From Bacteroidota bacterium (GTDB taxonomy: Bacteria; Bacteroidota; Bacteroidia; J057; JAJTIE01), in assembly GCA_021300195.1 (NCBI GenBank), contig JAJTIE010000033.1, positions 1 through 48,532 of the forward strand: a DNA stretch of 48,532 nucleotides, written 5' to 3'. The notes beneath the pieces are model-generated. The model worked only from the letters and a program-made list of their open reading frames with translations, searched no databases and was not told where the DNA came from. This document shows positions 1-48,532 of the stretch, one piece after another. Each line of letters begins with the position of its first letter. The stretch's first letter is position 1. Both the position numbers and the translations under genes were made by a program.

Positions 1-304
1 ATCCGATGAAAGCGGCCTGAAGTTTTTTTCCTAGTTCCTCATCCGCTTTTAGGTTTTTGAATTGTTTTTCTGTCTTATCATTAAGATCATAGAGTTTTGC
101 CAGTGCCGCATCTGATTTTTCTGTGTCTCCACTTTTTTGATGGCGATACCAGTCGCACGTAAGCTGGGCCATTTCCTTGGCGACTTTACTGGGTTTCTTG
201 TCTTCATCTTTTTCGTTTCCGCGAAAAGCAAGCAAGCTAGCGACTATCGTAAGCAGGAGAAGAATAGACAGATGTTTTTTGAACAGGCGTATCGTTTTAA
301 AAAT
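1..304 (-). CDS. Small secreted protein, 3' end cut by the window; start codon unclear
   Basis: The minus-strand frame is open from the left edge to an in-frame TGA at 311-313. It has a basic N-terminus, a hydrophobic stretch (residues about 9-25, core LSILLLLTIVASLLAF) and a charged Lys/Asp/Glu-rich tail, as expected for a small Sec-exported or membrane-anchored protein. No ATG, GTG or TTG lies between the upstream stop and the signal peptide; the only candidates are ATT at 304, ATA at 295 or CTG at 289. The first good internal ATG (about 181) would delete the signal sequence. I therefore give 304 as the outer limit, not a known start. The stretch is visibly more AT-rich than the rest of the window. 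I do not recognise the family. A TAnnTTTG element lies directly upstream. Confidence 0.5.
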   Translation of the reverse strand, partial: MFKTIRLFKKHLSILLLLTIVASLLAFRGNEKDEDKKPSKVAKEMAQLTCDWYRHQKSGDTEKSDAALAKLYDLNDKTEKQFKNLKADEELGKKLQAAFIG

Positions 305-311
305 TACACTT

Positions 312-319
312 CAAATGTA
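312..319 (-). promoter_or_regulatory. TAnnTTTG -7 element upstream of the left-edge gene
   Basis: The minus strand reads TACATTTG, an exact match to the Bacteroidota -7 box. A TTTG lies 14 nt further upstream (334-337), shorter than the usual spacing of about 20, so the -33 assignment is weak. Transcription would begin around 305, almost at the first possible codon of the gene. Confidence 0.45.
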
Positions 320-393
320 TAGAAAAGACGTTTCAAAAAGATTAAACCCTGAAAAGTAAGTAAAACTGGATTACCGGCACGGTGCATGCCCCG

Positions 394-415
394 GCCTGGC
401 TGGGCTTAGCCGGGC
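394..415. terminator. Hairpin downstream of the obgE-lpxK-punA-porin operon
   Basis: GCCTGGCT and AGCCGGGC form an 8-bp stem with one G-T wobble around a 6-nt loop, in the gap between the porin stop (478) and the next minus-strand gene. There is no U-tract, so it may be a transcript-end or stability structure rather than a classical terminator. Confidence 0.3.
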
Positions 416-477
416 GGTCTAGCCACACCAGAGCGGCTGTCTTCTGCAAAGCGAGAGCCCCGCCCTCAAGAAAAGCG

Positions 478-2622
478 CTAGGAGAACAGCCGCCAAGAGA
501 CCCCGAAAGTAAAACTGCGGTGCAGCATGGGGTAGAAAGGGGTAGTGAAGAAGCCCGGATCGGGCAGATTCTGGTTCAGGTGGATAACCTTGACATACAC
601 ATGCGCAGTCTGTATACGCAGGGCTAGCCAGGCATCCAGCTGTAGGTAGGGCTGTAGGCTGCGGCCCAGCTGCGGGTAGCCTAGCTGTAGGCTAGGCTCC
701 AGGGAGAGGGCCTCGAAGTTTGAGCGAAAGCTGGCCTCCAGGCCTAGTTGTATGTCTGCCGGAGTCTTGAAAAACTTATCCTCCCAAAAGATGCGGGCCC
801 GGCCGTACAGCTTGGGTAGATGCAGATCGTAGGCCGCCAGCGAGTCGCCACTGTGGTGGGCCTGCTGCAGCTGCACCTGCCCGTACAGGTAGAAGCGGCC
901 CAGGCGCTGCAGCTGCTCCACCGCCAGGCCTACAAAGCGGTAGGCACTGCCCGTCTGGCGGGTTTCGGCCCGTGCGTTGGTGTAGATAAAATCGCGCACC
1001 TCGCTATAAAAGGGGCTTATTTTCAGATAAGACTGCCGGTAGGGCAGGCCCCGGCGGATGCGGGGCTGGCTATAGGTGTACTGCAGGGTGGCGCGCAGCA
1101 GGCGCACCTCCTCATTGCCCAGGCTGCGGTTGGCAGCATAGGTACTGCTCTGCCAGTAGTATTGCTGCAGGGCTGGGTTCAGGCTGTACAGCTGGCCCTC
1201 TAGCCAGGCATGCAGGGGCTGGTAGTAGCCCTCGTACAGCAGGGGCCGTCTCAGGCCCACGGGTATACGGTAGTTTACCGTATCCACGGCAGTAGAGTCT
1301 AGCATGCGGAACGTGCGCAGCCGGGGCACCACATGCAGGCCCAGGCGGATCTCGGTCTCCGTATCCAGCAGGTCGTTGGTGTGCAGCAGGTAGCGCCCCT
1401 GTAGCCAGGCACCCGGTTTATCGGCATGCGCCGGGGCATCTGTGGGGCGCCTCAGCCCCAGCTGCCCTTCGGCCCCCAGGCCAGTTTTGGTCTGGCGTAG
1501 GCCCAGGGGTAGCTCGCGTACTTCATACTGCCCCAGGCCCCGCAGCTCGGCAGCCAGGGGGCCCAGCTGCCCGCGTAGCTGCACATGGCCCCTGCCCCCA
1601 TACACGCGGTACTGATAGCTGTGCTGCACGGTGGTATCTCCATTCAGCAGCTGGCCGTAGGGGCGGTAGCGCTGGTCATTCAGGCTGGTGTACACAGCGG
1701 GGTCTCTGTAGCGCTGAAAGTACTGGCTGTAGTAGCCCTCAGCCATCAGCTGCAGCCAGTCCTGCCGAAAGGGCTGCCACAGCTGCTTCAGGTTGGCCGT
1801 GCGCAGCCACTGCTCCAGCCGGGCATTTTCCAGCACAATGGGCTCTACCGCGCCCTCAAAGACTTCGTCCAGCGGTGTGTCCTCCTCTACCACCACCCCG
1901 CCATTCAGGCCATCCGTCAGCTCTTGCCAGCTTACACCCGCAAACAGCTGGTAGCGAAAATCGCGGGTGTGTATCCAGTGGTTCCAGTACAGGTTGTAGT
2001 GGTCGGTTACCATGTTTCGGTAGTTGCCCTGGGCAGTGCGCCGGCGGTAGTGCAGGGTGCTGTTCCAGGCGGGCAGCAGGTTCTGGCTAAGCGTTACCCG
2101 CAGCAGCTGGGTGTTGAAGCTGCTCTGGTTGAAGTGCACATGTACCAGAGGCCTGTAGGCATCGTAAAACTCTTGATCTTCGAAGCGGATGAAATAGGCA
2201 GAGGGCTGATTACTAAAGGTGTTTTGCCACAGTCCGGGGGCATACAGCCTGCCAGGCAGGCCATACTGCCAGCGTAGATAGGGCTTGCCAATGAGGCCCA
2301 GGGTCTGCTGGAAGCTGCCTGCCTCCAGGGCCTCGTCCCAGCGGTGCAGGGTGTCCAGGTTCATCAGCACCGTGTCTGTGCCGATCCACCGCTGGCCCAG
2401 GCTGTCCGGCTCATTGGGGTCGGGGTAGCTGTGCTGGCGGTAGGTGGCAAAGGGGGGCAGCTGTGGCTGTACCCGGCTTATGCTGGGCATGGCGGGGCGC
2501 TGTGGGGGTAGCCTTTGTGCCGCCAGGGCTGCGGGCAGCAGCATCCATGCGAGTACGAGCCAAAGGCTACCCCCCATCCGGAGGGACCAGACTGCTGGTA
2601 GGGCCAGATGAAGCTGCTGCAT
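478..2622 (-). CDS. Putative outer-membrane beta-barrel porin (Porin_10-like)
   Basis: This 714-aa protein has an N-terminal signal peptide (hydrophobic segment about residues 17-35, ending in ALAAQ). The rest is rich in Tyr, Trp, Gln and Arg with alternating polar and aromatic residues, the pattern of a large outer-membrane beta barrel. The C-terminus ends in an aromatic-rich strand (FTFGVSWRLFS), typical of barrel proteins recognised by the BAM machinery. It is the last gene of an operon after punA, with a 21-nt gap. In Bacteroidota a 'putative porin' gene often sits beside purine nucleoside phosphorylase and lpxK, which supports the family call. The substrate is unknown; nucleosides are only a guess from context. 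A second ATG at 2577 would also give a usable signal peptide. Confidence 0.7.
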   Translation of the reverse strand: MQQLHLALPAVWSLRMGGSLWLVLAWMLLPAALAAQRLPPQRPAMPSISRVQPQLPPFATYRQHSYPDPNEPDSLGQRWIGTDTVLMNLDTLHRWDEALEAGSFQQTLGLIGKPYLRWQYGLPGRLYAPGLWQNTFSNQPSAYFIRFEDQEFYDAYRPLVHVHFNQSSFNTQLLRVTLSQNLLPAWNSTLHYRRRTAQGNYRNMVTDHYNLYWNHWIHTRDFRYQLFAGVSWQELTDGLNGGVVVEEDTPLDEVFEGAVEPIVLENARLEQWLRTANLKQLWQPFRQDWLQLMAEGYYSQYFQRYRDPAVYTSLNDQRYRPYGQLLNGDTTVQHSYQYRVYGGRGHVQLRGQLGPLAAELRGLGQYEVRELPLGLRQTKTGLGAEGQLGLRRPTDAPAHADKPGAWLQGRYLLHTNDLLDTETEIRLGLHVVPRLRTFRMLDSTAVDTVNYRIPVGLRRPLLYEGYYQPLHAWLEGQLYSLNPALQQYYWQSSTYAANRSLGNEEVRLLRATLQYTYSQPRIRRGLPYRQSYLKISPFYSEVRDFIYTNARAETRQTGSAYRFVGLAVEQLQRLGRFYLYGQVQLQQAHHSGDSLAAYDLHLPKLYGRARIFWEDKFFKTPADIQLGLEASFRSNFEALSLEPSLQLGYPQLGRSLQPYLQLDAWLALRIQTAHVYVKVIHLNQNLPDPGFFTTPFYPMLHRSFTFGVSWRLFS

Positions 2623-2643
2623 GGCTGCTCTATTCGCGCGCTA

Positions 2644-3459
2644 TTAGCACTCGGCAATCAGGCGCTGCATGATGGTGGTCAGCCTGGGTTCTGTGGCATG
2701 GGCCACGGCCAGTATGTCCTCCAGGGCTACCGGCTCCAGGTGGTCTGGGTCGCACTCATCGGTTATCAGGCTCATGGCAAAGGTGCGGATGCCCATGTGC
2801 TGGGCCACAATCACCTCGGGCACCGTGCTCATCCCCACCACATCGGCCCCTATGGTGCGCAGGAAACGGTATTCGGCCCGGGTCTCCAGGTTGGGCCCGG
2901 GTACCGATACATATACGCCCTTGTGCAGGGGTATGTTCTCCTGGGCGGCTATCTGCTCGGCCTGGCGGATCAGCTCGGGGTCGTAGGGGCGGCTCATGTC
3001 GGGGAAACGCGGGCCCAGCTCGTCCAAGTTGGGGCCACGCAGGGGGTTCTCGGGCAGCAGGTTAATGTGGTCATCTATCACCATCAGGCTGCCCTTTTTG
3101 TAGGCCGGGTTTACGGATCCCGCAGCATTGCTCAGGAAGAGCCGATCTATCCCCAGCATCTTCATGATGCGGATGGGGAAGGTAATCTGCTGCATCTCGT
3201 AGCCCTCGTAGTAGTGAAAGCGGCCCTGCATGGCCACCACTTCCTTGCTGCCAATCTTGCCGAAGATCAGCTTGCCAAAGTGACTCTCCACCGTACTGAT
3301 AGGGAAGTGGGGGATGAAGTTGTAGGCCAATGATTTCTCCACCGCTATTACATCGGCCAGCCGGCCCATGCCGGTGCCGAGCACAATGCCTACGGAGGGG
3401 GAGCCAGCGTAATGCTTGCGGATGTAGGTGAGGGTATCCTTAAACTGTATGGGGTTCAT
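2644..3459 (-). CDS. punA: Purine-nucleoside phosphorylase (trimeric PNP family)
   Basis: The protein cleaves purine nucleosides with phosphate to a free base and ribose-1-phosphate in purine salvage. It is 271 aa from the chosen ATG, the usual trimeric PNP length. Visible family blocks are GTGMG (about 28-32), GRFHYYEGY (79-87), SNAAGS (110-115), PGPNLETRAEYR (187-198) and GADVVGMSTVPE (206-217, with the base-site Glu). The SLIT-N motif that holds the base-recognising Asn in human PNP reads SLITDECD here, with Asp234. An upstream ATG at 3495 would overlap lpxK by 56 nt and add 12 atypical residues; the ATG at 3459 overlaps by 20 nt and fits the family better. The gene lies between lpxK and the porin in the obgE operon. 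Confidence 0.92.
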   Translation of the reverse strand: MNPIQFKDTLTYIRKHYAGSPSVGIVLGTGMGRLADVIAVEKSLAYNFIPHFPISTVESHFGKLIFGKIGSKEVVAMQGRFHYYEGYEMQQITFPIRIMKMLGIDRLFLSNAAGSVNPAYKKGSLMVIDDHINLLPENPLRGPNLDELGPRFPDMSRPYDPELIRQAEQIAAQENIPLHKGVYVSVPGPNLETRAEYRFLRTIGADVVGMSTVPEVIVAQHMGIRTFAMSLITDECDPDHLEPVALEDILAVAHATEPRLTTIMQRLIAEC

Positions 3460-4564
3460 GAGAATGTCGGGGTAACTTTTTGACCAAGAGGTCATTCAGG
3501 CGGTCTTTGTTTCTTACGAACGACAAAGATACGGACAAATAATAGAAGGGGTAATGGGCGTAGTGTTCCCAGAACCAGGGCTGGTTTTTCAGGCGGTGGT
3601 AGTCTTTCTCGCTGGTGAGGATGATGGGGGGCTTTCGCAGAAAACTGGCAGCCTGCACCTTGTCATATTTTTTTACGATCCGGTCCAGATCGTCCTGCCG
3701 GTATGCATAGTGATCGGGGAAGGAGAAAGTGCTGTTTACCAGCAGGCCTGCCTCGCCGGCAAACCGGAAGAACTGCTGATTGTTTCCCAGGCCCGAAAAC
3801 ACAATTGCACCCTGCTGGAGCATTTCCGAAACCGGCACCTGCTCGGGCTCGGGCAGGATGCGATACAGGCTTGTGGGCTTTAGGCCTGTGTATACAAACA
3901 GGCTGCTGAGGCCGCGGCGGTGCAGCCAGGAGGCCAGCCGGTGGGCCTGCTCGCTGTGGGTAATCTTGGAGACGATCACGAGGTCGGCCCGTCTCAGCGT
4001 CCATAGCGGATCTCGCTGGCGTCCCAGGGGGAGCATCCACTGTTTCCAGGGCAGCTTGTTGTAGTCAGTCATCACCAGCTCCAGGTCTCGGTGGATGCGG
4101 CGGTGCTGAAAGGCATCGTCCAGTACAATGACCTCCGTATCGGGCTGCTCCTGCAGCAGCCTGCGGGCACCCTGCACGCGGTCCTCGCACACCACCACGG
4201 CCACGTCTGAAAAACGGTTTGCCACCTGCAGGGCCTCGTCGCCCACGTCCTTGTAGCTGTGCAGCCGGGGATCCACACGCAGGTAGCCCCGGGTGCTGCG
4301 GCCATAGCCGCGAGACAGATAGGCCACCCGGTAGCCCAGGCCGCCCAGCTTGCGAATCAGGTACTCGGCCATGATCGTCTTTCCGGTGCCCCCGGTGCTC
4401 AGGTTGCCGATGCTGATAACGAAGGCGTCTACCTTGTGTACAGGTAGTATCTGCCAGTTATAGAGGATGTTTCGTACACTTACCACGATCCAGAAGAGGA
4501 TGGAAAGTGGAAACAGGATAATCACTTTGAGAAGAAACAGAAGGAATTTTACAATAAATTTCAC
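3440..4564 (-). CDS. lpxK: Tetraacyldisaccharide 4'-kinase LpxK
   Basis: LpxK phosphorylates the 4' position of the tetraacyldisaccharide 1-phosphate precursor to make lipid IVA, at the inner face of the cytoplasmic membrane. The 374-aa product has the expected N-terminal hydrophobic helix (about 5-30) followed by the Walker A motif GNLSTGGTGKT (53-63). A conserved DDAFQHR segment follows (about residue 145). The start is GTG at 4564, only 6 nt after the obgE stop; no ATG lies near the N-terminal helix. The 3' end overlaps punA by 20 nt, so translation of the operon is probably coupled. The C-terminal extension is slightly longer than in many LpxK proteins. Confidence 0.93.
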   Translation of the reverse strand: MKFIVKFLLFLLKVIILFPLSILFWIVVSVRNILYNWQILPVHKVDAFVISIGNLSTGGTGKTIMAEYLIRKLGGLGYRVAYLSRGYGRSTRGYLRVDPRLHSYKDVGDEALQVANRFSDVAVVVCEDRVQGARRLLQEQPDTEVIVLDDAFQHRRIHRDLELVMTDYNKLPWKQWMLPLGRQRDPLWTLRRADLVIVSKITHSEQAHRLASWLHRRGLSSLFVYTGLKPTSLYRILPEPEQVPVSEMLQQGAIVFSGLGNNQQFFRFAGEAGLLVNSTFSFPDHYAYRQDDLDRIVKKYDKVQAASFLRKPPIILTSEKDYHRLKNQPWFWEHYAHYPFYYLSVSLSFVRNKDRLNDLLVKKLPRHSHEPHTV

Positions 4565-4570
4565 TGATTG

Positions 4571-5569
4571 TTAAGGGTTTACCATTTTTAGTTTCTTCCA
4601 TAGTTCATCCAGCAGGGCCTGTACACCCTGGCGGGTGATGGCTGAGAAGAAGAGCAGCGGCTCGGGCCAGCTGGCGGCCAGCTTTTTTTGCTCGTCCTCT
4701 GCCAGTAGGTCGGCCTTGCTGATGGCCACCAGGTAGGGGGTGCTGGCCAGCGCAGCTTCGTAGGCCTGCAGCTCCTGCTGCAGTATATGGAACTGTGCCA
4801 GCGGGTCATCCGCATCTGCCGGTACCATGAAGAGTAGTACGGCATTGCGCTCGATATGGCGCAGAAAGCGCGTGCCCAGCCCTTTCCCCTCGCTGGCCCC
4901 CTCGATGATGCCCGGTATATCGGCCATTACGAAAGACTGCCAGTCGCGATACTTCACAATACCCAGGTTGGGCACCAGGGTGGTAAAGGGGTAGTCGGCT
5001 ATCTCGGGCTTGGCAGCCGTCACCACACTCAGCAGGGTGCTCTTGCCTGCATTGGGGAAGCCTACCAGTCCCACATCGGCCAGCACCTTCAGCTCCAGCA
5101 CCAGCACGCGCTCCTGCCCGGGCGTGCCGGGGGTGCTTCTGTCGGGGGTCTGGTTGGTGGCCGTGCGGAAGTGCCAGTTACCCAGGCCCCCATGCCCGCC
5201 GGGCACCACTACTATGCGCTGCCCGTCTTCGTGTATCTCGCCCAGGATGCTGTCTTCCGCTTCATCCCGTATGATTGTGCCCAGGGGTACCTGTAGCACC
5301 TCATCCTTACCCCGCCTTCCATTTTTCTTGGCTCCGCTGCCAGGCTGGCCATGCTCGGCCTTTATAAACTTTCGGTACTTCAGGTCTAGCAGCGTCCACA
5401 GCTGGGCATTGCCTTCCACCACAATGCTGCCCCCATTCCCACCATCCCCGCCATCCGGGCCACCCTTGGGCACGTGTTTCTCTCGGCGCCAGCTGGTAAC
5501 CCCGGCCCCGCCATTACCGCTGGTGCAGTACAGCTTTACGTAGTCAACAAAGTTTTGCTTGGGGGCCAT
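4571..5569 (-). CDS. obgE: GTPase Obg/CgtA
   Basis: Obg is an essential ribosome-associated GTPase acting in 50S subunit maturation and stress responses. The 332-aa protein has the glycine-rich N-terminal Obg fold (GNGGAG, GGPDGGDGGNGG, PGGHGGLGN within residues 1-155), then the G domain with G1 GFPNAGKST (about 170-178), G3 DIPG (217-220) and G4 as SKAD (284-287) rather than NKxD. There is no long C-terminal OCT domain. The longest reading frame would begin with TTG at 5608, but the ATG at 5569 gives the family-typical N-terminus (NFVDYVKL follows) and is preferred. It is the first gene of the minus-strand operon with lpxK, punA and the porin, and is divergent from the mini-lipoprotein gene. 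Confidence 0.95.
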   Translation of the reverse strand: MAPKQNFVDYVKLYCTSGNGGAGVTSWRREKHVPKGGPDGGDGGNGGSIVVEGNAQLWTLLDLKYRKFIKAEHGQPGSGAKKNGRRGKDEVLQVPLGTIIRDEAEDSILGEIHEDGQRIVVVPGGHGGLGNWHFRTATNQTPDRSTPGTPGQERVLVLELKVLADVGLVGFPNAGKSTLLSVVTAAKPEIADYPFTTLVPNLGIVKYRDWQSFVMADIPGIIEGASEGKGLGTRFLRHIERNAVLLFMVPADADDPLAQFHILQQELQAYEAALASTPYLVAISKADLLAEDEQKKLAASWPEPLLFFSAITRQGVQALLDELWKKLKMVNP

Positions 5570-5637
5570 GCGGAGAAAGGAGGGGATCTGTAGTGCTTCG
5601 GACGGCAAACTTGCTAAATTTACCTAAATTTTACGCC

Positions 5638-5742
5638 ATGTCATACCTGAGAATAAGACTTGCTATAGCGGTATGTATCCTGCCGGGTATTTTCATGATG
5701 AACGGCTGTGGTAAGGCAGAATTGGACAAAAGAAAAGACTAG
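5638..5742 (+). CDS. 34-aa lipoprotein
   Basis: The short frame ATG...TAG encodes 34 residues: a basic N-region (MSYLRIRL), a hydrophobic core (AIAVCILPGIFMM) and a lipobox-like MNGC, so Cys24 would be the lipidated residue and only about 11 residues (CGKAELDKRKD) would remain after processing. It sits 21 nt upstream of the lipoprotein methyltransferase gene on the same strand. A near-consensus promoter box TAAATTTT (5624-5631) lies 5 nt before the ATG. Tiny lipoproteins of the entericidin type are known in other bacteria, but I do not recognise this one as a family member. The coding call rests on the signal peptide and lipobox only. Confidence 0.55.
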   Translation: MSYLRIRLAIAVCILPGIFMMNGCGKAELDKRKD

Positions 5743-5763
5743 TAAGAAAGAAAGAAACTTAGT

Positions 5764-6456
5764 ATGCCAAAGAACTACTGTCGTGTATGGCCAGGCCTGG
5801 CCCTGCTGCTATGCCTGGCCACTGCCTGCCAGCCACCCGAGCACGACACCCGTGTGCAGCAGCAAGTAGCCAGTGCCGAGGCCACACGAGAAGAAAAAAC
5901 GTTTAAGGAACAGGTGGAGGCCTTTGAAGACCAGGGCCGAGATGCCTGGCAAAAACCGGAGGCCGTGATTGCCCTTTTCGGCAACCTGACGGGCAAAGTG
6001 GTGGCCGACATTGGAGCCGGATCCGGCTACTTCAGCTTCCGGCTCGCGCGGCAAGCAAGGCAGGCATGGGCGATTGATATAGATCCTCGATTCCTGAAAT
6101 ACATTGAAACCAAAAATGAAGCACAGTCCGAGCCCCTGCCCATAAAGACCCGACTGGGAAAGGCCGACACACCAGGCCTGGCTGCAGGCCTGGTAGATGC
6201 CGTGCTGGTAGTGAATACCTACCACCACATAGATGCCCGCATAGACTACTTCCGGGCCGTGTGGCAAGCAATGAAGCCAGGTGCCCGGCTGGTGGTGGTA
6301 GACTACAAAAAGGGAGACCTGCCCCTGGGGCCACCAGACAAGCTGAAACTTAGCGTGGACACCATGCAGCAGGAACTGAAGGCAGCGGGCTTCCGGCTGC
6401 TGGCTGCAGACCCCGTAGCCCTGCCCTACCAGCATGTGCTGCTGCTAGAGAAATAA
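5764..6456 (+). CDS. Class I SAM-dependent methyltransferase with a lipoprotein signal peptide
   Basis: The 230-aa protein starts with an apparent type II signal peptide (hydrophobic residues about 9-21, lipobox LATAC, Cys22). A charged linker follows, then a Rossmann-type methyltransferase domain (about 60-230) with motif I VADIGAGSGYFSFRLA (about 79-94), an acidic post-motif residue in AIDIDP, and the motif-IV-like NTYHHI. It ends without an added domain. Predicted methyltransferases with signal peptides exist in Bacteroidota and Proteobacteria, but their substrates are not known to me. If lipidated and exported the enzyme would face a compartment without an obvious SAM supply, so an inner-leaflet or noncanonical location is possible. 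It follows a 34-aa lipoprotein gene by 21 nt, probably as one operon. Confidence 0.8.
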   Translation: MPKNYCRVWPGLALLLCLATACQPPEHDTRVQQQVASAEATREEKTFKEQVEAFEDQGRDAWQKPEAVIALFGNLTGKVVADIGAGSGYFSFRLARQARQAWAIDIDPRFLKYIETKNEAQSEPLPIKTRLGKADTPGLAAGLVDAVLVVNTYHHIDARIDYFRAVWQAMKPGARLVVVDYKKGDLPLGPPDKLKLSVDTMQQELKAAGFRLLAADPVALPYQHVLLLEK

Positions 6457-6719
6457 GCACCGGCGTGTACTGCCTTGGGTGCTCTCCCCCAGCGGGATGG
6501 CATAGGAGCCCCGCAGGCCAGGGCGTTTTGCAGCTTTTTAATAATCCGGGGTATTTGCAGCTGTATTGGCAGCCAAAGTGGAACCCTCGTTCTTTGACCC
6601 AAATAATACGGCTTGCTTCTTAGTCGTTTCATTTTGCGCGTTCGTCGAAAAATCGCGCTAATTATATAGAACACATGGTATATATGCTTAATCAATTCAA
6701 CTAGCAAATAGAAGAAACT

Positions 6720-6920
6720 ATGGCTACACCTGTAAGCACCGCGCAACACGCCACTCAGATAGATGCCGCTTCTATCAATATGGTGATACTCTGGAAGGCT
6801 ATGAAAGAAATAGACATCTATTTCTCCAATATGTCTGTGGTAACCAGACCGCTGCCCGAAAGTGGGCAGCTGCTGAACGACCTGCGCAGGCAGGACGTGA
6901 AGGTGGTAGTAATGGACTAG
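6720..6920 (+). CDS. Hypothetical 66-aa protein
   Basis: ATG at 6720 to TAG at 6920 encodes a soluble, mixed-charge peptide with no signal or membrane segment; the central part (NMVILWKAMKEIDIYFSNM) could form an amphipathic helix and the end (VKVVVMD) a strand. It lies alone in an approximately 700-nt stretch between the methyltransferase and the tRNA-Cys, after 263 nt of AT-richer non-coding DNA. An antisense frame covers it but looks like a shadow. I do not recognise the family. The evidence is an intact frame with a plausible start only. Confidence 0.42.
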   Translation: MATPVSTAQHATQIDAASINMVILWKAMKEIDIYFSNMSVVTRPLPESGQLLNDLRRQDVKVVVMD

Positions 6921-7131
6921 TGCACAGATTGCGGTTTCGGCACATTTTTGGCGCATGGGGGGATGCCTATTCCGCTTGTATCGTTCCCTGCTGCCACCGG
7001 GCTGCCTGGCACCGGCTTACTCCGGCCCTGTACGGCCGTGTCACCTCTTATCAGCGTACACACCTTGGCCAGAGCGGCCGGAAATATCATTTCACGAACA
7101 TCATTATTGAGGGATAGCCCGTAAATTAAAT

Positions 7132-7160
7132 AAAAAGCCCGCCTGGAAAGCGGGCTTTTT
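7132..7160 (-). terminator. Rho-independent terminator of tRNA-Cys
   Basis: AAAAAGCCCGC and GCGGGCTTTTT form a perfect 11-bp inverted repeat around a 7-nt loop (CTGGAAA on the plus strand). It starts 2 nt beyond the mature 3' end of the minus-strand tRNA and has a T-run on both strands, so it can work in both directions. Confidence 0.88.
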
Positions 7161-7161
7161 G

Positions 7162-7232
7162 AGGTACCAGAGGGACTCGAACCCCCGTACAGGCTTTTGC
7201 AGAGCCTTGCCTAGCCACTCGGCCATGGTACC
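7162..7232 (-). tRNA. tRNA-Cys (anticodon GCA)
   Basis: The minus strand folds into a full cloverleaf of 71 nt. The acceptor stem is GGTACCA/TGGTACC, the D arm GCC-GAGTGGCTA-GGC, the anticodon arm AGGCT-CTGCAAA-AGCCT with GCA at 34-36, the variable loop GTACG, and the T arm GGGGG-TTCGAGT-CCCTC with one G-T pair. The discriminator is T. CCA is not encoded and must be added by the nucleotidyltransferase. It has its own promoter box at 7250-7257 and a terminator immediately after. Confidence 0.97.
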
Positions 7233-7249
7233 CGGGCTTTAGCTGGCTG

Positions 7250-7257
7250 CAAAGTTA
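7250..7257 (-). promoter_or_regulatory. TAnnTTTG -7 element for tRNA-Cys
   Basis: The minus strand reads TAACTTTGCAG, the same extended string as in the rpsT promoter. Transcription would start about 7243, some 10 nt before the mature tRNA 5' end. No TTG is seen at the -33 position. Confidence 0.6.
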
Positions 7258-7361
7258 GCATAAAAAGCACACGACTACATCCACCAATAGGGGAAGGCCA
7301 TCCGGTTTTTTTGCTTAGTCTGCACCGAATGGCTTTATTCGCACACACGTTGCACCCCGCC

Positions 7362-7706
7362 ATGCCCTACCTATACCACGCTGCTACCGAGGCCGACTGG
7401 CAAAAAGCCCTGAATACGGGCACCTATGTACCCGCGGCATTTGCCCAGGAGGGCTTTATCCACCTAAGCACGCGCAGTACGCTGCCGCAAAGCGTAGACC
7501 TGCACTGCGCGGCGCTGGAGCGTGTAGTGGTGCTGGTACTGAGTGAGCGGCTGCTGAACCCAAAACTGCAATGGGTGCCGGTGCCCAGCAGGGGCGACCG
7601 GTTTCCGCACTACCCGGCACGCCTGCCGATAGACCTGGTGGTAGACGTGGCCGTGGTAGAAAGAGGCCAGAATGGCGAATGGGACTGGAGCGACTTTGGC
7701 TACTAG
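7362..7706 (+). CDS. DUF952 family protein
   Basis: A 114-aa cytoplasmic protein with the DUF952 pattern: an N-terminal YLYHAATEADWQ, then FAQEGFIHLSTRSTLPQ (about 27-43) with the conserved GFIH/S segment, and a C-terminal DRFPHYPARLPIDLVV. The family is about 100-120 aa and of unknown biochemical role. Upstream TTG (7311) and ATG (7329) codons are in frame, but the ATG at 7362 starts just before the conserved domain and matches family length. Its stop codon lies at the edge of a strong inverted repeat that precedes the bacilliredoxin gene. Confidence 0.85.
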   Translation: MPYLYHAATEADWQKALNTGTYVPAAFAQEGFIHLSTRSTLPQSVDLHCAALERVVVLVLSERLLNPKLQWVPVPSRGDRFPHYPARLPIDLVVDVAVVERGQNGEWDWSDFGY

Positions 7707-7747
7707 GCCCTGCTGCCGGTAGCGGCAGACACAGCAGGAATAGGGCC
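7706..7747 (+). other. Compound hairpin between the DUF952 and bacilliredoxin genes
   Basis: An outer 6-bp pairing GGCCCT/AGGGCC (7706-7711 with 7742-7747) encloses a perfect 6-bp hairpin CTGCCG-GTAG-CGGCAG (7713-7728). CCTGCTG (7709-7715) can alternatively pair with CAGCAGG (7732-7738), excluding the inner hairpin. No T-run follows, so it is not a canonical terminator; it may be an mRNA 3' structure or leader element. Confidence 0.4.
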
Positions 7748-7858
7748 CTCGTTTCGGAATGTTTTGTGCCAAAGAAGTGTTTGGCTCCTATACGTGCATA
7801 CCCCGCCGGCTTTAAGCACGGGGGATATTTCAGAACCAGAATACACGATTTATACACC

Positions 7859-8272
7859 ATGTATCCAGAACAACTTGTAACGCCCATGCGGGCCGAGCTT
7901 ACGAATCAGGGCTTTGACGAGCTGAAAACGCCAGAGGCTGTAGACCAATATCTGCAACAGAAGCAGGGCACCACGCTGGTGGTAGTAAACAGTGTGTGTG
8001 GCTGTGCCGCTGGGGCCGCCCGCCCGGGCGTGCTGCTATCGCTACAGGCAGATAAGAAACCACAAAACCTGGCTACCGTATTTGCAGGTGTGGACAAGGA
8101 AGCGGTAAACAAGGTACGGCAGCACCTGCTGCCCTATCCACCCAGCAGCCCCGCCATTGCCCTCTTCAAAGACGGGAAGCTGGTGCACCTGCTGGAGCGC
8201 CACCACATTGAGGGCCGGTCGGCAGACATGATAGCGGACAACCTGGCCCTGGCCTATCAGAATTTCTGCTAG
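7859..8272 (+). CDS. Bacilliredoxin, BrxA/BrxB (YphP/YqiW) family
   Basis: A 137-aa thioredoxin-fold protein with the family's NSVCGCAAGAARPGV segment (about 48-62) carrying the CGC active site, plus PPSSPAIALFKDGKLVHLLERHHIEG (about 101-126), here split only for description. In Firmicutes, BrxA/B remove bacillithiol from oxidised proteins; several Bacteroidota also make bacillithiol or carry these proteins, so de-bacillithiolation is likely but inferred. The ATG at 7859 gives the standard start; longer in-frame starts reach into the hairpin. The gene is convergent with murQ and shares a CTAG stop palindrome with it. Confidence 0.9.
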   Translation: MYPEQLVTPMRAELTNQGFDELKTPEAVDQYLQQKQGTTLVVVNSVCGCAAGAARPGVLLSLQADKKPQNLATVFAGVDKEAVNKVRQHLLPYPPSSPAIALFKDGKLVHLLERHHIEGRSADMIADNLALAYQNFC

Positions 8273-9075
8273 CCCCGGGCGGCTGCAATGGCTGCGCGTA
8301 CGCTACCATGTAGTAGCAGCAGGTGCTTTGCCTCGGCATAGGGCAGGCTGGTGGCTTCGGCCACATAGCAGGTACCGCGGTCTATCAGCTTCTCGTTGCT
8401 CAGCTTCATATCCACCATCCGGTTTCCCTGCACATGGCCCAGGCGGATCATCACCGCCGTGGTTAGCATATTCAGCACCAGTTTTTGGGCGGTGCCTGCC
8501 TTCAGGCGTGTGCTACCGGTTACAAACTCGGGGCCTACCACCACCTCTACGGGCGCATCGGCCCAGCCAGACACCTCGGCAGGATGGTTGCAGCTAATGC
8601 TGCCCGTGGCAATTCCGGCAGCCCGTGCTTGCTTCAGGGCGCCCAGTACGTAGGGCGTGGTACCGCTGGCAGTAATGCCCACTACAACGTCCTGGGGATT
8701 TGCGCCATGCTGCTGCAGGTCTTTCCAGCCCTGGCTCTGGTCGTCCTCTGCCCCCTCCTGCGCCAGGCGAATGGCCGCGTCGCCCCCGGCTATCAGGCCT
8801 ACTACCCTGCCCTGTGGTACGCCAAAGGTGGGCGGGCACTCGCTCGCATCCACCACACCCAGGCGGCCACTGGTGCCACTGCCCAGATAAAACAGGCGCC
8901 CGCCGGCCTGCATGCGGCTGTACACCAGGTTTACCAGTTGCTCTATCTGGGGCAGGGCCTGGGCCACCGCCAGGGGCACCGTTTGGTCCTCCTGGTTCAT
9001 CCAGTGTAGCAGGGTGCGCAGCTCCTGCTGCTCCAGGGCCTGGTAGGCACTATTTGCCTCGGTCTGCTTGCTCAT
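8269..9075 (-). CDS. murQ: N-acetylmuramic acid 6-phosphate etherase
   Basis: MurQ cleaves the lactyl ether of MurNAc-6-phosphate to give GlcNAc-6-phosphate and lactate, a cytoplasmic step of peptidoglycan recycling. The 268-aa SIS-domain protein shows LGSGTSGRLG (about 64-73), DASECPPTFG (76-85, the catalytic Glu of the family in SEC) and the EGAEDD segment (107-112, second active-site Glu). It is about 30 residues shorter than E. coli MurQ, mainly at the ends, as is common in Bacteroidota. The kinase gene lies 12 nt upstream in the same direction, so the two steps kinase-etherase are encoded together. Its stop overlaps the convergent bacilliredoxin stop. Confidence 0.95.
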   Translation of the reverse strand: MSKQTEANSAYQALEQQELRTLLHWMNQEDQTVPLAVAQALPQIEQLVNLVYSRMQAGGRLFYLGSGTSGRLGVVDASECPPTFGVPQGRVVGLIAGGDAAIRLAQEGAEDDQSQGWKDLQQHGANPQDVVVGITASGTTPYVLGALKQARAAGIATGSISCNHPAEVSGWADAPVEVVVGPEFVTGSTRLKAGTAQKLVLNMLTTAVMIRLGHVQGNRMVDMKLSNEKLIDRGTCYVAEATSLPYAEAKHLLLLHGSVRAAIAAARG

Positions 9076-9087
9076 ACCCGCTGGGGT

Positions 9088-9975
9088 TTATTTTATAAGG
9101 GGTGGGAAGGGATGAAGATGATGATACTGTAGCAGGCCAGGCATGGGCGAGGCCAGCACCTGGCCCGGCCTAAAGCCAGCCTGCTGCAGGCTAGTGCGCC
9201 AGAGGGCCTGAAAGTGAAAGCCCACACTACCCACCGTGTGTACGGGCAGGGTGTGCAGCGCTGCCGGATACTGCTGCAGGGTGTACCGGATGAAAGCACG
9301 AAAGGAAGCCTGCACCAGGGCCTGCACCTCGGCCTGCAGCTGGGGTACAGCCAGCTGGGCCAGCAAGAAGGGTGCATAGCTGGCCAAGGCAGTATTCAGC
9401 TTTGGGGCTGCATACAGGGCCTCGCGCTGGGCCATCAGTCCGTCGGGGTATGCCTGCATAAAGGCCTCCAGCAGGGCTGGGCTGGCCTCGCGCCGCAGCA
9501 GGTGCTGCAGCAGGCGTCGGCCCAGGTCTACCCCTCCGCCCTCGTCGCCCAGCACATAGCCGTGGCCGCCTATGGTTTGGCTGATTTCTTGCCCATCGTA
9601 GTAGCAGCTGTTGCTACCTGTACCGAGTATACACACCAGCGCAGGCTGGTGGCCTGCCAGGGCGCGGGCGGCACCCAGTATGTCGTGCCACACCTGCGCA
9701 GGGGCAGCTAGTAGCTCGCTCAGCAGAGCCTCCATCTGGCGGCACTGATGTGGCAGCGCAAAGGATGCTCCATAAAAGCTAATCCCTACGGGAGTAGGCT
9801 GCTGCTGGGCAGCGGGCAGGAGCTCCTCTACCAGCAGGCGGCGTATCTGTGCAAATGCCTGAATGCCTGGATTTATGCCCCCGGTACGTAGCACCGGGCC
9901 GGACGCTGCCGGCAGGTTCCCGGCTAGCCATGCCCAGTCGGTCTTTGTACCTCCACTATCGGCAATCAGCTGCAT
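9088..9975 (-). CDS. BadF/BadG-type sugar kinase, likely N-acetylmuramate/N-acetylglucosamine kinase
   Basis: A 295-aa ASKHA-fold kinase with the phosphate-1 motif DSGGTKTDW (6-14), phosphate-2-like ILGTGSNSCYYDG (116-128) and GDEGGGVDLGRR (143-154). This is the BadF/BadG/BcrA/BcrD ATPase family that includes GlcNAc kinase and MurNAc/GlcNAc kinase MurK. The gene is 12 nt upstream of murQ, whose substrate is MurNAc-6-phosphate, so MurNAc phosphorylation is the simplest role; the exact sugar is inferred from context. The ATG at 9975 directly precedes the conserved N-terminal strand. The 123-nt gap to asd (9976-10098) shows no clear element. Confidence 0.85.
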   Translation of the reverse strand: MQLIADSGGTKTDWAWLAGNLPAASGPVLRTGGINPGIQAFAQIRRLLVEELLPAAQQQPTPVGISFYGASFALPHQCRQMEALLSELLAAPAQVWHDILGAARALAGHQPALVCILGTGSNSCYYDGQEISQTIGGHGYVLGDEGGGVDLGRRLLQHLLRREASPALLEAFMQAYPDGLMAQREALYAAPKLNTALASYAPFLLAQLAVPQLQAEVQALVQASFRAFIRYTLQQYPAALHTLPVHTVGSVGFHFQALWRTSLQQAGFRPGQVLASPMPGLLQYHHLHPFPPLIK

Positions 9976-10098
9976 TTCTTCTTTTTCGATAGGCCAAACT
10001 CAGTATGGGCGGTAGCAGGCGCAGTTCTTGCTTGGCCCGTCTTATCGTTTCTCACCTGAATGGTAAGGAAGCTGGGAGAGCAAGCCACCTGCCCTCAC

Positions 10099-11085
10099 CT
10101 AGACCCTGGCCGCTACCAGCAGCTGGGCAATCTGCACGGCATTGGTAGCCGCACCCTTGCGCAGGTTGTCTGCTACTATCCAGAGGTTCAGCGTGTTGGG
10201 TTGGCTCTCGTCCAGGCGAATTCGGCCTACAAACACCTCGTTTTTGCCTCGGCTATACAGGGGCATGGGGTATTGCTGCCTGGCGGGGTCGTCCTGCACT
10301 ACCAGTCCGGGCTGGAGGCCCAGTAGGGCACGCACCTCATCCAGGCTCCCGATAGGTTTTTGTAGCTCCACGTTCACGCTCTCGCTGTGCCCACCCACTA
10401 CGGGCACGCGCACAGCGGTAGCGGTAATGGCCAAGCTGTCATCGCCCAGGATTTTTCGGGTTTCATGTACCAGCTTCATCTCTTCGCGGGTGTAACCATT
10501 ATCCAGGAACACGTCGCAGTGTGGCAGGCAGTTCAGGTCTATTTTGTGTGGATACACGGTTTCTGCCTCCAGTCCTTCCCGCTCGCGCATCATCTGGTCT
10601 ACGGCTTTCTTGCCGGTTCCGGTTACACTCTGGTAGGTACTGATCACCAGGCGCCTGATTCCGTATGCCCGGTGGAGGGGTGCCAGGGCCACTACCATCT
10701 GGATGGTAGAGCAGTTAGGGTTCGCTATGATCTTGCTGCCATTCAGGTGTGCGGCGTTCACCTCTGGCACCACCAGGGGCACCTGTGGATCCATGCGCCA
10801 GGCAGAGCTGTTGTCTATCACCGTAGTTCCCAGCTCGGCAAAGCGGGGGGCATAGGCACGGCTGGTGTCTCCGCCGGCTGAAAACAGGGCGATGTCTGGC
10901 CGCTCTGCCAGGGCCTGCTCCATGCTGCGTACTACATGCTCCTTCCCACCAAAGAAGACAGCCTTGCCCGCCGATCGCTCTGAAGCAACCGGGATAAACT
11001 GCGTAACTGGAAATGCCAGCTCACTCAGTACCTCTATCATCTGCTGGCCTACCAGGCCTGTTGCACCCACTACGGCTACTTTCAT
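10099..11085 (-). CDS. asd: Aspartate-semialdehyde dehydrogenase
   Basis: Asd reduces aspartyl-4-phosphate to aspartate-semialdehyde with NADPH, the branch point to lysine/diaminopimelate, threonine and methionine. The 328-aa product has the nucleotide-binding GATGLVGQ (7-14), the catalytic cysteine in NPNCSTIQ (Cys125), GTGKKA (157-162) and the active-site histidine in VPVVGGHSE (His233). Length and motifs are normal for the family. It stands alone with its own promoter box (11120-11127), giving a leader of about 28 nt. Confidence 0.97.
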   Translation of the reverse strand: MKVAVVGATGLVGQQMIEVLSELAFPVTQFIPVASERSAGKAVFFGGKEHVVRSMEQALAERPDIALFSAGGDTSRAYAPRFAELGTTVIDNSSAWRMDPQVPLVVPEVNAAHLNGSKIIANPNCSTIQMVVALAPLHRAYGIRRLVISTYQSVTGTGKKAVDQMMREREGLEAETVYPHKIDLNCLPHCDVFLDNGYTREEMKLVHETRKILGDDSLAITATAVRVPVVGGHSESVNVELQKPIGSLDEVRALLGLQPGLVVQDDPARQQYPMPLYSRGKNEVFVGRIRLDESQPNTLNLWIVADNLRKGAATNAVQIAQLLVAARV

Positions 11086-11119
11086 GTCTCCAGAATTTGG
11101 AATCCCCGTTTTTGTTCTG

Positions 11120-11127
11120 CAAAGGTA
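11120..11127 (-). promoter_or_regulatory. TAnnTTTG -7 element for asd
   Basis: The minus strand reads TACCTTTGCAG, 34 nt upstream of the asd ATG. No TTG is present at the expected -33 distance. Confidence 0.6.
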
Positions 11128-11208
11128 CGAAAAAAATTCGCCCCTCCGTAGATGATACGGGCGTGTGCCCAGGCAGCTTCTTTCATCCGGGGCAGGGCAG
11201 CCACACGC

Positions 11209-13131
11209 CTAGGTGCTGGCCTTGTGCAGCGCAACAAGTTTTTCTACGATCGTGGGGTCCAGCAGGGTACTGGTGTCGCCCAGCCGTTCGGTTTCTCCGG
11301 CGGCAATGAGGCGCAAGATGCGGCGCATAATCTTTCCGCTGCGGGTTTTGGGCAGGCCGGGCACCAGCAGGATTCGGTCGGGCCGCGCTATGGGGCCAAT
11401 CTGGCGCACCACTAGGTCGAGTATCTCGGCGCATAGCTGGTCCGGGTCGGTTGTGTAGCCGGGCATCGGGATCGCGTAGGCAAAGATTCCCTGCCCCTTT
11501 ATGGGGTGCGGATAGTCTGTAACGGCTGCCTCCACCACATCTGGGTGCTGGTCTATGGCATCTTCCACCTCTGCCGTGCCTATGCGGTGTCCGCTCACGT
11601 TTATCACGTCGTCTACCCTGCCCAGTATGCGGTAGTGGCCCACCTCATCTCGCTTGGCACCATCGCCGGTAAAGTACATACCCGGATAGGCCTGCAGGTA
11701 TGTCTGCTGGTAGCGGGCATGGTCTCCCCAGGTGGTGCGGGCCACACTAGGCCAGGGTCGGCGTATGCACAGGTTGCCCTCTATGGCCTGCCCAGGTGTC
11801 CAGGGTATCTCCTTCCCCTCGGCATCCATCAGCACTGGCTCTATACCGGGCAGGGGGTAAGCGGCATAGGTAGGCTTGGCCGCCGGCTCTCCGGCTATAG
11901 GTGTCAGCATAACGGCACCCGTCTCTGTTTGCCACCAGGTGTCTACCACAGGGCAGCGGCCACCGCCTATCTGGTGGTAGTACCATTCCCAGGCCTCCTG
12001 GTTAATAGGCTCGCCCACGGTGCCGAGTACGCGCAGCGAGCTTAGGTCTCTCCCTCGCAGGGGCTCGTCTCCATAGGCCATTAGGGCGCGAATGGCCGTA
12101 GGTGCAGTATAGAACAGGGTAACACGATGCTGATCCACCACCTCCCAAAATCGGCCCGGGTTGGGCCAGGTGGGTATCCCCTCAAACATCAAGAGGCTTG
12201 TTCCGTTCAGTAGGGGGCCGTACACCAGATAGGTGTGTCCGGTAATCCAGCCCACATCTGCGGTGCACCAGAATAGGTCGCCCCCCTGAACCTGAAATAC
12301 ATTGGCAAAACTATGGCCCGCATTCACCATATAGCCTGCGGTGGTGTGCAGTATGCCCTTGGGCTTGCCGGTGCTGCCGCTGGTGTACAGGATAAAGAGC
12401 GGGGCTTCGGCATCCATGGCGCGGGGCGCCACGGTAGCATCGGCAGGCACAGTAGCTAGCTGGCTGTGGTACCATAGGTCGCGCCCTGCGGCCATGCGCA
12501 CCGGTGCTGCCGTGCGCTGTAGCACCAGGCAGTGGGCCACACCCGGGCTTTGGGCCAAAGCCTCGTCTGCAATCGCCTTTAGCGATACTTCCTTCTCCCC
12601 TCGGTAGGCGCCATCGGCTGTAATCAGCAGTTTGCAGCCGGCATCCTGCAGCCTGTCTGCCAGTGCCTGCGCGCTGAAGCCACCAAAAACCACGGAATGC
12701 ACTGCCCCAATGCGTGCACAGGCCAGCATGGCGTAGGCCGCCTCGGGCACCATAGGCAGGTAGATGCATACGCGGTCTCCGGGCTGTATGCCCAGCCCGA
12801 GCAGTACTTGGGCCAGGCGGTTCACCTCTGCATACAGCTGGGAAAAGCTAATGCGGCGAACTGGCTCGGCAGGGTCATTGGGTTGCCACAAGATAGCCGT
12901 CTGATCTGCCCGCTCCGGCAAATGCCGGTCGATACAATTGGCAGCTACATTCGTCTTGCCCCCGGCAAACCAGCACGGGTCTGCGGTGGCAAAGCTGCCC
13001 GAGCACACCTGCTGCCAGGGCTGCTGCCAGGTATACCTGGCGGCCACCTCGGCCCAGTAGCCATCCGGATCGGCCTGCGCCCGGGCGTAAGCTGCCTGGT
13101 AGTCAGAAAAAGTAAAAATACTGCGGTGCAT
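11209..13131 (-). CDS. acs: Acetate-CoA ligase (acetyl-CoA synthetase)
   Basis: AMP-forming acetyl-CoA synthetase, activating acetate through acetyl-AMP. The 640-aa protein shows the A3 motif YTSGSTGKPKG (249-259), GWITGHTYLVYGPL, the A5 motif WWQTETG (about 404-410), A7/A8 FTGDGAKRDEVGHYRILGR then DDVINVSGHRIGTAEVE, and the A10 lysine in KTRSGKIMRR near residue 600. That lysine is the site that protein acetylation silences in known Acs enzymes. It is a single-gene unit; a near-consensus promoter box TATCTTTA lies about 20-27 nt upstream (one mismatch). The gene is divergent from the polysaccharide export gene. Confidence 0.97.
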   Translation of the reverse strand: MHRSIFTFSDYQAAYARAQADPDGYWAEVAARYTWQQPWQQVCSGSFATADPCWFAGGKTNVAANCIDRHLPERADQTAILWQPNDPAEPVRRISFSQLYAEVNRLAQVLLGLGIQPGDRVCIYLPMVPEAAYAMLACARIGAVHSVVFGGFSAQALADRLQDAGCKLLITADGAYRGEKEVSLKAIADEALAQSPGVAHCLVLQRTAAPVRMAAGRDLWYHSQLATVPADATVAPRAMDAEAPLFILYTSGSTGKPKGILHTTAGYMVNAGHSFANVFQVQGGDLFWCTADVGWITGHTYLVYGPLLNGTSLLMFEGIPTWPNPGRFWEVVDQHRVTLFYTAPTAIRALMAYGDEPLRGRDLSSLRVLGTVGEPINQEAWEWYYHQIGGGRCPVVDTWWQTETGAVMLTPIAGEPAAKPTYAAYPLPGIEPVLMDAEGKEIPWTPGQAIEGNLCIRRPWPSVARTTWGDHARYQQTYLQAYPGMYFTGDGAKRDEVGHYRILGRVDDVINVSGHRIGTAEVEDAIDQHPDVVEAAVTDYPHPIKGQGIFAYAIPMPGYTTDPDQLCAEILDLVVRQIGPIARPDRILLVPGLPKTRSGKIMRRILRLIAAGETERLGDTSTLLDPTIVEKLVALHKAST

Positions 13132-13220
13132 AGGCGAATAGCTAGGCCAATAAAGATAAAATGTTGTACTTGATGCCGAAAATATAAGTGAAAGAGGTCA
13201 TCGAAAGTGTGCCGGATTCC

Positions 13221-13228
13221 TAAATTTG
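13221..13228 (+). promoter_or_regulatory. TAnnTTTG -7 element for the polysaccharide export operon
   Basis: The plus strand reads TAAATTTGCG, 28 nt before the TTG start of the export lipoprotein gene. No clear -33 TTG is visible. Confidence 0.55.
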
Positions 13229-13256
13229 CGACAATACGTCTTTAGCCATCATTATT

Positions 13257-14087
13257 TTGTTTAGAAGTCATAGCCTGCTCAAGGCTCTTCTCCTGGGTTT
13301 TTGCGTACTGTGCAGCGTAGGCTGCCAGCGCAAGGTGCAGCTTTTTAGGGGAGACTATGAGCAGTATTACCGGGAACAGAAACGGGTGGACCGCAAGGCT
13401 GCTGTTGTAACCCTGCGTCCCTATCCAGTAGATATGCTTAGCTACCGCCACCGGATCCGGGTGGGAGATGAGCTAACGCTAAGAATATACAACCTGCCCA
13501 CCGTGCTAGAGACTGGCATCAAGCTGGCCGAAGAGCCCGCTGGCTTCAAAGCAAATGTGGACGTGCATGGCTATGTGTACTTCCCGCTGCTGCCCAGGCT
13601 GTATGCAAAAGGGCTGCTGACCGAGGAGGTGGAGGAACTGGCGGTAAACGAGCTGGCCAAGCTTTACAAAGATCCGCTGCTGAGCGTACGCCTGAGCAAC
13701 CTGCGGGCCTATGTGTTTGGCGCTAGTGGGGGCCGAGGTGTCGTGCAACAAGTGGTGACTACCGGTTCCGGCACATTCATACAGATGGAGCAGGAGGAAG
13801 AGAGCCTCGTGAGCATCCTCAGCAAGGCGGGCGGCATATCCAATACGGCCAATATCGCCAAGGTGAAAATCATCCGAAACTACCAGTCCGACAGCCTGCA
13901 AATTATCTGGGTAGACCTCCGGAATCCGGATGTACTGAATGATCCCATGCTTAACATTCGCTCTGAAGACATTGTTTATATGGAATCCAGAGGACTTCCG
14001 CTGTTCCTTACCGAGCTGAATCCCTACCTAACCTTCATCAATGTTGGACTAAGCCTCTTCCTGGTGTACCAGGCGGCAATCCGATAA
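13257..14087 (+). CDS. Polysaccharide export outer-membrane lipoprotein (Wza/Poly_export family)
   Basis: A 276-aa protein with a type II signal peptide (hydrophobic about 8-18, lipobox SVGC), the polysaccharide export domain beginning at RVGDELTLRIYNLPTV (about 64-79), an SLBB-like region and a C-terminal hydrophobic segment (about 255-272), as in Bacteroidota Wza homologues. It would form the outer-membrane channel for capsule or exopolysaccharide. The start is TTG at 13257: no ATG or GTG occurs before the lipoprotein signal and the next ATG (residue 60) would remove it. The kinase gene follows after 5 nt, and the two are surely cotranscribed. Confidence 0.9.
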   Translation: MFRSHSLLKALLLGFCVLCSVGCQRKVQLFRGDYEQYYREQKRVDRKAAVVTLRPYPVDMLSYRHRIRVGDELTLRIYNLPTVLETGIKLAEEPAGFKANVDVHGYVYFPLLPRLYAKGLLTEEVEELAVNELAKLYKDPLLSVRLSNLRAYVFGASGGRGVVQQVVTTGSGTFIQMEQEEESLVSILSKAGGISNTANIAKVKIIRNYQSDSLQIIWVDLRNPDVLNDPMLNIRSEDIVYMESRGLPLFLTELNPYLTFINVGLSLFLVYQAAIR

Positions 14088-14092
14088 GCACC

Positions 14093-16486
14093 ATGGCACA
14101 GCTGGACCGTAGAATAGACGAATATCTGGGCAAACGCATACTGGGCGTATTCCTGCGAAAACGGTGGCTGATACTGGGATGCACGCTCGCCTGTTTTCTG
14201 GCAGCCAACCTATACCTGCGGTATGTCAAAACACTATACAAGGTGCATGGAACCCTGCGGATAGACATAGGTGTAAACCAGAGCTTCCAGTTGGGCCTGG
14301 AACAAGGCGACCCTTTACAAAAGAGCCTTACCGAGGTAGGCATTATAACCAGCATAGAACATATCCGCAAGGTGGTACAGACGCTCGGGCTGAATGTGGT
14401 GTATGAGCAAAAGGGACGGGTTAAGTCTTCGGTCATCTTTGGCAGCGTTCCATTTCGGCTACATTACGCAAACGAGCACTTCTCCCTCTATGGACAACGC
14501 TTCTCGCTAACTACGCTGGCAGGGAATCGGTATCGAATAAGACTGGGTCAAGACGACCAACAGGAACAGGAGGCCCGTTTTGGCGAAACCATCACACTGG
14601 GGGGCGAACAGCTGAAACTGGAACAGACACGAAGCACACTAACGGACCAGGAGTTTGAGTTTTATGTGCTGGATACAAACACCATGATTCAGCAGATAAA
14701 GGAAAACCTGAGTGTACTACCCGCCGGGTCGGAGGAGATATTCGACCTGTTTTACGTGGACGAAAGCACGGATCGAGGCAAGGCAATTCTGGATGAACTT
14801 ATCCAGATTTATCTCAAGTCGGAACGCAAGAACAAGGAAAAAAGCTACATCCAGCAGATAGCCTACATCCAGGGCTTTCAGCAAACACTTCAGGACTCCA
14901 TTAAGCAGGCACGCCTCTTGCTGGAACAATATGAGCTGAAAGCCGAAATCCCCATTCTGCTGGGCCTGCAAAACACCACGGTGCAGACATATGGAAGTAG
15001 TGAGCAGCAAATAAAAAACCTGGGTCCGCAGCTGGCCACCCTCCGCCAGCTGAATGCCTACCTGATAGGCCTGCAGGGTAAGCTAGCGGATCCGGACTTA
15101 AGTCTCTCTTTCAGTAACTACCCGCTGAACATAGAACCCATCAACGCCCTTTATCAGAAAATGTCTGAACTGGTGGCTGAGCGCAAGGCACTGCTAAGCC
15201 AGGTAAGCTCCCGCAGCTACACCATTGTCAAGCGCGACCGTGAGCTCGCCCAACTATACAGCAATCTTCGAAATCTTGTACTCAAAGAGATTGGCCTAAG
15301 TGAAAAGGAGCAGGCAAAGATGCAGGCCGAGAACAGCCAAAGCAAGACACGTATTTACAGCCTGCCTGCCAAAGAGCGTACACAAAAGGAACTGCAAGAA
15401 AACTATGTCGATCTGGAGCAAAAGCTTCGCGAATTTGAAAAACTGGTTTTCGACCTGAATGTAGCTAAAGCAGCCATTACCTCAAATTCAGAGATCATCC
15501 GTCAGCCAAGTCCAGAGCCATTCCCTATTTCGCCAAAGCGAAACATCCTGCTGTATGGCAGCTTGATTCTGGGTTTTTTTGGCTCTATTTCAGTTATCCT
15601 GGTCATAGAAGCAACCAAAGAGAAACTCTCCTACCGCTCCGAGCTGGAGGCCAAGACTAGTGTGCCCATCATTGGGGAAGTAGCCCGCTCTCGCACCCGA
15701 GAGCCTGCAGATATAGTCCACGTGCTGATGCACCCCAAGTCATCGGTTACGGAATCCTTCCGTTCACTGAGGAGTAACATCCGGTTTCTGCTGAACGAAG
15801 ACAAGAGCGCCACCATTGCATTCACCAGCACCGTAAGTGGGGAGGGCAAGAGCTATTCCTCCATCAATTTTGCCGCCATCCTGTCTTTGCTGGACCGGTC
15901 GGTGGTATTGGTAGATGTAGACCTGCGAAAACCACGATTACACAAAACTTTTAAGACGAGGAACGATTCTGGATTAACCAGTTATCTAATCAATCAGGAC
16001 GACCTGGATGACATCATCCAATCTTCCGGCTTTCAAAATCTCGACTTCATTGCGGCTGGCCCCATCCCCCCAAATCCAGCGGAGCTGATTAATAGCAAAC
16101 GCTTCAACCAGCTCATTTCCGAGCTTAAGGAGCGATACGACTACGTAGTAATGGACACCTCGCCCGTAGGCATGGTAACCGATGCGCTGCCTATTATCAA
16201 GTCAAGCGACATCTGCATGTACCTGTTTCGGGCGGACTACAGCCGCAAGCTGTTTCTCAAATACATCGAGCGAATTATCGAAGAGAATCGCTACCCAAAA
16301 ATCTATGTGGTATTTAACTGCGTGAATCCATCCATACAGAAGTATGGCTATAGCTATAGCTACGGGTATGGAAAAACCTATGGCTACGGATCGGAAGCGG
16401 ACAAAGAAGGGCTGGCCAGTTATATTGTGGATCCGGAGGAACCTGGCAGCAAGTGGCGTCGCTTTCTGAACCGTTGGTTTACCTGA
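14093..16486 (+). CDS. Wzc-like polysaccharide co-polymerase and tyrosine autokinase
   Basis: A 797-aa inner-membrane protein with an N-terminal Wzz domain between two membrane helices (about 22-43 and 483-505), a long coiled-coil periplasmic part, and a C-terminal cytoplasmic BY-kinase domain. The kinase has Walker A STVSGEGKSYSS (about 579-590), Walker A' VVLVDVDLRKPR (604-615) and Walker B YVVMDTSP (about 684-691). It ends in a tyrosine cluster (about 748-766, YGYSYSYGYGKTYGYG), the autophosphorylation tail typical of Wzc. Cycles of phosphorylation control export and chain length of polysaccharide together with the upstream Wza-type channel. No glycosyltransferase or flippase genes follow in this window. 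Confidence 0.93.
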   Translation: MAQLDRRIDEYLGKRILGVFLRKRWLILGCTLACFLAANLYLRYVKTLYKVHGTLRIDIGVNQSFQLGLEQGDPLQKSLTEVGIITSIEHIRKVVQTLGLNVVYEQKGRVKSSVIFGSVPFRLHYANEHFSLYGQRFSLTTLAGNRYRIRLGQDDQQEQEARFGETITLGGEQLKLEQTRSTLTDQEFEFYVLDTNTMIQQIKENLSVLPAGSEEIFDLFYVDESTDRGKAILDELIQIYLKSERKNKEKSYIQQIAYIQGFQQTLQDSIKQARLLLEQYELKAEIPILLGLQNTTVQTYGSSEQQIKNLGPQLATLRQLNAYLIGLQGKLADPDLSLSFSNYPLNIEPINALYQKMSELVAERKALLSQVSSRSYTIVKRDRELAQLYSNLRNLVLKEIGLSEKEQAKMQAENSQSKTRIYSLPAKERTQKELQENYVDLEQKLREFEKLVFDLNVAKAAITSNSEIIRQPSPEPFPISPKRNILLYGSLILGFFGSISVILVIEATKEKLSYRSELEAKTSVPIIGEVARSRTREPADIVHVLMHPKSSVTESFRSLRSNIRFLLNEDKSATIAFTSTVSGEGKSYSSINFAAILSLLDRSVVLVDVDLRKPRLHKTFKTRNDSGLTSYLINQDDLDDIIQSSGFQNLDFIAAGPIPPNPAELINSKRFNQLISELKERYDYVVMDTSPVGMVTDALPIIKSSDICMYLFRADYSRKLFLKYIERIIEENRYPKIYVVFNCVNPSIQKYGYSYSYGYGKTYGYGSEADKEGLASYIVDPEEPGSKWRRFLNRWFT

Positions 16487-16513
16487 CGCACACCCTATTT
16501 ACACGCCTTACCT

Positions 16514-17059
16514 ATGCACAAGAAACCGGGATTTTGGATTGTAACAGGCATCCTGCTGCTGGGGCTGGGGGGCTACGTGGCCATATCACTGGTAAGCCCC
16601 GAAACAAAGGACCTGACGCAGGTGCGTAAGAACTATGCTGCCAGCGAGGCCATCCGCCTACTGGGCCCGGATGCCAGGCTGCTGCATCAGGTAGAGGACA
16701 TAGACGCGGACGGCCAGAAGGAAACGGTGGCCTACAAGGCCATGCCCAACACGGCGCAACGGCCCAGCACGGCGAATAGTGGCTGGATATACGCACGTAG
16801 CTTTTATGTGCTAAAGCACACCTCACAGAAGACCTTCACGGTCATTCGGGCCGAAGCCAATGGGGTGCGCAACGAGCGCGACCAACCATTCGCGCCCGCT
16901 ACTGCCCCGTATGGATACTGGGTAGCGCGGGATAGCCTGGAGAGCGGAGCACCTGTTTTTGTGTTCTATCTGGCCGATAGCCTGGGGCAGGTAGCAAGCG
17001 ACCCGCTGCCCATCGGCTGGGACGCAGCCGCTAGCCGCTATCAGCTTATCCTTCCCTAA
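16514..17059 (+). CDS. Hypothetical membrane-anchored protein after the Wzc-like kinase
   Basis: A 181-aa protein with one N-terminal membrane or signal segment (about 7-27) and an exported soluble part. A short acidic motif DIDADGQKE (about 56-64) resembles the calcium-binding DxDxDG loop of FG-GAP/EF-hand-like proteins, but only one copy is present. The gene lies 27 nt after the tyrosine kinase gene in the same direction, so it may belong to the export operon. I do not recognise the family and assign no function. The 166 nt that follow (17060-17225) hold no gene or clear signal that I can see. Confidence 0.65.
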   Translation: MHKKPGFWIVTGILLLGLGGYVAISLVSPETKDLTQVRKNYAASEAIRLLGPDARLLHQVEDIDADGQKETVAYKAMPNTAQRPSTANSGWIYARSFYVLKHTSQKTFTVIRAEANGVRNERDQPFAPATAPYGYWVARDSLESGAPVFVFYLADSLGQVASDPLPIGWDAAASRYQLILP

Positions 17060-17225
17060 GGCTCCGGGCTTCTTCGTGGCGCGGAGGCACATCTGCGTAC
17101 TCTCCGGGCATTGCACCCAAGGCATGGCTGAAACGTGGAGGAGCTATAACAGCCAATGCTGCGAGGCTCTCAGTTCGACTAACAGCCATGCACACAAAGG
17201 GAGAAGTGGGTGGCTGCCGGCTGGC

Positions 17226-18440
17226 TTACCTGGTGGTAGCAGCCTTCTTTCGGGCAATCATCATATTGCTCGTACCTTTCCGAAACTGGTAGCCCGTGCC
17301 AAACTCCAGTGGCTTGGCCTGCTTCTTCTGGTTGTAGATATCCCAGAGATCCTGCTGGAAATAATTGGAAAACAGGGCAATGGGGCGGCTATAGGCACCA
17401 TAGTACTGTAGGTCCCAGTGGGTAGTGTCCAGCATGCGGATGGGCATACCGCTGTCATCCTGCACATACACCTGGCTAATCTCCAGGGTTTTATCCTTTA
17501 TTAGGTGGAAGTAAGATTTGTACATCAGGTAGCTGGCCGCCTTTACATAGGTGTGGGCAGGGTTCAGGCCAGTCAGGTAGGGCAGAAAACCTTGCTCCTT
17601 TTGGATGTTGGCGTCCGACACATCTACCGAGAAATACTGCAGCTGCTGAACCGCCTTCTGGCCTGTTTTTCGGAAGAAGATCTGATTGCCCGTTACCAGC
17701 CCCTTTCCCGCCACACTCATCTCGGGGTCTGATCCTGCCGGAATGGGTTGCACCTCACCGTTGGGGCTTAGCTGGATGCGCCGCACCTGTAGCACCTCGT
17801 GGCCTGTGCGGGCCATAAATGCCAGCAAGACAGGCAGGGTACCATTCAGCTCGGCCCGCCGGAAGTCTACCGTCATGTCGTTGGTGCGGAAGAAGCTCCA
17901 GCTCAGGATAGCATACAGGCTCTTCTGCACATTAGCCAGGTTAGCCGCCAGGCGTGCCGCGTCCATCTTGCGGATGTCTATGGCATCGCCCTCTGGCTCC
18001 AGGCCAAAGAGTACGTATTTCTCGGCATGGGGATACACCGACTGAATAGCCATGAAGTCGGCCCCGCTGAATGGATAATATACGGTGTGCGTGCTTTTGT
18101 GCGCCTCGGGCAGTTCCTGTGCTGCCCATTGGGTAAGGGGCTGTACAAACTTGGCTTCTTGGCCCGGCCAGCCCTGCTCAAAGTATCGGCTATGCTGCTG
18201 TGCACCTGGGCTACTGGCCAGCGCTGCCAGGCTGCTACCCTCGGGCTGCGGCAGGCCAGCCAGCAGGCATGCCAGCTCATTCCAGTACGGGTCTGCCGCT
18301 ACAGCTGGCTGGCTGGCTCCTGCTGTAGTCGTATGTGTGCTATCCGTCTTCGTATCTGTGGGCTGCTTCTTATCAGCTTGTGGCTCGCTGCAGGCAGCAG
18401 CCAGGGCTAGTAGCAGGATCGGGAAAATAATGCGCTTCAT
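17226..18440 (-). CDS. Lipoprotein of unknown function
   Basis: A 404-aa protein with a clear type II signal peptide (MKRIIFP start, lipobox LAAAC, Cys17). A low-complexity Thr/Ser/Lys linker (about 20-48) leads to a globular domain of about 350 residues rich in aromatic residues. Segments such as YYPFSGADFMA (about 120-130) and SYLMYKSYFHLIKD could be family signatures, but I cannot name the family. It is convergent with the hypothetical gene at 16514 and divides the EPS operon from the permease. A one-mismatch promoter box (TATACTTG) abuts the ATG, leaving 1 nt between them. Confidence 0.75.
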   Translation of the reverse strand: MKRIIFPILLLALAAACSEPQADKKQPTDTKTDSTHTTTAGASQPAVAADPYWNELACLLAGLPQPEGSSLAALASSPGAQQHSRYFEQGWPGQEAKFVQPLTQWAAQELPEAHKSTHTVYYPFSGADFMAIQSVYPHAEKYVLFGLEPEGDAIDIRKMDAARLAANLANVQKSLYAILSWSFFRTNDMTVDFRRAELNGTLPVLLAFMARTGHEVLQVRRIQLSPNGEVQPIPAGSDPEMSVAGKGLVTGNQIFFRKTGQKAVQQLQYFSVDVSDANIQKEQGFLPYLTGLNPAHTYVKAASYLMYKSYFHLIKDKTLEISQVYVQDDSGMPIRMLDTTHWDLQYYGAYSRPIALFSNYFQQDLWDIYNQKKQAKPLEFGTGYQFRKGTSNMMIARKKAATTR

Positions 18441-18487
18441 GCAAGTATAAAATAAACGTTGGCGTTCGACAGAAAAGGCAGGTATGC

Positions 18488-19921
18488 CTAGGCCCGGGCT
18501 TTCAGCTCCTCGCGCTTGTCATACCGGTAGGCTAGCAGGTAAACCAGAAAACCAGCAACCAGGGTGCAGAGGCTGATAAGGGGCACCTCGGTCTGGAAAC
18601 CTCCATTTGGCCCAAAATCATACACACTAAACACGATGAGCCACAGGCATAGACCTAAAAACAGAATCGGCGGAATGGGATACAGGGGCACCCGGGCCTG
18701 GGCTGGCCGCCCGTAGCGGTAGCGGTAGATGAAAACACCCCCCACAGTAAGCGCGGCAAACAGGCTGAGCGTAAGGCCGATGTACTGAAAAATGACGAAT
18801 ACATCTCCATACAGGATCATGGCGCTGGCCACGGCCAGCTGGAGCAGCAGGGCTGCACGGGGGCTTCCGCTCTGGGTTTTGCGGGCCAGCAGGCGGTATA
18901 TGGGGAAGTCTTCGCCTATGCTGGCCGTTACACGGGGCCCCGCCATTACCATACTGCTGGTGCTGCTGATGAGGGCAAAGGCAATAAGCCCACTCATAAT
19001 GCGGCCACCGGCACCGCCAAAGATCTGGTGTGCCACATGTCCGGCAAAGTCGCCTTTGCCTGCCAGGGCCTCGGGCTGCATGGCCTTGAAGAACACATAG
19101 TTGATGAGCAGATAGAGCGTCGACACCACCAGGGTGCCAATCAGCAGGGAACGGGGCACATTCTTGCCCGGGTTTCGCACCTCGCCGCTGATGTAGGCGG
19201 CCGCATTCCAGCCGGAATACGCGAAAAAGACTAGCACCAGGCAAATGCCAAAGGCAGGGGTGCCCAGCAGTGCCCAGTCGGCACCGGTAGGTAACACAGA
19301 AAAGGAATGTCCTTCACCATCCAAAAAAAGAAGTCCTGCCAGGATAAATACCAGCACCAGCACAATCTTCAGGATGGTAAAAGCATTCTGGGTAGCAGCT
19401 CCCTTCCGGATGTCTTGGCTATGCAGCCAAGTAAGGCCCAGCACCAGCAGCAGGGCAAATAGCTGGCCAAGCTGAAACTGCCAGCCACCAACGGAAAAAA
19501 GCACCGCATTCTCTACACCCAGGATGGTAAATCCATACTGGCCAAACACCAGCGCCGCACCCGCTATGGGAGCACCAAAGCCTACAATGAGCGAAATAAA
19601 GCCACTCATAAAGCCCACCGCAGGGTGATACAGCTTACTCAGGTAGTGGTACTCGCCCCCACTGCGGGGCATGGCAGCCGCCAGCTCGCCATAGCTAAGG
19701 GCACCACAGAGCGCCAAAAGCCCACCCAATAGCCAGGTAAACAGCAGGATGGACTCGCTCGTCATACTCGCAGCCATGTAACCTGTGGTGGCAAAAACGC
19801 CCGAGCCAATCATATTGGCTATCACCAACAGCACGGCGGTCTTCAGGCCTACCTTGGCTACAGCCATAGGAGGTGCCTGGGAGGTGGGTATCTTCACCCT
19901 GGTATCTTGCTCTGCAATCAT
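18488..19921 (-). CDS. APC superfamily amino acid permease
   Basis: A 477-aa integral membrane protein with about 12 hydrophobic helices. The first has the APC family signature NMIGSGVF (about 36-43); next come the FxxYxGWNAAAYISGE-type segment in the helix 6-7 area and a helix 8 region with STSSMVMAGPR. It fits the amino acid/polyamine/organocation transporters; the substrate cannot be read from the sequence. The ORF could start at GTG 19951, but a TAnnTTTG box at 19931-19938 lies between that codon and the ATG at 19921, so the ATG is preferred. An ATG at 19867 is a further possibility. Confidence 0.9.
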   Translation of the reverse strand: MIAEQDTRVKIPTSQAPPMAVAKVGLKTAVLLVIANMIGSGVFATTGYMAASMTSESILLFTWLLGGLLALCGALSYGELAAAMPRSGGEYHYLSKLYHPAVGFMSGFISLIVGFGAPIAGAALVFGQYGFTILGVENAVLFSVGGWQFQLGQLFALLLVLGLTWLHSQDIRKGAATQNAFTILKIVLVLVFILAGLLFLDGEGHSFSVLPTGADWALLGTPAFGICLVLVFFAYSGWNAAAYISGEVRNPGKNVPRSLLIGTLVVSTLYLLINYVFFKAMQPEALAGKGDFAGHVAHQIFGGAGGRIMSGLIAFALISSTSSMVMAGPRVTASIGEDFPIYRLLARKTQSGSPRAALLLQLAVASAMILYGDVFVIFQYIGLTLSLFAALTVGGVFIYRYRYGRPAQARVPLYPIPPILFLGLCLWLIVFSVYDFGPNGGFQTEVPLISLCTLVAGFLVYLLAYRYDKREELKARA

Positions 19922-19930
19922 AAACGGCCA

Positions 19931-19938
19931 CAAAAATA
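19931..19938 (-). promoter_or_regulatory. TAnnTTTG -7 element for the APC permease
   Basis: The minus strand reads TATTTTTG, 9 nt upstream of the ATG at 19921. The predicted transcript would carry a leader of only a few nucleotides, and the box argues against the upstream GTG start. Confidence 0.5.
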
Positions 19939-20068
19939 GCCGAAACCCCACGCACCGACAGGCGGAAAGAGGGCTAAGATGGTTTTTTTATCCCAAAGCC
20001 CAGGCTTGCCTCACCACAAAGCAGGTGTACAAGCCGAAAATGCCTATGCACCCTAGCAGTTTTTGTGG

Positions 20069-20076
20069 TAGATTTG
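20069..20076 (+). promoter_or_regulatory. TAnnTTTG -7 element for the TPR-ribH operon
   Basis: The plus strand reads TAGATTTG, 18 nt before the ATG at 20095. It lies downstream of the alternative GTG at 20065, supporting the ATG as start. Confidence 0.55.
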
Positions 20077-20094
20077 GCAAAATTTTTCTGTAGC

Positions 20095-20805
20095 ATGGCT
20101 GAACGCAAGAATACTCCCATCGAGCTCGAAGAAGACGAACGCATTAAAGCACCCAAATCTGCCCCCGCCCAAGCCCGGGAGCGTGCAAGCGTGCGGGAAA
20201 AGTGGGAAAAGAACAAGCGCCTGTACATCGGCATCCTGCTGGGAGCACTGCTGCTGGTGGGGGGCATAGCGTACTATGTGGCCGAGGAGCGTGAGAATGA
20301 AAAGGTTGCGCTGGATAATGCCGAGATGGCTTTCCGAAACTTCTACCGCGATAGCCTGGATAAAGCCGTAAATGGGGCTTCCAATTTTAGTGGCTTGAAA
20401 AAAATTGCCACTGAGTACGAAGGCACCCGCGCAGGTAATATGGCAAACTATATGCTGGGAGCTACACTCCTGCAGCAGGGGAAGGTAGCAGAAGGCCGTG
20501 CGCACCTGGAGGCTTATGACAAAAGCAAGGACCTGATGCTGAACGTAACCGCCCTGCGTGGCCTGGCCTACAGCTACGAGGAAGAAGGCAAGTATGCCGA
20601 AGCCGCCGCCCACTACCTGCAGGCTGCCGAAAAGCTGGAAAACAACCAGACCACCCCTCTGAGCCTGCTGGATGCCGGCCGCTGCTACCAGCTGGCCAAA
20701 GACAGCGAGGGTGCTACCAAAGCCTACAAACGGCTGCTGAAGGCGTATCCGAATAGCGCGCAGGCACAGGATGCGCAGAAGTATCTGGCACGCATTGCCG
20801 AATAA
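20095..20805 (+). CDS. Membrane-anchored tetratricopeptide repeat protein (YfgM-like)
   Basis: A 236-aa protein with a charged cytoplasmic N-terminus (1-42), one transmembrane helix (about 43-62) and a periplasmic helical domain with TPR-like repeats, visible in MLGATLLQQGKVAEG, LRGLAYSYEEEGKYAEA and LDAGRCYQLAKDSEGA. The plan resembles YfgM, an ancillary SecYEG-associated chaperone factor, and proteins of this type commonly precede ribH in Bacteroidota. Function here is inferred from architecture. The frame extends upstream to a GTG at 20065, but the ATG at 20095 is downstream of the promoter box and preferred. ribH follows after 11 nt. Confidence 0.85.
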   Translation: MAERKNTPIELEEDERIKAPKSAPAQARERASVREKWEKNKRLYIGILLGALLLVGGIAYYVAEERENEKVALDNAEMAFRNFYRDSLDKAVNGASNFSGLKKIATEYEGTRAGNMANYMLGATLLQQGKVAEGRAHLEAYDKSKDLMLNVTALRGLAYSYEEEGKYAEAAAHYLQAAEKLENNQTTPLSLLDAGRCYQLAKDSEGATKAYKRLLKAYPNSAQAQDAQKYLARIAE

Positions 20806-20816
20806 ACACCGCCCCC

Positions 20817-21353
20817 ATGGCCACTGCAGATACAGACACCGCATCCCTGGAACAATACAGGGGTCGCGCAGATTTTAGACAGGAAAGCATTGCCCTCATC
20901 GTGGCCGAATGGAATGCGGACATAAACGCCCGCATGTATAGCAGTGCCCTGCGTGTGCTGCAGGCACACGGGGTAAAGGATATAGACCGGATCCTGGTAC
21001 CGGGTGCGTATGAACTGCCCTTTGCAGCACAGAAGATGGCCTACGACGTATACTCTGCCATCATCTGCTTCGGCACCCTGATAAAAGGAGAAACCCGACA
21101 CGATGAATACATTGCCACTGCGGTGGCAAGTGGCCTGATGGAGGTGAGCCTGAAGCACGACAAGCCCGTTATTTTCGGTGTGCTAACGGTAAATAACCGC
21201 GAGCAAGCCCTGGCCCGGACCGGGGGCAGCGTGGGCGATAAGGGAGCAGAGGCTGCCGTATCGGCCCTCAAGCTACTGGAGCTGGCGCGTACATACACCG
21301 GAAAATACAATCCGGACGGTATGGTGGACGCTTTCTATACCGACGAGGACTAG
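20817..21353 (+). CDS. ribH: 6,7-dimethyl-8-ribityllumazine synthase
   Basis: Lumazine synthase condenses 5-amino-6-ribitylaminouracil with 3,4-dihydroxy-2-butanone 4-phosphate, the penultimate step to riboflavin. The 178-aa protein carries EWNADINARMYSSAL (about 30-44), VPGAYELPFAA (60-70), GTLIKGETRHDEY (86-98, with the catalytic His) and PVIFGVLTVNNREQALAR (about 119-136). The N-terminus is about 20 residues longer than minimal RibH proteins. It follows the TPR gene in an apparent operon and converges on rlmE across 31 nt. No FMN riboswitch is visible upstream. Confidence 0.96.
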   Translation: MATADTDTASLEQYRGRADFRQESIALIVAEWNADINARMYSSALRVLQAHGVKDIDRILVPGAYELPFAAQKMAYDVYSAIICFGTLIKGETRHDEYIATAVASGLMEVSLKHDKPVIFGVLTVNNREQALARTGGSVGDKGAEAAVSALKLLELARTYTGKYNPDGMVDAFYTDED

Positions 21354-21384
21354 CCTGCCTGCTGCTACCGCTAGCTAGCTGCGT

Positions 21385-22005
21385 CTACAGGGGCATAGAT
21401 TCTTCGTAGCTCTTGCCATTGTAGCCCAGCCCAATGAAAAAGAGCTCCTTGCTACTGGAGCGTGTAGCCTTTGGCCTACTGATGGCCACCCGGTCAAACA
21501 GGCGCTGTAGCTGGGCACGGTAGGCTTGGAAGTCTGGTCCATCAAAGAATTTAGCCACAAAATGGCCGCCGCGTGCCAGGTATTTTGTCGCTACCAGCAG
21601 GGCCATTTCGCACAGCTCGGCAGATCGGGCCTGGTCGGTTATCTTGCTGCCTGTGGTTTTGGGGGCCATGTCGCTGATCACCAGGTCTACCGGTGGCCGA
21701 ATACCTGCCTGCTCAAAGAGGCTCCCCCAGTCGGCCATATGGATGTCTCCTGCTACAAAGTGTGCATTGGGCAGGGGCAAATCCACGGGGGTCAGGTCTA
21801 TACCCAGCAGCCGGCCCCGGGGGCCAATCTTCTGGCTGGCATACTGGCTCCAGCTGCCTGGGCTACAGCCCAGGTCTATCACCTGCTGGCCAGCGTGGAA
21901 TAGGCCGTGCTTTTGGTCTATCTCTTCCAGTTTGAATACACTGCGGGCGCGGTAGTCCTGCTGGCGAGCCTTACGGGCATAGTGGTCGTTGGGTTTATAG
22001 GCCAT
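21385..22005 (-). CDS. rlmE: 23S rRNA 2'-O-methyltransferase RlmE (FtsJ/RrmJ)
   Basis: RlmE methylates the 2'-OH of U2552 (E. coli numbering) in the 23S A-loop at a late stage of 50S assembly. The 206-aa protein keeps the K-D-K-E tetrad: Lys25 in RSVFKLEEI, Asp111 in VISDMAPKTTG, Lys151 in FVAKFF and Glu186 in SSKELFFIG. The SAM motif is VIDLGCSPGSWSQ (41-53). The ATG at 22005 (MAYKPNDHYARKA) is family-like; the frame extends 23 residues further to 22074 without homology-like sequence. It is the last gene of the rsmI-lnt-phosphatase block, after a 70-nt gap. Confidence 0.95.
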   Translation of the reverse strand: MAYKPNDHYARKARQQDYRARSVFKLEEIDQKHGLFHAGQQVIDLGCSPGSWSQYASQKIGPRGRLLGIDLTPVDLPLPNAHFVAGDIHMADWGSLFEQAGIRPPVDLVISDMAPKTTGSKITDQARSAELCEMALLVATKYLARGGHFVAKFFDGPDFQAYRAQLQRLFDRVAISRPKATRSSSKELFFIGLGYNGKSYEESMPL

Positions 22006-22075
22006 AGTAGCTGGATGGATGGCAAGATGGACAAGATATACCGCAGGCGCAAACGAGTGGGGTGCGTAGCGCACG

Positions 22076-22900
22076 CTAGCCCAGGCTATCTCCTGGCTTT
22101 AGCCCATGCGCGTGCAGGTAGTCGGTCATCAGGCGCAGGAGGCCCGGGTGCAGGGCAGTGTTGGCGGCCAGAATGCTCTGTCCGAATAGCCAGTCCTGCT
22201 GCCCCCAGTAATCCGTTACAGTTCCGCCGGCCTCCTGCACCAGCAGGGCGCCCGCAGCCACGTCCCAGGGGTTCAGGCTGGCCTCAAAAAACCCATCGAA
22301 GCGGCCCGCTGCCGTAAAGGCCAGGTCCATGGCGGCACTGCCCATGCGGCGTATGCCGCGGATATGCCCCATGTAGGCCCGCAGCAGGTTCAGGTATCCA
22401 TCTATGTTTTGTCCCTTTCGGTAGGGGAAGCCCGTGCTGAGAAAAGCGTCTTCGGTATTCCGGTTGCTGCTTACCTGTATGCGTGCGCCGTTCAGGTAGG
22501 CACCCTGGCCGCGTATAGCGGTGTACAGCTCATCCCGGTTGGGCTCATAGATAATGCCCATGCAGATCTGGCCCTGCCACTGCAGCGCCACCGAGGTGCA
22601 GAAGAAGGGCACGCCATGCACAAAATTGGTGGTGCCATCCAGTGGATCGATAATCCATACAGCCTCCGCATCCGCGTGGTAGTGTCCCCCCTCCTCGTTG
22701 ATGAATCCGCAGCCCGCCAGCAGTCGGCTCAGCTTGCCCACCAGGCGGTCTTCAGCGTTTCGATCTACATAGCTCACCAGGTCGTTCTGCCCCTTGAACT
22801 CCACATCGGCCCAGGTGAAGGACTCCCGATCGAGCAGGATGAGCTCGCCCACATGCTTTACCACCGGAATAACCTGATCCATCAGTGTCTTAAGGTCCAT
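22076..22900 (-). CDS. Inositol monophosphatase family protein
   Basis: A 274-aa Li-sensitive-type phosphatase with the family metal-binding motifs: INEEGG (about 67-72), WIIDPLDGTTNF (82-93) and NPWDVAAGALLVQEAGG (near 215). It most likely hydrolyses inositol phosphates or related sugar/nucleotide phosphates (SuhB/CysQ-like range); the substrate is not evident. The ATG at 22900 overlaps the end of lnt by 11 nt, suggesting coupling. The longer frame to 23023 lies wholly inside lnt in another frame and reads as non-family sequence. Confidence 0.93.
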   Translation of the reverse strand: MDLKTLMDQVIPVVKHVGELILLDRESFTWADVEFKGQNDLVSYVDRNAEDRLVGKLSRLLAGCGFINEEGGHYHADAEAVWIIDPLDGTTNFVHGVPFFCTSVALQWQGQICMGIIYEPNRDELYTAIRGQGAYLNGARIQVSSNRNTEDAFLSTGFPYRKGQNIDGYLNLLRAYMGHIRGIRRMGSAAMDLAFTAAGRFDGFFEASLNPWDVAAGALLVQEAGGTVTDYWGQQDWLFGQSILAANTALHPGLLRLMTDYLHAHGLKPGDSLG

Positions 22901-24569
22901 ATCGCGTACGGGGGAAATAGAAGAAATACAGGAGTACGAGGATAAACATACCAAAAACTGCGCACTTTCCGAGCCAGCTTCCATACTGGTTAAAGAAGGT
23001 GTGGCCGCCGCGCAGGTTGGCATGGGTATCTATCACCCCCTGCACCCCCCAGCCCAGTTGCTGGTGCATGCGGCCATAGCGGTCTATCACACAGGAGATA
23101 CCGGTATTGGCCGAGCGCACTACTTCCTTCCGGTTTTCGATGGCCCGCAGGCGTGCCAGCTGGGCATGCTGCACATAGCCACTGCTGCGCCCCCACCAGC
23201 CATCGTTGGTAATAACCGCCAGCAGCCCGGCCCCCTGCTGCACCAGGCCGGCCACAAAGTCGGGAAACTCGCTCTCGTAGCAGATGAGCGGGGCTATGGC
23301 CAGGCCATTCATCCACAGTGGATGCAGGCTATCGGGCAGGCCATAGCTGCCAAAGTCGCCGCCTATATCAATATTCCAGTCTCGCAGAAAGACAAGGTTT
23401 TCCAGAAAGGGCACCCGCTCTATAAAGGGCACCAGCTTGCTCTTCTTATACACCCGGGGGCTGGCCTCCCCCAGGATGCTGGCGCCATTGAAGCTGTCGT
23501 AGTGCCCCCCCCCGGCCAGGGGGCGGGCACTGGCAGGCAGGGGGCGGGTGCCAGGCGGATAAATCCGCACAGGGTGCATGCCGGTCAGGATATGCAGGTG
23601 GTGCCGCTGGGCCACCTGCAGCAGCGGCTGCAGCAGCGGCTCGTGCAGCAGCTGGTCTTCCAGCACGGGGCCGGGTATGGCAGTTTCGGGCAGCACCACC
23701 AGCTCCGTACCGGCGGGCAAGTCTTTTTCTATCTGCCGGGCCAGGTCTTCTACCGTGGCCATGGGCGACTTCCGATACTTGTCGTAGGGGTCTATATTCG
23801 GCTGCACAATACGTACCTGCACCGCCTGCGAGGGATTGCAATCCGGGAAGGTGTGTGTGCGCCAAGGGTATATAGCCAGCGGCAGCAGCACCGCGCCAGC
23901 CACCACCAGCCAGGTACGCACCGGCAATCGGCGGCCCTGCTGCAGGCGGGCGCTGAGGTGAAAGAGGCCGAGGGCCACCACCAGCGTGAGGGCCGATGCA
24001 CCCAGCACACCGGTAAGGTCCAGGTACTGCAGGTAAAGTGGGTAGTAGCTCCAGGCATGGCCCAGGGTCAGCCAGCTCCAGCTCAGCTCCCAGCCAAAGT
24101 GCAGGTGCTCGAAGCTAAGCCAGGCCAGGCCCAGGCCCAGCAGGGCCGTGGCCAGGGGCAGCCGCCGCCGCAGCCACACGTATACCAGCAGGGGCAGGCA
24201 CATCAGGATTGGGTTCAGCAGGTTGGCCAGCAGGCCCCCCAGCAGGGCCACCAGGGCCTCGCCCCCCGCCACCTTCAGGGCCGTGAGCATCAGCCAATAG
24301 CAGCACAGCAGGTTCCACACCACAAACTGTACATAGCCATAGCGTAGCGTGCGCCACAGCTGCCTGCGCAGGCGCGCGGGGGGGGGGCTGATGACCCGCC
24401 GCTCCAGCACCGCTAGCACGGGCAAAAAGCCTAGCCAGATAAGGGGGGCCAGGGGGCTGGGCGGAAAGGCTGCTGCCTGCAGTAGCCCCCCCAGCAGCAG
24501 CAGCAGGTAGGGCCTATGCTCGGCCTGCCACCACCACCACGCATTCGCCTTTCGGAGGATGGAGATCAT
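22890..24569 (-). CDS. lnt: Apolipoprotein N-acyltransferase
   Basis: Lnt adds the third acyl chain to the N-terminal cysteine of lipoproteins in the inner membrane. The 559-aa protein has a hydrophobic N-terminal half (about 20-235, several helices) and a C-terminal nitrilase domain with the Glu-Lys-Cys triad: Glu295 in VVLPETAIPG, Lys in YKKSKLVPF (376 or 378) and Cys430 in PLICYESEFPDF. A Gly/Pro-rich insertion (about 334-358) precedes the Lys segment. It matches the many lipoproteins in the window. The start overlaps rsmI by 56 nt, and the end overlaps the phosphatase gene by 11 nt. A run of four Trp (11-14) marks the N-terminus. Confidence 0.94.
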   Translation of the reverse strand: MISILRKANAWWWWQAEHRPYLLLLLGGLLQAAAFPPSPLAPLIWLGFLPVLAVLERRVISPPPARLRRQLWRTLRYGYVQFVVWNLLCCYWLMLTALKVAGGEALVALLGGLLANLLNPILMCLPLLVYVWLRRRLPLATALLGLGLAWLSFEHLHFGWELSWSWLTLGHAWSYYPLYLQYLDLTGVLGASALTLVVALGLFHLSARLQQGRRLPVRTWLVVAGAVLLPLAIYPWRTHTFPDCNPSQAVQVRIVQPNIDPYDKYRKSPMATVEDLARQIEKDLPAGTELVVLPETAIPGPVLEDQLLHEPLLQPLLQVAQRHHLHILTGMHPVRIYPPGTRPLPASARPLAGGGHYDSFNGASILGEASPRVYKKSKLVPFIERVPFLENLVFLRDWNIDIGGDFGSYGLPDSLHPLWMNGLAIAPLICYESEFPDFVAGLVQQGAGLLAVITNDGWWGRSSGYVQHAQLARLRAIENRKEVVRSANTGISCVIDRYGRMHQQLGWGVQGVIDTHANLRGGHTFFNQYGSWLGKCAVFGMFILVLLYFFYFPRTRYGP

Positions 24570-25191
24570 AATAAGCTTGTAATTCGGACAGGGTACCCCG
24601 CCGGTGCTCTTCGTGTATTTTGGTCAGCTCGCGGGCCACACTGGCGGGCCGGGTGGGTTCCAGCACCTCGGCCAGCTGGCCCAGCAGCTTGGCCAGCCGG
24701 TGCGGGCTTTCGTACAGCAGGATGGTGCGGGGCTCGTCCCTCAGGCTCATTAGCCGGGTTTGTCGGCCCTTCTTGGCAGGCAGGAAGCCCTCGAAGCAGA
24801 ACCGGTCTGCTGGCAGGCCACTGGCTACCAGGGCGGGGATAAGTGCCGTGGGGCCTGGCAGGCACTCTACGGCTATGCCCAGTGCCAGTGCCTCGCGCAC
24901 CAGCAGGTAGCCAGGGTCGGATATGCCGGGGGTACCGGCATCGCTGGCGTAGGCCAGCGTCCAGCCCTGTGCCTGCACCTCGGCCAGCAGGGCAGGGATG
25001 CGCTGGTGCTCATTGTGCATGTGCAGGCTGATGAGGGGCACCTGTATGCCCAGGTGCCGGAGCAGCAGGCCGGTGTGCCGGGTGTCTTCGGCGGCTACAC
25101 GGTCAGCCGCTCGCAGGGTTTCTATCGCACGCAGGGTAATGTCCTGCAGGTTGCCAATAGGCGTGGGTACCAGGACAATGCGTGCACTCAT
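24514..25191 (-). CDS. rsmI: 16S rRNA (cytidine-1402 2'-O)-methyltransferase RsmI
   Basis: RsmI methylates the ribose of C1402 in the 16S rRNA decoding centre. The 225-aa tetrapyrrole-methylase-fold protein shows PIGNLQDITLRA (about 11-22), AAEDTRHTGLLLRHLGI (32-48), SDAGTPGISDPG (about 80-91) and LPGPTALIPALVASGLP (109-125). It lacks the extra C-terminal domain of E. coli RsmI, as is common for shorter homologues. The ATG at 25191 is chosen over the in-frame TTG at 25197. Its 3' end overlaps lnt by 56 nt, so it heads a compact minus-strand unit. Confidence 0.95.
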   Translation of the reverse strand: MSARIVLVPTPIGNLQDITLRAIETLRAADRVAAEDTRHTGLLLRHLGIQVPLISLHMHNEHQRIPALLAEVQAQGWTLAYASDAGTPGISDPGYLLVREALALGIAVECLPGPTALIPALVASGLPADRFCFEGFLPAKKGRQTRLMSLRDEPRTILLYESPHRLAKLLGQLAEVLEPTRPASVARELTKIHEEHRRGTLSELQAYYDLHPPKGECVVVVAGRA

Positions 25192-25264
25192 TTGCAATGA
25201 AGGGAGGATATGCCCCCAGCCTTTCAGCGCAGTACCGGGTACCGCGCGGGTGGCAGTTGGCAGC

Positions 25265-25735
25265 CTAGGTTTCCAGGGTCAGTTCGCGGTCTATTCCGCA
25301 CTCTAGCGAGATGAAGGTCTCGGTTCGCTCCACCCCCTCTATTACCTGTATCTTGTCGTTCAGCACCTCGCGCAGGTGGCGGGTGTCTCGGCACACAATT
25401 TTGGCATACATGTTATACATGCCCGTGGTGTAGTGCAGCTCCACAATCTCGGGTATGGTGCGTAGCTGGTGCAGTGCCTTGGCGTATACCGAGCCTTTTT
25501 CCAGGTAGATACCCAGGAAGGCCAATACGTCGAAGCCCAGGCGTGCATAGTCTACCACCAGGCGGCTACCCAGCACAATTCCGGCTTCCTGCATTTTCTT
25601 CATTCGCACGTGTATGGTACCGCCGGATACCTTTAGCTCGCGGGCAATGTCTGTGTAAGGTATGCTGGCATCGTGCAGCAGCATTTGCAGGATATTCTTA
25701 TCCAGTTCGTCCAGGCTAGGCTTGTGTTCGCTCAT
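25265..25735 (-). CDS. Lrp/AsnC family transcriptional regulator
   Basis: A 156-aa regulator with an N-terminal winged helix-turn-helix (about 8-60; LDELDKNILQMLLHDASI then YTDIARELKVSGGTIHVRM) and a C-terminal RAM ligand-binding domain (about 68-150; GIYLEKGSVYAKAL, HYTTGMYNMYAKI). Members sense amino acids or related metabolites and act as dimers or octamers. The effector is unknown, and no biosynthetic operon adjoins it. It has the second-best promoter in the window (CTTG-N19-TAATTTTG). The 73-nt gap to rsmI holds nothing obvious. Confidence 0.93.
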   Translation of the reverse strand: MSEHKPSLDELDKNILQMLLHDASIPYTDIARELKVSGGTIHVRMKKMQEAGIVLGSRLVVDYARLGFDVLAFLGIYLEKGSVYAKALHQLRTIPEIVELHYTTGMYNMYAKIVCRDTRHLREVLNDKIQVIEGVERTETFISLECGIDRELTLET

Positions 25736-25774
25736 GGCGGAATACAGGATTAATAGAGTTTAGTCAACGGCGCG

Positions 25775-25805
25775 CAAAATTACCCGCTATCTGGTCAAAG
25801 ACAAG
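25775..25805 (-). promoter_or_regulatory. Promoter of the Lrp/AsnC gene (CTTG-N19-TAATTTTG)
   Basis: A perfect TAnnTTTG box at 25775-25782 has a TTG-containing -33 element (CTTG, 25802-25805) at 19-nt spacing, close to the Bacteroidota consensus. The predicted leader is about 33 nt. Confidence 0.65.
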
Positions 25806-25826
25806 GCCATTTATCGATGTTTTCAG

Positions 25827-26861
25827 CTATTTAACAAACATTTTACCTACAATCGGCAGGTGGTCGCTCATACCACCGGCATAGTGTGTGCCCCAGTAGG
25901 TGCGGTGCATATAGGGTCCATCCCGGCCCTGCCGTAGCAGCTGGCGCTGGCCGGCGTTCCAGGCCATCAGGCTAGCAGGGTCTGTCGTAAGGGCGTGGTC
26001 TAGCAGCTCGCCCCGGCCCTGGTACAGGTAGGTATAGGCCTCAGGGCCGTCTGCATTCATATCGAAGAGCATAAAGGGAGGCTCCTCTGGCGAATTTCCG
26101 CACACGCCCTGCTGCCAGATGGCTACTGCCCCCAGGCCCAGGCGCAGGCTGGCATTGTGGGGTTCGTCGTTCAGGTCGCCCAGGATGAGCACCTGGGTGG
26201 TGGGCGCCTGCAGCAGCACACTATCCAGGTGGTGGCGTAGCACCCGGGCCGCCTGTAGCCGGTAGGTAGAGTCTTGGTAGCGGCTGGGCCAGTGTGCCAG
26301 GTAGAGGGCCAGGGCCTGGCCCGTGGGGAGTAGGCCAGATAGGTACAGCATAGCGCGTGTGCGGTGCCCGGGTGCCCAGGGGAAGTGTATGGGCAGGGTG
26401 TGTACCGCCTGTAGCCGGATGCGGCCCGTATCCAGCAGGCAGGCCACCTGCAGCCCGCGGGCATCGCTGCCGGCTGCATGCAGCAGGGCATGGTGCCGGG
26501 CCCAGGGCAGGCGGGCCTGCAGGGCGGCCAGCACAGCAGCATCCTGTTCTACCTCGGCCAGGCCCACCAGGGCCGGAGCCACCCCTAGTTCATCGGCCAG
26601 CTGGCGGTACAGGCTGGCCAGCGAATCCAGCTTGGCGGTATAGCGCCCCTGCGTCCACTGCTGGGCCCCCAGGGGTGTAAAGGCGTCGTCGCCAGGACCA
26701 GGTGCGTCCAGGGTGTCAAACAGGTTCTCGGCATTGTGCCAGATAAAGGCCAGGCTATCCTGCGCCCGCGCCGGAGCCAGTGCCAGCAACCACAGTCCCA
26801 TGCAAAAACCCAATCCGGCGGAGCCCAGGCGGGCAGTACATCGTTCCAGCACAGGCCACAT
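25827..26861 (-). CDS. Secreted endonuclease/exonuclease/phosphatase family protein
   Basis: A 344-aa EEP-fold protein with an N-terminal signal peptide ending near PARAQD (about 32-34). The EEP motifs are in order: WHNAENLFDT (about 41-50), ALVGLAEVEQD with the metal-binding Glu (about 98), ILGDLNDEP (catalytic Asp/Asn, about 230-238), ELLDHALT and GMSDHLPIVGK near the C-terminus (catalytic Asp-His). Substrate could be nucleic acid or a phospho-compound; export suggests an extracellular or periplasmic hydrolase. The ATG at 26861 lies 5 nt after a promoter box; an ATG at 26801 would also leave a short signal peptide. Confidence 0.88.
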   Translation of the reverse strand: MWPVLERCTARLGSAGLGFCMGLWLLALAPARAQDSLAFIWHNAENLFDTLDAPGPGDDAFTPLGAQQWTQGRYTAKLDSLASLYRQLADELGVAPALVGLAEVEQDAAVLAALQARLPWARHHALLHAAGSDARGLQVACLLDTGRIRLQAVHTLPIHFPWAPGHRTRAMLYLSGLLPTGQALALYLAHWPSRYQDSTYRLQAARVLRHHLDSVLLQAPTTQVLILGDLNDEPHNASLRLGLGAVAIWQQGVCGNSPEEPPFMLFDMNADGPEAYTYLYQGRGELLDHALTTDPASLMAWNAGQRQLLRQGRDGPYMHRTYWGTHYAGGMSDHLPIVGKMFVK

Positions 26862-26866
26862 AGACC

Positions 26867-26874
26867 CAAATCTA
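26867..26874 (-). promoter_or_regulatory. TAnnTTTG -7 element abutting the EEP-family gene
   Basis: The minus strand reads TAGATTTGGGTCTATG: 5 nt separate the box from the first ATG (26861). A transcript from it would be leaderless for that ATG, or have a leader of about 60 nt if 26801 is used. Confidence 0.5.
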
Positions 26875-26983
26875 CGGCATTTTTTCAGGCCTGTGCACTG
26901 CACACAGGCGTAGCCAGGCCAGTACCAGATGGGGGTGGAGAACTAAGCCTGGGCGCAAGCAGGCCTGGTACGTAGCTTTAGGC

Positions 26984-27859
26984 ATGCGTACCCTACTAAC
27001 CCTATGCCTGCTGAGCTGCCTGGCGGCGGCCCTGCACAGTGGCTGTGTGCCCAAGAAAAAGTATGTGGCCCTGCTAGCGGCACGAGACAGCCTGCAGCTG
27101 GCCCATAGCCTGAAGGCGCAACAGCTGGCCGAAACGCTGGATGCGCGCGATAGCCTGCAGCAGCTGAAAGAACGATTGGCAGATGCCCTGCTGGAGACCA
27201 CCCAGGCGCGCGACCGCCTGCAGGCTAGCTACGACGAGCTGAGTGCTACCAACCTGGACCAGGCCGAACGATTCGGCAAGGCGCTGGAGCTGAAAACCGC
27301 CGAGCTAAAACACCAGGAAGCCCTGCTGGCCGAGCGCGAAGCCCGGCTAAGCCTGCTAGAGGCACGGATTGCAGCCCAACAGAAACAGCAAAACCGCCTG
27401 CTGGAAACACTGCGGAAAGCGCTGGATGGCTACCAGGCCTCGCAGCTGAGCCTGGAACTAAAAGACGGACAGGTGTACCTATCCCTCTCGGATAAGCTGC
27501 TATTCGGCTCGGGCTCTGCCGAGCTGGGCCAGGAGGGAAAGGCGGCGCTGAAACAAGTGGCAGAGGTACTGCGGGCAGACACCAGCCTGCACATACGGGT
27601 GGAGGGCCACACCGATACCGACCCCATACGCACCAGCTGCCTGGCCGATAACTGGGACCTGAGCGTGGTGCGCGCCACTGCCGTGGTGCGCCTGCTTAGC
27701 ACGGGCTATGCCATAGACCCCAGGCGACTGACGGCAGCGGGAAAGGGTGCCCACCAGCCGATAGCCCCGAACGAAAGCCGCGCCCAGAAAGCCCTGAACC
27801 GACGCACCGAGCTGATAATAGCCCCGCAACTAGCCGGGCTATACGAGCTGCTGAAGTAG
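26984..27859 (+). CDS. OmpA-family peptidoglycan-associated lipoprotein with coiled coil
   Basis: A 291-aa protein with a type II signal peptide (hydrophobic about 4-17, lipobox HSGC, Cys21), a long Ala/Leu/Glu/Gln-rich coiled coil (about 28-150) and a C-terminal OmpA-like domain (about 165-285). The domain contains LLFGSGSAELGQEGK, EGHTDTDP and NWDLSVVRATAVVRLL, with the Asp and Arg that bind diaminopimelate in the family. It probably tethers the outer membrane to the cell wall. It stands alone between the divergent EEP gene and the CHU_C gene. Confidence 0.9.
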   Translation: MRTLLTLCLLSCLAAALHSGCVPKKKYVALLAARDSLQLAHSLKAQQLAETLDARDSLQQLKERLADALLETTQARDRLQASYDELSATNLDQAERFGKALELKTAELKHQEALLAEREARLSLLEARIAAQQKQQNRLLETLRKALDGYQASQLSLELKDGQVYLSLSDKLLFGSGSAELGQEGKAALKQVAEVLRADTSLHIRVEGHTDTDPIRTSCLADNWDLSVVRATAVVRLLSTGYAIDPRRLTAAGKGAHQPIAPNESRAQKALNRRTELIIAPQLAGLYELLK

Positions 27860-27938
27860 GAAATGCCCATAGGCAACCTGCCGCAGGGCTGCCCGGTAAC
27901 CGTTCAGACCCGAAAATGAACCGTTCGCTCAGTTCGCG

Positions 27939-27946
27939 TATCTTTG
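27939..27946 (+). promoter_or_regulatory. TAnnTTTG -7 element for the CHU_C protein gene
   Basis: The plus strand reads TATCTTTG, 47 nt before the ATG at 27994. No TTG is found at the -33 position. Confidence 0.5.
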
Positions 27947-27993
27947 TCCCATATTCTGCGTAGATTTCTTCAGACTTCAACCAAAAGATTAAA

Positions 27994-28404
27994 ATGGCTA
28001 TGATCCAGCTCCATCGTCCACCAGGTTTACCGGCCCTACTGCTGCCGGTGCTCCTGCTGCTGGCCGGGCTATGCGGAATGGCCCACGCCCAGCAGGACAA
28101 AACGCAGAATGGCCGCACCGTCATCATCCCCCAGGATGACCAGCCTGCCTACTACAATGCCTTCACCCCGAATGGAGATGGCATTAATGATGTATTCAGC
28201 CCAAGCCAGCAGGTTAGCAACTATACCATCCTGGTGTATGACCGCTGGGGCAACGAGGTGTATAGTGGCACCCAGGCCCAGCCCTGGGCGGGCCAGGGCC
28301 GCAGTGGCCAGGCACCCGAGGGGGTGTATGTGTACCAGATGCGGGGACGTACCCTGGAGGGAGACAGCATACGGCATGTGGGCACCATAACGCTGCTGCG
28401 TTAG
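27994..28404 (+). CDS. Stand-alone gliding motility-associated C-terminal (CHU_C) domain protein
   Basis: A 136-aa protein made of a signal peptide (about 1-32, cleavage after MAHA) and a single CHU_C/type B type-IX-secretion sorting domain. The domain starts at NAFTPNGDGINDVFSP (about 55-70) with the Ca-binding-like NGDGIND, then YTILVYDRWGNEVY (about 75-88), PEGVYVYQMR and a final GTITLLR. CHU_C normally sits at the end of large secreted proteins and directs them through the type IX system; here almost nothing precedes it. The ATG at 27994 has the promoter at 27939-27946. It converges on cdsA across 16 nt. Confidence 0.88.
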   Translation: MAMIQLHRPPGLPALLLPVLLLLAGLCGMAHAQQDKTQNGRTVIIPQDDQPAYYNAFTPNGDGINDVFSPSQQVSNYTILVYDRWGNEVYSGTQAQPWAGQGRSGQAPEGVYVYQMRGRTLEGDSIRHVGTITLLR

Positions 28405-28420
28405 CCGGGCAGAACCCAGA

Positions 28421-29341
28421 TTAAAGACCAAACAAGCCCGAGAGGCGCAGGAGCAGATACACGGGCATGGCCAGCAGGAAGCCATCGAAGCGGTCGTAGA
28501 AGCCGCCATGGCCGGGCAGCAGGCTCCCACTGTCTTTCACCGAGGCACGGCGCTTTAGGGCCGACTGCAGGAAGTCGCCCGCAGTGGTGGCCAAGGCCAG
28601 TATCCCTCCGGTCAGTATCCCTCCGGCCATATCCTCCTGCTGCAGGGCAAGGCCCAGCAGCATGCAGCCTAGCACGCTGCCTGCCAGCCCCTCCCAGCTT
28701 TTCTTGGGGCTAATGGCAGGCCAGATGGGGTGCCGCCCCAGGCTGCGACCCACAAAGTAGCCGCAGGTATCGGAACACCATACAAATAGCAGGGGGGCCA
28801 GGGCCAATAGGTAGGCATGCCTGCCGTAAATATCTTCATCAAACAAGAACATGGCAAGCCATAATACAAAGGGCAGTGTTGTATATATACTACCCGACAA
28901 CGTGTAAACAATGCGCCCCAAGCGTGCGCGAAAGGCCAAAAGAAGTACCGAGAGAGGTAAAAGCGCAAATAGGACAACCGCCAGGATCACCTTACTGTTG
29001 TAGCTGCCTATGGGTCCTGAAAAAGTACCTTTGGGAGCATCGGGTTTAGGGTAATGAAAGGAGAAAACAGCATCCAGGTTGTTCATCCCAAAACAACCCG
29101 ATATCCAAGAACTTGCCTCATCTACCAGCACAAGTAAACCCAAAAAGACGAAAAGCTGAAACAACATGAGCCCGGCTACCACCCAACGAGCGGCTATACG
29201 AAGCCGCAAAAACTCCCAGTACACCAGGCCGGCTAGCAGGCTACAGGCCAGCATAGCACTATAGGGAGAAACAAATAGTAGCGTAAGCAGCAGGGCACCC
29301 CCCAGCAGGGCGGTAAGAATGCGTTGGCTCAGGTTCGTCAT
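28421..29341 (-). CDS. cdsA: Phosphatidate cytidylyltransferase
   Basis: CdsA makes CDP-diacylglycerol from phosphatidate and CTP, the precursor of bacterial phospholipids. The 306-aa polytopic protein has the C-terminal family signature: CSDTCGYFVGRSLGRHP (about 189-205), ISPKKSWEGLAGS (210-222), then GDFLQSALKRRASVKDSG and LPGHGGFYDRFDG (about 280-292). A polar loop of about 40 residues (76-115) between early helices is longer than in many CdsA proteins. Its ATG overlaps the CPBP stop as ATGA, so the two genes are translationally coupled. Confidence 0.95.
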   Translation of the reverse strand: MTNLSQRILTALLGGALLLTLLFVSPYSAMLACSLLAGLVYWEFLRLRIAARWVVAGLMLFQLFVFLGLLVLVDEASSWISGCFGMNNLDAVFSFHYPKPDAPKGTFSGPIGSYNSKVILAVVLFALLPLSVLLLAFRARLGRIVYTLSGSIYTTLPFVLWLAMFLFDEDIYGRHAYLLALAPLLFVWCSDTCGYFVGRSLGRHPIWPAISPKKSWEGLAGSVLGCMLLGLALQQEDMAGGILTGGILALATTAGDFLQSALKRRASVKDSGSLLPGHGGFYDRFDGFLLAMPVYLLLRLSGLFGL

Positions 29342-30321
29342 GCTTGATCGGGAGTAGAGGGAGGGGGTAGAGCATGGCCCGGGGAGGGAGACGCGAGGCT
29401 ACGCGGGCCCTGCCGGCGGAGGTTCTGGTGGATGTAGAGCCACAGCAGGGGTGCAAGCGCCAGGGCGGCAGCAGCACCCAGGGCCAGCGGCACCTGCGCC
29501 TCTTGCTGCTCCAGCTCGGCAGGCCAGCCCCAGTGTGCCACCCCGTAAATGGCCAGCACGCCCACCGCATTGTGGGCCGCATGGGCTACCACAGCGGGCC
29601 ACAGGCTGCCGCTATAGTACACCAGGTAGCCAAACAGCGCACCCAAACCCATGCGATAAAAGAAACCAAAAAACTGGAAGTGGATAAAGCTGAACAAGAG
29701 CGCGGTAAGCCAGATAGCCACATGCGGATTCCACATGCGGCGGCAGGTACTCTGTAAGTAGCCACGAAAGAAGAGCTCTTCCATCACGGCAGGGGTGAGT
29801 GCTACCACCAGCAGGTTTACGGCCAAATCCTCCCTCAGCAGGGCCTGCTGCAGCAGCCCTGCGCGGGCCTCCATGTCTCGTATGGCCGCCTCCACTGCCT
29901 CCAGGCCTGCAGGCAGGGCAAAGGCATCGGGCTGTATGGCTGTGAGCGACAGCAGCGGGATGCCCAGCAGCGCCAGGGGTACCGCCAGCCACAGGCTGCC
30001 GCGCCAGGCCGGTGGGGCCAGCTGCAGCTCCTGCCGGGTGCTGCCCGCAGCACGAGCCAGCACCCAGGCCAGTGCCCCAAAGGCTACCAGCTGGGTGCTA
30101 AAAAGCTGTAGCTTGAGCCAGGGCAAGGCCGCTGCCGGGAGTGCCCCTCCGGCAGTCATCAGCTCCAGCAGCGGGTAGCCAGATAGGAGGCCGAACAAGG
30201 ACAACAGACCAAAGGGCAATAGAATCTGCTGCAACAGGAAGACCAGACCCAGGCCCAGCAGCAAGACCGAGCTGGGCGGGAACAGGGAGCGACCAAAAGG
30301 ACTGTCGGCCGGGTAGCGCAT
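29338..30321 (-). CDS. CPBP family intramembrane metalloprotease
   Basis: A 327-aa membrane protein of the Abi/CAAX-protease-and-bacteriocin-processing family. The three motifs are EELFFRGY (181-188), FSFIHFQF with His214, and HAAHN (247-251). These Glu/His residues form the intramembrane metal site in the Rce1-like fold. In bacteria such proteins process or immunise against peptides, but the substrate here is unknown. The frame runs far upstream to 30816 antisense to hslV; the ATG at 30321 is the true start because it precedes the first helix and lies 3 nt after a perfect promoter box. cdsA follows with a 4-nt ATGA overlap. Confidence 0.9.
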   Translation of the reverse strand: MRYPADSPFGRSLFPPSSVLLLGLGLVFLLQQILLPFGLLSLFGLLSGYPLLELMTAGGALPAAALPWLKLQLFSTQLVAFGALAWVLARAAGSTRQELQLAPPAWRGSLWLAVPLALLGIPLLSLTAIQPDAFALPAGLEAVEAAIRDMEARAGLLQQALLREDLAVNLLVVALTPAVMEELFFRGYLQSTCRRMWNPHVAIWLTALLFSFIHFQFFGFFYRMGLGALFGYLVYYSGSLWPAVVAHAAHNAVGVLAIYGVAHWGWPAELEQQEAQVPLALGAAAALALAPLLWLYIHQNLRRQGPRSLASPSPGHALPPPSTPDQA

Positions 30322-30324
30322 GCA

Positions 30325-30332
30325 CAAAGATA
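30325..30332 (-). promoter_or_regulatory. TAnnTTTG -7 element 3 nt upstream of the CPBP protease ATG
   Basis: The minus strand reads TATCTTTGTGCATG, so the box ends 3 nt before the ATG. With the usual start site about 4-8 nt after the box the mRNA would be leaderless. No -33 TTTG is visible. Confidence 0.55.
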
Positions 30333-30384
30333 GACAGCAATGGTACGCAAGCAGCCTGCCACAGATTTTGATAGCTTTACGGTT

Positions 30385-30918
30385 ATGAAAATCCACGGAA
30401 CAACGGTGCTGGGTGTTATCCACAACGGGCAGGTGGCCCTGGGCGCAGACGGCCAGGCCACACTGGGCAATACGGTGATGAAAAACAATGTGCGCAAGGT
30501 GCGCAAGATGGCAGATGATAGCATCCTGGCCGGCTTTGCCGGCGGTACAGCCGATGCCTTTGCCCTGCTGGAGCGCTTTGAGGAGAAGCTGAACAAGCAC
30601 GGCAAGATCATGAAACGGGCGGCAATAGCCCTGGCTGCCGACTGGCGTACAGACCGCTACCTGAGGCGACTGGAGGCCATGCTGATCATCATGAACCGAG
30701 AGGAAGGCCTCATTATAAGCGGCACCGGAGATGTGCTGGAGCCGGAAGACCAGATCCTGGCCATTGGCAGCGGAGGTATGTATGCCCAGAGTGCAGCCAT
30801 GGCGCTGAAGCAGCATGCCCCCCAGCTATCTGCCGAAGAGCTGGTGCGGGCCTCGCTAAACATTGCAGCCGACATCTGCATCTATACCAACCACAACTTT
30901 ACGCTGCTGACCCTATAG
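30385..30918 (+). CDS. hslV: ATP-dependent protease subunit HslV (ClpQ)
   Basis: HslV is the proteasome-like peptidase that works with the HslU ATPase. From the ATG at 30385 the 177-aa product begins [11 protein letters not shown]; removal of the short propeptide exposes the catalytic Thr6 (Thr1 of the mature subunit). Family blocks are [20 protein letters not shown] (about 25-44), [11 protein letters not shown] (50-60), [15 protein letters not shown] and [11 protein letters not shown] near the end. The frame extends to an ATG at 30340, but that would add 15 residues before the propeptide. hslU is not in the window. The HsdR-N-like gene follows after 13 nt. Confidence 0.94.
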
Positions 30919-30931
30919 GGCCACGCCCGCC

Positions 30932-31393
30932 ATGCTGCCTGCCTACCCCTACCCTGCCACCGCCGATGGCCTGCTGTGGGACCCCATACGACGCTGCTAT
31001 GCCGAGGCCAAGCCCGAGGAGTGGGTACGGCAGCGCCTGCTCTTCGCGCTGCTCTCGCAGGTGCAGGTGCCCCCAGCCCGCATAGCCGTAGAGCGCAGGG
31101 TGCTATACATGGGTAGGCCGCGGCGCTTTGACGTGTTGGTATTCGACACAGCGGGCCGGGCTAGCCTGCTGTGCGAGTGTAAGGCACCGGGGGTACCCCT
31201 ATCGGCAACTGTGGCCCTACAGGCTGCCAGCTACAACCGGGAACTACAGGCACCCCTCGTCCTGCTAACCAATGGCGACCAGTGCCTGCTGCTGGATGCG
31301 CAAATGGCCAGACCTGAAGAAGAATGGAGCATCATCTGCCAAATTCTGCATCAAAAGATCCAACCACAAGCAGGGCCGAAAAGCACCCCATAA
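30932..31393 (+). CDS. HsdR N-terminal-like (PD-(D/E)XK) domain protein
   Basis: A 153-aa protein that is essentially one type I restriction HsdR-N-type nuclease fold. The PD-(D/E)XK core is seen as Asp67 in RRFDVLVFD and Glu82-x-Lys84 in LLCECKAP, followed by Gln97 and Tyr101 in ALQAASYN, the QxxxY element of RecB/HsdR nucleases. Bacteroidota carry such short orphan proteins without HsdM, HsdS or a helicase; their role is unknown to me. It follows hslV by 13 nt and may be cotranscribed. The 69 nt after it (31394-31462) hold no recognised element. Confidence 0.85.
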   Translation: MLPAYPYPATADGLLWDPIRRCYAEAKPEEWVRQRLLFALLSQVQVPPARIAVERRVLYMGRPRRFDVLVFDTAGRASLLCECKAPGVPLSATVALQAASYNRELQAPLVLLTNGDQCLLLDAQMARPEEEWSIICQILHQKIQPQAGPKSTP

Positions 31394-31462
31394 GCCAGCA
31401 ATCTGGTAGGGCCGGTATGCGGGCCTCGCGCTACCCGTATTAGATAACGGACAACAGGCACA

Positions 31463-32029
31463 CTACCTAAGCCTGCGGACAAGCAAACTTAGACACTGAA
31501 TAACCACCAATGAAGTGCCCAAAAGCGCCCAGCACAACTTCCAAACAGTTAGGCTGGAAGCCAGATAGGCCAAGGCCGGATTAAAGTCGGTGGGATTCGG
31601 TAGCATGGCAAGTGTAGCAAGGTTCTCCCAAATGTCTGCAGTAGCCAGCAGTGGCCCCCAGAACACCATGCCCACAGCAAACCGATACCAGCTACCATCC
31701 ATTGGGTTCAGCTTTACCAATAGCAGCTGAACGAAAAAAATAGTAGCCATCAGGCCAAAGATGAACACAAAGTCCAGGTACTGTGTCTCGATGTAGATAT
31801 CCAGGGTCTCATTCCGGATTAAGAACTGGTACCACGCGGCTACTTTTCCCGGACTAAAAGCCAGCTGTCCGGCAAATAGCTCTGGTGGATACTCCGATAG
31901 CGCATACTGTCTGTTTGCAGCGCGTAGACCCAGAACCAGTACGGCCACCGACACAGCGAGCGTAGCTAGCAAAACAGGGTAGGATAAACGATGGGCGAGT
32001 GCTTCAATTCTCCGATACAACCTTTTCAT
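31463..32029 (-). CDS. Four-helix integral membrane protein of unknown function
   Basis: From the ATG at 32029 the 188-aa product has a basic N-terminus (MKRLYRRIEALAHR), membrane segments at about 17-37, 84-105, 116-134 and 160-183, and a basic C-terminus (LLVRRLR). A conserved-looking motif ETQYLDFVFIFG (81-92) and Asp/Glu in ADIWEN (131-136) lie in or near membrane helices. I do not recognise the family. The frame reaches 32116, but that extension lacks the basic start. It is monocistronic; the 226-nt upstream gap (32030-32255) shows no clear promoter. Confidence 0.7.
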   Translation of the reverse strand: MKRLYRRIEALAHRLSYPVLLATLAVSVAVLVLGLRAANRQYALSEYPPELFAGQLAFSPGKVAAWYQFLIRNETLDIYIETQYLDFVFIFGLMATIFFVQLLLVKLNPMDGSWYRFAVGMVFWGPLLATADIWENLATLAMLPNPTDFNPALAYLASSLTVWKLCWALLGTSLVVIQCLSLLVRRLR

Positions 32030-32255
32030 CACATTTCTTTTAGGCTGTATAAACCAACAAAAAGAGCTGAAAAAGCCACCTGCACATAGGTTAAGATTTC
32101 CGCCCCTAGCTACCAAAGCAGCACAAACGCTTCGCGAGTATACCCCGGATGTTTTTTGTAAGGCACACGGAATGGCGCGTTATCGTGGAGCTTGGGAACG
32201 TTATGGCCCCCCTTTGCCTTCTATCTGCCCACAGCCTCGGGATTCATCTGCGATT

Positions 32256-32645
32256 CTAGTCGAAGAGCACCTCTTGTACCTGAATTTCAAACGGCACCTG
32301 CAGGATGGCCTGGTAGTCATGGCCAGTATCAATCATGTCTTCATCCGCCTCTTCGCATAGCCAGAGGATGGACACGCCATCGTTCTTCTGGTGGATGTCT
32401 TGGATGCGGCGAAAAACCTCCAGGATACACTTGGAGGAACTGGTGTTGAAGTACTCCAGCATAAAAACAAAGCGTGCCGAACCGGTGAGCCTAACCCCCT
32501 CTGTGTCCATCCAGTCGTAGATTTTCTGGTAAAAATCCATGGAATCTTCGGGGATGGACCTGCCGGTAAAAAGATACTCGCCTTTTTCCGGATCCAGTAC
32601 GATCTTGGGCGTTTTATCCGTCGGTTCTATATAGAGAGTTGCCAC
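32256..32645 (-). CDS. SiaC family regulatory phosphoprotein (DUF1987)
   Basis: A 129-aa cytoplasmic protein matching the SiaC/DUF1987 family: ATLYIEPTDKTPKIVLD at the start, GEYLFTGRSIPEDSMDFY (about 21-38), FVFMLEYFNTSSSKCIL (about 57-73, with the Ser/Thr cluster where SiaC is phosphorylated) and the acidic end. In Pseudomonas, SiaC is phosphorylated by SiaB and dephosphorylated by SiaA and activates a diguanylate cyclase; no siaA/siaB/siaD neighbour is present here. The start is GTG at 32645, which gives the family N-terminus; the frame continues to 32687 into a promoter box. Confidence 0.82.
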   Translation of the reverse strand: MATLYIEPTDKTPKIVLDPEKGEYLFTGRSIPEDSMDFYQKIYDWMDTEGVRLTGSARFVFMLEYFNTSSSKCILEVFRRIQDIHQKNDGVSILWLCEEADEDMIDTGHDYQAILQVPFEIQVQEVLFD

Positions 32646-32684
32646 AGTCTTCGCAGTTTTGGTACCAGCTGATCGACAAAGTAA

Positions 32685-32692
32685 CAAAATTA
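32685..32692 (-). promoter_or_regulatory. TAnnTTTG -7 element for the SiaC-like gene
   Basis: The minus strand reads TAATTTTG, with a second imperfect TACTTTG just downstream (32677-32683). The leader to the GTG at 32645 would be about 30 nt. The box lies across the upstream alternative start at 32687, favouring 32645. Confidence 0.5.
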
Positions 32693-32799
32693 ACGGACAG
32701 ACCGGTCTACTTGTTGCCCGCCAAAAGCAGATTGACCAACCGAAAGCAGATACCCGTACCCAGGCACCTGGGCTAGCGTACGGCTCTCTCCAACCCCGG

Positions 32800-33273
32800 C
32801 TATTCCCGCAGGCCCCGCTGCAACTCGCGCTTCGCGTCTCTTTCCTTCAGGCTCTCGCGCTTGTCGTAGGCCTTTTTGCCGCGAGCCAGGGCAATTTCTA
32901 TTTTCACCAGCCCCCTGTCGCTAAAAAATAGGCGGATCGGGATGATGGTAACGCCCGCAATCTGGCTTTCCTTAGCCAGCTTTTTCAGCTCGCGCCGGGT
33001 GAGCAGGAGCTTGCGTGGGCGCAGGGGCTCGTGGTTAAAGAACTGGGCCGACTGCTCGTAGGGCTGGATCTGCAGGTTTCGCAGGTATAGTTCGCCCTGT
33101 TCGAAGGCACAAAACGCATCCTGCATCTGCACGTTGCCCAGCCGCACGCTTTTTATCTCGGTGCCTAGCAGCTGGATGCCGGCTACAAACTTTTCATCAA
33201 AGTGATAGTCGTGGCTTGCTTTCCGGTTTTGAATGGTGGGGGCCATATTGGCCTGCTTCTTTTTCTGGGCCAT
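32800..33273 (-). CDS. smpB: SsrA-binding protein SmpB
   Basis: SmpB binds tmRNA and brings it to stalled ribosomes for trans-translation. The 157-aa protein has the family core: IQNRKASHDYHFDEKFVAGI (about 14-33, first part conserved in all SmpB), GTEIKSVRLGNVQMQDAF, LTRRELKKL, GVTIIPIRLFFSDRGLVKIE (about 107-126) and the basic C-terminal tail KRESLKERDAKREL. The start ATG lies 2 nt after the radC stop. No ssrA gene is seen nearby. Confidence 0.96.
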   Translation of the reverse strand: MAQKKKQANMAPTIQNRKASHDYHFDEKFVAGIQLLGTEIKSVRLGNVQMQDAFCAFEQGELYLRNLQIQPYEQSAQFFNHEPLRPRKLLLTRRELKKLAKESQIAGVTIIPIRLFFSDRGLVKIEIALARGKKAYDKRESLKERDAKRELQRGLRE

Positions 33274-33275
33274 GG

Positions 33276-33959
33276 CTATAGCTGCTTATTTTCGGCAAAG
33301 GAGTAGTACTGCGCACCGGCAATAATGATGTGGTCTAGCAGCTGAATATCGAACCAGTTTGCCCCCTCCTTTAGCTTAATGGTGAGTGCAATATCGGTGC
33401 CGCTAGGCTGTAGGCTTCCGCTGGGGTGGTTGTGGCTGATAATCAGCCCGGTGGCCATCAGGTTGAGTGCCTCCCGGAAAATAATCTTGGGGTCGATAAC
33501 CGTGGAGGTGCTGCCTCCGCTACTCACACGCTTTTCGCCAATGATCTGGTTTCGGCGGTTGAGGAAAAGGACGTAGAAGATCTCGTGGTCCAGGTCTGTC
33601 ATACGCGGGCTGAGGTAGGCCGCTACGATGGCGGGATCGTTGGCAAACACTTCGCGCACCTCAGTCAGCTGTTTGCGCTTGGCTAGCTCAAATGCCGCTA
33701 CGATGCTGATTGCCTTGGCAGGGCCAATTCCTTTGATAGTGGTCATTTCTCGTAACGTGCAGCGGGCTAGCCGGTGCAGGCCACCAAAGTGCTCGATCAG
33801 CTCTCGGCCTACAGCTACGGCACTCCGGCTAGGGGTACCACTCCCGATCAGGATGGCGATCAGTTCCGCCTCGGTAAGAGCTTCAGGGCCCTTTTCTACG
33901 AGTTTTTCACGCGGGCGGTCTTCTACGGCCCAGTGATTAATCGGTTGTTGGTACTGCAT
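33276..33959 (-). CDS. radC: RadC family JAB1/MPN-domain protein
   Basis: A 227-aa RadC homologue with an N-terminal helix-hairpin-helix region (LARCTLREMTTIKGIGPAKA, about 66-85) and the JAMM metallo-domain: Glu in DHEIFYVLF and HNHPSGSLQPSGTD (about 174-187). The historic DNA-repair name is not well supported; the biochemical role of chromosomal RadC is unresolved. ATG 33959 gives a typical start; a GTG at 33998 is in frame but adds non-family residues. smpB follows after 2 nt, so these are likely cotranscribed. Confidence 0.94.
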   Translation of the reverse strand: MQYQQPINHWAVEDRPREKLVEKGPEALTEAELIAILIGSGTPSRSAVAVGRELIEHFGGLHRLARCTLREMTTIKGIGPAKAISIVAAFELAKRKQLTEVREVFANDPAIVAAYLSPRMTDLDHEIFYVLFLNRRNQIIGEKRVSSGGSTSTVIDPKIIFREALNLMATGLIISHNHPSGSLQPSGTDIALTIKLKEGANWFDIQLLDHIIIAGAQYYSFAENKQL

Positions 33960-34032
33960 GGCGGGGGAGAAAATGAGCGAACCGCTATTCTCACGCACAC
34001 ACAGGGGCAGTCAGCATCTGCACGGTCGTGCA

Positions 34033-34047
34033 GCAGGCCAGGCCTGC
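34033..34047. other. Perfect 7-bp inverted repeat between rpsT and radC
   Basis: GCAGGCC-A-GGCCTGC is a near-perfect palindrome in the 120-nt rpsT-radC gap, able to form a 5-bp stem with a 5-nt loop. No T-run follows, so termination after rpsT is possible but unproven. Confidence 0.25.
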
Positions 34048-34079
34048 GGGGCAGCCCGCCCGCACCAGGGGAGGTGCTG

Positions 34080-34337
34080 CTAGGAGGCCAGCTTGTTTAC
34101 GTAGCGGGTTATACGCGCCTTGTAGTTGGCGGCCGTACGCTTGTGTATGATGTTTCGGTTGGCCAGGCGGTCCAGCTGGCTATTCAGCTGGGGGATCATG
34201 GCAGCCGCTTCTTTCGCATCGGTCATTTTACGCACTTTCTTCATCAGGTTGCGCGCGGTTACCATACGGGTGCGGTTGCGCAGGCGGGCCTTGGCCGTCT
34301 GGCGCATTCTTTTGGCTGCCGATTTAATATTGGGCAT
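34080..34337 (-). CDS. rpsT: 30S ribosomal protein S20
   Basis: An 85-aa, strongly basic protein with the S20 pattern: MPNIKSAAKRMRQTAKAR start, RNRTRMVTARNLMKKV, and the C-terminal IIHKRTAANYKARITRYVN. S20 binds 16S rRNA early in 30S assembly. The frame is open upstream to 34445, but the ATG at 34337 is the family start and lies 27 nt downstream of the best promoter in the window. Confidence 0.97.
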   Translation of the reverse strand: MPNIKSAAKRMRQTAKARLRNRTRMVTARNLMKKVRKMTDAKEAAAMIPQLNSQLDRLANRNIIHKRTAANYKARITRYVNKLAS

Positions 34338-34363
34338 AGTACTACTCTTTTTACGAAAGACTG

Positions 34364-34395
34364 CAAAGTTAGAAGAAAAAACACGGATCCCCAAA
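34364..34395 (-). promoter_or_regulatory. Full-consensus promoter of rpsT (TTTG-N20-TAACTTTG)
   Basis: On the minus strand TTTG (34392-34395) is followed after exactly 20 nt by TAACTTTG (34364-34371), matching both elements of the Bacteroidota sigma-ABfr consensus. The leader to the ATG at 34337 would be about 20 nt. Confidence 0.8.
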
Positions 34396-34501
34396 GGTTT
34401 TTTCACTTGAATCTGGTCGTGTTTTTGGCGCCAAATTTGGGGCAACGTCGAGCAGGGGCGTATATTTAGGTGCTGTTACCAATCATGTGTATTTGTTCTC
34501 C

Positions 34502-36046
34502 ATGGCACTGCCTATGCGGTATATCCTGATTTTCATGCTCGTGTGGCTTAGCCCCCTGCCAGGCCATGGCCAGGCCCAGCGGCTAGGCACTGCTCGCCTG
34601 TTTCTATTCCAGAACGGCCTGGCACTCAATCTGGAACAGGGCAATCTTTCCTTTCATCAGCGGCGTGTAACCATAGAAGACTTTCCGCGCGCGCAGTTTG
34701 GGGCCTTTTGGCTAAGCCCGAATGCTGGCTACAGCATCCTGAAGACTGTGTACAGGCCGGATACGGTACTACACACCGCCGAGGCCCGAACGCTTTTTGA
34801 AATCCTGAAGGCCAATGTGGGCAAGGATGCGCGTGTAACCTACAAGGTGGGCACAGAGCTGGAGGATGCGGACGGCCCGATCTTGCCATTCGGCTTCGAA
34901 AGCGACCTGGCACGTATCCGGCGCACCACAGGCGGCACCATTTTTATCCATAAAGACCAGATACAGATGGTAAGCATACAGGCCAACCTGCCAAACACCC
35001 ACTACCAAGAGGGCAAAATAGGCATGGCCACTACGGTGGAGATCGACAAAGATTTCGCCTTTGCCCCCCTGGATGCCCTGTATTTTCAGGAGGGCTTCAG
35101 CTGGGTGCCAGACTATAGGCTGGGCCTGGGCAAGGCAGAGATGGCCCAGCTAGGCATGAAGGCGATTGTAACCCACAGCGGGAGCGCAGTGGATGAAACC
35201 GAGATAAAACTGGTGATAGGCAGCCCTACCCCCAGCGGGCACCCCTCGCTGGATGCCTGTGCCCGAGCGCTGATTGGGGCCCTGCCTGGCCAGCACTTTC
35301 CGCAGCCCATAGTGCCACACGAGCTGGTGCAGGTGGTGCGCGACACCGCCGCACAGGCCCGTGCGCAGCAGAGCCTGTGCGCCTATACCAACCCAGACCC
35401 CACCCAGCCAGGCACCCTATACGTGCTAGACGCGGGAAAGGCCTCGCTGGATGTAAATGGGAAGGCGTATCTGCCCGCACTGGAGGCAATGGTGCCGGCA
35501 AAAAAGGGTTTTCGGTGCCAGATACCGAACTTTATCGACACACTGAATCGGGCAGACCTGTCCACCCCTGCCTATACGGCCGAGGTATACCAGCAGCTAC
35601 AAATCAAAAACTCGCTGGAGATACCCCTGCTGGCCGGAGCCCTGCACATAGCCGATGTAAATGGCCAGCCCCTGACCCAAGCCCTGCTACCCTACCTGGC
35701 ACCCAAAGACTCCTGCTGTATACAGCTGCCTCAAAGCGCAAAACTCCTGGTGCAGTGCGACGAAAATGTGTACATAGCCGAGGCGCGGGCGCGGCTAGAG
35801 GATAAGAGCACTGCCGACCGAATAACCATGCGGGGCCTGATCCGGATAAAGAACGTAGACAAACAGCCTGTACAGCTGACGGTGCACAAGCAGCTGATGG
35901 GATTGATAAACCAGCAGACTGGGGCCACCCTAACCGAGGAAGACCAGAAAATAGGCCGAAACGTGCTGAAGACCCTGCAATGGACTGTTGTAGTGCAACC
36001 CGAGAGCACCTACCAGCTGCCCTACGAATACGTATTCTACCGCTAA
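34502..36046 (+). CDS. Secreted DUF4139-like protein
   Basis: A 514-aa exported protein with a signal peptide (about 1-27, ending GHGQAQ). The C-terminal half resembles the DUF4139 pattern: a central SWVPDYRL segment (about 201-208), then VYQQLQIKNSLEIPLLAGALH (in about 365-385), a beta-rich region with RGLIRIKNVDKQPVQLTVHK and a terminal strand after QPESTYQLPYEYVF. DUF4139 proteins are surface or periplasmic proteins of unclear role. Start options are GTG 34487, ATG 34502 and ATG 34514; the two ATGs both give good signal peptides. The stop overlaps the rdgB start (TAATG). Confidence 0.6.
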   Translation: MALPMRYILIFMLVWLSPLPGHGQAQRLGTARLFLFQNGLALNLEQGNLSFHQRRVTIEDFPRAQFGAFWLSPNAGYSILKTVYRPDTVLHTAEARTLFEILKANVGKDARVTYKVGTELEDADGPILPFGFESDLARIRRTTGGTIFIHKDQIQMVSIQANLPNTHYQEGKIGMATTVEIDKDFAFAPLDALYFQEGFSWVPDYRLGLGKAEMAQLGMKAIVTHSGSAVDETEIKLVIGSPTPSGHPSLDACARALIGALPGQHFPQPIVPHELVQVVRDTAAQARAQQSLCAYTNPDPTQPGTLYVLDAGKASLDVNGKAYLPALEAMVPAKKGFRCQIPNFIDTLNRADLSTPAYTAEVYQQLQIKNSLEIPLLAGALHIADVNGQPLTQALLPYLAPKDSCCIQLPQSAKLLVQCDENVYIAEARARLEDKSTADRITMRGLIRIKNVDKQPVQLTVHKQLMGLINQQTGATLTEEDQKIGRNVLKTLQWTVVVQPESTYQLPYEYVFYR

Positions 36047-36651
36047 TGCCCCTACAGCCCGAGCACCCTACCCTCTTTTTTGGCACGCACAACCGGAACA
36101 AGGCAGCCGAGGTACAGGCCATGGTGGCCAGCCACTTCCGGCTGTGCATGGCTGCAGACATGCCGGGTGTGGCCGAACCCGAAGAAACAGGTAAAACCCT
36201 GAAAGAAAATGCGTTATTGAAAGCCCGGGCCTACCACCGGGCCACGGGCCTGCCCACCCTGGCCGATGATACCGGCCTGGAGGTGGCAGCCCTGGGCGGC
36301 GCACCCGGCGTGCACAGCGCCCGCTATGCCGGGCCGCAGGCCGGTGCCGAAGCCAATATGCAGCGGCTGCTACAGGCACTGGCAGGGCAGGCGCACCGGC
36401 AGGCACGCTTCCGCACCGTCTTTGTCTACATCGATTCAGCCGGGCAGGCCCACCAGTGGGAGGGCATCCTGGAGGGACATATCCTGGCGGCAGCCAGGGG
36501 TAGCCAGGGCTTTGGCTACGACCCCATATTCTGCCCACTGGGCAGCACCCGAAGCCTGGCCGAGCACAGCCCCGAAGAAAAAAATGCCATCTCGCACCGG
36601 GGCATCGCGCTACGCGCCTTTGTAGCCTGGCTGCAGGCACAGGGCACATAG
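36046..36651 (+). CDS. rdgB: RdgB/HAM1 non-canonical purine NTP pyrophosphatase
   Basis: The enzyme hydrolyses dITP, ITP and XTP to monophosphates, cleaning the nucleotide pool. The 201-aa protein has FFGTHNRNKAAEV (about 11-23), ETGKTLKENALLKA (about 47-60), LADDTGLEVAALGGAPG (about 73-89), then SARYAG and GFGYDPIFCP (about 157-166) with a C-terminal SHRG. The ATG shares one base with the preceding stop (TAATG), implying coupled translation with the secreted DUF4139-like gene, although the functions seem unrelated. Confidence 0.95.
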   Translation: MPLQPEHPTLFFGTHNRNKAAEVQAMVASHFRLCMAADMPGVAEPEETGKTLKENALLKARAYHRATGLPTLADDTGLEVAALGGAPGVHSARYAGPQAGAEANMQRLLQALAGQAHRQARFRTVFVYIDSAGQAHQWEGILEGHILAAARGSQGFGYDPIFCPLGSTRSLAEHSPEEKNAISHRGIALRAFVAWLQAQGT

Positions 36652-36730
36652 GCGGTCTCGGGGCACGGGCAGCAGGGCTGTGCGCACAATTGCCCAACAG
36701 GCAGGGTGTGGGTACGTGGCTACACAAACA

Positions 36731-37540
36731 TCATTCCTGCCGTAGCAGGGTGCTGGGTGCCTGCCAGGGGGTGAGCACCAGCTGCAGGGTCTGGGGGCTA
36801 CGTGTGGGGTCGTAGCTGATGAGTAGCAGCGCACTGGAGCTGGCTGCGGCCAGCGTAAACACCGTGCGCCCACCGCCCTCCTCCAGGGCCGTGAGGCGGG
36901 TGCCCGCCACCCGGTACTGCCCCTGGGTGGTGCTACCCAGCAGGCGGATGCGAAAGCTCCCATCCTTGTCGAACACAAACTCGCTCTGGGTACGCAGGCT
37001 GTCTATCTGCCGCGCCAGGGCCACACGGCGGCGTGCATCCTGTATTTCCTGGGGGTCGTACTCCACCCGGCTAAGCTGCCACCTGCCAGGCACAAAGGCG
37101 CCCAAACCTGTAAGCTGAAAAGCGGGCACCAGGGTAAAGCGGTAGTCGGCATCGGCCACCAGGTCGTGCAGGCGTAGCCGCAGCGTATCGGCCCGCTGCA
37201 GCTCTATCCACAGCGTGTCGGGACGGCTGGCACCATGCTCTGTAAGGATGTAGGCCGGGCTTGCCTGCCAGGTGCCCTGCTCGGGCTTGCCACCCGGCAG
37301 GTCGAATAGATAGCTGCTGTCTGCCCGAAAAACAAAACGGGCCTCCTGCCGCAGCTGCTGGATGCTGAGCTGTACCTGCGCACGGGCCTCTGCGGGCAGG
37401 CTATGCAGGTCGTAGCCGGGGTCGTAGGCCTCCAGCCGCCACTCGCCACACAGGGGGCACGGCTGGGCCACCGCTCGGGCAGGCACCCCCAGCAGGGCAC
37501 AGCCCACCAGTAGGCATAGGCCATGGAGAAACAAATACAT
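36731..37540 (-). CDS. Secreted protein with two lipocalin-like repeats
   Basis: From ATG 37540 the 269-aa product has a signal peptide (about 1-25, ending AVAQ) and two related domains. Repeat 1 (about 30-125) begins CGEWRLEAYDPGYDL and includes EARFVFRADSSYLFDLPGG then QGTWQ; repeat 2 (about 147-245) begins PGRWQLSRVEYDPQEI and includes SEFVFDKDGSFRIRLLGS then QGQYR. The shared G-x-W-x-L start and spacing resemble Bacteroidota lipocalin-like domains. The frame runs upstream to 37624, but a promoter box (37544-37551) lies between, so 37540 is the start. Function is unknown. Confidence 0.75.
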   Translation of the reverse strand: MYLFLHGLCLLVGCALLGVPARAVAQPCPLCGEWRLEAYDPGYDLHSLPAEARAQVQLSIQQLRQEARFVFRADSSYLFDLPGGKPEQGTWQASPAYILTEHGASRPDTLWIELQRADTLRLRLHDLVADADYRFTLVPAFQLTGLGAFVPGRWQLSRVEYDPQEIQDARRRVALARQIDSLRTQSEFVFDKDGSFRIRLLGSTTQGQYRVAGTRLTALEEGGGRTVFTLAAASSSALLLISYDPTRSPQTLQLVLTPWQAPSTLLRQE

Positions 37541-37543
37541 ACG

Positions 37544-37551
37544 CAAAGATA
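37544..37551 (-). promoter_or_regulatory. TAnnTTTG -7 element 3 nt upstream of the lipocalin-like gene ATG
   Basis: The minus strand reads TATCTTTGCGTATG, nearly the same arrangement as at the CPBP gene, with 3 nt between box and ATG. A transcript from it would be leaderless. Confidence 0.55.
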
Positions 37552-37733
37552 ACGCCCCGCGGGCCGCTTTAGCGCATGAGGTTGGCCTTCGGGCATACCG
37601 AATAGCAACCATACCGGAGATCAATGCGACTACTCGGCCTCATTGCCTGGTTCATTCTCGGAAATAAGCAGGCACAGCCACGAAAAACACACGAAACAGG
37701 TGTGATGGGGCGTTTGTTTTACGAAATTGGGGT

Positions 37734-38099
37734 ATGAAAATTCCTTTTGGCTACCTGCTAGCAGCCTGCCTGTACACGCTGCTTCCTGTGTGCGTGCACG
37801 GCCAGTGCTACTACTTTGCCGAGGTGCAGGATGTGCAGCGGAGCGACAGCAGCATAAGCCGAAAAGTATACTTCACCCAGCTGGCTAGCTCGGCCAGCTG
37901 CATAGATGAAGCCGAGGTGTTTCGGCACGTGCGGCTCGCATGGTTCCACCTTACACGCAACCCCAACCTCTCTGCCGGGCAGGTCAGGATACTCGGGCCA
38001 TTTCGAGACGAAGACTTTGCCATGCAGCAATATATTGAGCATATTGGGGCTGTAGATGATGCGCCAGACAAGCACTTGCTCACGCTTAGCCTACCCTAG
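37734..38099 (+). CDS. Small secreted protein of unknown function
   Basis: A 121-aa protein with a signal peptide (about 1-24, ending VHGQ) and a short soluble domain starting CYYFAEVQDVQRSD, ending LLTLSLP. Two cysteines follow the signal peptide (CYYF and SCIDE) and could pair. I do not recognise the family. It overlaps the next gene by 44 nt in another frame, so the two are surely coexpressed. Confidence 0.65.
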   Translation: MKIPFGYLLAACLYTLLPVCVHGQCYYFAEVQDVQRSDSSISRKVYFTQLASSASCIDEAEVFRHVRLAWFHLTRNPNLSAGQVRILGPFRDEDFAMQQYIEHIGAVDDAPDKHLLTLSLP

Positions 38100-39591
38100 C
38101 CGCCAGGACTGGCCAGGGTGGCTCTGCCGTATCCCTGCGGGGCTGCTGGTGCTGCTGCTACTGGCAGGGCCACTGGCACAGGCGCAGCAGATAACGGCGC
38201 AGCTACACCTGAGCAACAAGGAGCCAGAGCCCCTGTGGTTTGAGTACGTGCGGGCAGACGGCGGCTTGGCCACGCTTAGCTATATGAGCAAGCGCAGCAG
38301 CCGCTACCTGGGCATCTACAAGTACGACGAGTCCTTCCGCCGCACGTGGGAGCGGCAGGTACTCCAGAACTCCAATCGGCTTGAGATTGTGCACTTCACG
38401 GTACTGGGCGAGCGCATTCTACTGTTTGTGGGCGAGCAGAACCCCGGAGAGTCCACCCAAACCCTATACTACTACGCCTACAGCCTGGATGGCACGGCTG
38501 AGGCCGAACGGGTACCCCTGCTGACTGCACCCAAGAAAGAGGCCCTACGCAGCAGTCTGCGCTTTGTACACAGCATAAACAAGCAGCTGCTGGCCTGTGT
38601 GCAGCAGTTTCCGCACGACGCTACCGACCGCCCCATACGCCTGGCCTACCACCTGTTCCAGCAGGGGCAGCCCGGCCCACGCAGCTACGAGTTCGACCTG
38701 CCCTACACCGGCACAGATGCCTATGAGCTAAAGGAGGCAGAGCTAAGCAACAGCGGAAACCTGCATGTGCTTGCCAAGAAGGAAGCCGGTAGGCGGCAGC
38801 CTGCCAATGATGTTCGATACGTGCTGGCGCGCTACCGGATAGCAGATGAGCAGGTGCTGGAGACCCCGCTGTATTTTTCGGATAGCCTGATTACCGACCT
38901 CACCTTTCAGCTAAGCCCGAGCGAGGAGGTGTTTATGGGCGGCTTCTACAGCCGCAGCCAGGCCGACCAGGCGTATGGGCTGGTTTTTGTGCGGCTGGAC
39001 TCGGCAGACCACGCCATGACCGTCAGCAGCTTTACCCCTTTCAGCACATCATTCCTGGGGCGCTACCTGAATGAGCGGCAACTGAACCGGGGAAACGCCC
39101 TCACAGACTTCTATCTGGATAAAATCATTCTGCGTAGCGATGGGGGCATGCTCTTTCTGGCCGAGCAGTTTTATCTGACGTACGTAAACTACTACGATGC
39201 CTACGGCTTCCTCTCTTACCAGGAGGAGTATCACTATGATGATGTAGCGGCATTTTCTGTATCTCCGGCCGGTGAGGTGGAGTGGCATGCGCTGGTACCC
39301 AAGAGCCAGGCGGGCCAGAGCCGGATGGAGCTTAGCTACTTCCCGGCCATTGGGCCTGCCGGTGTATATGTATTCTTCAAGGCCTATCAGCGTAAGATAG
39401 GTACCCATCTGTACTATCAACGCATCCTGCCTGATGGCACGGTGGAACCCGCGCAGGTATTTATGGGCCAAATGCGGGGAGCAGATATTTTTTACCGCCC
39501 AGCCTGCGAGCAGATCACCAACCGAGAGGCGGTGCTGGTGTACCGGCGAGACGGGAAGTTCTCCCTGGTAAAGATTCGACTGGAAGAGTAG
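38056..39591 (+). CDS. Secreted protein of unknown function, overlapping the preceding gene
   Basis: A 511-aa exported protein: a 26-residue polar N-region, a hydrophobic core (GLLVLLLLAGPLAQA, about 29-43) and a beta-rich body with repeated short strands (YYYAYSLDG, LYFSDSLITDLTFQLS, VFMGGFYSRSQ), which could be a propeller-like fold. I do not recognise the family. The only ATG starts are 38056 and 38059, both inside the preceding gene; no start codon lies between 38100 and the hydrophobic core, except leucine or valine codons within the core. The 3' end meets a hairpin and the convergent gene at 39628. Confidence 0.7.
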   Translation: MMRQTSTCSRLAYPSRQDWPGWLCRIPAGLLVLLLLAGPLAQAQQITAQLHLSNKEPEPLWFEYVRADGGLATLSYMSKRSSRYLGIYKYDESFRRTWERQVLQNSNRLEIVHFTVLGERILLFVGEQNPGESTQTLYYYAYSLDGTAEAERVPLLTAPKKEALRSSLRFVHSINKQLLACVQQFPHDATDRPIRLAYHLFQQGQPGPRSYEFDLPYTGTDAYELKEAELSNSGNLHVLAKKEAGRRQPANDVRYVLARYRIADEQVLETPLYFSDSLITDLTFQLSPSEEVFMGGFYSRSQADQAYGLVFVRLDSADHAMTVSSFTPFSTSFLGRYLNERQLNRGNALTDFYLDKIILRSDGGMLFLAEQFYLTYVNYYDAYGFLSYQEEYHYDDVAAFSVSPAGEVEWHALVPKSQAGQSRMELSYFPAIGPAGVYVFFKAYQRKIGTHLYYQRILPDGTVEPAQVFMGQMRGADIFYRPACEQITNREAVLVYRRDGKFSLVKIRLEE

Positions 39592-39623
39592 CCCGGCTGC
39601 GGTAGTGTTTGCTGCCGGCCGGG
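39592..39623. terminator. Hairpin between convergent genes
   Basis: CCCGGC pairs with GCCGGG and GGTAG with CTGCC (one T-G wobble) around a 6-nt loop, with a small internal bulge. It starts right after the TAG at 39589-39591 and ends 4 nt before the stop of the convergent gene. No U-tract follows. Confidence 0.45.
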
Positions 39624-39627
39624 AGAT

Positions 39628-40809
39628 CTATCTACCTGGTTTGTCTTTAATCTTCTTTTTCTTGGGGGCTGGCTTGGGTGCAGGCAGGGCCCGCTGCTCA
39701 ATAAGCTGCTGGCGGTCTCGCTCAGCCTGCTTGCGGGTCTCGTCCGGGTCCAATTGCTCCATTTGGGGGTGATAAACGTCTACCTCTTTGAGCAGATAGA
39801 AGAAGCCCTTTCGGTTATTGTGCACGCGCTTTATCCAGGCCAGGGCATCATAGTCTCCGGCAGGGCCGTAGCGTCGCTCCTGCTGCACAGCCAGGCTATT
39901 TGTGTCTTCGCTAGCCAGGTAGTTGCTCTGCAGGTGGTCAAAAATCAGCATCTCGCTCAGCCGCTTGCTACGCGGGTCGCGCACCTGGCCCAGGTTCAGG
40001 CTGAAGTGGGTATTGTCGCTATACTTGAATACGCAGCGGCTTTTGGGCACTTCGGAGAAGTAAAAGATGGGGGCACCAAACTCGATCTTCAGGGGGTCTT
40101 CCGCATCCGGAAAGGTAATGCAGTCGATGATCTTATAGTTATTCTGCCTGTTGTGCCCATTGTAGCCCAGAACGACGTAGTAGCGCACCTTTTTCTGCCG
40201 CATTTTGCCACTCATTCCATCTTTCTGGGCGTACTTGCCCTGGTAGGTTAGCACGCCATAGTCACTATTCTTGGGGTGATAGTACAGGGCACCCAGCCAT
40301 TTGGTTGGGTTTAGTATTTCGTTCTCAATGGTTGGCGTGCGGTCCACCCGGTCATTCAGTACGACCACGGCATAAGTCACGGCCCCTGCCTGCTGTATGG
40401 GCCGCTGTACAAGGCCAAAGTGGTAGTAGTTCTGAACCTGCTGCAGGCTATCCTGGTCTACCAGTACCCAGGTGAAGAGCCTGAAGCACTCGTCCTCGGG
40501 ATAAATGCGCGAAACGGTTTTGATTCCCGCAAAGGGATAGGCATAGCTATCGGCCCGCTTTAGCACCTCGCTCAGCATCAGGATAAAGCGGCCATTCACG
40601 TAGTCTTTGTAGGGGCCTACGGGATGATTCAGAATGTCCTGGCCCATTGCAGCCAGCTCGGCCTCTATCTCTGGCAGCGGGGCTGTGCGCAGCCGCTCTT
40701 GCTCGTCGGGATAGAGCGCCACCCGGTTTTCGTCCTGTGCATGTGCGGCACCGCAGGCAGCTAGCAGCAGCACGCTATAGAGTAAGGTTCGGAAAAAAAG
40801 CTTACGCAT
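39628..40809 (-). CDS. Secreted protein of unknown function with basic C-terminal tail
   Basis: A 393-aa protein with a signal peptide (about 1-24, ending AAHAQ) and a globular body carrying segments FPFAGIKTVSRIYPEDECFR-like (about 93-110, with a possibly conserved ECFRLFTW), NYKIIDCITFPD and FKYSDNTHFSLN. The last 30 residues are Pro/Lys-rich (PAPKPAPKKKKIKDK). I recall similar conserved hypothetical proteins in Bacteroidota but cannot name a function. It is the third gene of a minus-strand set with the YbjN-like and LRR genes (21-nt gap to the LRR stop). Confidence 0.75.
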   Translation of the reverse strand: MRKLFFRTLLYSVLLLAACGAAHAQDENRVALYPDEQERLRTAPLPEIEAELAAMGQDILNHPVGPYKDYVNGRFILMLSEVLKRADSYAYPFAGIKTVSRIYPEDECFRLFTWVLVDQDSLQQVQNYYHFGLVQRPIQQAGAVTYAVVVLNDRVDRTPTIENEILNPTKWLGALYYHPKNSDYGVLTYQGKYAQKDGMSGKMRQKKVRYYVVLGYNGHNRQNNYKIIDCITFPDAEDPLKIEFGAPIFYFSEVPKSRCVFKYSDNTHFSLNLGQVRDPRSKRLSEMLIFDHLQSNYLASEDTNSLAVQQERRYGPAGDYDALAWIKRVHNNRKGFFYLLKEVDVYHPQMEQLDPDETRKQAERDRQQLIEQRALPAPKPAPKKKKIKDKPGR

Positions 40810-40830
40810 GGCGAACAGGTGAGCAGAAGG

Positions 40831-41817
40831 CTAAAAGGAGAGGGTGGTGGTGGGTAGCAGCCTGCGCAGGGTGGCACGCTCGGCCTCTACCAGGGGGTTT
40901 CCCTGCAGGGAGAGCGACTTCAGGTAGGCCAGCTGATACACGTCTGTGGGGATCTGGCTCAGCTGGTTGTAGCTCAGGTCTAGCAGTCGCAGCTCCTTGC
41001 ACAGATACAGGGCAAGGGGCAGCTCATACAGCCCGTTGTGTGCCAGGCCTAGCTGCTGCAGCTGCTGTAGCTGCCCCAGCGAGGCGGGAATCTGGCTCAG
41101 CTGGTTGTAGCTCAGGTCTAGCTGCTGCAGCCCAGTCCAGGCGTCCAGGCTGGCGGGCAGCTTCAGCAGCTGGTTGTGGCTCAGGTCTAGCTGCGCCAGT
41201 GTCGGCATCTGGCTGGCAGAGGTGGGCAAGCGGGTCAGCTCCGTCTGCCGCAGGTGTAGGGTTTGCAGCCGGGTGCAAGCCTCTACCGCAGTGGGCCAGG
41301 CGCCCAGGGGGTTTCCGGTCAGGTCCAGCTCGGCCAGGGAGGTATAGCCGCTGCATAGCTCCGGAATCTGGGTCAGCCGGTTGCCACCCAGATTCAGGTA
41401 GGCCAGCTGCTGCAGCTGTGGTAGGCTCTCCGGTAGCTCCGTCAGGCCCGTATAGGCCAGGTGTAGCCTGCGCAGGCCGCGCATGCGGCCTATCCCCTCG
41501 GGCAGGCTGCCCAGCGGCACATGGGCCAGGCTGAGCACCTCCAGGCTATCCAGGCTAAAAAGCGCATCGGGCAGCTGCACCAGGGGGTTGTGGTCCAGCT
41601 TCAGCTGCTGCAGCCTGCGAAAGTGGCCAATGGCATCGGGCAGCTGGCGGATCTGCTGGTTGCTCAGGTCTAGCATCAGCACCCGCTCCGGCTCGCGTAT
41701 GGCAGCCTCCCAGCTGGTATACAGGCCATTGCGCTGGGCCAGGCCGTAGGTGCAGAGTGCACCTGCCAGCCACATGGATACCAGCATACCTAGTCGAAAA
41801 GCCCTTTTCATCTGCAT
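40831..41817 (-). CDS. Secreted leucine-rich repeat protein
   Basis: A 328-aa protein with a signal peptide (about 1-27) and roughly ten to eleven LRR units of 23 residues, consensus LxxLDLSxNQLxxLPxxL, spanning about 45-310. Examples are LMLDLSNQQIRQLPDAI, LEVLSLAHVPLGSLPEGI and LQQLDLSYNQLSQIPASL. The type is close to the bacterial/plant-like PxxL repeats used for protein-protein binding. No catalytic domain is attached. Two repeats share an identical 33-nt DNA string, suggesting recent repeat duplication. It sits 26 nt after the YbjN-like gene. Confidence 0.92.
   Translation of the reverse strand: MQMKRAFRLGMLVSMWLAGALCTYGLAQRNGLYTSWEAAIREPERVLMLDLSNQQIRQLPDAIGHFRRLQQLKLDHNPLVQLPDALFSLDSLEVLSLAHVPLGSLPEGIGRMRGLRRLHLAYTGLTELPESLPQLQQLAYLNLGGNRLTQIPELCSGYTSLAELDLTGNPLGAWPTAVEACTRLQTLHLRQTELTRLPTSASQMPTLAQLDLSHNQLLKLPASLDAWTGLQQLDLSYNQLSQIPASLGQLQQLQQLGLAHNGLYELPLALYLCKELRLLDLSYNQLSQIPTDVYQLAYLKSLSLQGNPLVEAERATLRRLLPTTTLSF
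40952..41122 (-). repeat. Two identical 33-nt direct repeats inside the LRR gene
   Basis: The 33-nt strings at 40952-40984 and 41090-41122 are identical and encode the LDLSYNQLSQI part of two LRR units, 138 nt (two 69-nt LRR units) apart. A one-base variant of the core occurs again near 41168, and a weaker one near 41649. Confidence 0.9.
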
Positions 41818-41843
41818 ACAGTTTAGCTAAAGTGGGGTGGGTG

Positions 41844-42296
41844 CTAGGAACCCCCTGGCACACCGGGTTTGGTGGGCTTTGCGTCCGTCGAAAACGCATA
41901 ACGCTGCCGCAGGTAGTCGTCGTAGTGGTCGGCATAGTTGCCCACGCGCAGCAGCATGGCCATAGCCTCGGGTTTGTCCATTCCATCCACTTCGCGTATC
42001 ACCTTTAGCCACACCCAGTCATTATACAGGGTGAAGGCTACGCCATACAGGGTATCATTTATCTGCAGCAGCTCGCGAAACAGCGTGTCGGCCCCCTCGT
42101 CGGGCACAGCCACAACGGGCGATACCACCTGGTAGTAGCCGCGGCCATCGCGCTCGAAGAAATCAATCCAGACCGAGGCCGAGCCCTTGTTCAGGTTGTA
42201 CTGCCCGGTCTTTTCGCCCCTACAGTTAGCTGGCTGCACGCCCAGATCCTGTATGCAGGCCTCTACCATGTCATAATACGGACGGAAATCGATCAT
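41844..42296 (-). CDS. YbjN-like / chaperone-fold small protein
   Basis: A 150-aa cytoplasmic protein whose layout resembles YbjN/type III secretion chaperone-like folds: an N-terminal helix (FRPYYDMVEACIQDLG), strands (SASVWIDFFERDGRGYY, then VVSPVVAVP), a helix (TLFRELLQINDTL), strands (YGVAFTLYNDWVWLKVIRE) and a final helix (AMAMLLRVGNYADHYDDYL). In that fold the family binds partner proteins. No sorting signal is present. The last 15 residues are Lys/Pro/Gly-rich. It heads a set with the LRR and a secreted protein. A one-mismatch promoter box TATACTTG lies 4 nt before the ATG. Confidence 0.65.
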   Translation of the reverse strand: MIDFRPYYDMVEACIQDLGVQPANCRGEKTGQYNLNKGSASVWIDFFERDGRGYYQVVSPVVAVPDEGADTLFRELLQINDTLYGVAFTLYNDWVWLKVIREVDGMDKPEAMAMLLRVGNYADHYDDYLRQRYAFSTDAKPTKPGVPGGS

Positions 42297-42406
42297 GCAA
42301 CAAGTATACGCATTTCGGCCATAAGCCCGTGGCTGGCTGGTCTGGCTGTGGTGGATAGTAGTGTTTGCGCCCCGCCGAATCTTTGCCGAATTTTAGACCC
42401 CACATC

Positions 42407-44674
42407 ATGATGACAGATACGACCGAATTCCTGCAGGCCCTGAACCCGGCCCAGCGCCAGGCGGCCATGCACACCACTGGCCCAGCCATGATTATAGCCG
42501 GTGCCGGCAGTGGCAAAACCCGCGTGCTGACCTACCGGCTGGCCTACCTGCTGCGCCAGCACCTGGCCGACCCTTTTGAGCTACTGGCCCTCACCTTTAC
42601 CAATAAGGCAGCGAAAGAAATGCGCGAGCGGATTGGCAGCATCGTGGGCGGGCAGGCACGCAGCATCCAGATGGGCACGTTTCACTCGCTCTTCAGCCGC
42701 ATCCTGCGGGCCGAGGCCGAGCACCTGGGCTATACGGCAGACTTCACCATCTACGATGCGGAAGATAGCCAAAACCTCATCAAGGCGCTGATAAAGGAGC
42801 GCAAGCTGGATGATAAAAGATACAAACCCCGGGTAGTGCAGAGCATCATCAGCAATGCAAAAAACTGGCTGGTAAACCCCGCCCGCTTTGAGAAAGAACA
42901 TGCTACGGATGAATTTCAGGAACTGGTAGCGCAGCTGTACAAGGAGTACAACGAGCGCCTGTTCAAGGCGAATGCCATGGACTTTGACGACCTGCTGGTA
43001 AACATGGTGGTGATGCTGGACACGCACCCAGACCTGCTGCACAAGTATCAGCACCGCTTTCGCTTCATCCTGGTAGATGAGTATCAGGATACGAACTTTG
43101 CCCAGTACACCATCCTGAAGAAGCTGGCCGCCGTGCACGAAAACCTGACGGTGGTGGGAGACGATGCCCAGAGCATCTACAGCTTTCGGGGGGCAAACAT
43201 CCAGAATATCCTGAACTTTCAGAAAGACTACCCGGATGCCAAGGTGTACAAGCTGGAGCAAAACTACCGCAGCACGGGCACCATTGTGCAGGCAGCCAAC
43301 AGCATTATTGCCAACAACAAGTATCAGCTACAGAAAAACGTATTTACAGAGAATCCGGTGGGCGAGCCGATCCGGATCCTGACGGCTGCCAGCGAGCTGG
43401 ATGAGGCACAGCGGGTGGTAGACAGCCTGCGCGAGCAGAAGATGGTGCACGGCTACTACAACCGCCACTTTGCCGTGCTGTACCGCACCAATGCCCAGAG
43501 CCGGGCTATAGAGGACGGCCTGAGGCGGGCCAGCATACCCTACCGGGTGTTTGGCGGCCTCAGCTTCTACAAGCGCAAGGAGATAAAGGACGTACTGGCC
43601 TACCTGCGCCTGGGCCTGAACCCCCATGACGAGGAGGCCTTTAAGCGGGTGGTAAACTACCCCACACGCGGCATTGGCGATACCACCCTGGAGCGGCTGC
43701 TGACAGTGGCCCGTAGCCAGGGCACCAGCCTGTGGGAAACAGCCCAGAACGCAGAGGCCCTGGGCTTGGGCAGATCGGCTGCTGCACTCCAGCTATTTGT
43801 TACCCTGGTGCAGAGCTTCCAGGCCATGGCACCCACCGAGCCTGCGCACGAAACCGTAACCTACGTGGCACGCCACAGCGGCATACTGAAGGAACTGCAT
43901 AAAGAAAACACACCCGAGAGCCGAAGCCGATGGGAAAACGTGCAGGAACTGATAAACGCCGCACGCGAGTATACGGAGAACGAGGCCGTGACAGACAAGA
44001 GCCTGAAGGGCTTTTTGGCTGAAATTGCCCTCTACACAGATCAGGACCAGAAGGAAGAGGAAAACCCCGACTATGTAACCCTGATGACCATACACGCGGC
44101 CAAGGGGCTGGAGTTCAAGAGTGTATTTGTGGTGGGGCTGGAGGAGGACCTGTTCCCCTCGGCCATGAGCATAAACAGCCGCGAAGACATGGAGGAAGAG
44201 CGGCGGCTATTCTATGTAGCCGTAACGCGGGCCGAGGAGCGCCTGGCCCTTACCCACGCCCGTAGCCGCTTCCGCTTTGGCAGCCTGACGCACCCGGAGC
44301 CCAGCCGTTTTCTGGACGAGGTGGACGAGCAGTACGTAAAGCGCAGCCAGCTGCCTACCGAGCGGCCCGACAGCCCGGCCATACCCAGGCCCGAGGCACG
44401 CGGCACGGGCCGCATCATCCCCACCAGCCGCATAGAGCAGATACCGCCACGGAAGCAGGCAGAGCAGGCGGCAGCCACCATACCCGGAGACTTTAAGGCC
44501 AGCGACCTGGAGAAGCTGGCTGTGGGCCAGGCAGTGGTGCACAACCGCTTTGGCAGTGGCCGGGTGGTAGAGCTGGATGGCGAGGGCAGTGGCCGCCGGG
44601 CTATCATCCACTTCAAGGTGGGGGGCAAGAAAACCCTCATCCTGAAGTATGCCAAGCTGATGATACAGGACTGA
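42407..44674 (+). CDS. ATP-dependent DNA helicase UvrD/PcrA
   Basis: A 755-aa superfamily 1A 3'-5' helicase for repair and replication-fork upkeep. Motifs in order: I AGAGSGKTRVLTYRL (near 33), Ia TFTNKAAKEM, II FILVDEYQDTNF (about 222-233), III VVGDDAQSIYSFRGANI, IV LEQNYRST, V MTIHAAKGLEFKSVFVVGLE (near 560) and VI ERRLFYVAVTRAEERL. The C-terminus keeps the Tudor-like PcrA tail (GQAVVHNRFGSGRVVEL), which in PcrA binds RNA polymerase. Two adjacent ATGs (42407, 42410) are equally good; an in-frame TTG at 42365 adds non-family residues. A small tandem duplication spans the stop. Confidence 0.95.
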   Translation: MMTDTTEFLQALNPAQRQAAMHTTGPAMIIAGAGSGKTRVLTYRLAYLLRQHLADPFELLALTFTNKAAKEMRERIGSIVGGQARSIQMGTFHSLFSRILRAEAEHLGYTADFTIYDAEDSQNLIKALIKERKLDDKRYKPRVVQSIISNAKNWLVNPARFEKEHATDEFQELVAQLYKEYNERLFKANAMDFDDLLVNMVVMLDTHPDLLHKYQHRFRFILVDEYQDTNFAQYTILKKLAAVHENLTVVGDDAQSIYSFRGANIQNILNFQKDYPDAKVYKLEQNYRSTGTIVQAANSIIANNKYQLQKNVFTENPVGEPIRILTAASELDEAQRVVDSLREQKMVHGYYNRHFAVLYRTNAQSRAIEDGLRRASIPYRVFGGLSFYKRKEIKDVLAYLRLGLNPHDEEAFKRVVNYPTRGIGDTTLERLLTVARSQGTSLWETAQNAEALGLGRSAAALQLFVTLVQSFQAMAPTEPAHETVTYVARHSGILKELHKENTPESRSRWENVQELINAAREYTENEAVTDKSLKGFLAEIALYTDQDQKEEENPDYVTLMTIHAAKGLEFKSVFVVGLEEDLFPSAMSINSREDMEEERRLFYVAVTRAEERLALTHARSRFRFGSLTHPEPSRFLDEVDEQYVKRSQLPTERPDSPAIPRPEARGTGRIIPTSRIEQIPPRKQAEQAAATIPGDFKASDLEKLAVGQAVVHNRFGSGRVVELDGEGSGRRAIIHFKVGGKKTLILKYAKLMIQD

Positions 44675-44695
44675 GACGATCCACTGAGACGATCC
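44670..44695 (+). repeat. 13-bp perfect tandem duplication over the helicase stop codon
   Basis: ACTGAGACGATCC occurs twice back to back (44670-44682 and 44683-44695); the first copy contains the TGA stop of the helicase gene. Confidence 0.9.
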
Positions 44696-44786
44696 AGGCC
44701 CGGCCAAACGGCCCACAAATGCAGCTAAGACCCCCAAAAGCCATGCCGGAAATGTGCCGGATGAGCAAAACGGGCACACCCCCGCA

Positions 44787-44823
44787 GCAGGAGAAAGCGC
44801 CCGGCTGGGGCTGCACCTCCTGC
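44787..44823. other. Inverted repeat between the helicase and GIGTT genes
   Basis: GCAGGAG (44787-44793) and CTCCTGC (44817-44823) are perfect 7-bp arms around a 23-nt loop, ending 2 nt before the convergent stop at 44826. A weak 3' end hairpin is possible; no U-tract is present. The rest of the 151-nt gap shows nothing else apart from the tandem duplication. Confidence 0.3.
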
Positions 44824-44825
44824 GG

Positions 44826-47800
44826 CTAGTCGGAAATCAGATTCCAAGTGCTTACCCGAACATCGGGGCCGCTTCCGCCAGTCGTGCGCCCTTGTATTAT
44901 CAGAGTTTGCCAACCCGTGGACGGGACAGAACCTAAGCCGACCGTAAAGGTGGAGAAAACAGTGTTGGTAAGTGTGATTTCCGACGAAGTAGCAGTCCCC
45001 ACGAGAAACCGGACTCGTCCGCTTGGGGTGCCACTCCCTGATATACGGGCATTTACAGCCAGCTGCACGTTGCCAGTACCCGGGCTGATGTATACCGGAC
45101 CGCTGTATAGATTAGTCCAGGTGCCTGAACTCGTTGTTGCCTCATCCGGTTCAAAATTGCTGGCCAGGCTTAGGCCGCGGCCTGCCACATAGCCGCTGAT
45201 GTCGGTATCGCCATTGGGCTCCACCCGTATGTGGGTGGTGTTATCCTGCCTAAATATCAAAACGGGTGCTAGATCTGTTCTTTGAACAGCCAGTATGTCC
45301 CAACCATACTGAGCAGTACCAGGCGCAAAATCCGTCCCGTTGGTAATGCGAATACCCGTTGCGGTGTTCGCATCCCGTGAAGGAGATCCTACCTTTAGCA
45401 ATATATTCTCCGCCCCAGCCGAGCCGGTGGTATTTGCGCCGATATCTAACTTGTGACGCGCATTTTGATTGTTTATTCCCACATTGCCGTCGTATCTAAT
45501 TTTCATCACATCGGTAACACCCCCACCGGCCCCACCCACCTGAAGGTAGATATTGCCGCCATTGACACCGGTGTTAGTGGTGGTATTGCTGCCGCTTCTG
45601 ATTATCACATCCCCGCCGGGGATAATGTCGTTCGTTCCGTGTGTGAAGCTACCCGCAACTAGCTGCAGGTCACCACCATCACCCGTGCTGGATCTACCTG
45701 CTTGTACCCGCAGGTTCTGCCCGTCGCCCGTCGTATTGTTATCCACCCCGATAGTATGGGATGCGGTGCTGGTAAAGCCGATATTCCCACTCAGGCCCAG
45801 CTGCTCGCTGGGTGCGGTGGTACCTATGCCCAGCCGCCCGGAACTGGTGTAGATCAATTCCGAGGCATCGTCAACGGTAGTAGCGCTGGTCCAGTAGGTC
45901 AGTCGGTTGGCTTGGCCGCCGCTCAGGCCACCAGGGGCTTGCCAGGTGGCTTTGCCAGCCGCATCGCTGGTCAGCACCTGGCCAGCAGCAGCCCCGTTGC
46001 CCTGCAGGCGCAGGGTACCCACTATATCCAGGTCTATGGGGGCGGATGTGCTGCCCATGCCTATCCTGCCCGTCGGCTGGATGCGCATGCGCTCGGTAGT
46101 TCCGTTAATGGTGCCGGTGTGAAAATAGATGGTCCCTCCATCAAGAGCAGCAGATCCGGCACTTGTAGCACTCAGGTTTTGTCCGCTTATTACGTATACA
46201 TCTCCACCTGGCAACACGCTTGTTGAGTGGTTAAAGAAACCGCCCTGAAGATAGAGGTCGCCTCCCCGCCCAGTTGGATGATTTGAACCTCCGCCTGTTA
46301 CGAACATCGTGCCACCCGTTCCCCCAGTTGAGCCGCCAGCCACTAGTTCCAGGGTATTGCCATCGCCGCTGGCATTATCTTCTATGTCTATCCGATGGAA
46401 CGTCCCAGCCGTAAAGGCCAGGTTTCCACTCAGGCTCAGCTGCTCGCTGGGGGTGGTGGTGCCTATGCCCAGTCGGCCCGCATTGGTAATGGTCATTCTC
46501 GTGGTGGGGGTGGTGGTACCGTTTGCTGCAGTCTGAAACTGGAGGCTACTACCCCTTGCGCCGGTGCTCCAGTTTTGGTCTGCACTGGCTACTATGGCTG
46601 CGCCGGTAGCAAGTACTACTCCGTCTGCACCCGTGAAACCAACTGTACCCAGGGTGGCACCGTTGGTAACTACACTACCCCCACCGATCGCCCCGATTGT
46701 ACTACCCAGCACATGCCCAATGTTTAGTATAGCGCCCGAGGCAGCGGTAGTTGAGTAGTTGGTCAGGTTGGCAACAGTGGCGTTGGACTGCACGTCTAGA
46801 ATGGTGGTGGGGGCTGTGGTGCCGATACCCAGCCGGCTGTTGGTGTTATCCCAGGTCATGCCCGTATTGCCCATCGTGTTGCCGCTAGTCCAGTAGGGTA
46901 GGCGGCCGGTGGTGCCGCCGCTCAGGCCGCCGGCGGGCTGCCAGCTGGCTACACCATTGGCATTGCTGGTTAGTACCTTGCCATCGCCCTGTGTGCCATC
47001 TACCAGACGCAGGGTGCCATCCAGGTGCAGGGTATGGGTGGGGGTGGTGATGCCACCTATGCCTATGTTGCCACTCTGGTCAACAATCATACGTAATGCG
47101 GGCACGGTCGAATTAACTGCGGTGGTATAAAAGCGTAGGCTGGTACCTCGGTTAGTTCCACTCCAGGGCTGAACGGCCTGGGCCTCGATACTGCCACCCG
47201 TACCAAATGTGCTTCCATTTGCGCCATTGAAGTTAATTATACCCAAGACACTGCCATTATTGATGGGAGTTGTGAAATTCCCTATGGTGGCATTTGGCGA
47301 GCTGCCAAGATTAAAGGTGGCAGCGGAACCAGCATATCTCTCTATGTTTATTTCTGCATTGGAGCCTTTCACATCCAGCGCAGCGGTAGGGGATGTAGTG
47401 CCTATGCCCAGCCGGCTGTTGGTGTTGTCCCAGGTCATGCCGGAATTACCTATCGTACTCGCGCTGGTCCAGTAGGGTACGCGGCCGGTGGTTCCGCCGC
47501 CCAGGCCGCCGGCGGGCTGCCAGCTGGCGTTTCCCTGGTTATCGCTGGTGAGCACCCAGCCAGCTGTAGCACCGTTTTCCATGCGAAAGGTACCGCCACT
47601 ACCGATGTGCAAGCTCGCGCTGGGGGTGGCGGTGCCTATGCCCAGGCGGCCCTCCTCGGTAATACGGGCACGCTCAATAAAGTTGGTTGCGGTGCTATTA
47701 TTAGGCCCTCCTACCTGGAAAATAATATCTCCCCCGTCGTCAATCCCGTCGATCAGGTTGCCGCCCGACCGCAGAATCACATCGCCGCCATCTGCTCCAG

Positions 47801-48532
47801 AAACCGTCGCGTTATACCCGTGTCCGGCCGCTATCAGCACATCGCCGCCCGGAACGGCAAAAGCTATGCCCGCCGCATTTCCGGCCCGTATCTCCAGGTT
47901 ATTACCGGCCGTATTGCCGCTTTGGGCTTCTACCCGTATGGCTCGGGTGGCGCCCCTGGTAAACAGCAGGTTACCATTCAAGTTGAGCCGTTCTGTGCTC
48001 GTCGAGGTGCCTATGCCCAGCCGACCATTGGTGTTGTCCCAAGCCAGGTCTGTGGCAGCTGCCACAGCGGACGGCCCGGTCCAGTAGGTCAGGCGGTTGG
48101 GGGTACCACCGCTTAGCGTGCCGGATGGTGCGGGCTGCCAGCTGGCAGTTCCGTCGGCATCACTGGTCAGCACATTTCCATTGCCCTCGTTGCCATCTAC
48201 CATGCGTATCTTGCCCACTACGTGCAGGCGTTCGGCGGGAGCCGTGGTGCCTATACCCAGGTTACCCGTCTGGGTCAGGGTCATCCTCGTGTTATCTGTA
48301 AGGGCTGTAGGATCGGTTACATCGCCTGCAGAGAACTTCAGCTTTTGCTCATCCGAGTCATCAAGAAAAATGGCTGCATCCTTGTCATCCGTCAGTGTGT
48401 ACAGCCTAATGATGGCATCTCTATTGGTCCTACTGTTATACAGCGTAAGCGACACATCCCTGTCAGTACTAGCAGGATTGAACACCTCTAGATTCCAACG
48501 CGGATCAGTGGTGCCGATACCCACATACGCTG
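44826..48532 (-). CDS. Very large GIGTT-repeat surface or fibre-like protein, 5' part outside the window
   Basis: At least 1235 residues read from the right edge to TAG at 44826, with no true start in the window (the GTG at 48524 is inside a repeat, AYVGIGTTDP). The protein is Gly/Thr/Ser/Asn-rich and has about ten GIGTTxPxxxLxxxG-type units (e.g. GNLGIGTTAPAERLHV) alternating with LTSDADGTASWQPA and LTYWTGP-type linkers. Such repeats occur in huge Bacteroidota secreted proteins and resemble phage tail-fibre/adhesin shafts. The last 130 residues form a different beta-rich domain (from about FEPDEATTSSGTW to the end). No S74 autoprotease, and no T9SS or YadA-type anchor is evident at the C-terminus. 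Function as adhesin is inference. Confidence 0.75.
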   Translation of the reverse strand, partial: AYVGIGTTDPRWNLEVFNPASTDRDVSLTLYNSRTNRDAIIRLYTLTDDKDAAIFLDDSDEQKLKFSAGDVTDPTALTDNTRMTLTQTGNLGIGTTAPAERLHVVGKIRMVDGNEGNGNVLTSDADGTASWQPAPSGTLSGGTPNRLTYWTGPSAVAAATDLAWDNTNGRLGIGTSTSTERLNLNGNLLFTRGATRAIRVEAQSGNTAGNNLEIRAGNAAGIAFAVPGGDVLIAAGHGYNATVSGADGGDVILRSGGNLIDGIDDGGDIIFQVGGPNNSTATNFIERARITEEGRLGIGTATPSASLHIGSGGTFRMENGATAGWVLTSDNQGNASWQPAGGLGGGTTGRVPYWTSASTIGNSGMTWDNTNSRLGIGTTSPTAALDVKGSNAEINIERYAGSAATFNLGSSPNATIGNFTTPINNGSVLGIINFNGANGSTFGTGGSIEAQAVQPWSGTNRGTSLRFYTTAVNSTVPALRMIVDQSGNIGIGGITTPTHTLHLDGTLRLVDGTQGDGKVLTSNANGVASWQPAGGLSGGTTGRLPYWTSGNTMGNTGMTWDNTNSRLGIGTTAPTTILDVQSNATVANLTNYSTTAASGAILNIGHVLGSTIGAIGGGSVVTNGATLGTVGFTGADGVVLATGAAIVASADQNWSTGARGSSLQFQTAANGTTTPTTRMTITNAGRLGIGTTTPSEQLSLSGNLAFTAGTFHRIDIEDNASGDGNTLELVAGGSTGGTGGTMFVTGGGSNHPTGRGGDLYLQGGFFNHSTSVLPGGDVYVISGQNLSATSAGSAALDGGTIYFHTGTINGTTERMRIQPTGRIGMGSTSAPIDLDIVGTLRLQGNGAAAGQVLTSDAAGKATWQAPGGLSGGQANRLTYWTSATTVDDASELIYTSSGRLGIGTTAPSEQLGLSGNIGFTSTASHTIGVDNNTTGDGQNLRVQAGRSSTGDGGDLQLVAGSFTHGTNDIIPGGDVIIRSGSNTTTNTGVNGGNIYLQVGGAGGGVTDVMKIRYDGNVGINNQNARHKLDIGANTTGSAGAENILLKVGSPSRDANTATGIRITNGTDFAPGTAQYGWDILAVQRTDLAPVLIFRQDNTTHIRVEPNGDTDISGYVAGRGLSLASNFEPDEATTSSGTWTNLYSGPVYISPGTGNVQLAVNARISGSGTPSGRVRFLVGTATSSEITLTNTVFSTFTVGLGSVPSTGWQTLIIQGRTTGGSGPDVRVSTWNLISD
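46819..46949 (-). repeat. 131-nt duplicated segment in the GIGTT gene, copy A
   Basis: This block encodes a GGTTGRLPYWTS...WDNTNSRLGIGT unit and has the same length as, and is mostly identical to, copy B at 47398-47528. Weaker relatives lie near 45829-45960 and 48007-48140. Confidence 0.85.
47398..47528 (-). repeat. 131-nt duplicated segment in the GIGTT gene, copy B
   Basis: It aligns without gaps to copy A (46819-46949), differing by scattered substitutions, mostly in the loop-coding part between the WTS and MTWDNTN motifs. The similarity at DNA level implies duplication or gene conversion within the gene. Confidence 0.85.

Follow-up and report, generated by a model that had tools for sequence, protein, structure and literature searches.

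The locus under study lies in a stretch of Bacteroidota DNA of 48,532 nt (the window) and comprises a gene for a CPBP-type membrane protease, the cdsA gene downstream of it and the divergently oriented hslV gene (see Table 1). The CPBP product matches its profile and contains residues that are invariant in a six-sequence alignment (E181, E182, R186, H214, H247 and N251), which we take to be the EExxxR and H..N motifs of CPBP intramembrane proteases, and its start is supported by the alignment with the orthologue from a sister genus (G001). The cdsA gene adjoins CPBP in 17 of 30 CPBP loci, the present one included; a promoter of its own for cdsA was considered and rejected, since the 400 nt upstream of the gene are without a perfect box. 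The hslV start, which we assume to lie at 30385, was picked by the N-terminus of the family. The start codons of CPBP and hslV are separated by 63 bp (window 30322-30384) that are shared by both divergent promoters; each gene has a box 3-5 nt from its ATG, one of the two boxes being imperfect, and the polymerases at the two promoters may compete. The divergent pair does not represent a conserved unit: hslV stood beside CPBP in one of the 30 loci (the present one) and in none of 80 loci from named genomes.

Table 1. Positions of the genes and promoter boxes discussed in the text (window numbering)
Feature	Position	Strand	Remarks
Gap-5 case, TAGATTTG-GGTCT-ATG	26859..26874	(-)	endonuclease/exonuclease/phosphatase family protein, PF19580
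cdsA	28421..29341	(-)	PF01148; start overlaps CPBP stop as ATGA
CPBP membrane protease (Rce1-like)	29338..30321	(-)	327 aa; PF02517, E 6.7e-22; first gene of predicted leaderless mRNA
3-nt spacer TGC, box to ATG	30322..30324	(-)	C at -1; A of ATG (30321) is the predicted transcription start
-7 promoter box TATCTTTG, sigma-ABfr type	30325..30332	(-)	consensus TAnnTTTG/TAHHTTTG (PMC6847099)
One-mismatch box TACCATTG	30338..30345	(-)	gap 16; only other CPBP candidate within 350 nt
One-mismatch box TAGCTTTA	30372..30379	(+)	5 nt before hslV start
hslV	30385..30918	(+)	PF00227 match; divergent from CPBP
Second gap-3 case, TATCTTTG-CGT-ATG	37538..37551	(-)	269-aa ORF; apparent signal peptide by eye

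The promoter box at the CPBP start

Read directly, the minus strand around the CPBP start is GCTGTC TATCTTTG TGC ATG CGC TAC, with the ATG at 30321-30319 and a gap of 3 nt between box and start codon; re-reading of 30332-30319 thus confirmed the description in an earlier note of a perfect -7 box followed by TGC and the ATG. The box agrees with TAnnTTTG without a G at either N position and therefore also satisfies the stricter TAHHTTTG. At a gap of 3 it lies too close to the start codon for any leader, and the start codon is ATG, as expected of a leaderless gene. As to the -33 TTTG element, inspection by eye revealed CTTGC alone near the expected place and no clear match; this element is weak in Flavobacterium johnsoniae too (PMC6847099, in extract). 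The exact sequence TATCTTTGTGCATG occurs twice in the genome of 2.67 Mb, the other copy (L002, G000:C38:15310-15323) opening an ORF of 129 codons.

In-frame start codons upstream of the CPBP ATG are a TTG at -6 (within the box), GTG at -75, -102 and -279, and an ATG at -495; those from -75 outward are antisense, toward or through hslV. The next in-frame ATG downstream is codon 55, past the first hydrophobic stretch, in agreement with the earlier claim that no later ATG precedes the first membrane helix.

The 350 nt upstream of CPBP hold no second perfect box. A leadered mRNA would have to start further upstream, either from TACCATTG or inside hslV in antisense direction, with the perfect box being incidental or a minor second promoter. 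This reading, the most serious of the rivals, is unlikely: it can point to the one-mismatch box at 30345-30338 and to the mostly leadered layout of boxed CPBP relatives (see below), but the mismatch of TACCATTG affects a T that hardly varies in the consensus (PMC6847099, as far as excerpted), and the gap spectrum of the genome, with its peak at gaps 3-5 and no case at gaps 0-2, would be unexpected were near-start boxes incidental.

Box-to-start spacing in the genome

The gap spectrum was determined in a sample consisting of the window and 20 further stretches of its genome (438,232 bp, about 16% of the genome), in which 353 genes were called by a simple dicodon method. The gap was defined as the distance from each perfect TAnnTTTG box to the first in-frame ATG after the box, and 29 permutations of the six fixed letters of the motif served as control. 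Boxes at gaps of 0-2, 3-5, 6-9, 10-19, 20-39 and 40-59 nt numbered 0, 20, 8, 9, 21 and 8, respectively, versus permuted-motif means of 0.31, 0.90, 1.34, 1.83, 3.59 and 3.03; the maximum reached by any permuted motif at gaps 3-5 was 5, and out-of-frame ATGs at these gaps were absent from the sample. After background subtraction, about 34% of the excess within 60 nt fell at gaps 3-5 and about 47% at gaps 3-9. In the whole genome, raw counts of TAnnTTTG-to-ATG pairs were 159 at gaps 3-5, 37 at gaps 0-2 and 68 at gaps 40-42, and TAnnTTTG-N3-ATG occurred 44 times versus 10 times for the reversed pattern. The abrupt onset at a gap of 3 is what a transcription start on the A of the ATG predicts, because with any smaller gap transcription would begin beyond the A of the AUG. 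The start codons at gaps 3-5 in the sample were ATG in 20 cases versus GTG or TTG in two, ATG making up 237 of all 353 called starts. Besides CPBP, the window contains two such cases (see Table 1): the ORF behind the second gap-3 box had no Pfam match, and the PF19580 protein appears, on inspection by eye, to have a signal peptide.

For 10 of the 20 genes with gaps of 3-5, the N-terminus was checked against family profiles. At gap 3, TIGR00472 positions 1-798 aligned with residues 1-793 of pheT, PF01878 position 1 with residue 2 of an EVE-domain gene, and TIGR02212 position 2 with residue 3 of a lolC/E-like gene (a weak match below the cut-off, covering a 118-aa piece only). At gap 4, TIGR00464 position 2 fell on residue 3 of gltX, and position 1 or 2 of two models on residue 1 of folD. 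The remaining starts were less tightly fixed, the best match beginning at residue 4-18: valS and dusB (both gap 4), and the glmM-like gene, frr and aroA (gap 5). The profile-fixed gap-3 starts of pheT and the EVE gene thus argue that genuine starts of this genome do use 3-nt spacing. This is of importance since in F. johnsoniae most transcription starts follow the box at a distance of 4 or 5 nt (PMC6847099, in the part available): at gap 3 these positions correspond to the U and G of the AUG, and a leaderless CPBP message needs 3-nt spacing.

The same mode of 4-5 nt favours a second rival (PMC6847099, again in extract), in which the box is active and transcription starts inside the AUG, so that CPBP translation begins elsewhere and the predicted N-terminus is wrong. 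This is very unlikely, as CPBP offers no other ATG until codon 55, the alignment with the sister-genus orthologue begins at the same N-terminus, and a gap of 3 precedes the profile-fixed starts of pheT and the EVE gene. A mere chance match beside the start codon, conceivable for a motif as short as TAnnTTTG with 37 background matches at gaps 0-2 in the genome, is just as improbable in view of 20 boxes at gaps 3-5 (0.9 expected from permuted motifs), none at gaps 0-2, and the retention of the layout in G001.

Transcription from a purine preceded by a pyrimidine is a general bacterial preference. In the sample, the base at -1 was a pyrimidine at all 20 starts with gaps of 3-5 versus 162 of the remaining 223 ATG starts (Fisher 0.0051), in keeping with a pyrimidine-purine start at the A of the ATG; in the whole genome, where chance matches are included, 36 of 159 matches at gaps 3-5 had a purine at -1. 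The -1 pyrimidine does not hold generally for leaderless starts, as it fails in another genome, G101, where 13 of 21 gap-5 starts have a purine, as if transcription there began one base earlier.

Distribution of the layout among Bacteroidia

For 149 genomes, the present one included, the count at gaps 3-5 was divided by the mean of the counts at gaps 0-2 and 40-42. The median ratio was 1.30; 24 genomes reached 2, seven reached 3, and 24 stayed at or below 1.1. The present genome ranked seventh (3.03) and its family mate G001 eighth (2.99), with the genomes of family f50 in first to third place (7.02, 5.09 and 4.22). Excess counts matter as well, because the ratio can rise simply as the background falls with GC: the excess at gaps 3-5 was about 106 in the present genome and 319 in G101 of f50. 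Three genomes of family f46 (G059, G098 and G131) had the largest raw TAnnTTTG-N3..5-ATG excess after background (328-392 per genome), so that, judged by the motif counts, f46 is a second candidate for a leaderless-rich family.

In a sample of G101 (L053 and L067-L086; 420 kb, 374 genes), 70 boxes at gaps 3-5 and 28 at gaps 6-9 were found versus permuted means of 0.93 and 1.55, that is 98 box-ATG pairs at gaps 3-9, and only 23 at gaps 10-59; about 87% of the excess fell at gaps 3-9. GTG and TTG starts shared the peak, with 23 cases at gaps 3-5, among them 15 at gap 4. Family f50 (G101, G063 and G134) hence appears from its spacing pattern to be leaderless by default. The same method gave a contrasting picture elsewhere, with seven boxes at gaps 3-5 and 19 at gaps 10-19 in G034, and with four, eight and none at gaps 3-5 in G012, G001 and G006, respectively (the last a small sample of 56 genes).

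The CPBP orthologue of G001, which belongs to the same family and to another genus, is 45% identical and is preceded by TATATTTG-GACGC-ATG (gap 5). Relative to the position homologous to the present ATG, the ATG of this orthologue is shifted 9 nt upstream; since the box-to-ATG layout is kept in spite of this shift, the box must have moved along with the ATG. A search of 256 kb of G001 plus L024 yielded matches for three of the 20 sample genes, two of which, CPBP included, keep a gap-5 box (the second as TATCTTTG-N5-ATG), the third match being without the layout. The CPBP gene of G002, from the same order, also has a gap of 5. Among the 30 CPBP loci, in some of which a late beginning of the alignment makes the start position uncertain, gaps of 3-5 to an ATG were restricted to these three (own, G001 and G002); in-frame ATGs at gaps 18-40 were seen in six, one locus offered nothing but a TTG at gap 3, and the remainder showed no perfect box at a usable ATG. 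In the best 80 of 237 CPBP loci from named genomes, 27 had an upstream in-frame ATG with a perfect box no more than 80 nt away, three at gaps 3-5 and 24 at gaps 13-70, i.e. leadered. In the comparison of spacing in relatives that had been proposed as a check, the family mate retains the layout; distant boxed CPBP genes are mostly leadered (24 of 27), which speaks against the leaderless reading. The box-near-ATG layout belongs to the lineage and not to the CPBP gene.

Two features of the translation machinery were considered as a cause. Loss of the anti-Shine-Dalgarno sequence was rejected for the present genome and G101, as the 16S 3' end keeps CCTCC in both (it reads GGATTACCTCCTTTCT in G000, G012 and G101). 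Loss of bS21 was not supported either, the gene being present in both genomes; it was also found in G001 and G134, thus in two of the three f50 genomes, and not found in G063 or in the 56% complete G007. In the latter, a member of the same order, the 16S 3' end reads GGATGATCTCCTTTCT at three sites (L127, L131 and L134), an altered anti-Shine-Dalgarno region. Bacteroidota are poor in Shine-Dalgarno sequences, and F. johnsoniae hides its anti-Shine-Dalgarno (PMC10783764, in extract); a leaderless route would fit both.

Proposed reading and known systems

Taken together, the spacing peak at gaps 3-5 next to an empty class at 0-2, the profile-fixed gap-3 and gap-4 starts and the sister-genus layout support the leaderless prediction of the earlier note at the level of sequence: the CPBP-cdsA mRNA is probably leaderless, with its predicted start on the A of the AUG. 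In the proposed mechanism, TATCTTTG would act as the -7 element of a promoter of the housekeeping sigma factor (sigma-ABfr), from which RNA polymerase would begin to transcribe CPBP and cdsA at the A of the CPBP ATG or about one nucleotide away from it at most. The resulting mRNA would have no leader, and its 5'-terminal AUG would be recognised by ribosomes without Shine-Dalgarno pairing; cdsA would be translated off the same mRNA by coupling through the ATGA overlap. CPBP would then be one case of a layout used at many genes, housekeeping genes included, in this genome and its family mate. To this account as a whole we assign a probability of roughly three in four. The earlier note treated the box as a feature of a single gene; the site instead exemplifies a pattern seen across the lineage.

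The noteworthy part is accordingly the enrichment at lineage level: use of the layout is uneven among Bacteroidia and in places dominant. The spacing data suggest that leaderless messages play a larger part in the present lineage than in those of its relatives that have been studied. That leaderless mRNAs would constitute the main or default translation start in some Bacteroidia (the family studied here and, far more, f50), housekeeping genes included and with the anti-Shine-Dalgarno core (present genome, G101) and bS21 (present genome, two of three f50 genomes) kept, is a wider proposition that we slightly favour. If true, leaderless-default lineages would contradict the view of Bacteroidota mRNAs as nearly all leadered. 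The field still seeks an account of how start codons are chosen without Shine-Dalgarno pairing in Bacteroidota, leaderless initiation having been dismissed on evidence from Flavobacterium and Bacteroides; the box-gap test, possible on any genome, suggests that the leaderless share differs strongly between lineages. Family f50 and the present family would be the genomes for direct study of leaderless translation by the Bacteroidota ribosome, and the pattern offers a rule for correcting annotated start codons.

Leaderless mRNAs have been mapped by RNA-seq in Bacteroides thetaiotaomicron (PMC7366714), Flavobacterium psychrophilum (PMC9723704) and F. johnsoniae (PMC6847099), in each case as a minority according to the excerpts available. 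The shares given there are about 3.7% for 5' UTRs shorter than 10 nt, 5.5% for leaderless mRNAs and, among genes with a probable promoter, 13% for leaders of at most 10 nt. The CPBP gene is ordinary in kind, since Bacteroidota already have documented leaderless mRNAs (3.7-5.5% in two species with mapped transcripts); within the partly accessible literature on leaderless mRNAs in Bacteroidota, a search found no report of a leaderless-rich lineage. A sequence survey recorded leaderless genes in only one of 37 Bacteroidetes/Chlorobi genomes, seeking only Pribnow-like boxes, a limit stated by its authors (PMC3160421, in extract). The present layout resembles the leaderless genes of Actinobacteria and Deinococcus-Thermus of that survey in a box situated shortly before the start codon and found from sequence, and differs from them in that their -10 box is of the Pribnow type (PMC3160421, in extract). 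With the mapped leaderless mRNAs of Bacteroidota it shares the sigma-ABfr -7 box and a transcript predicted to have almost no 5' UTR; in contrast to these, about one third of the near-start perfect-box excess lies at gaps 3-5 in the present genome, a sequence estimate that is not directly comparable with the mapped fractions.
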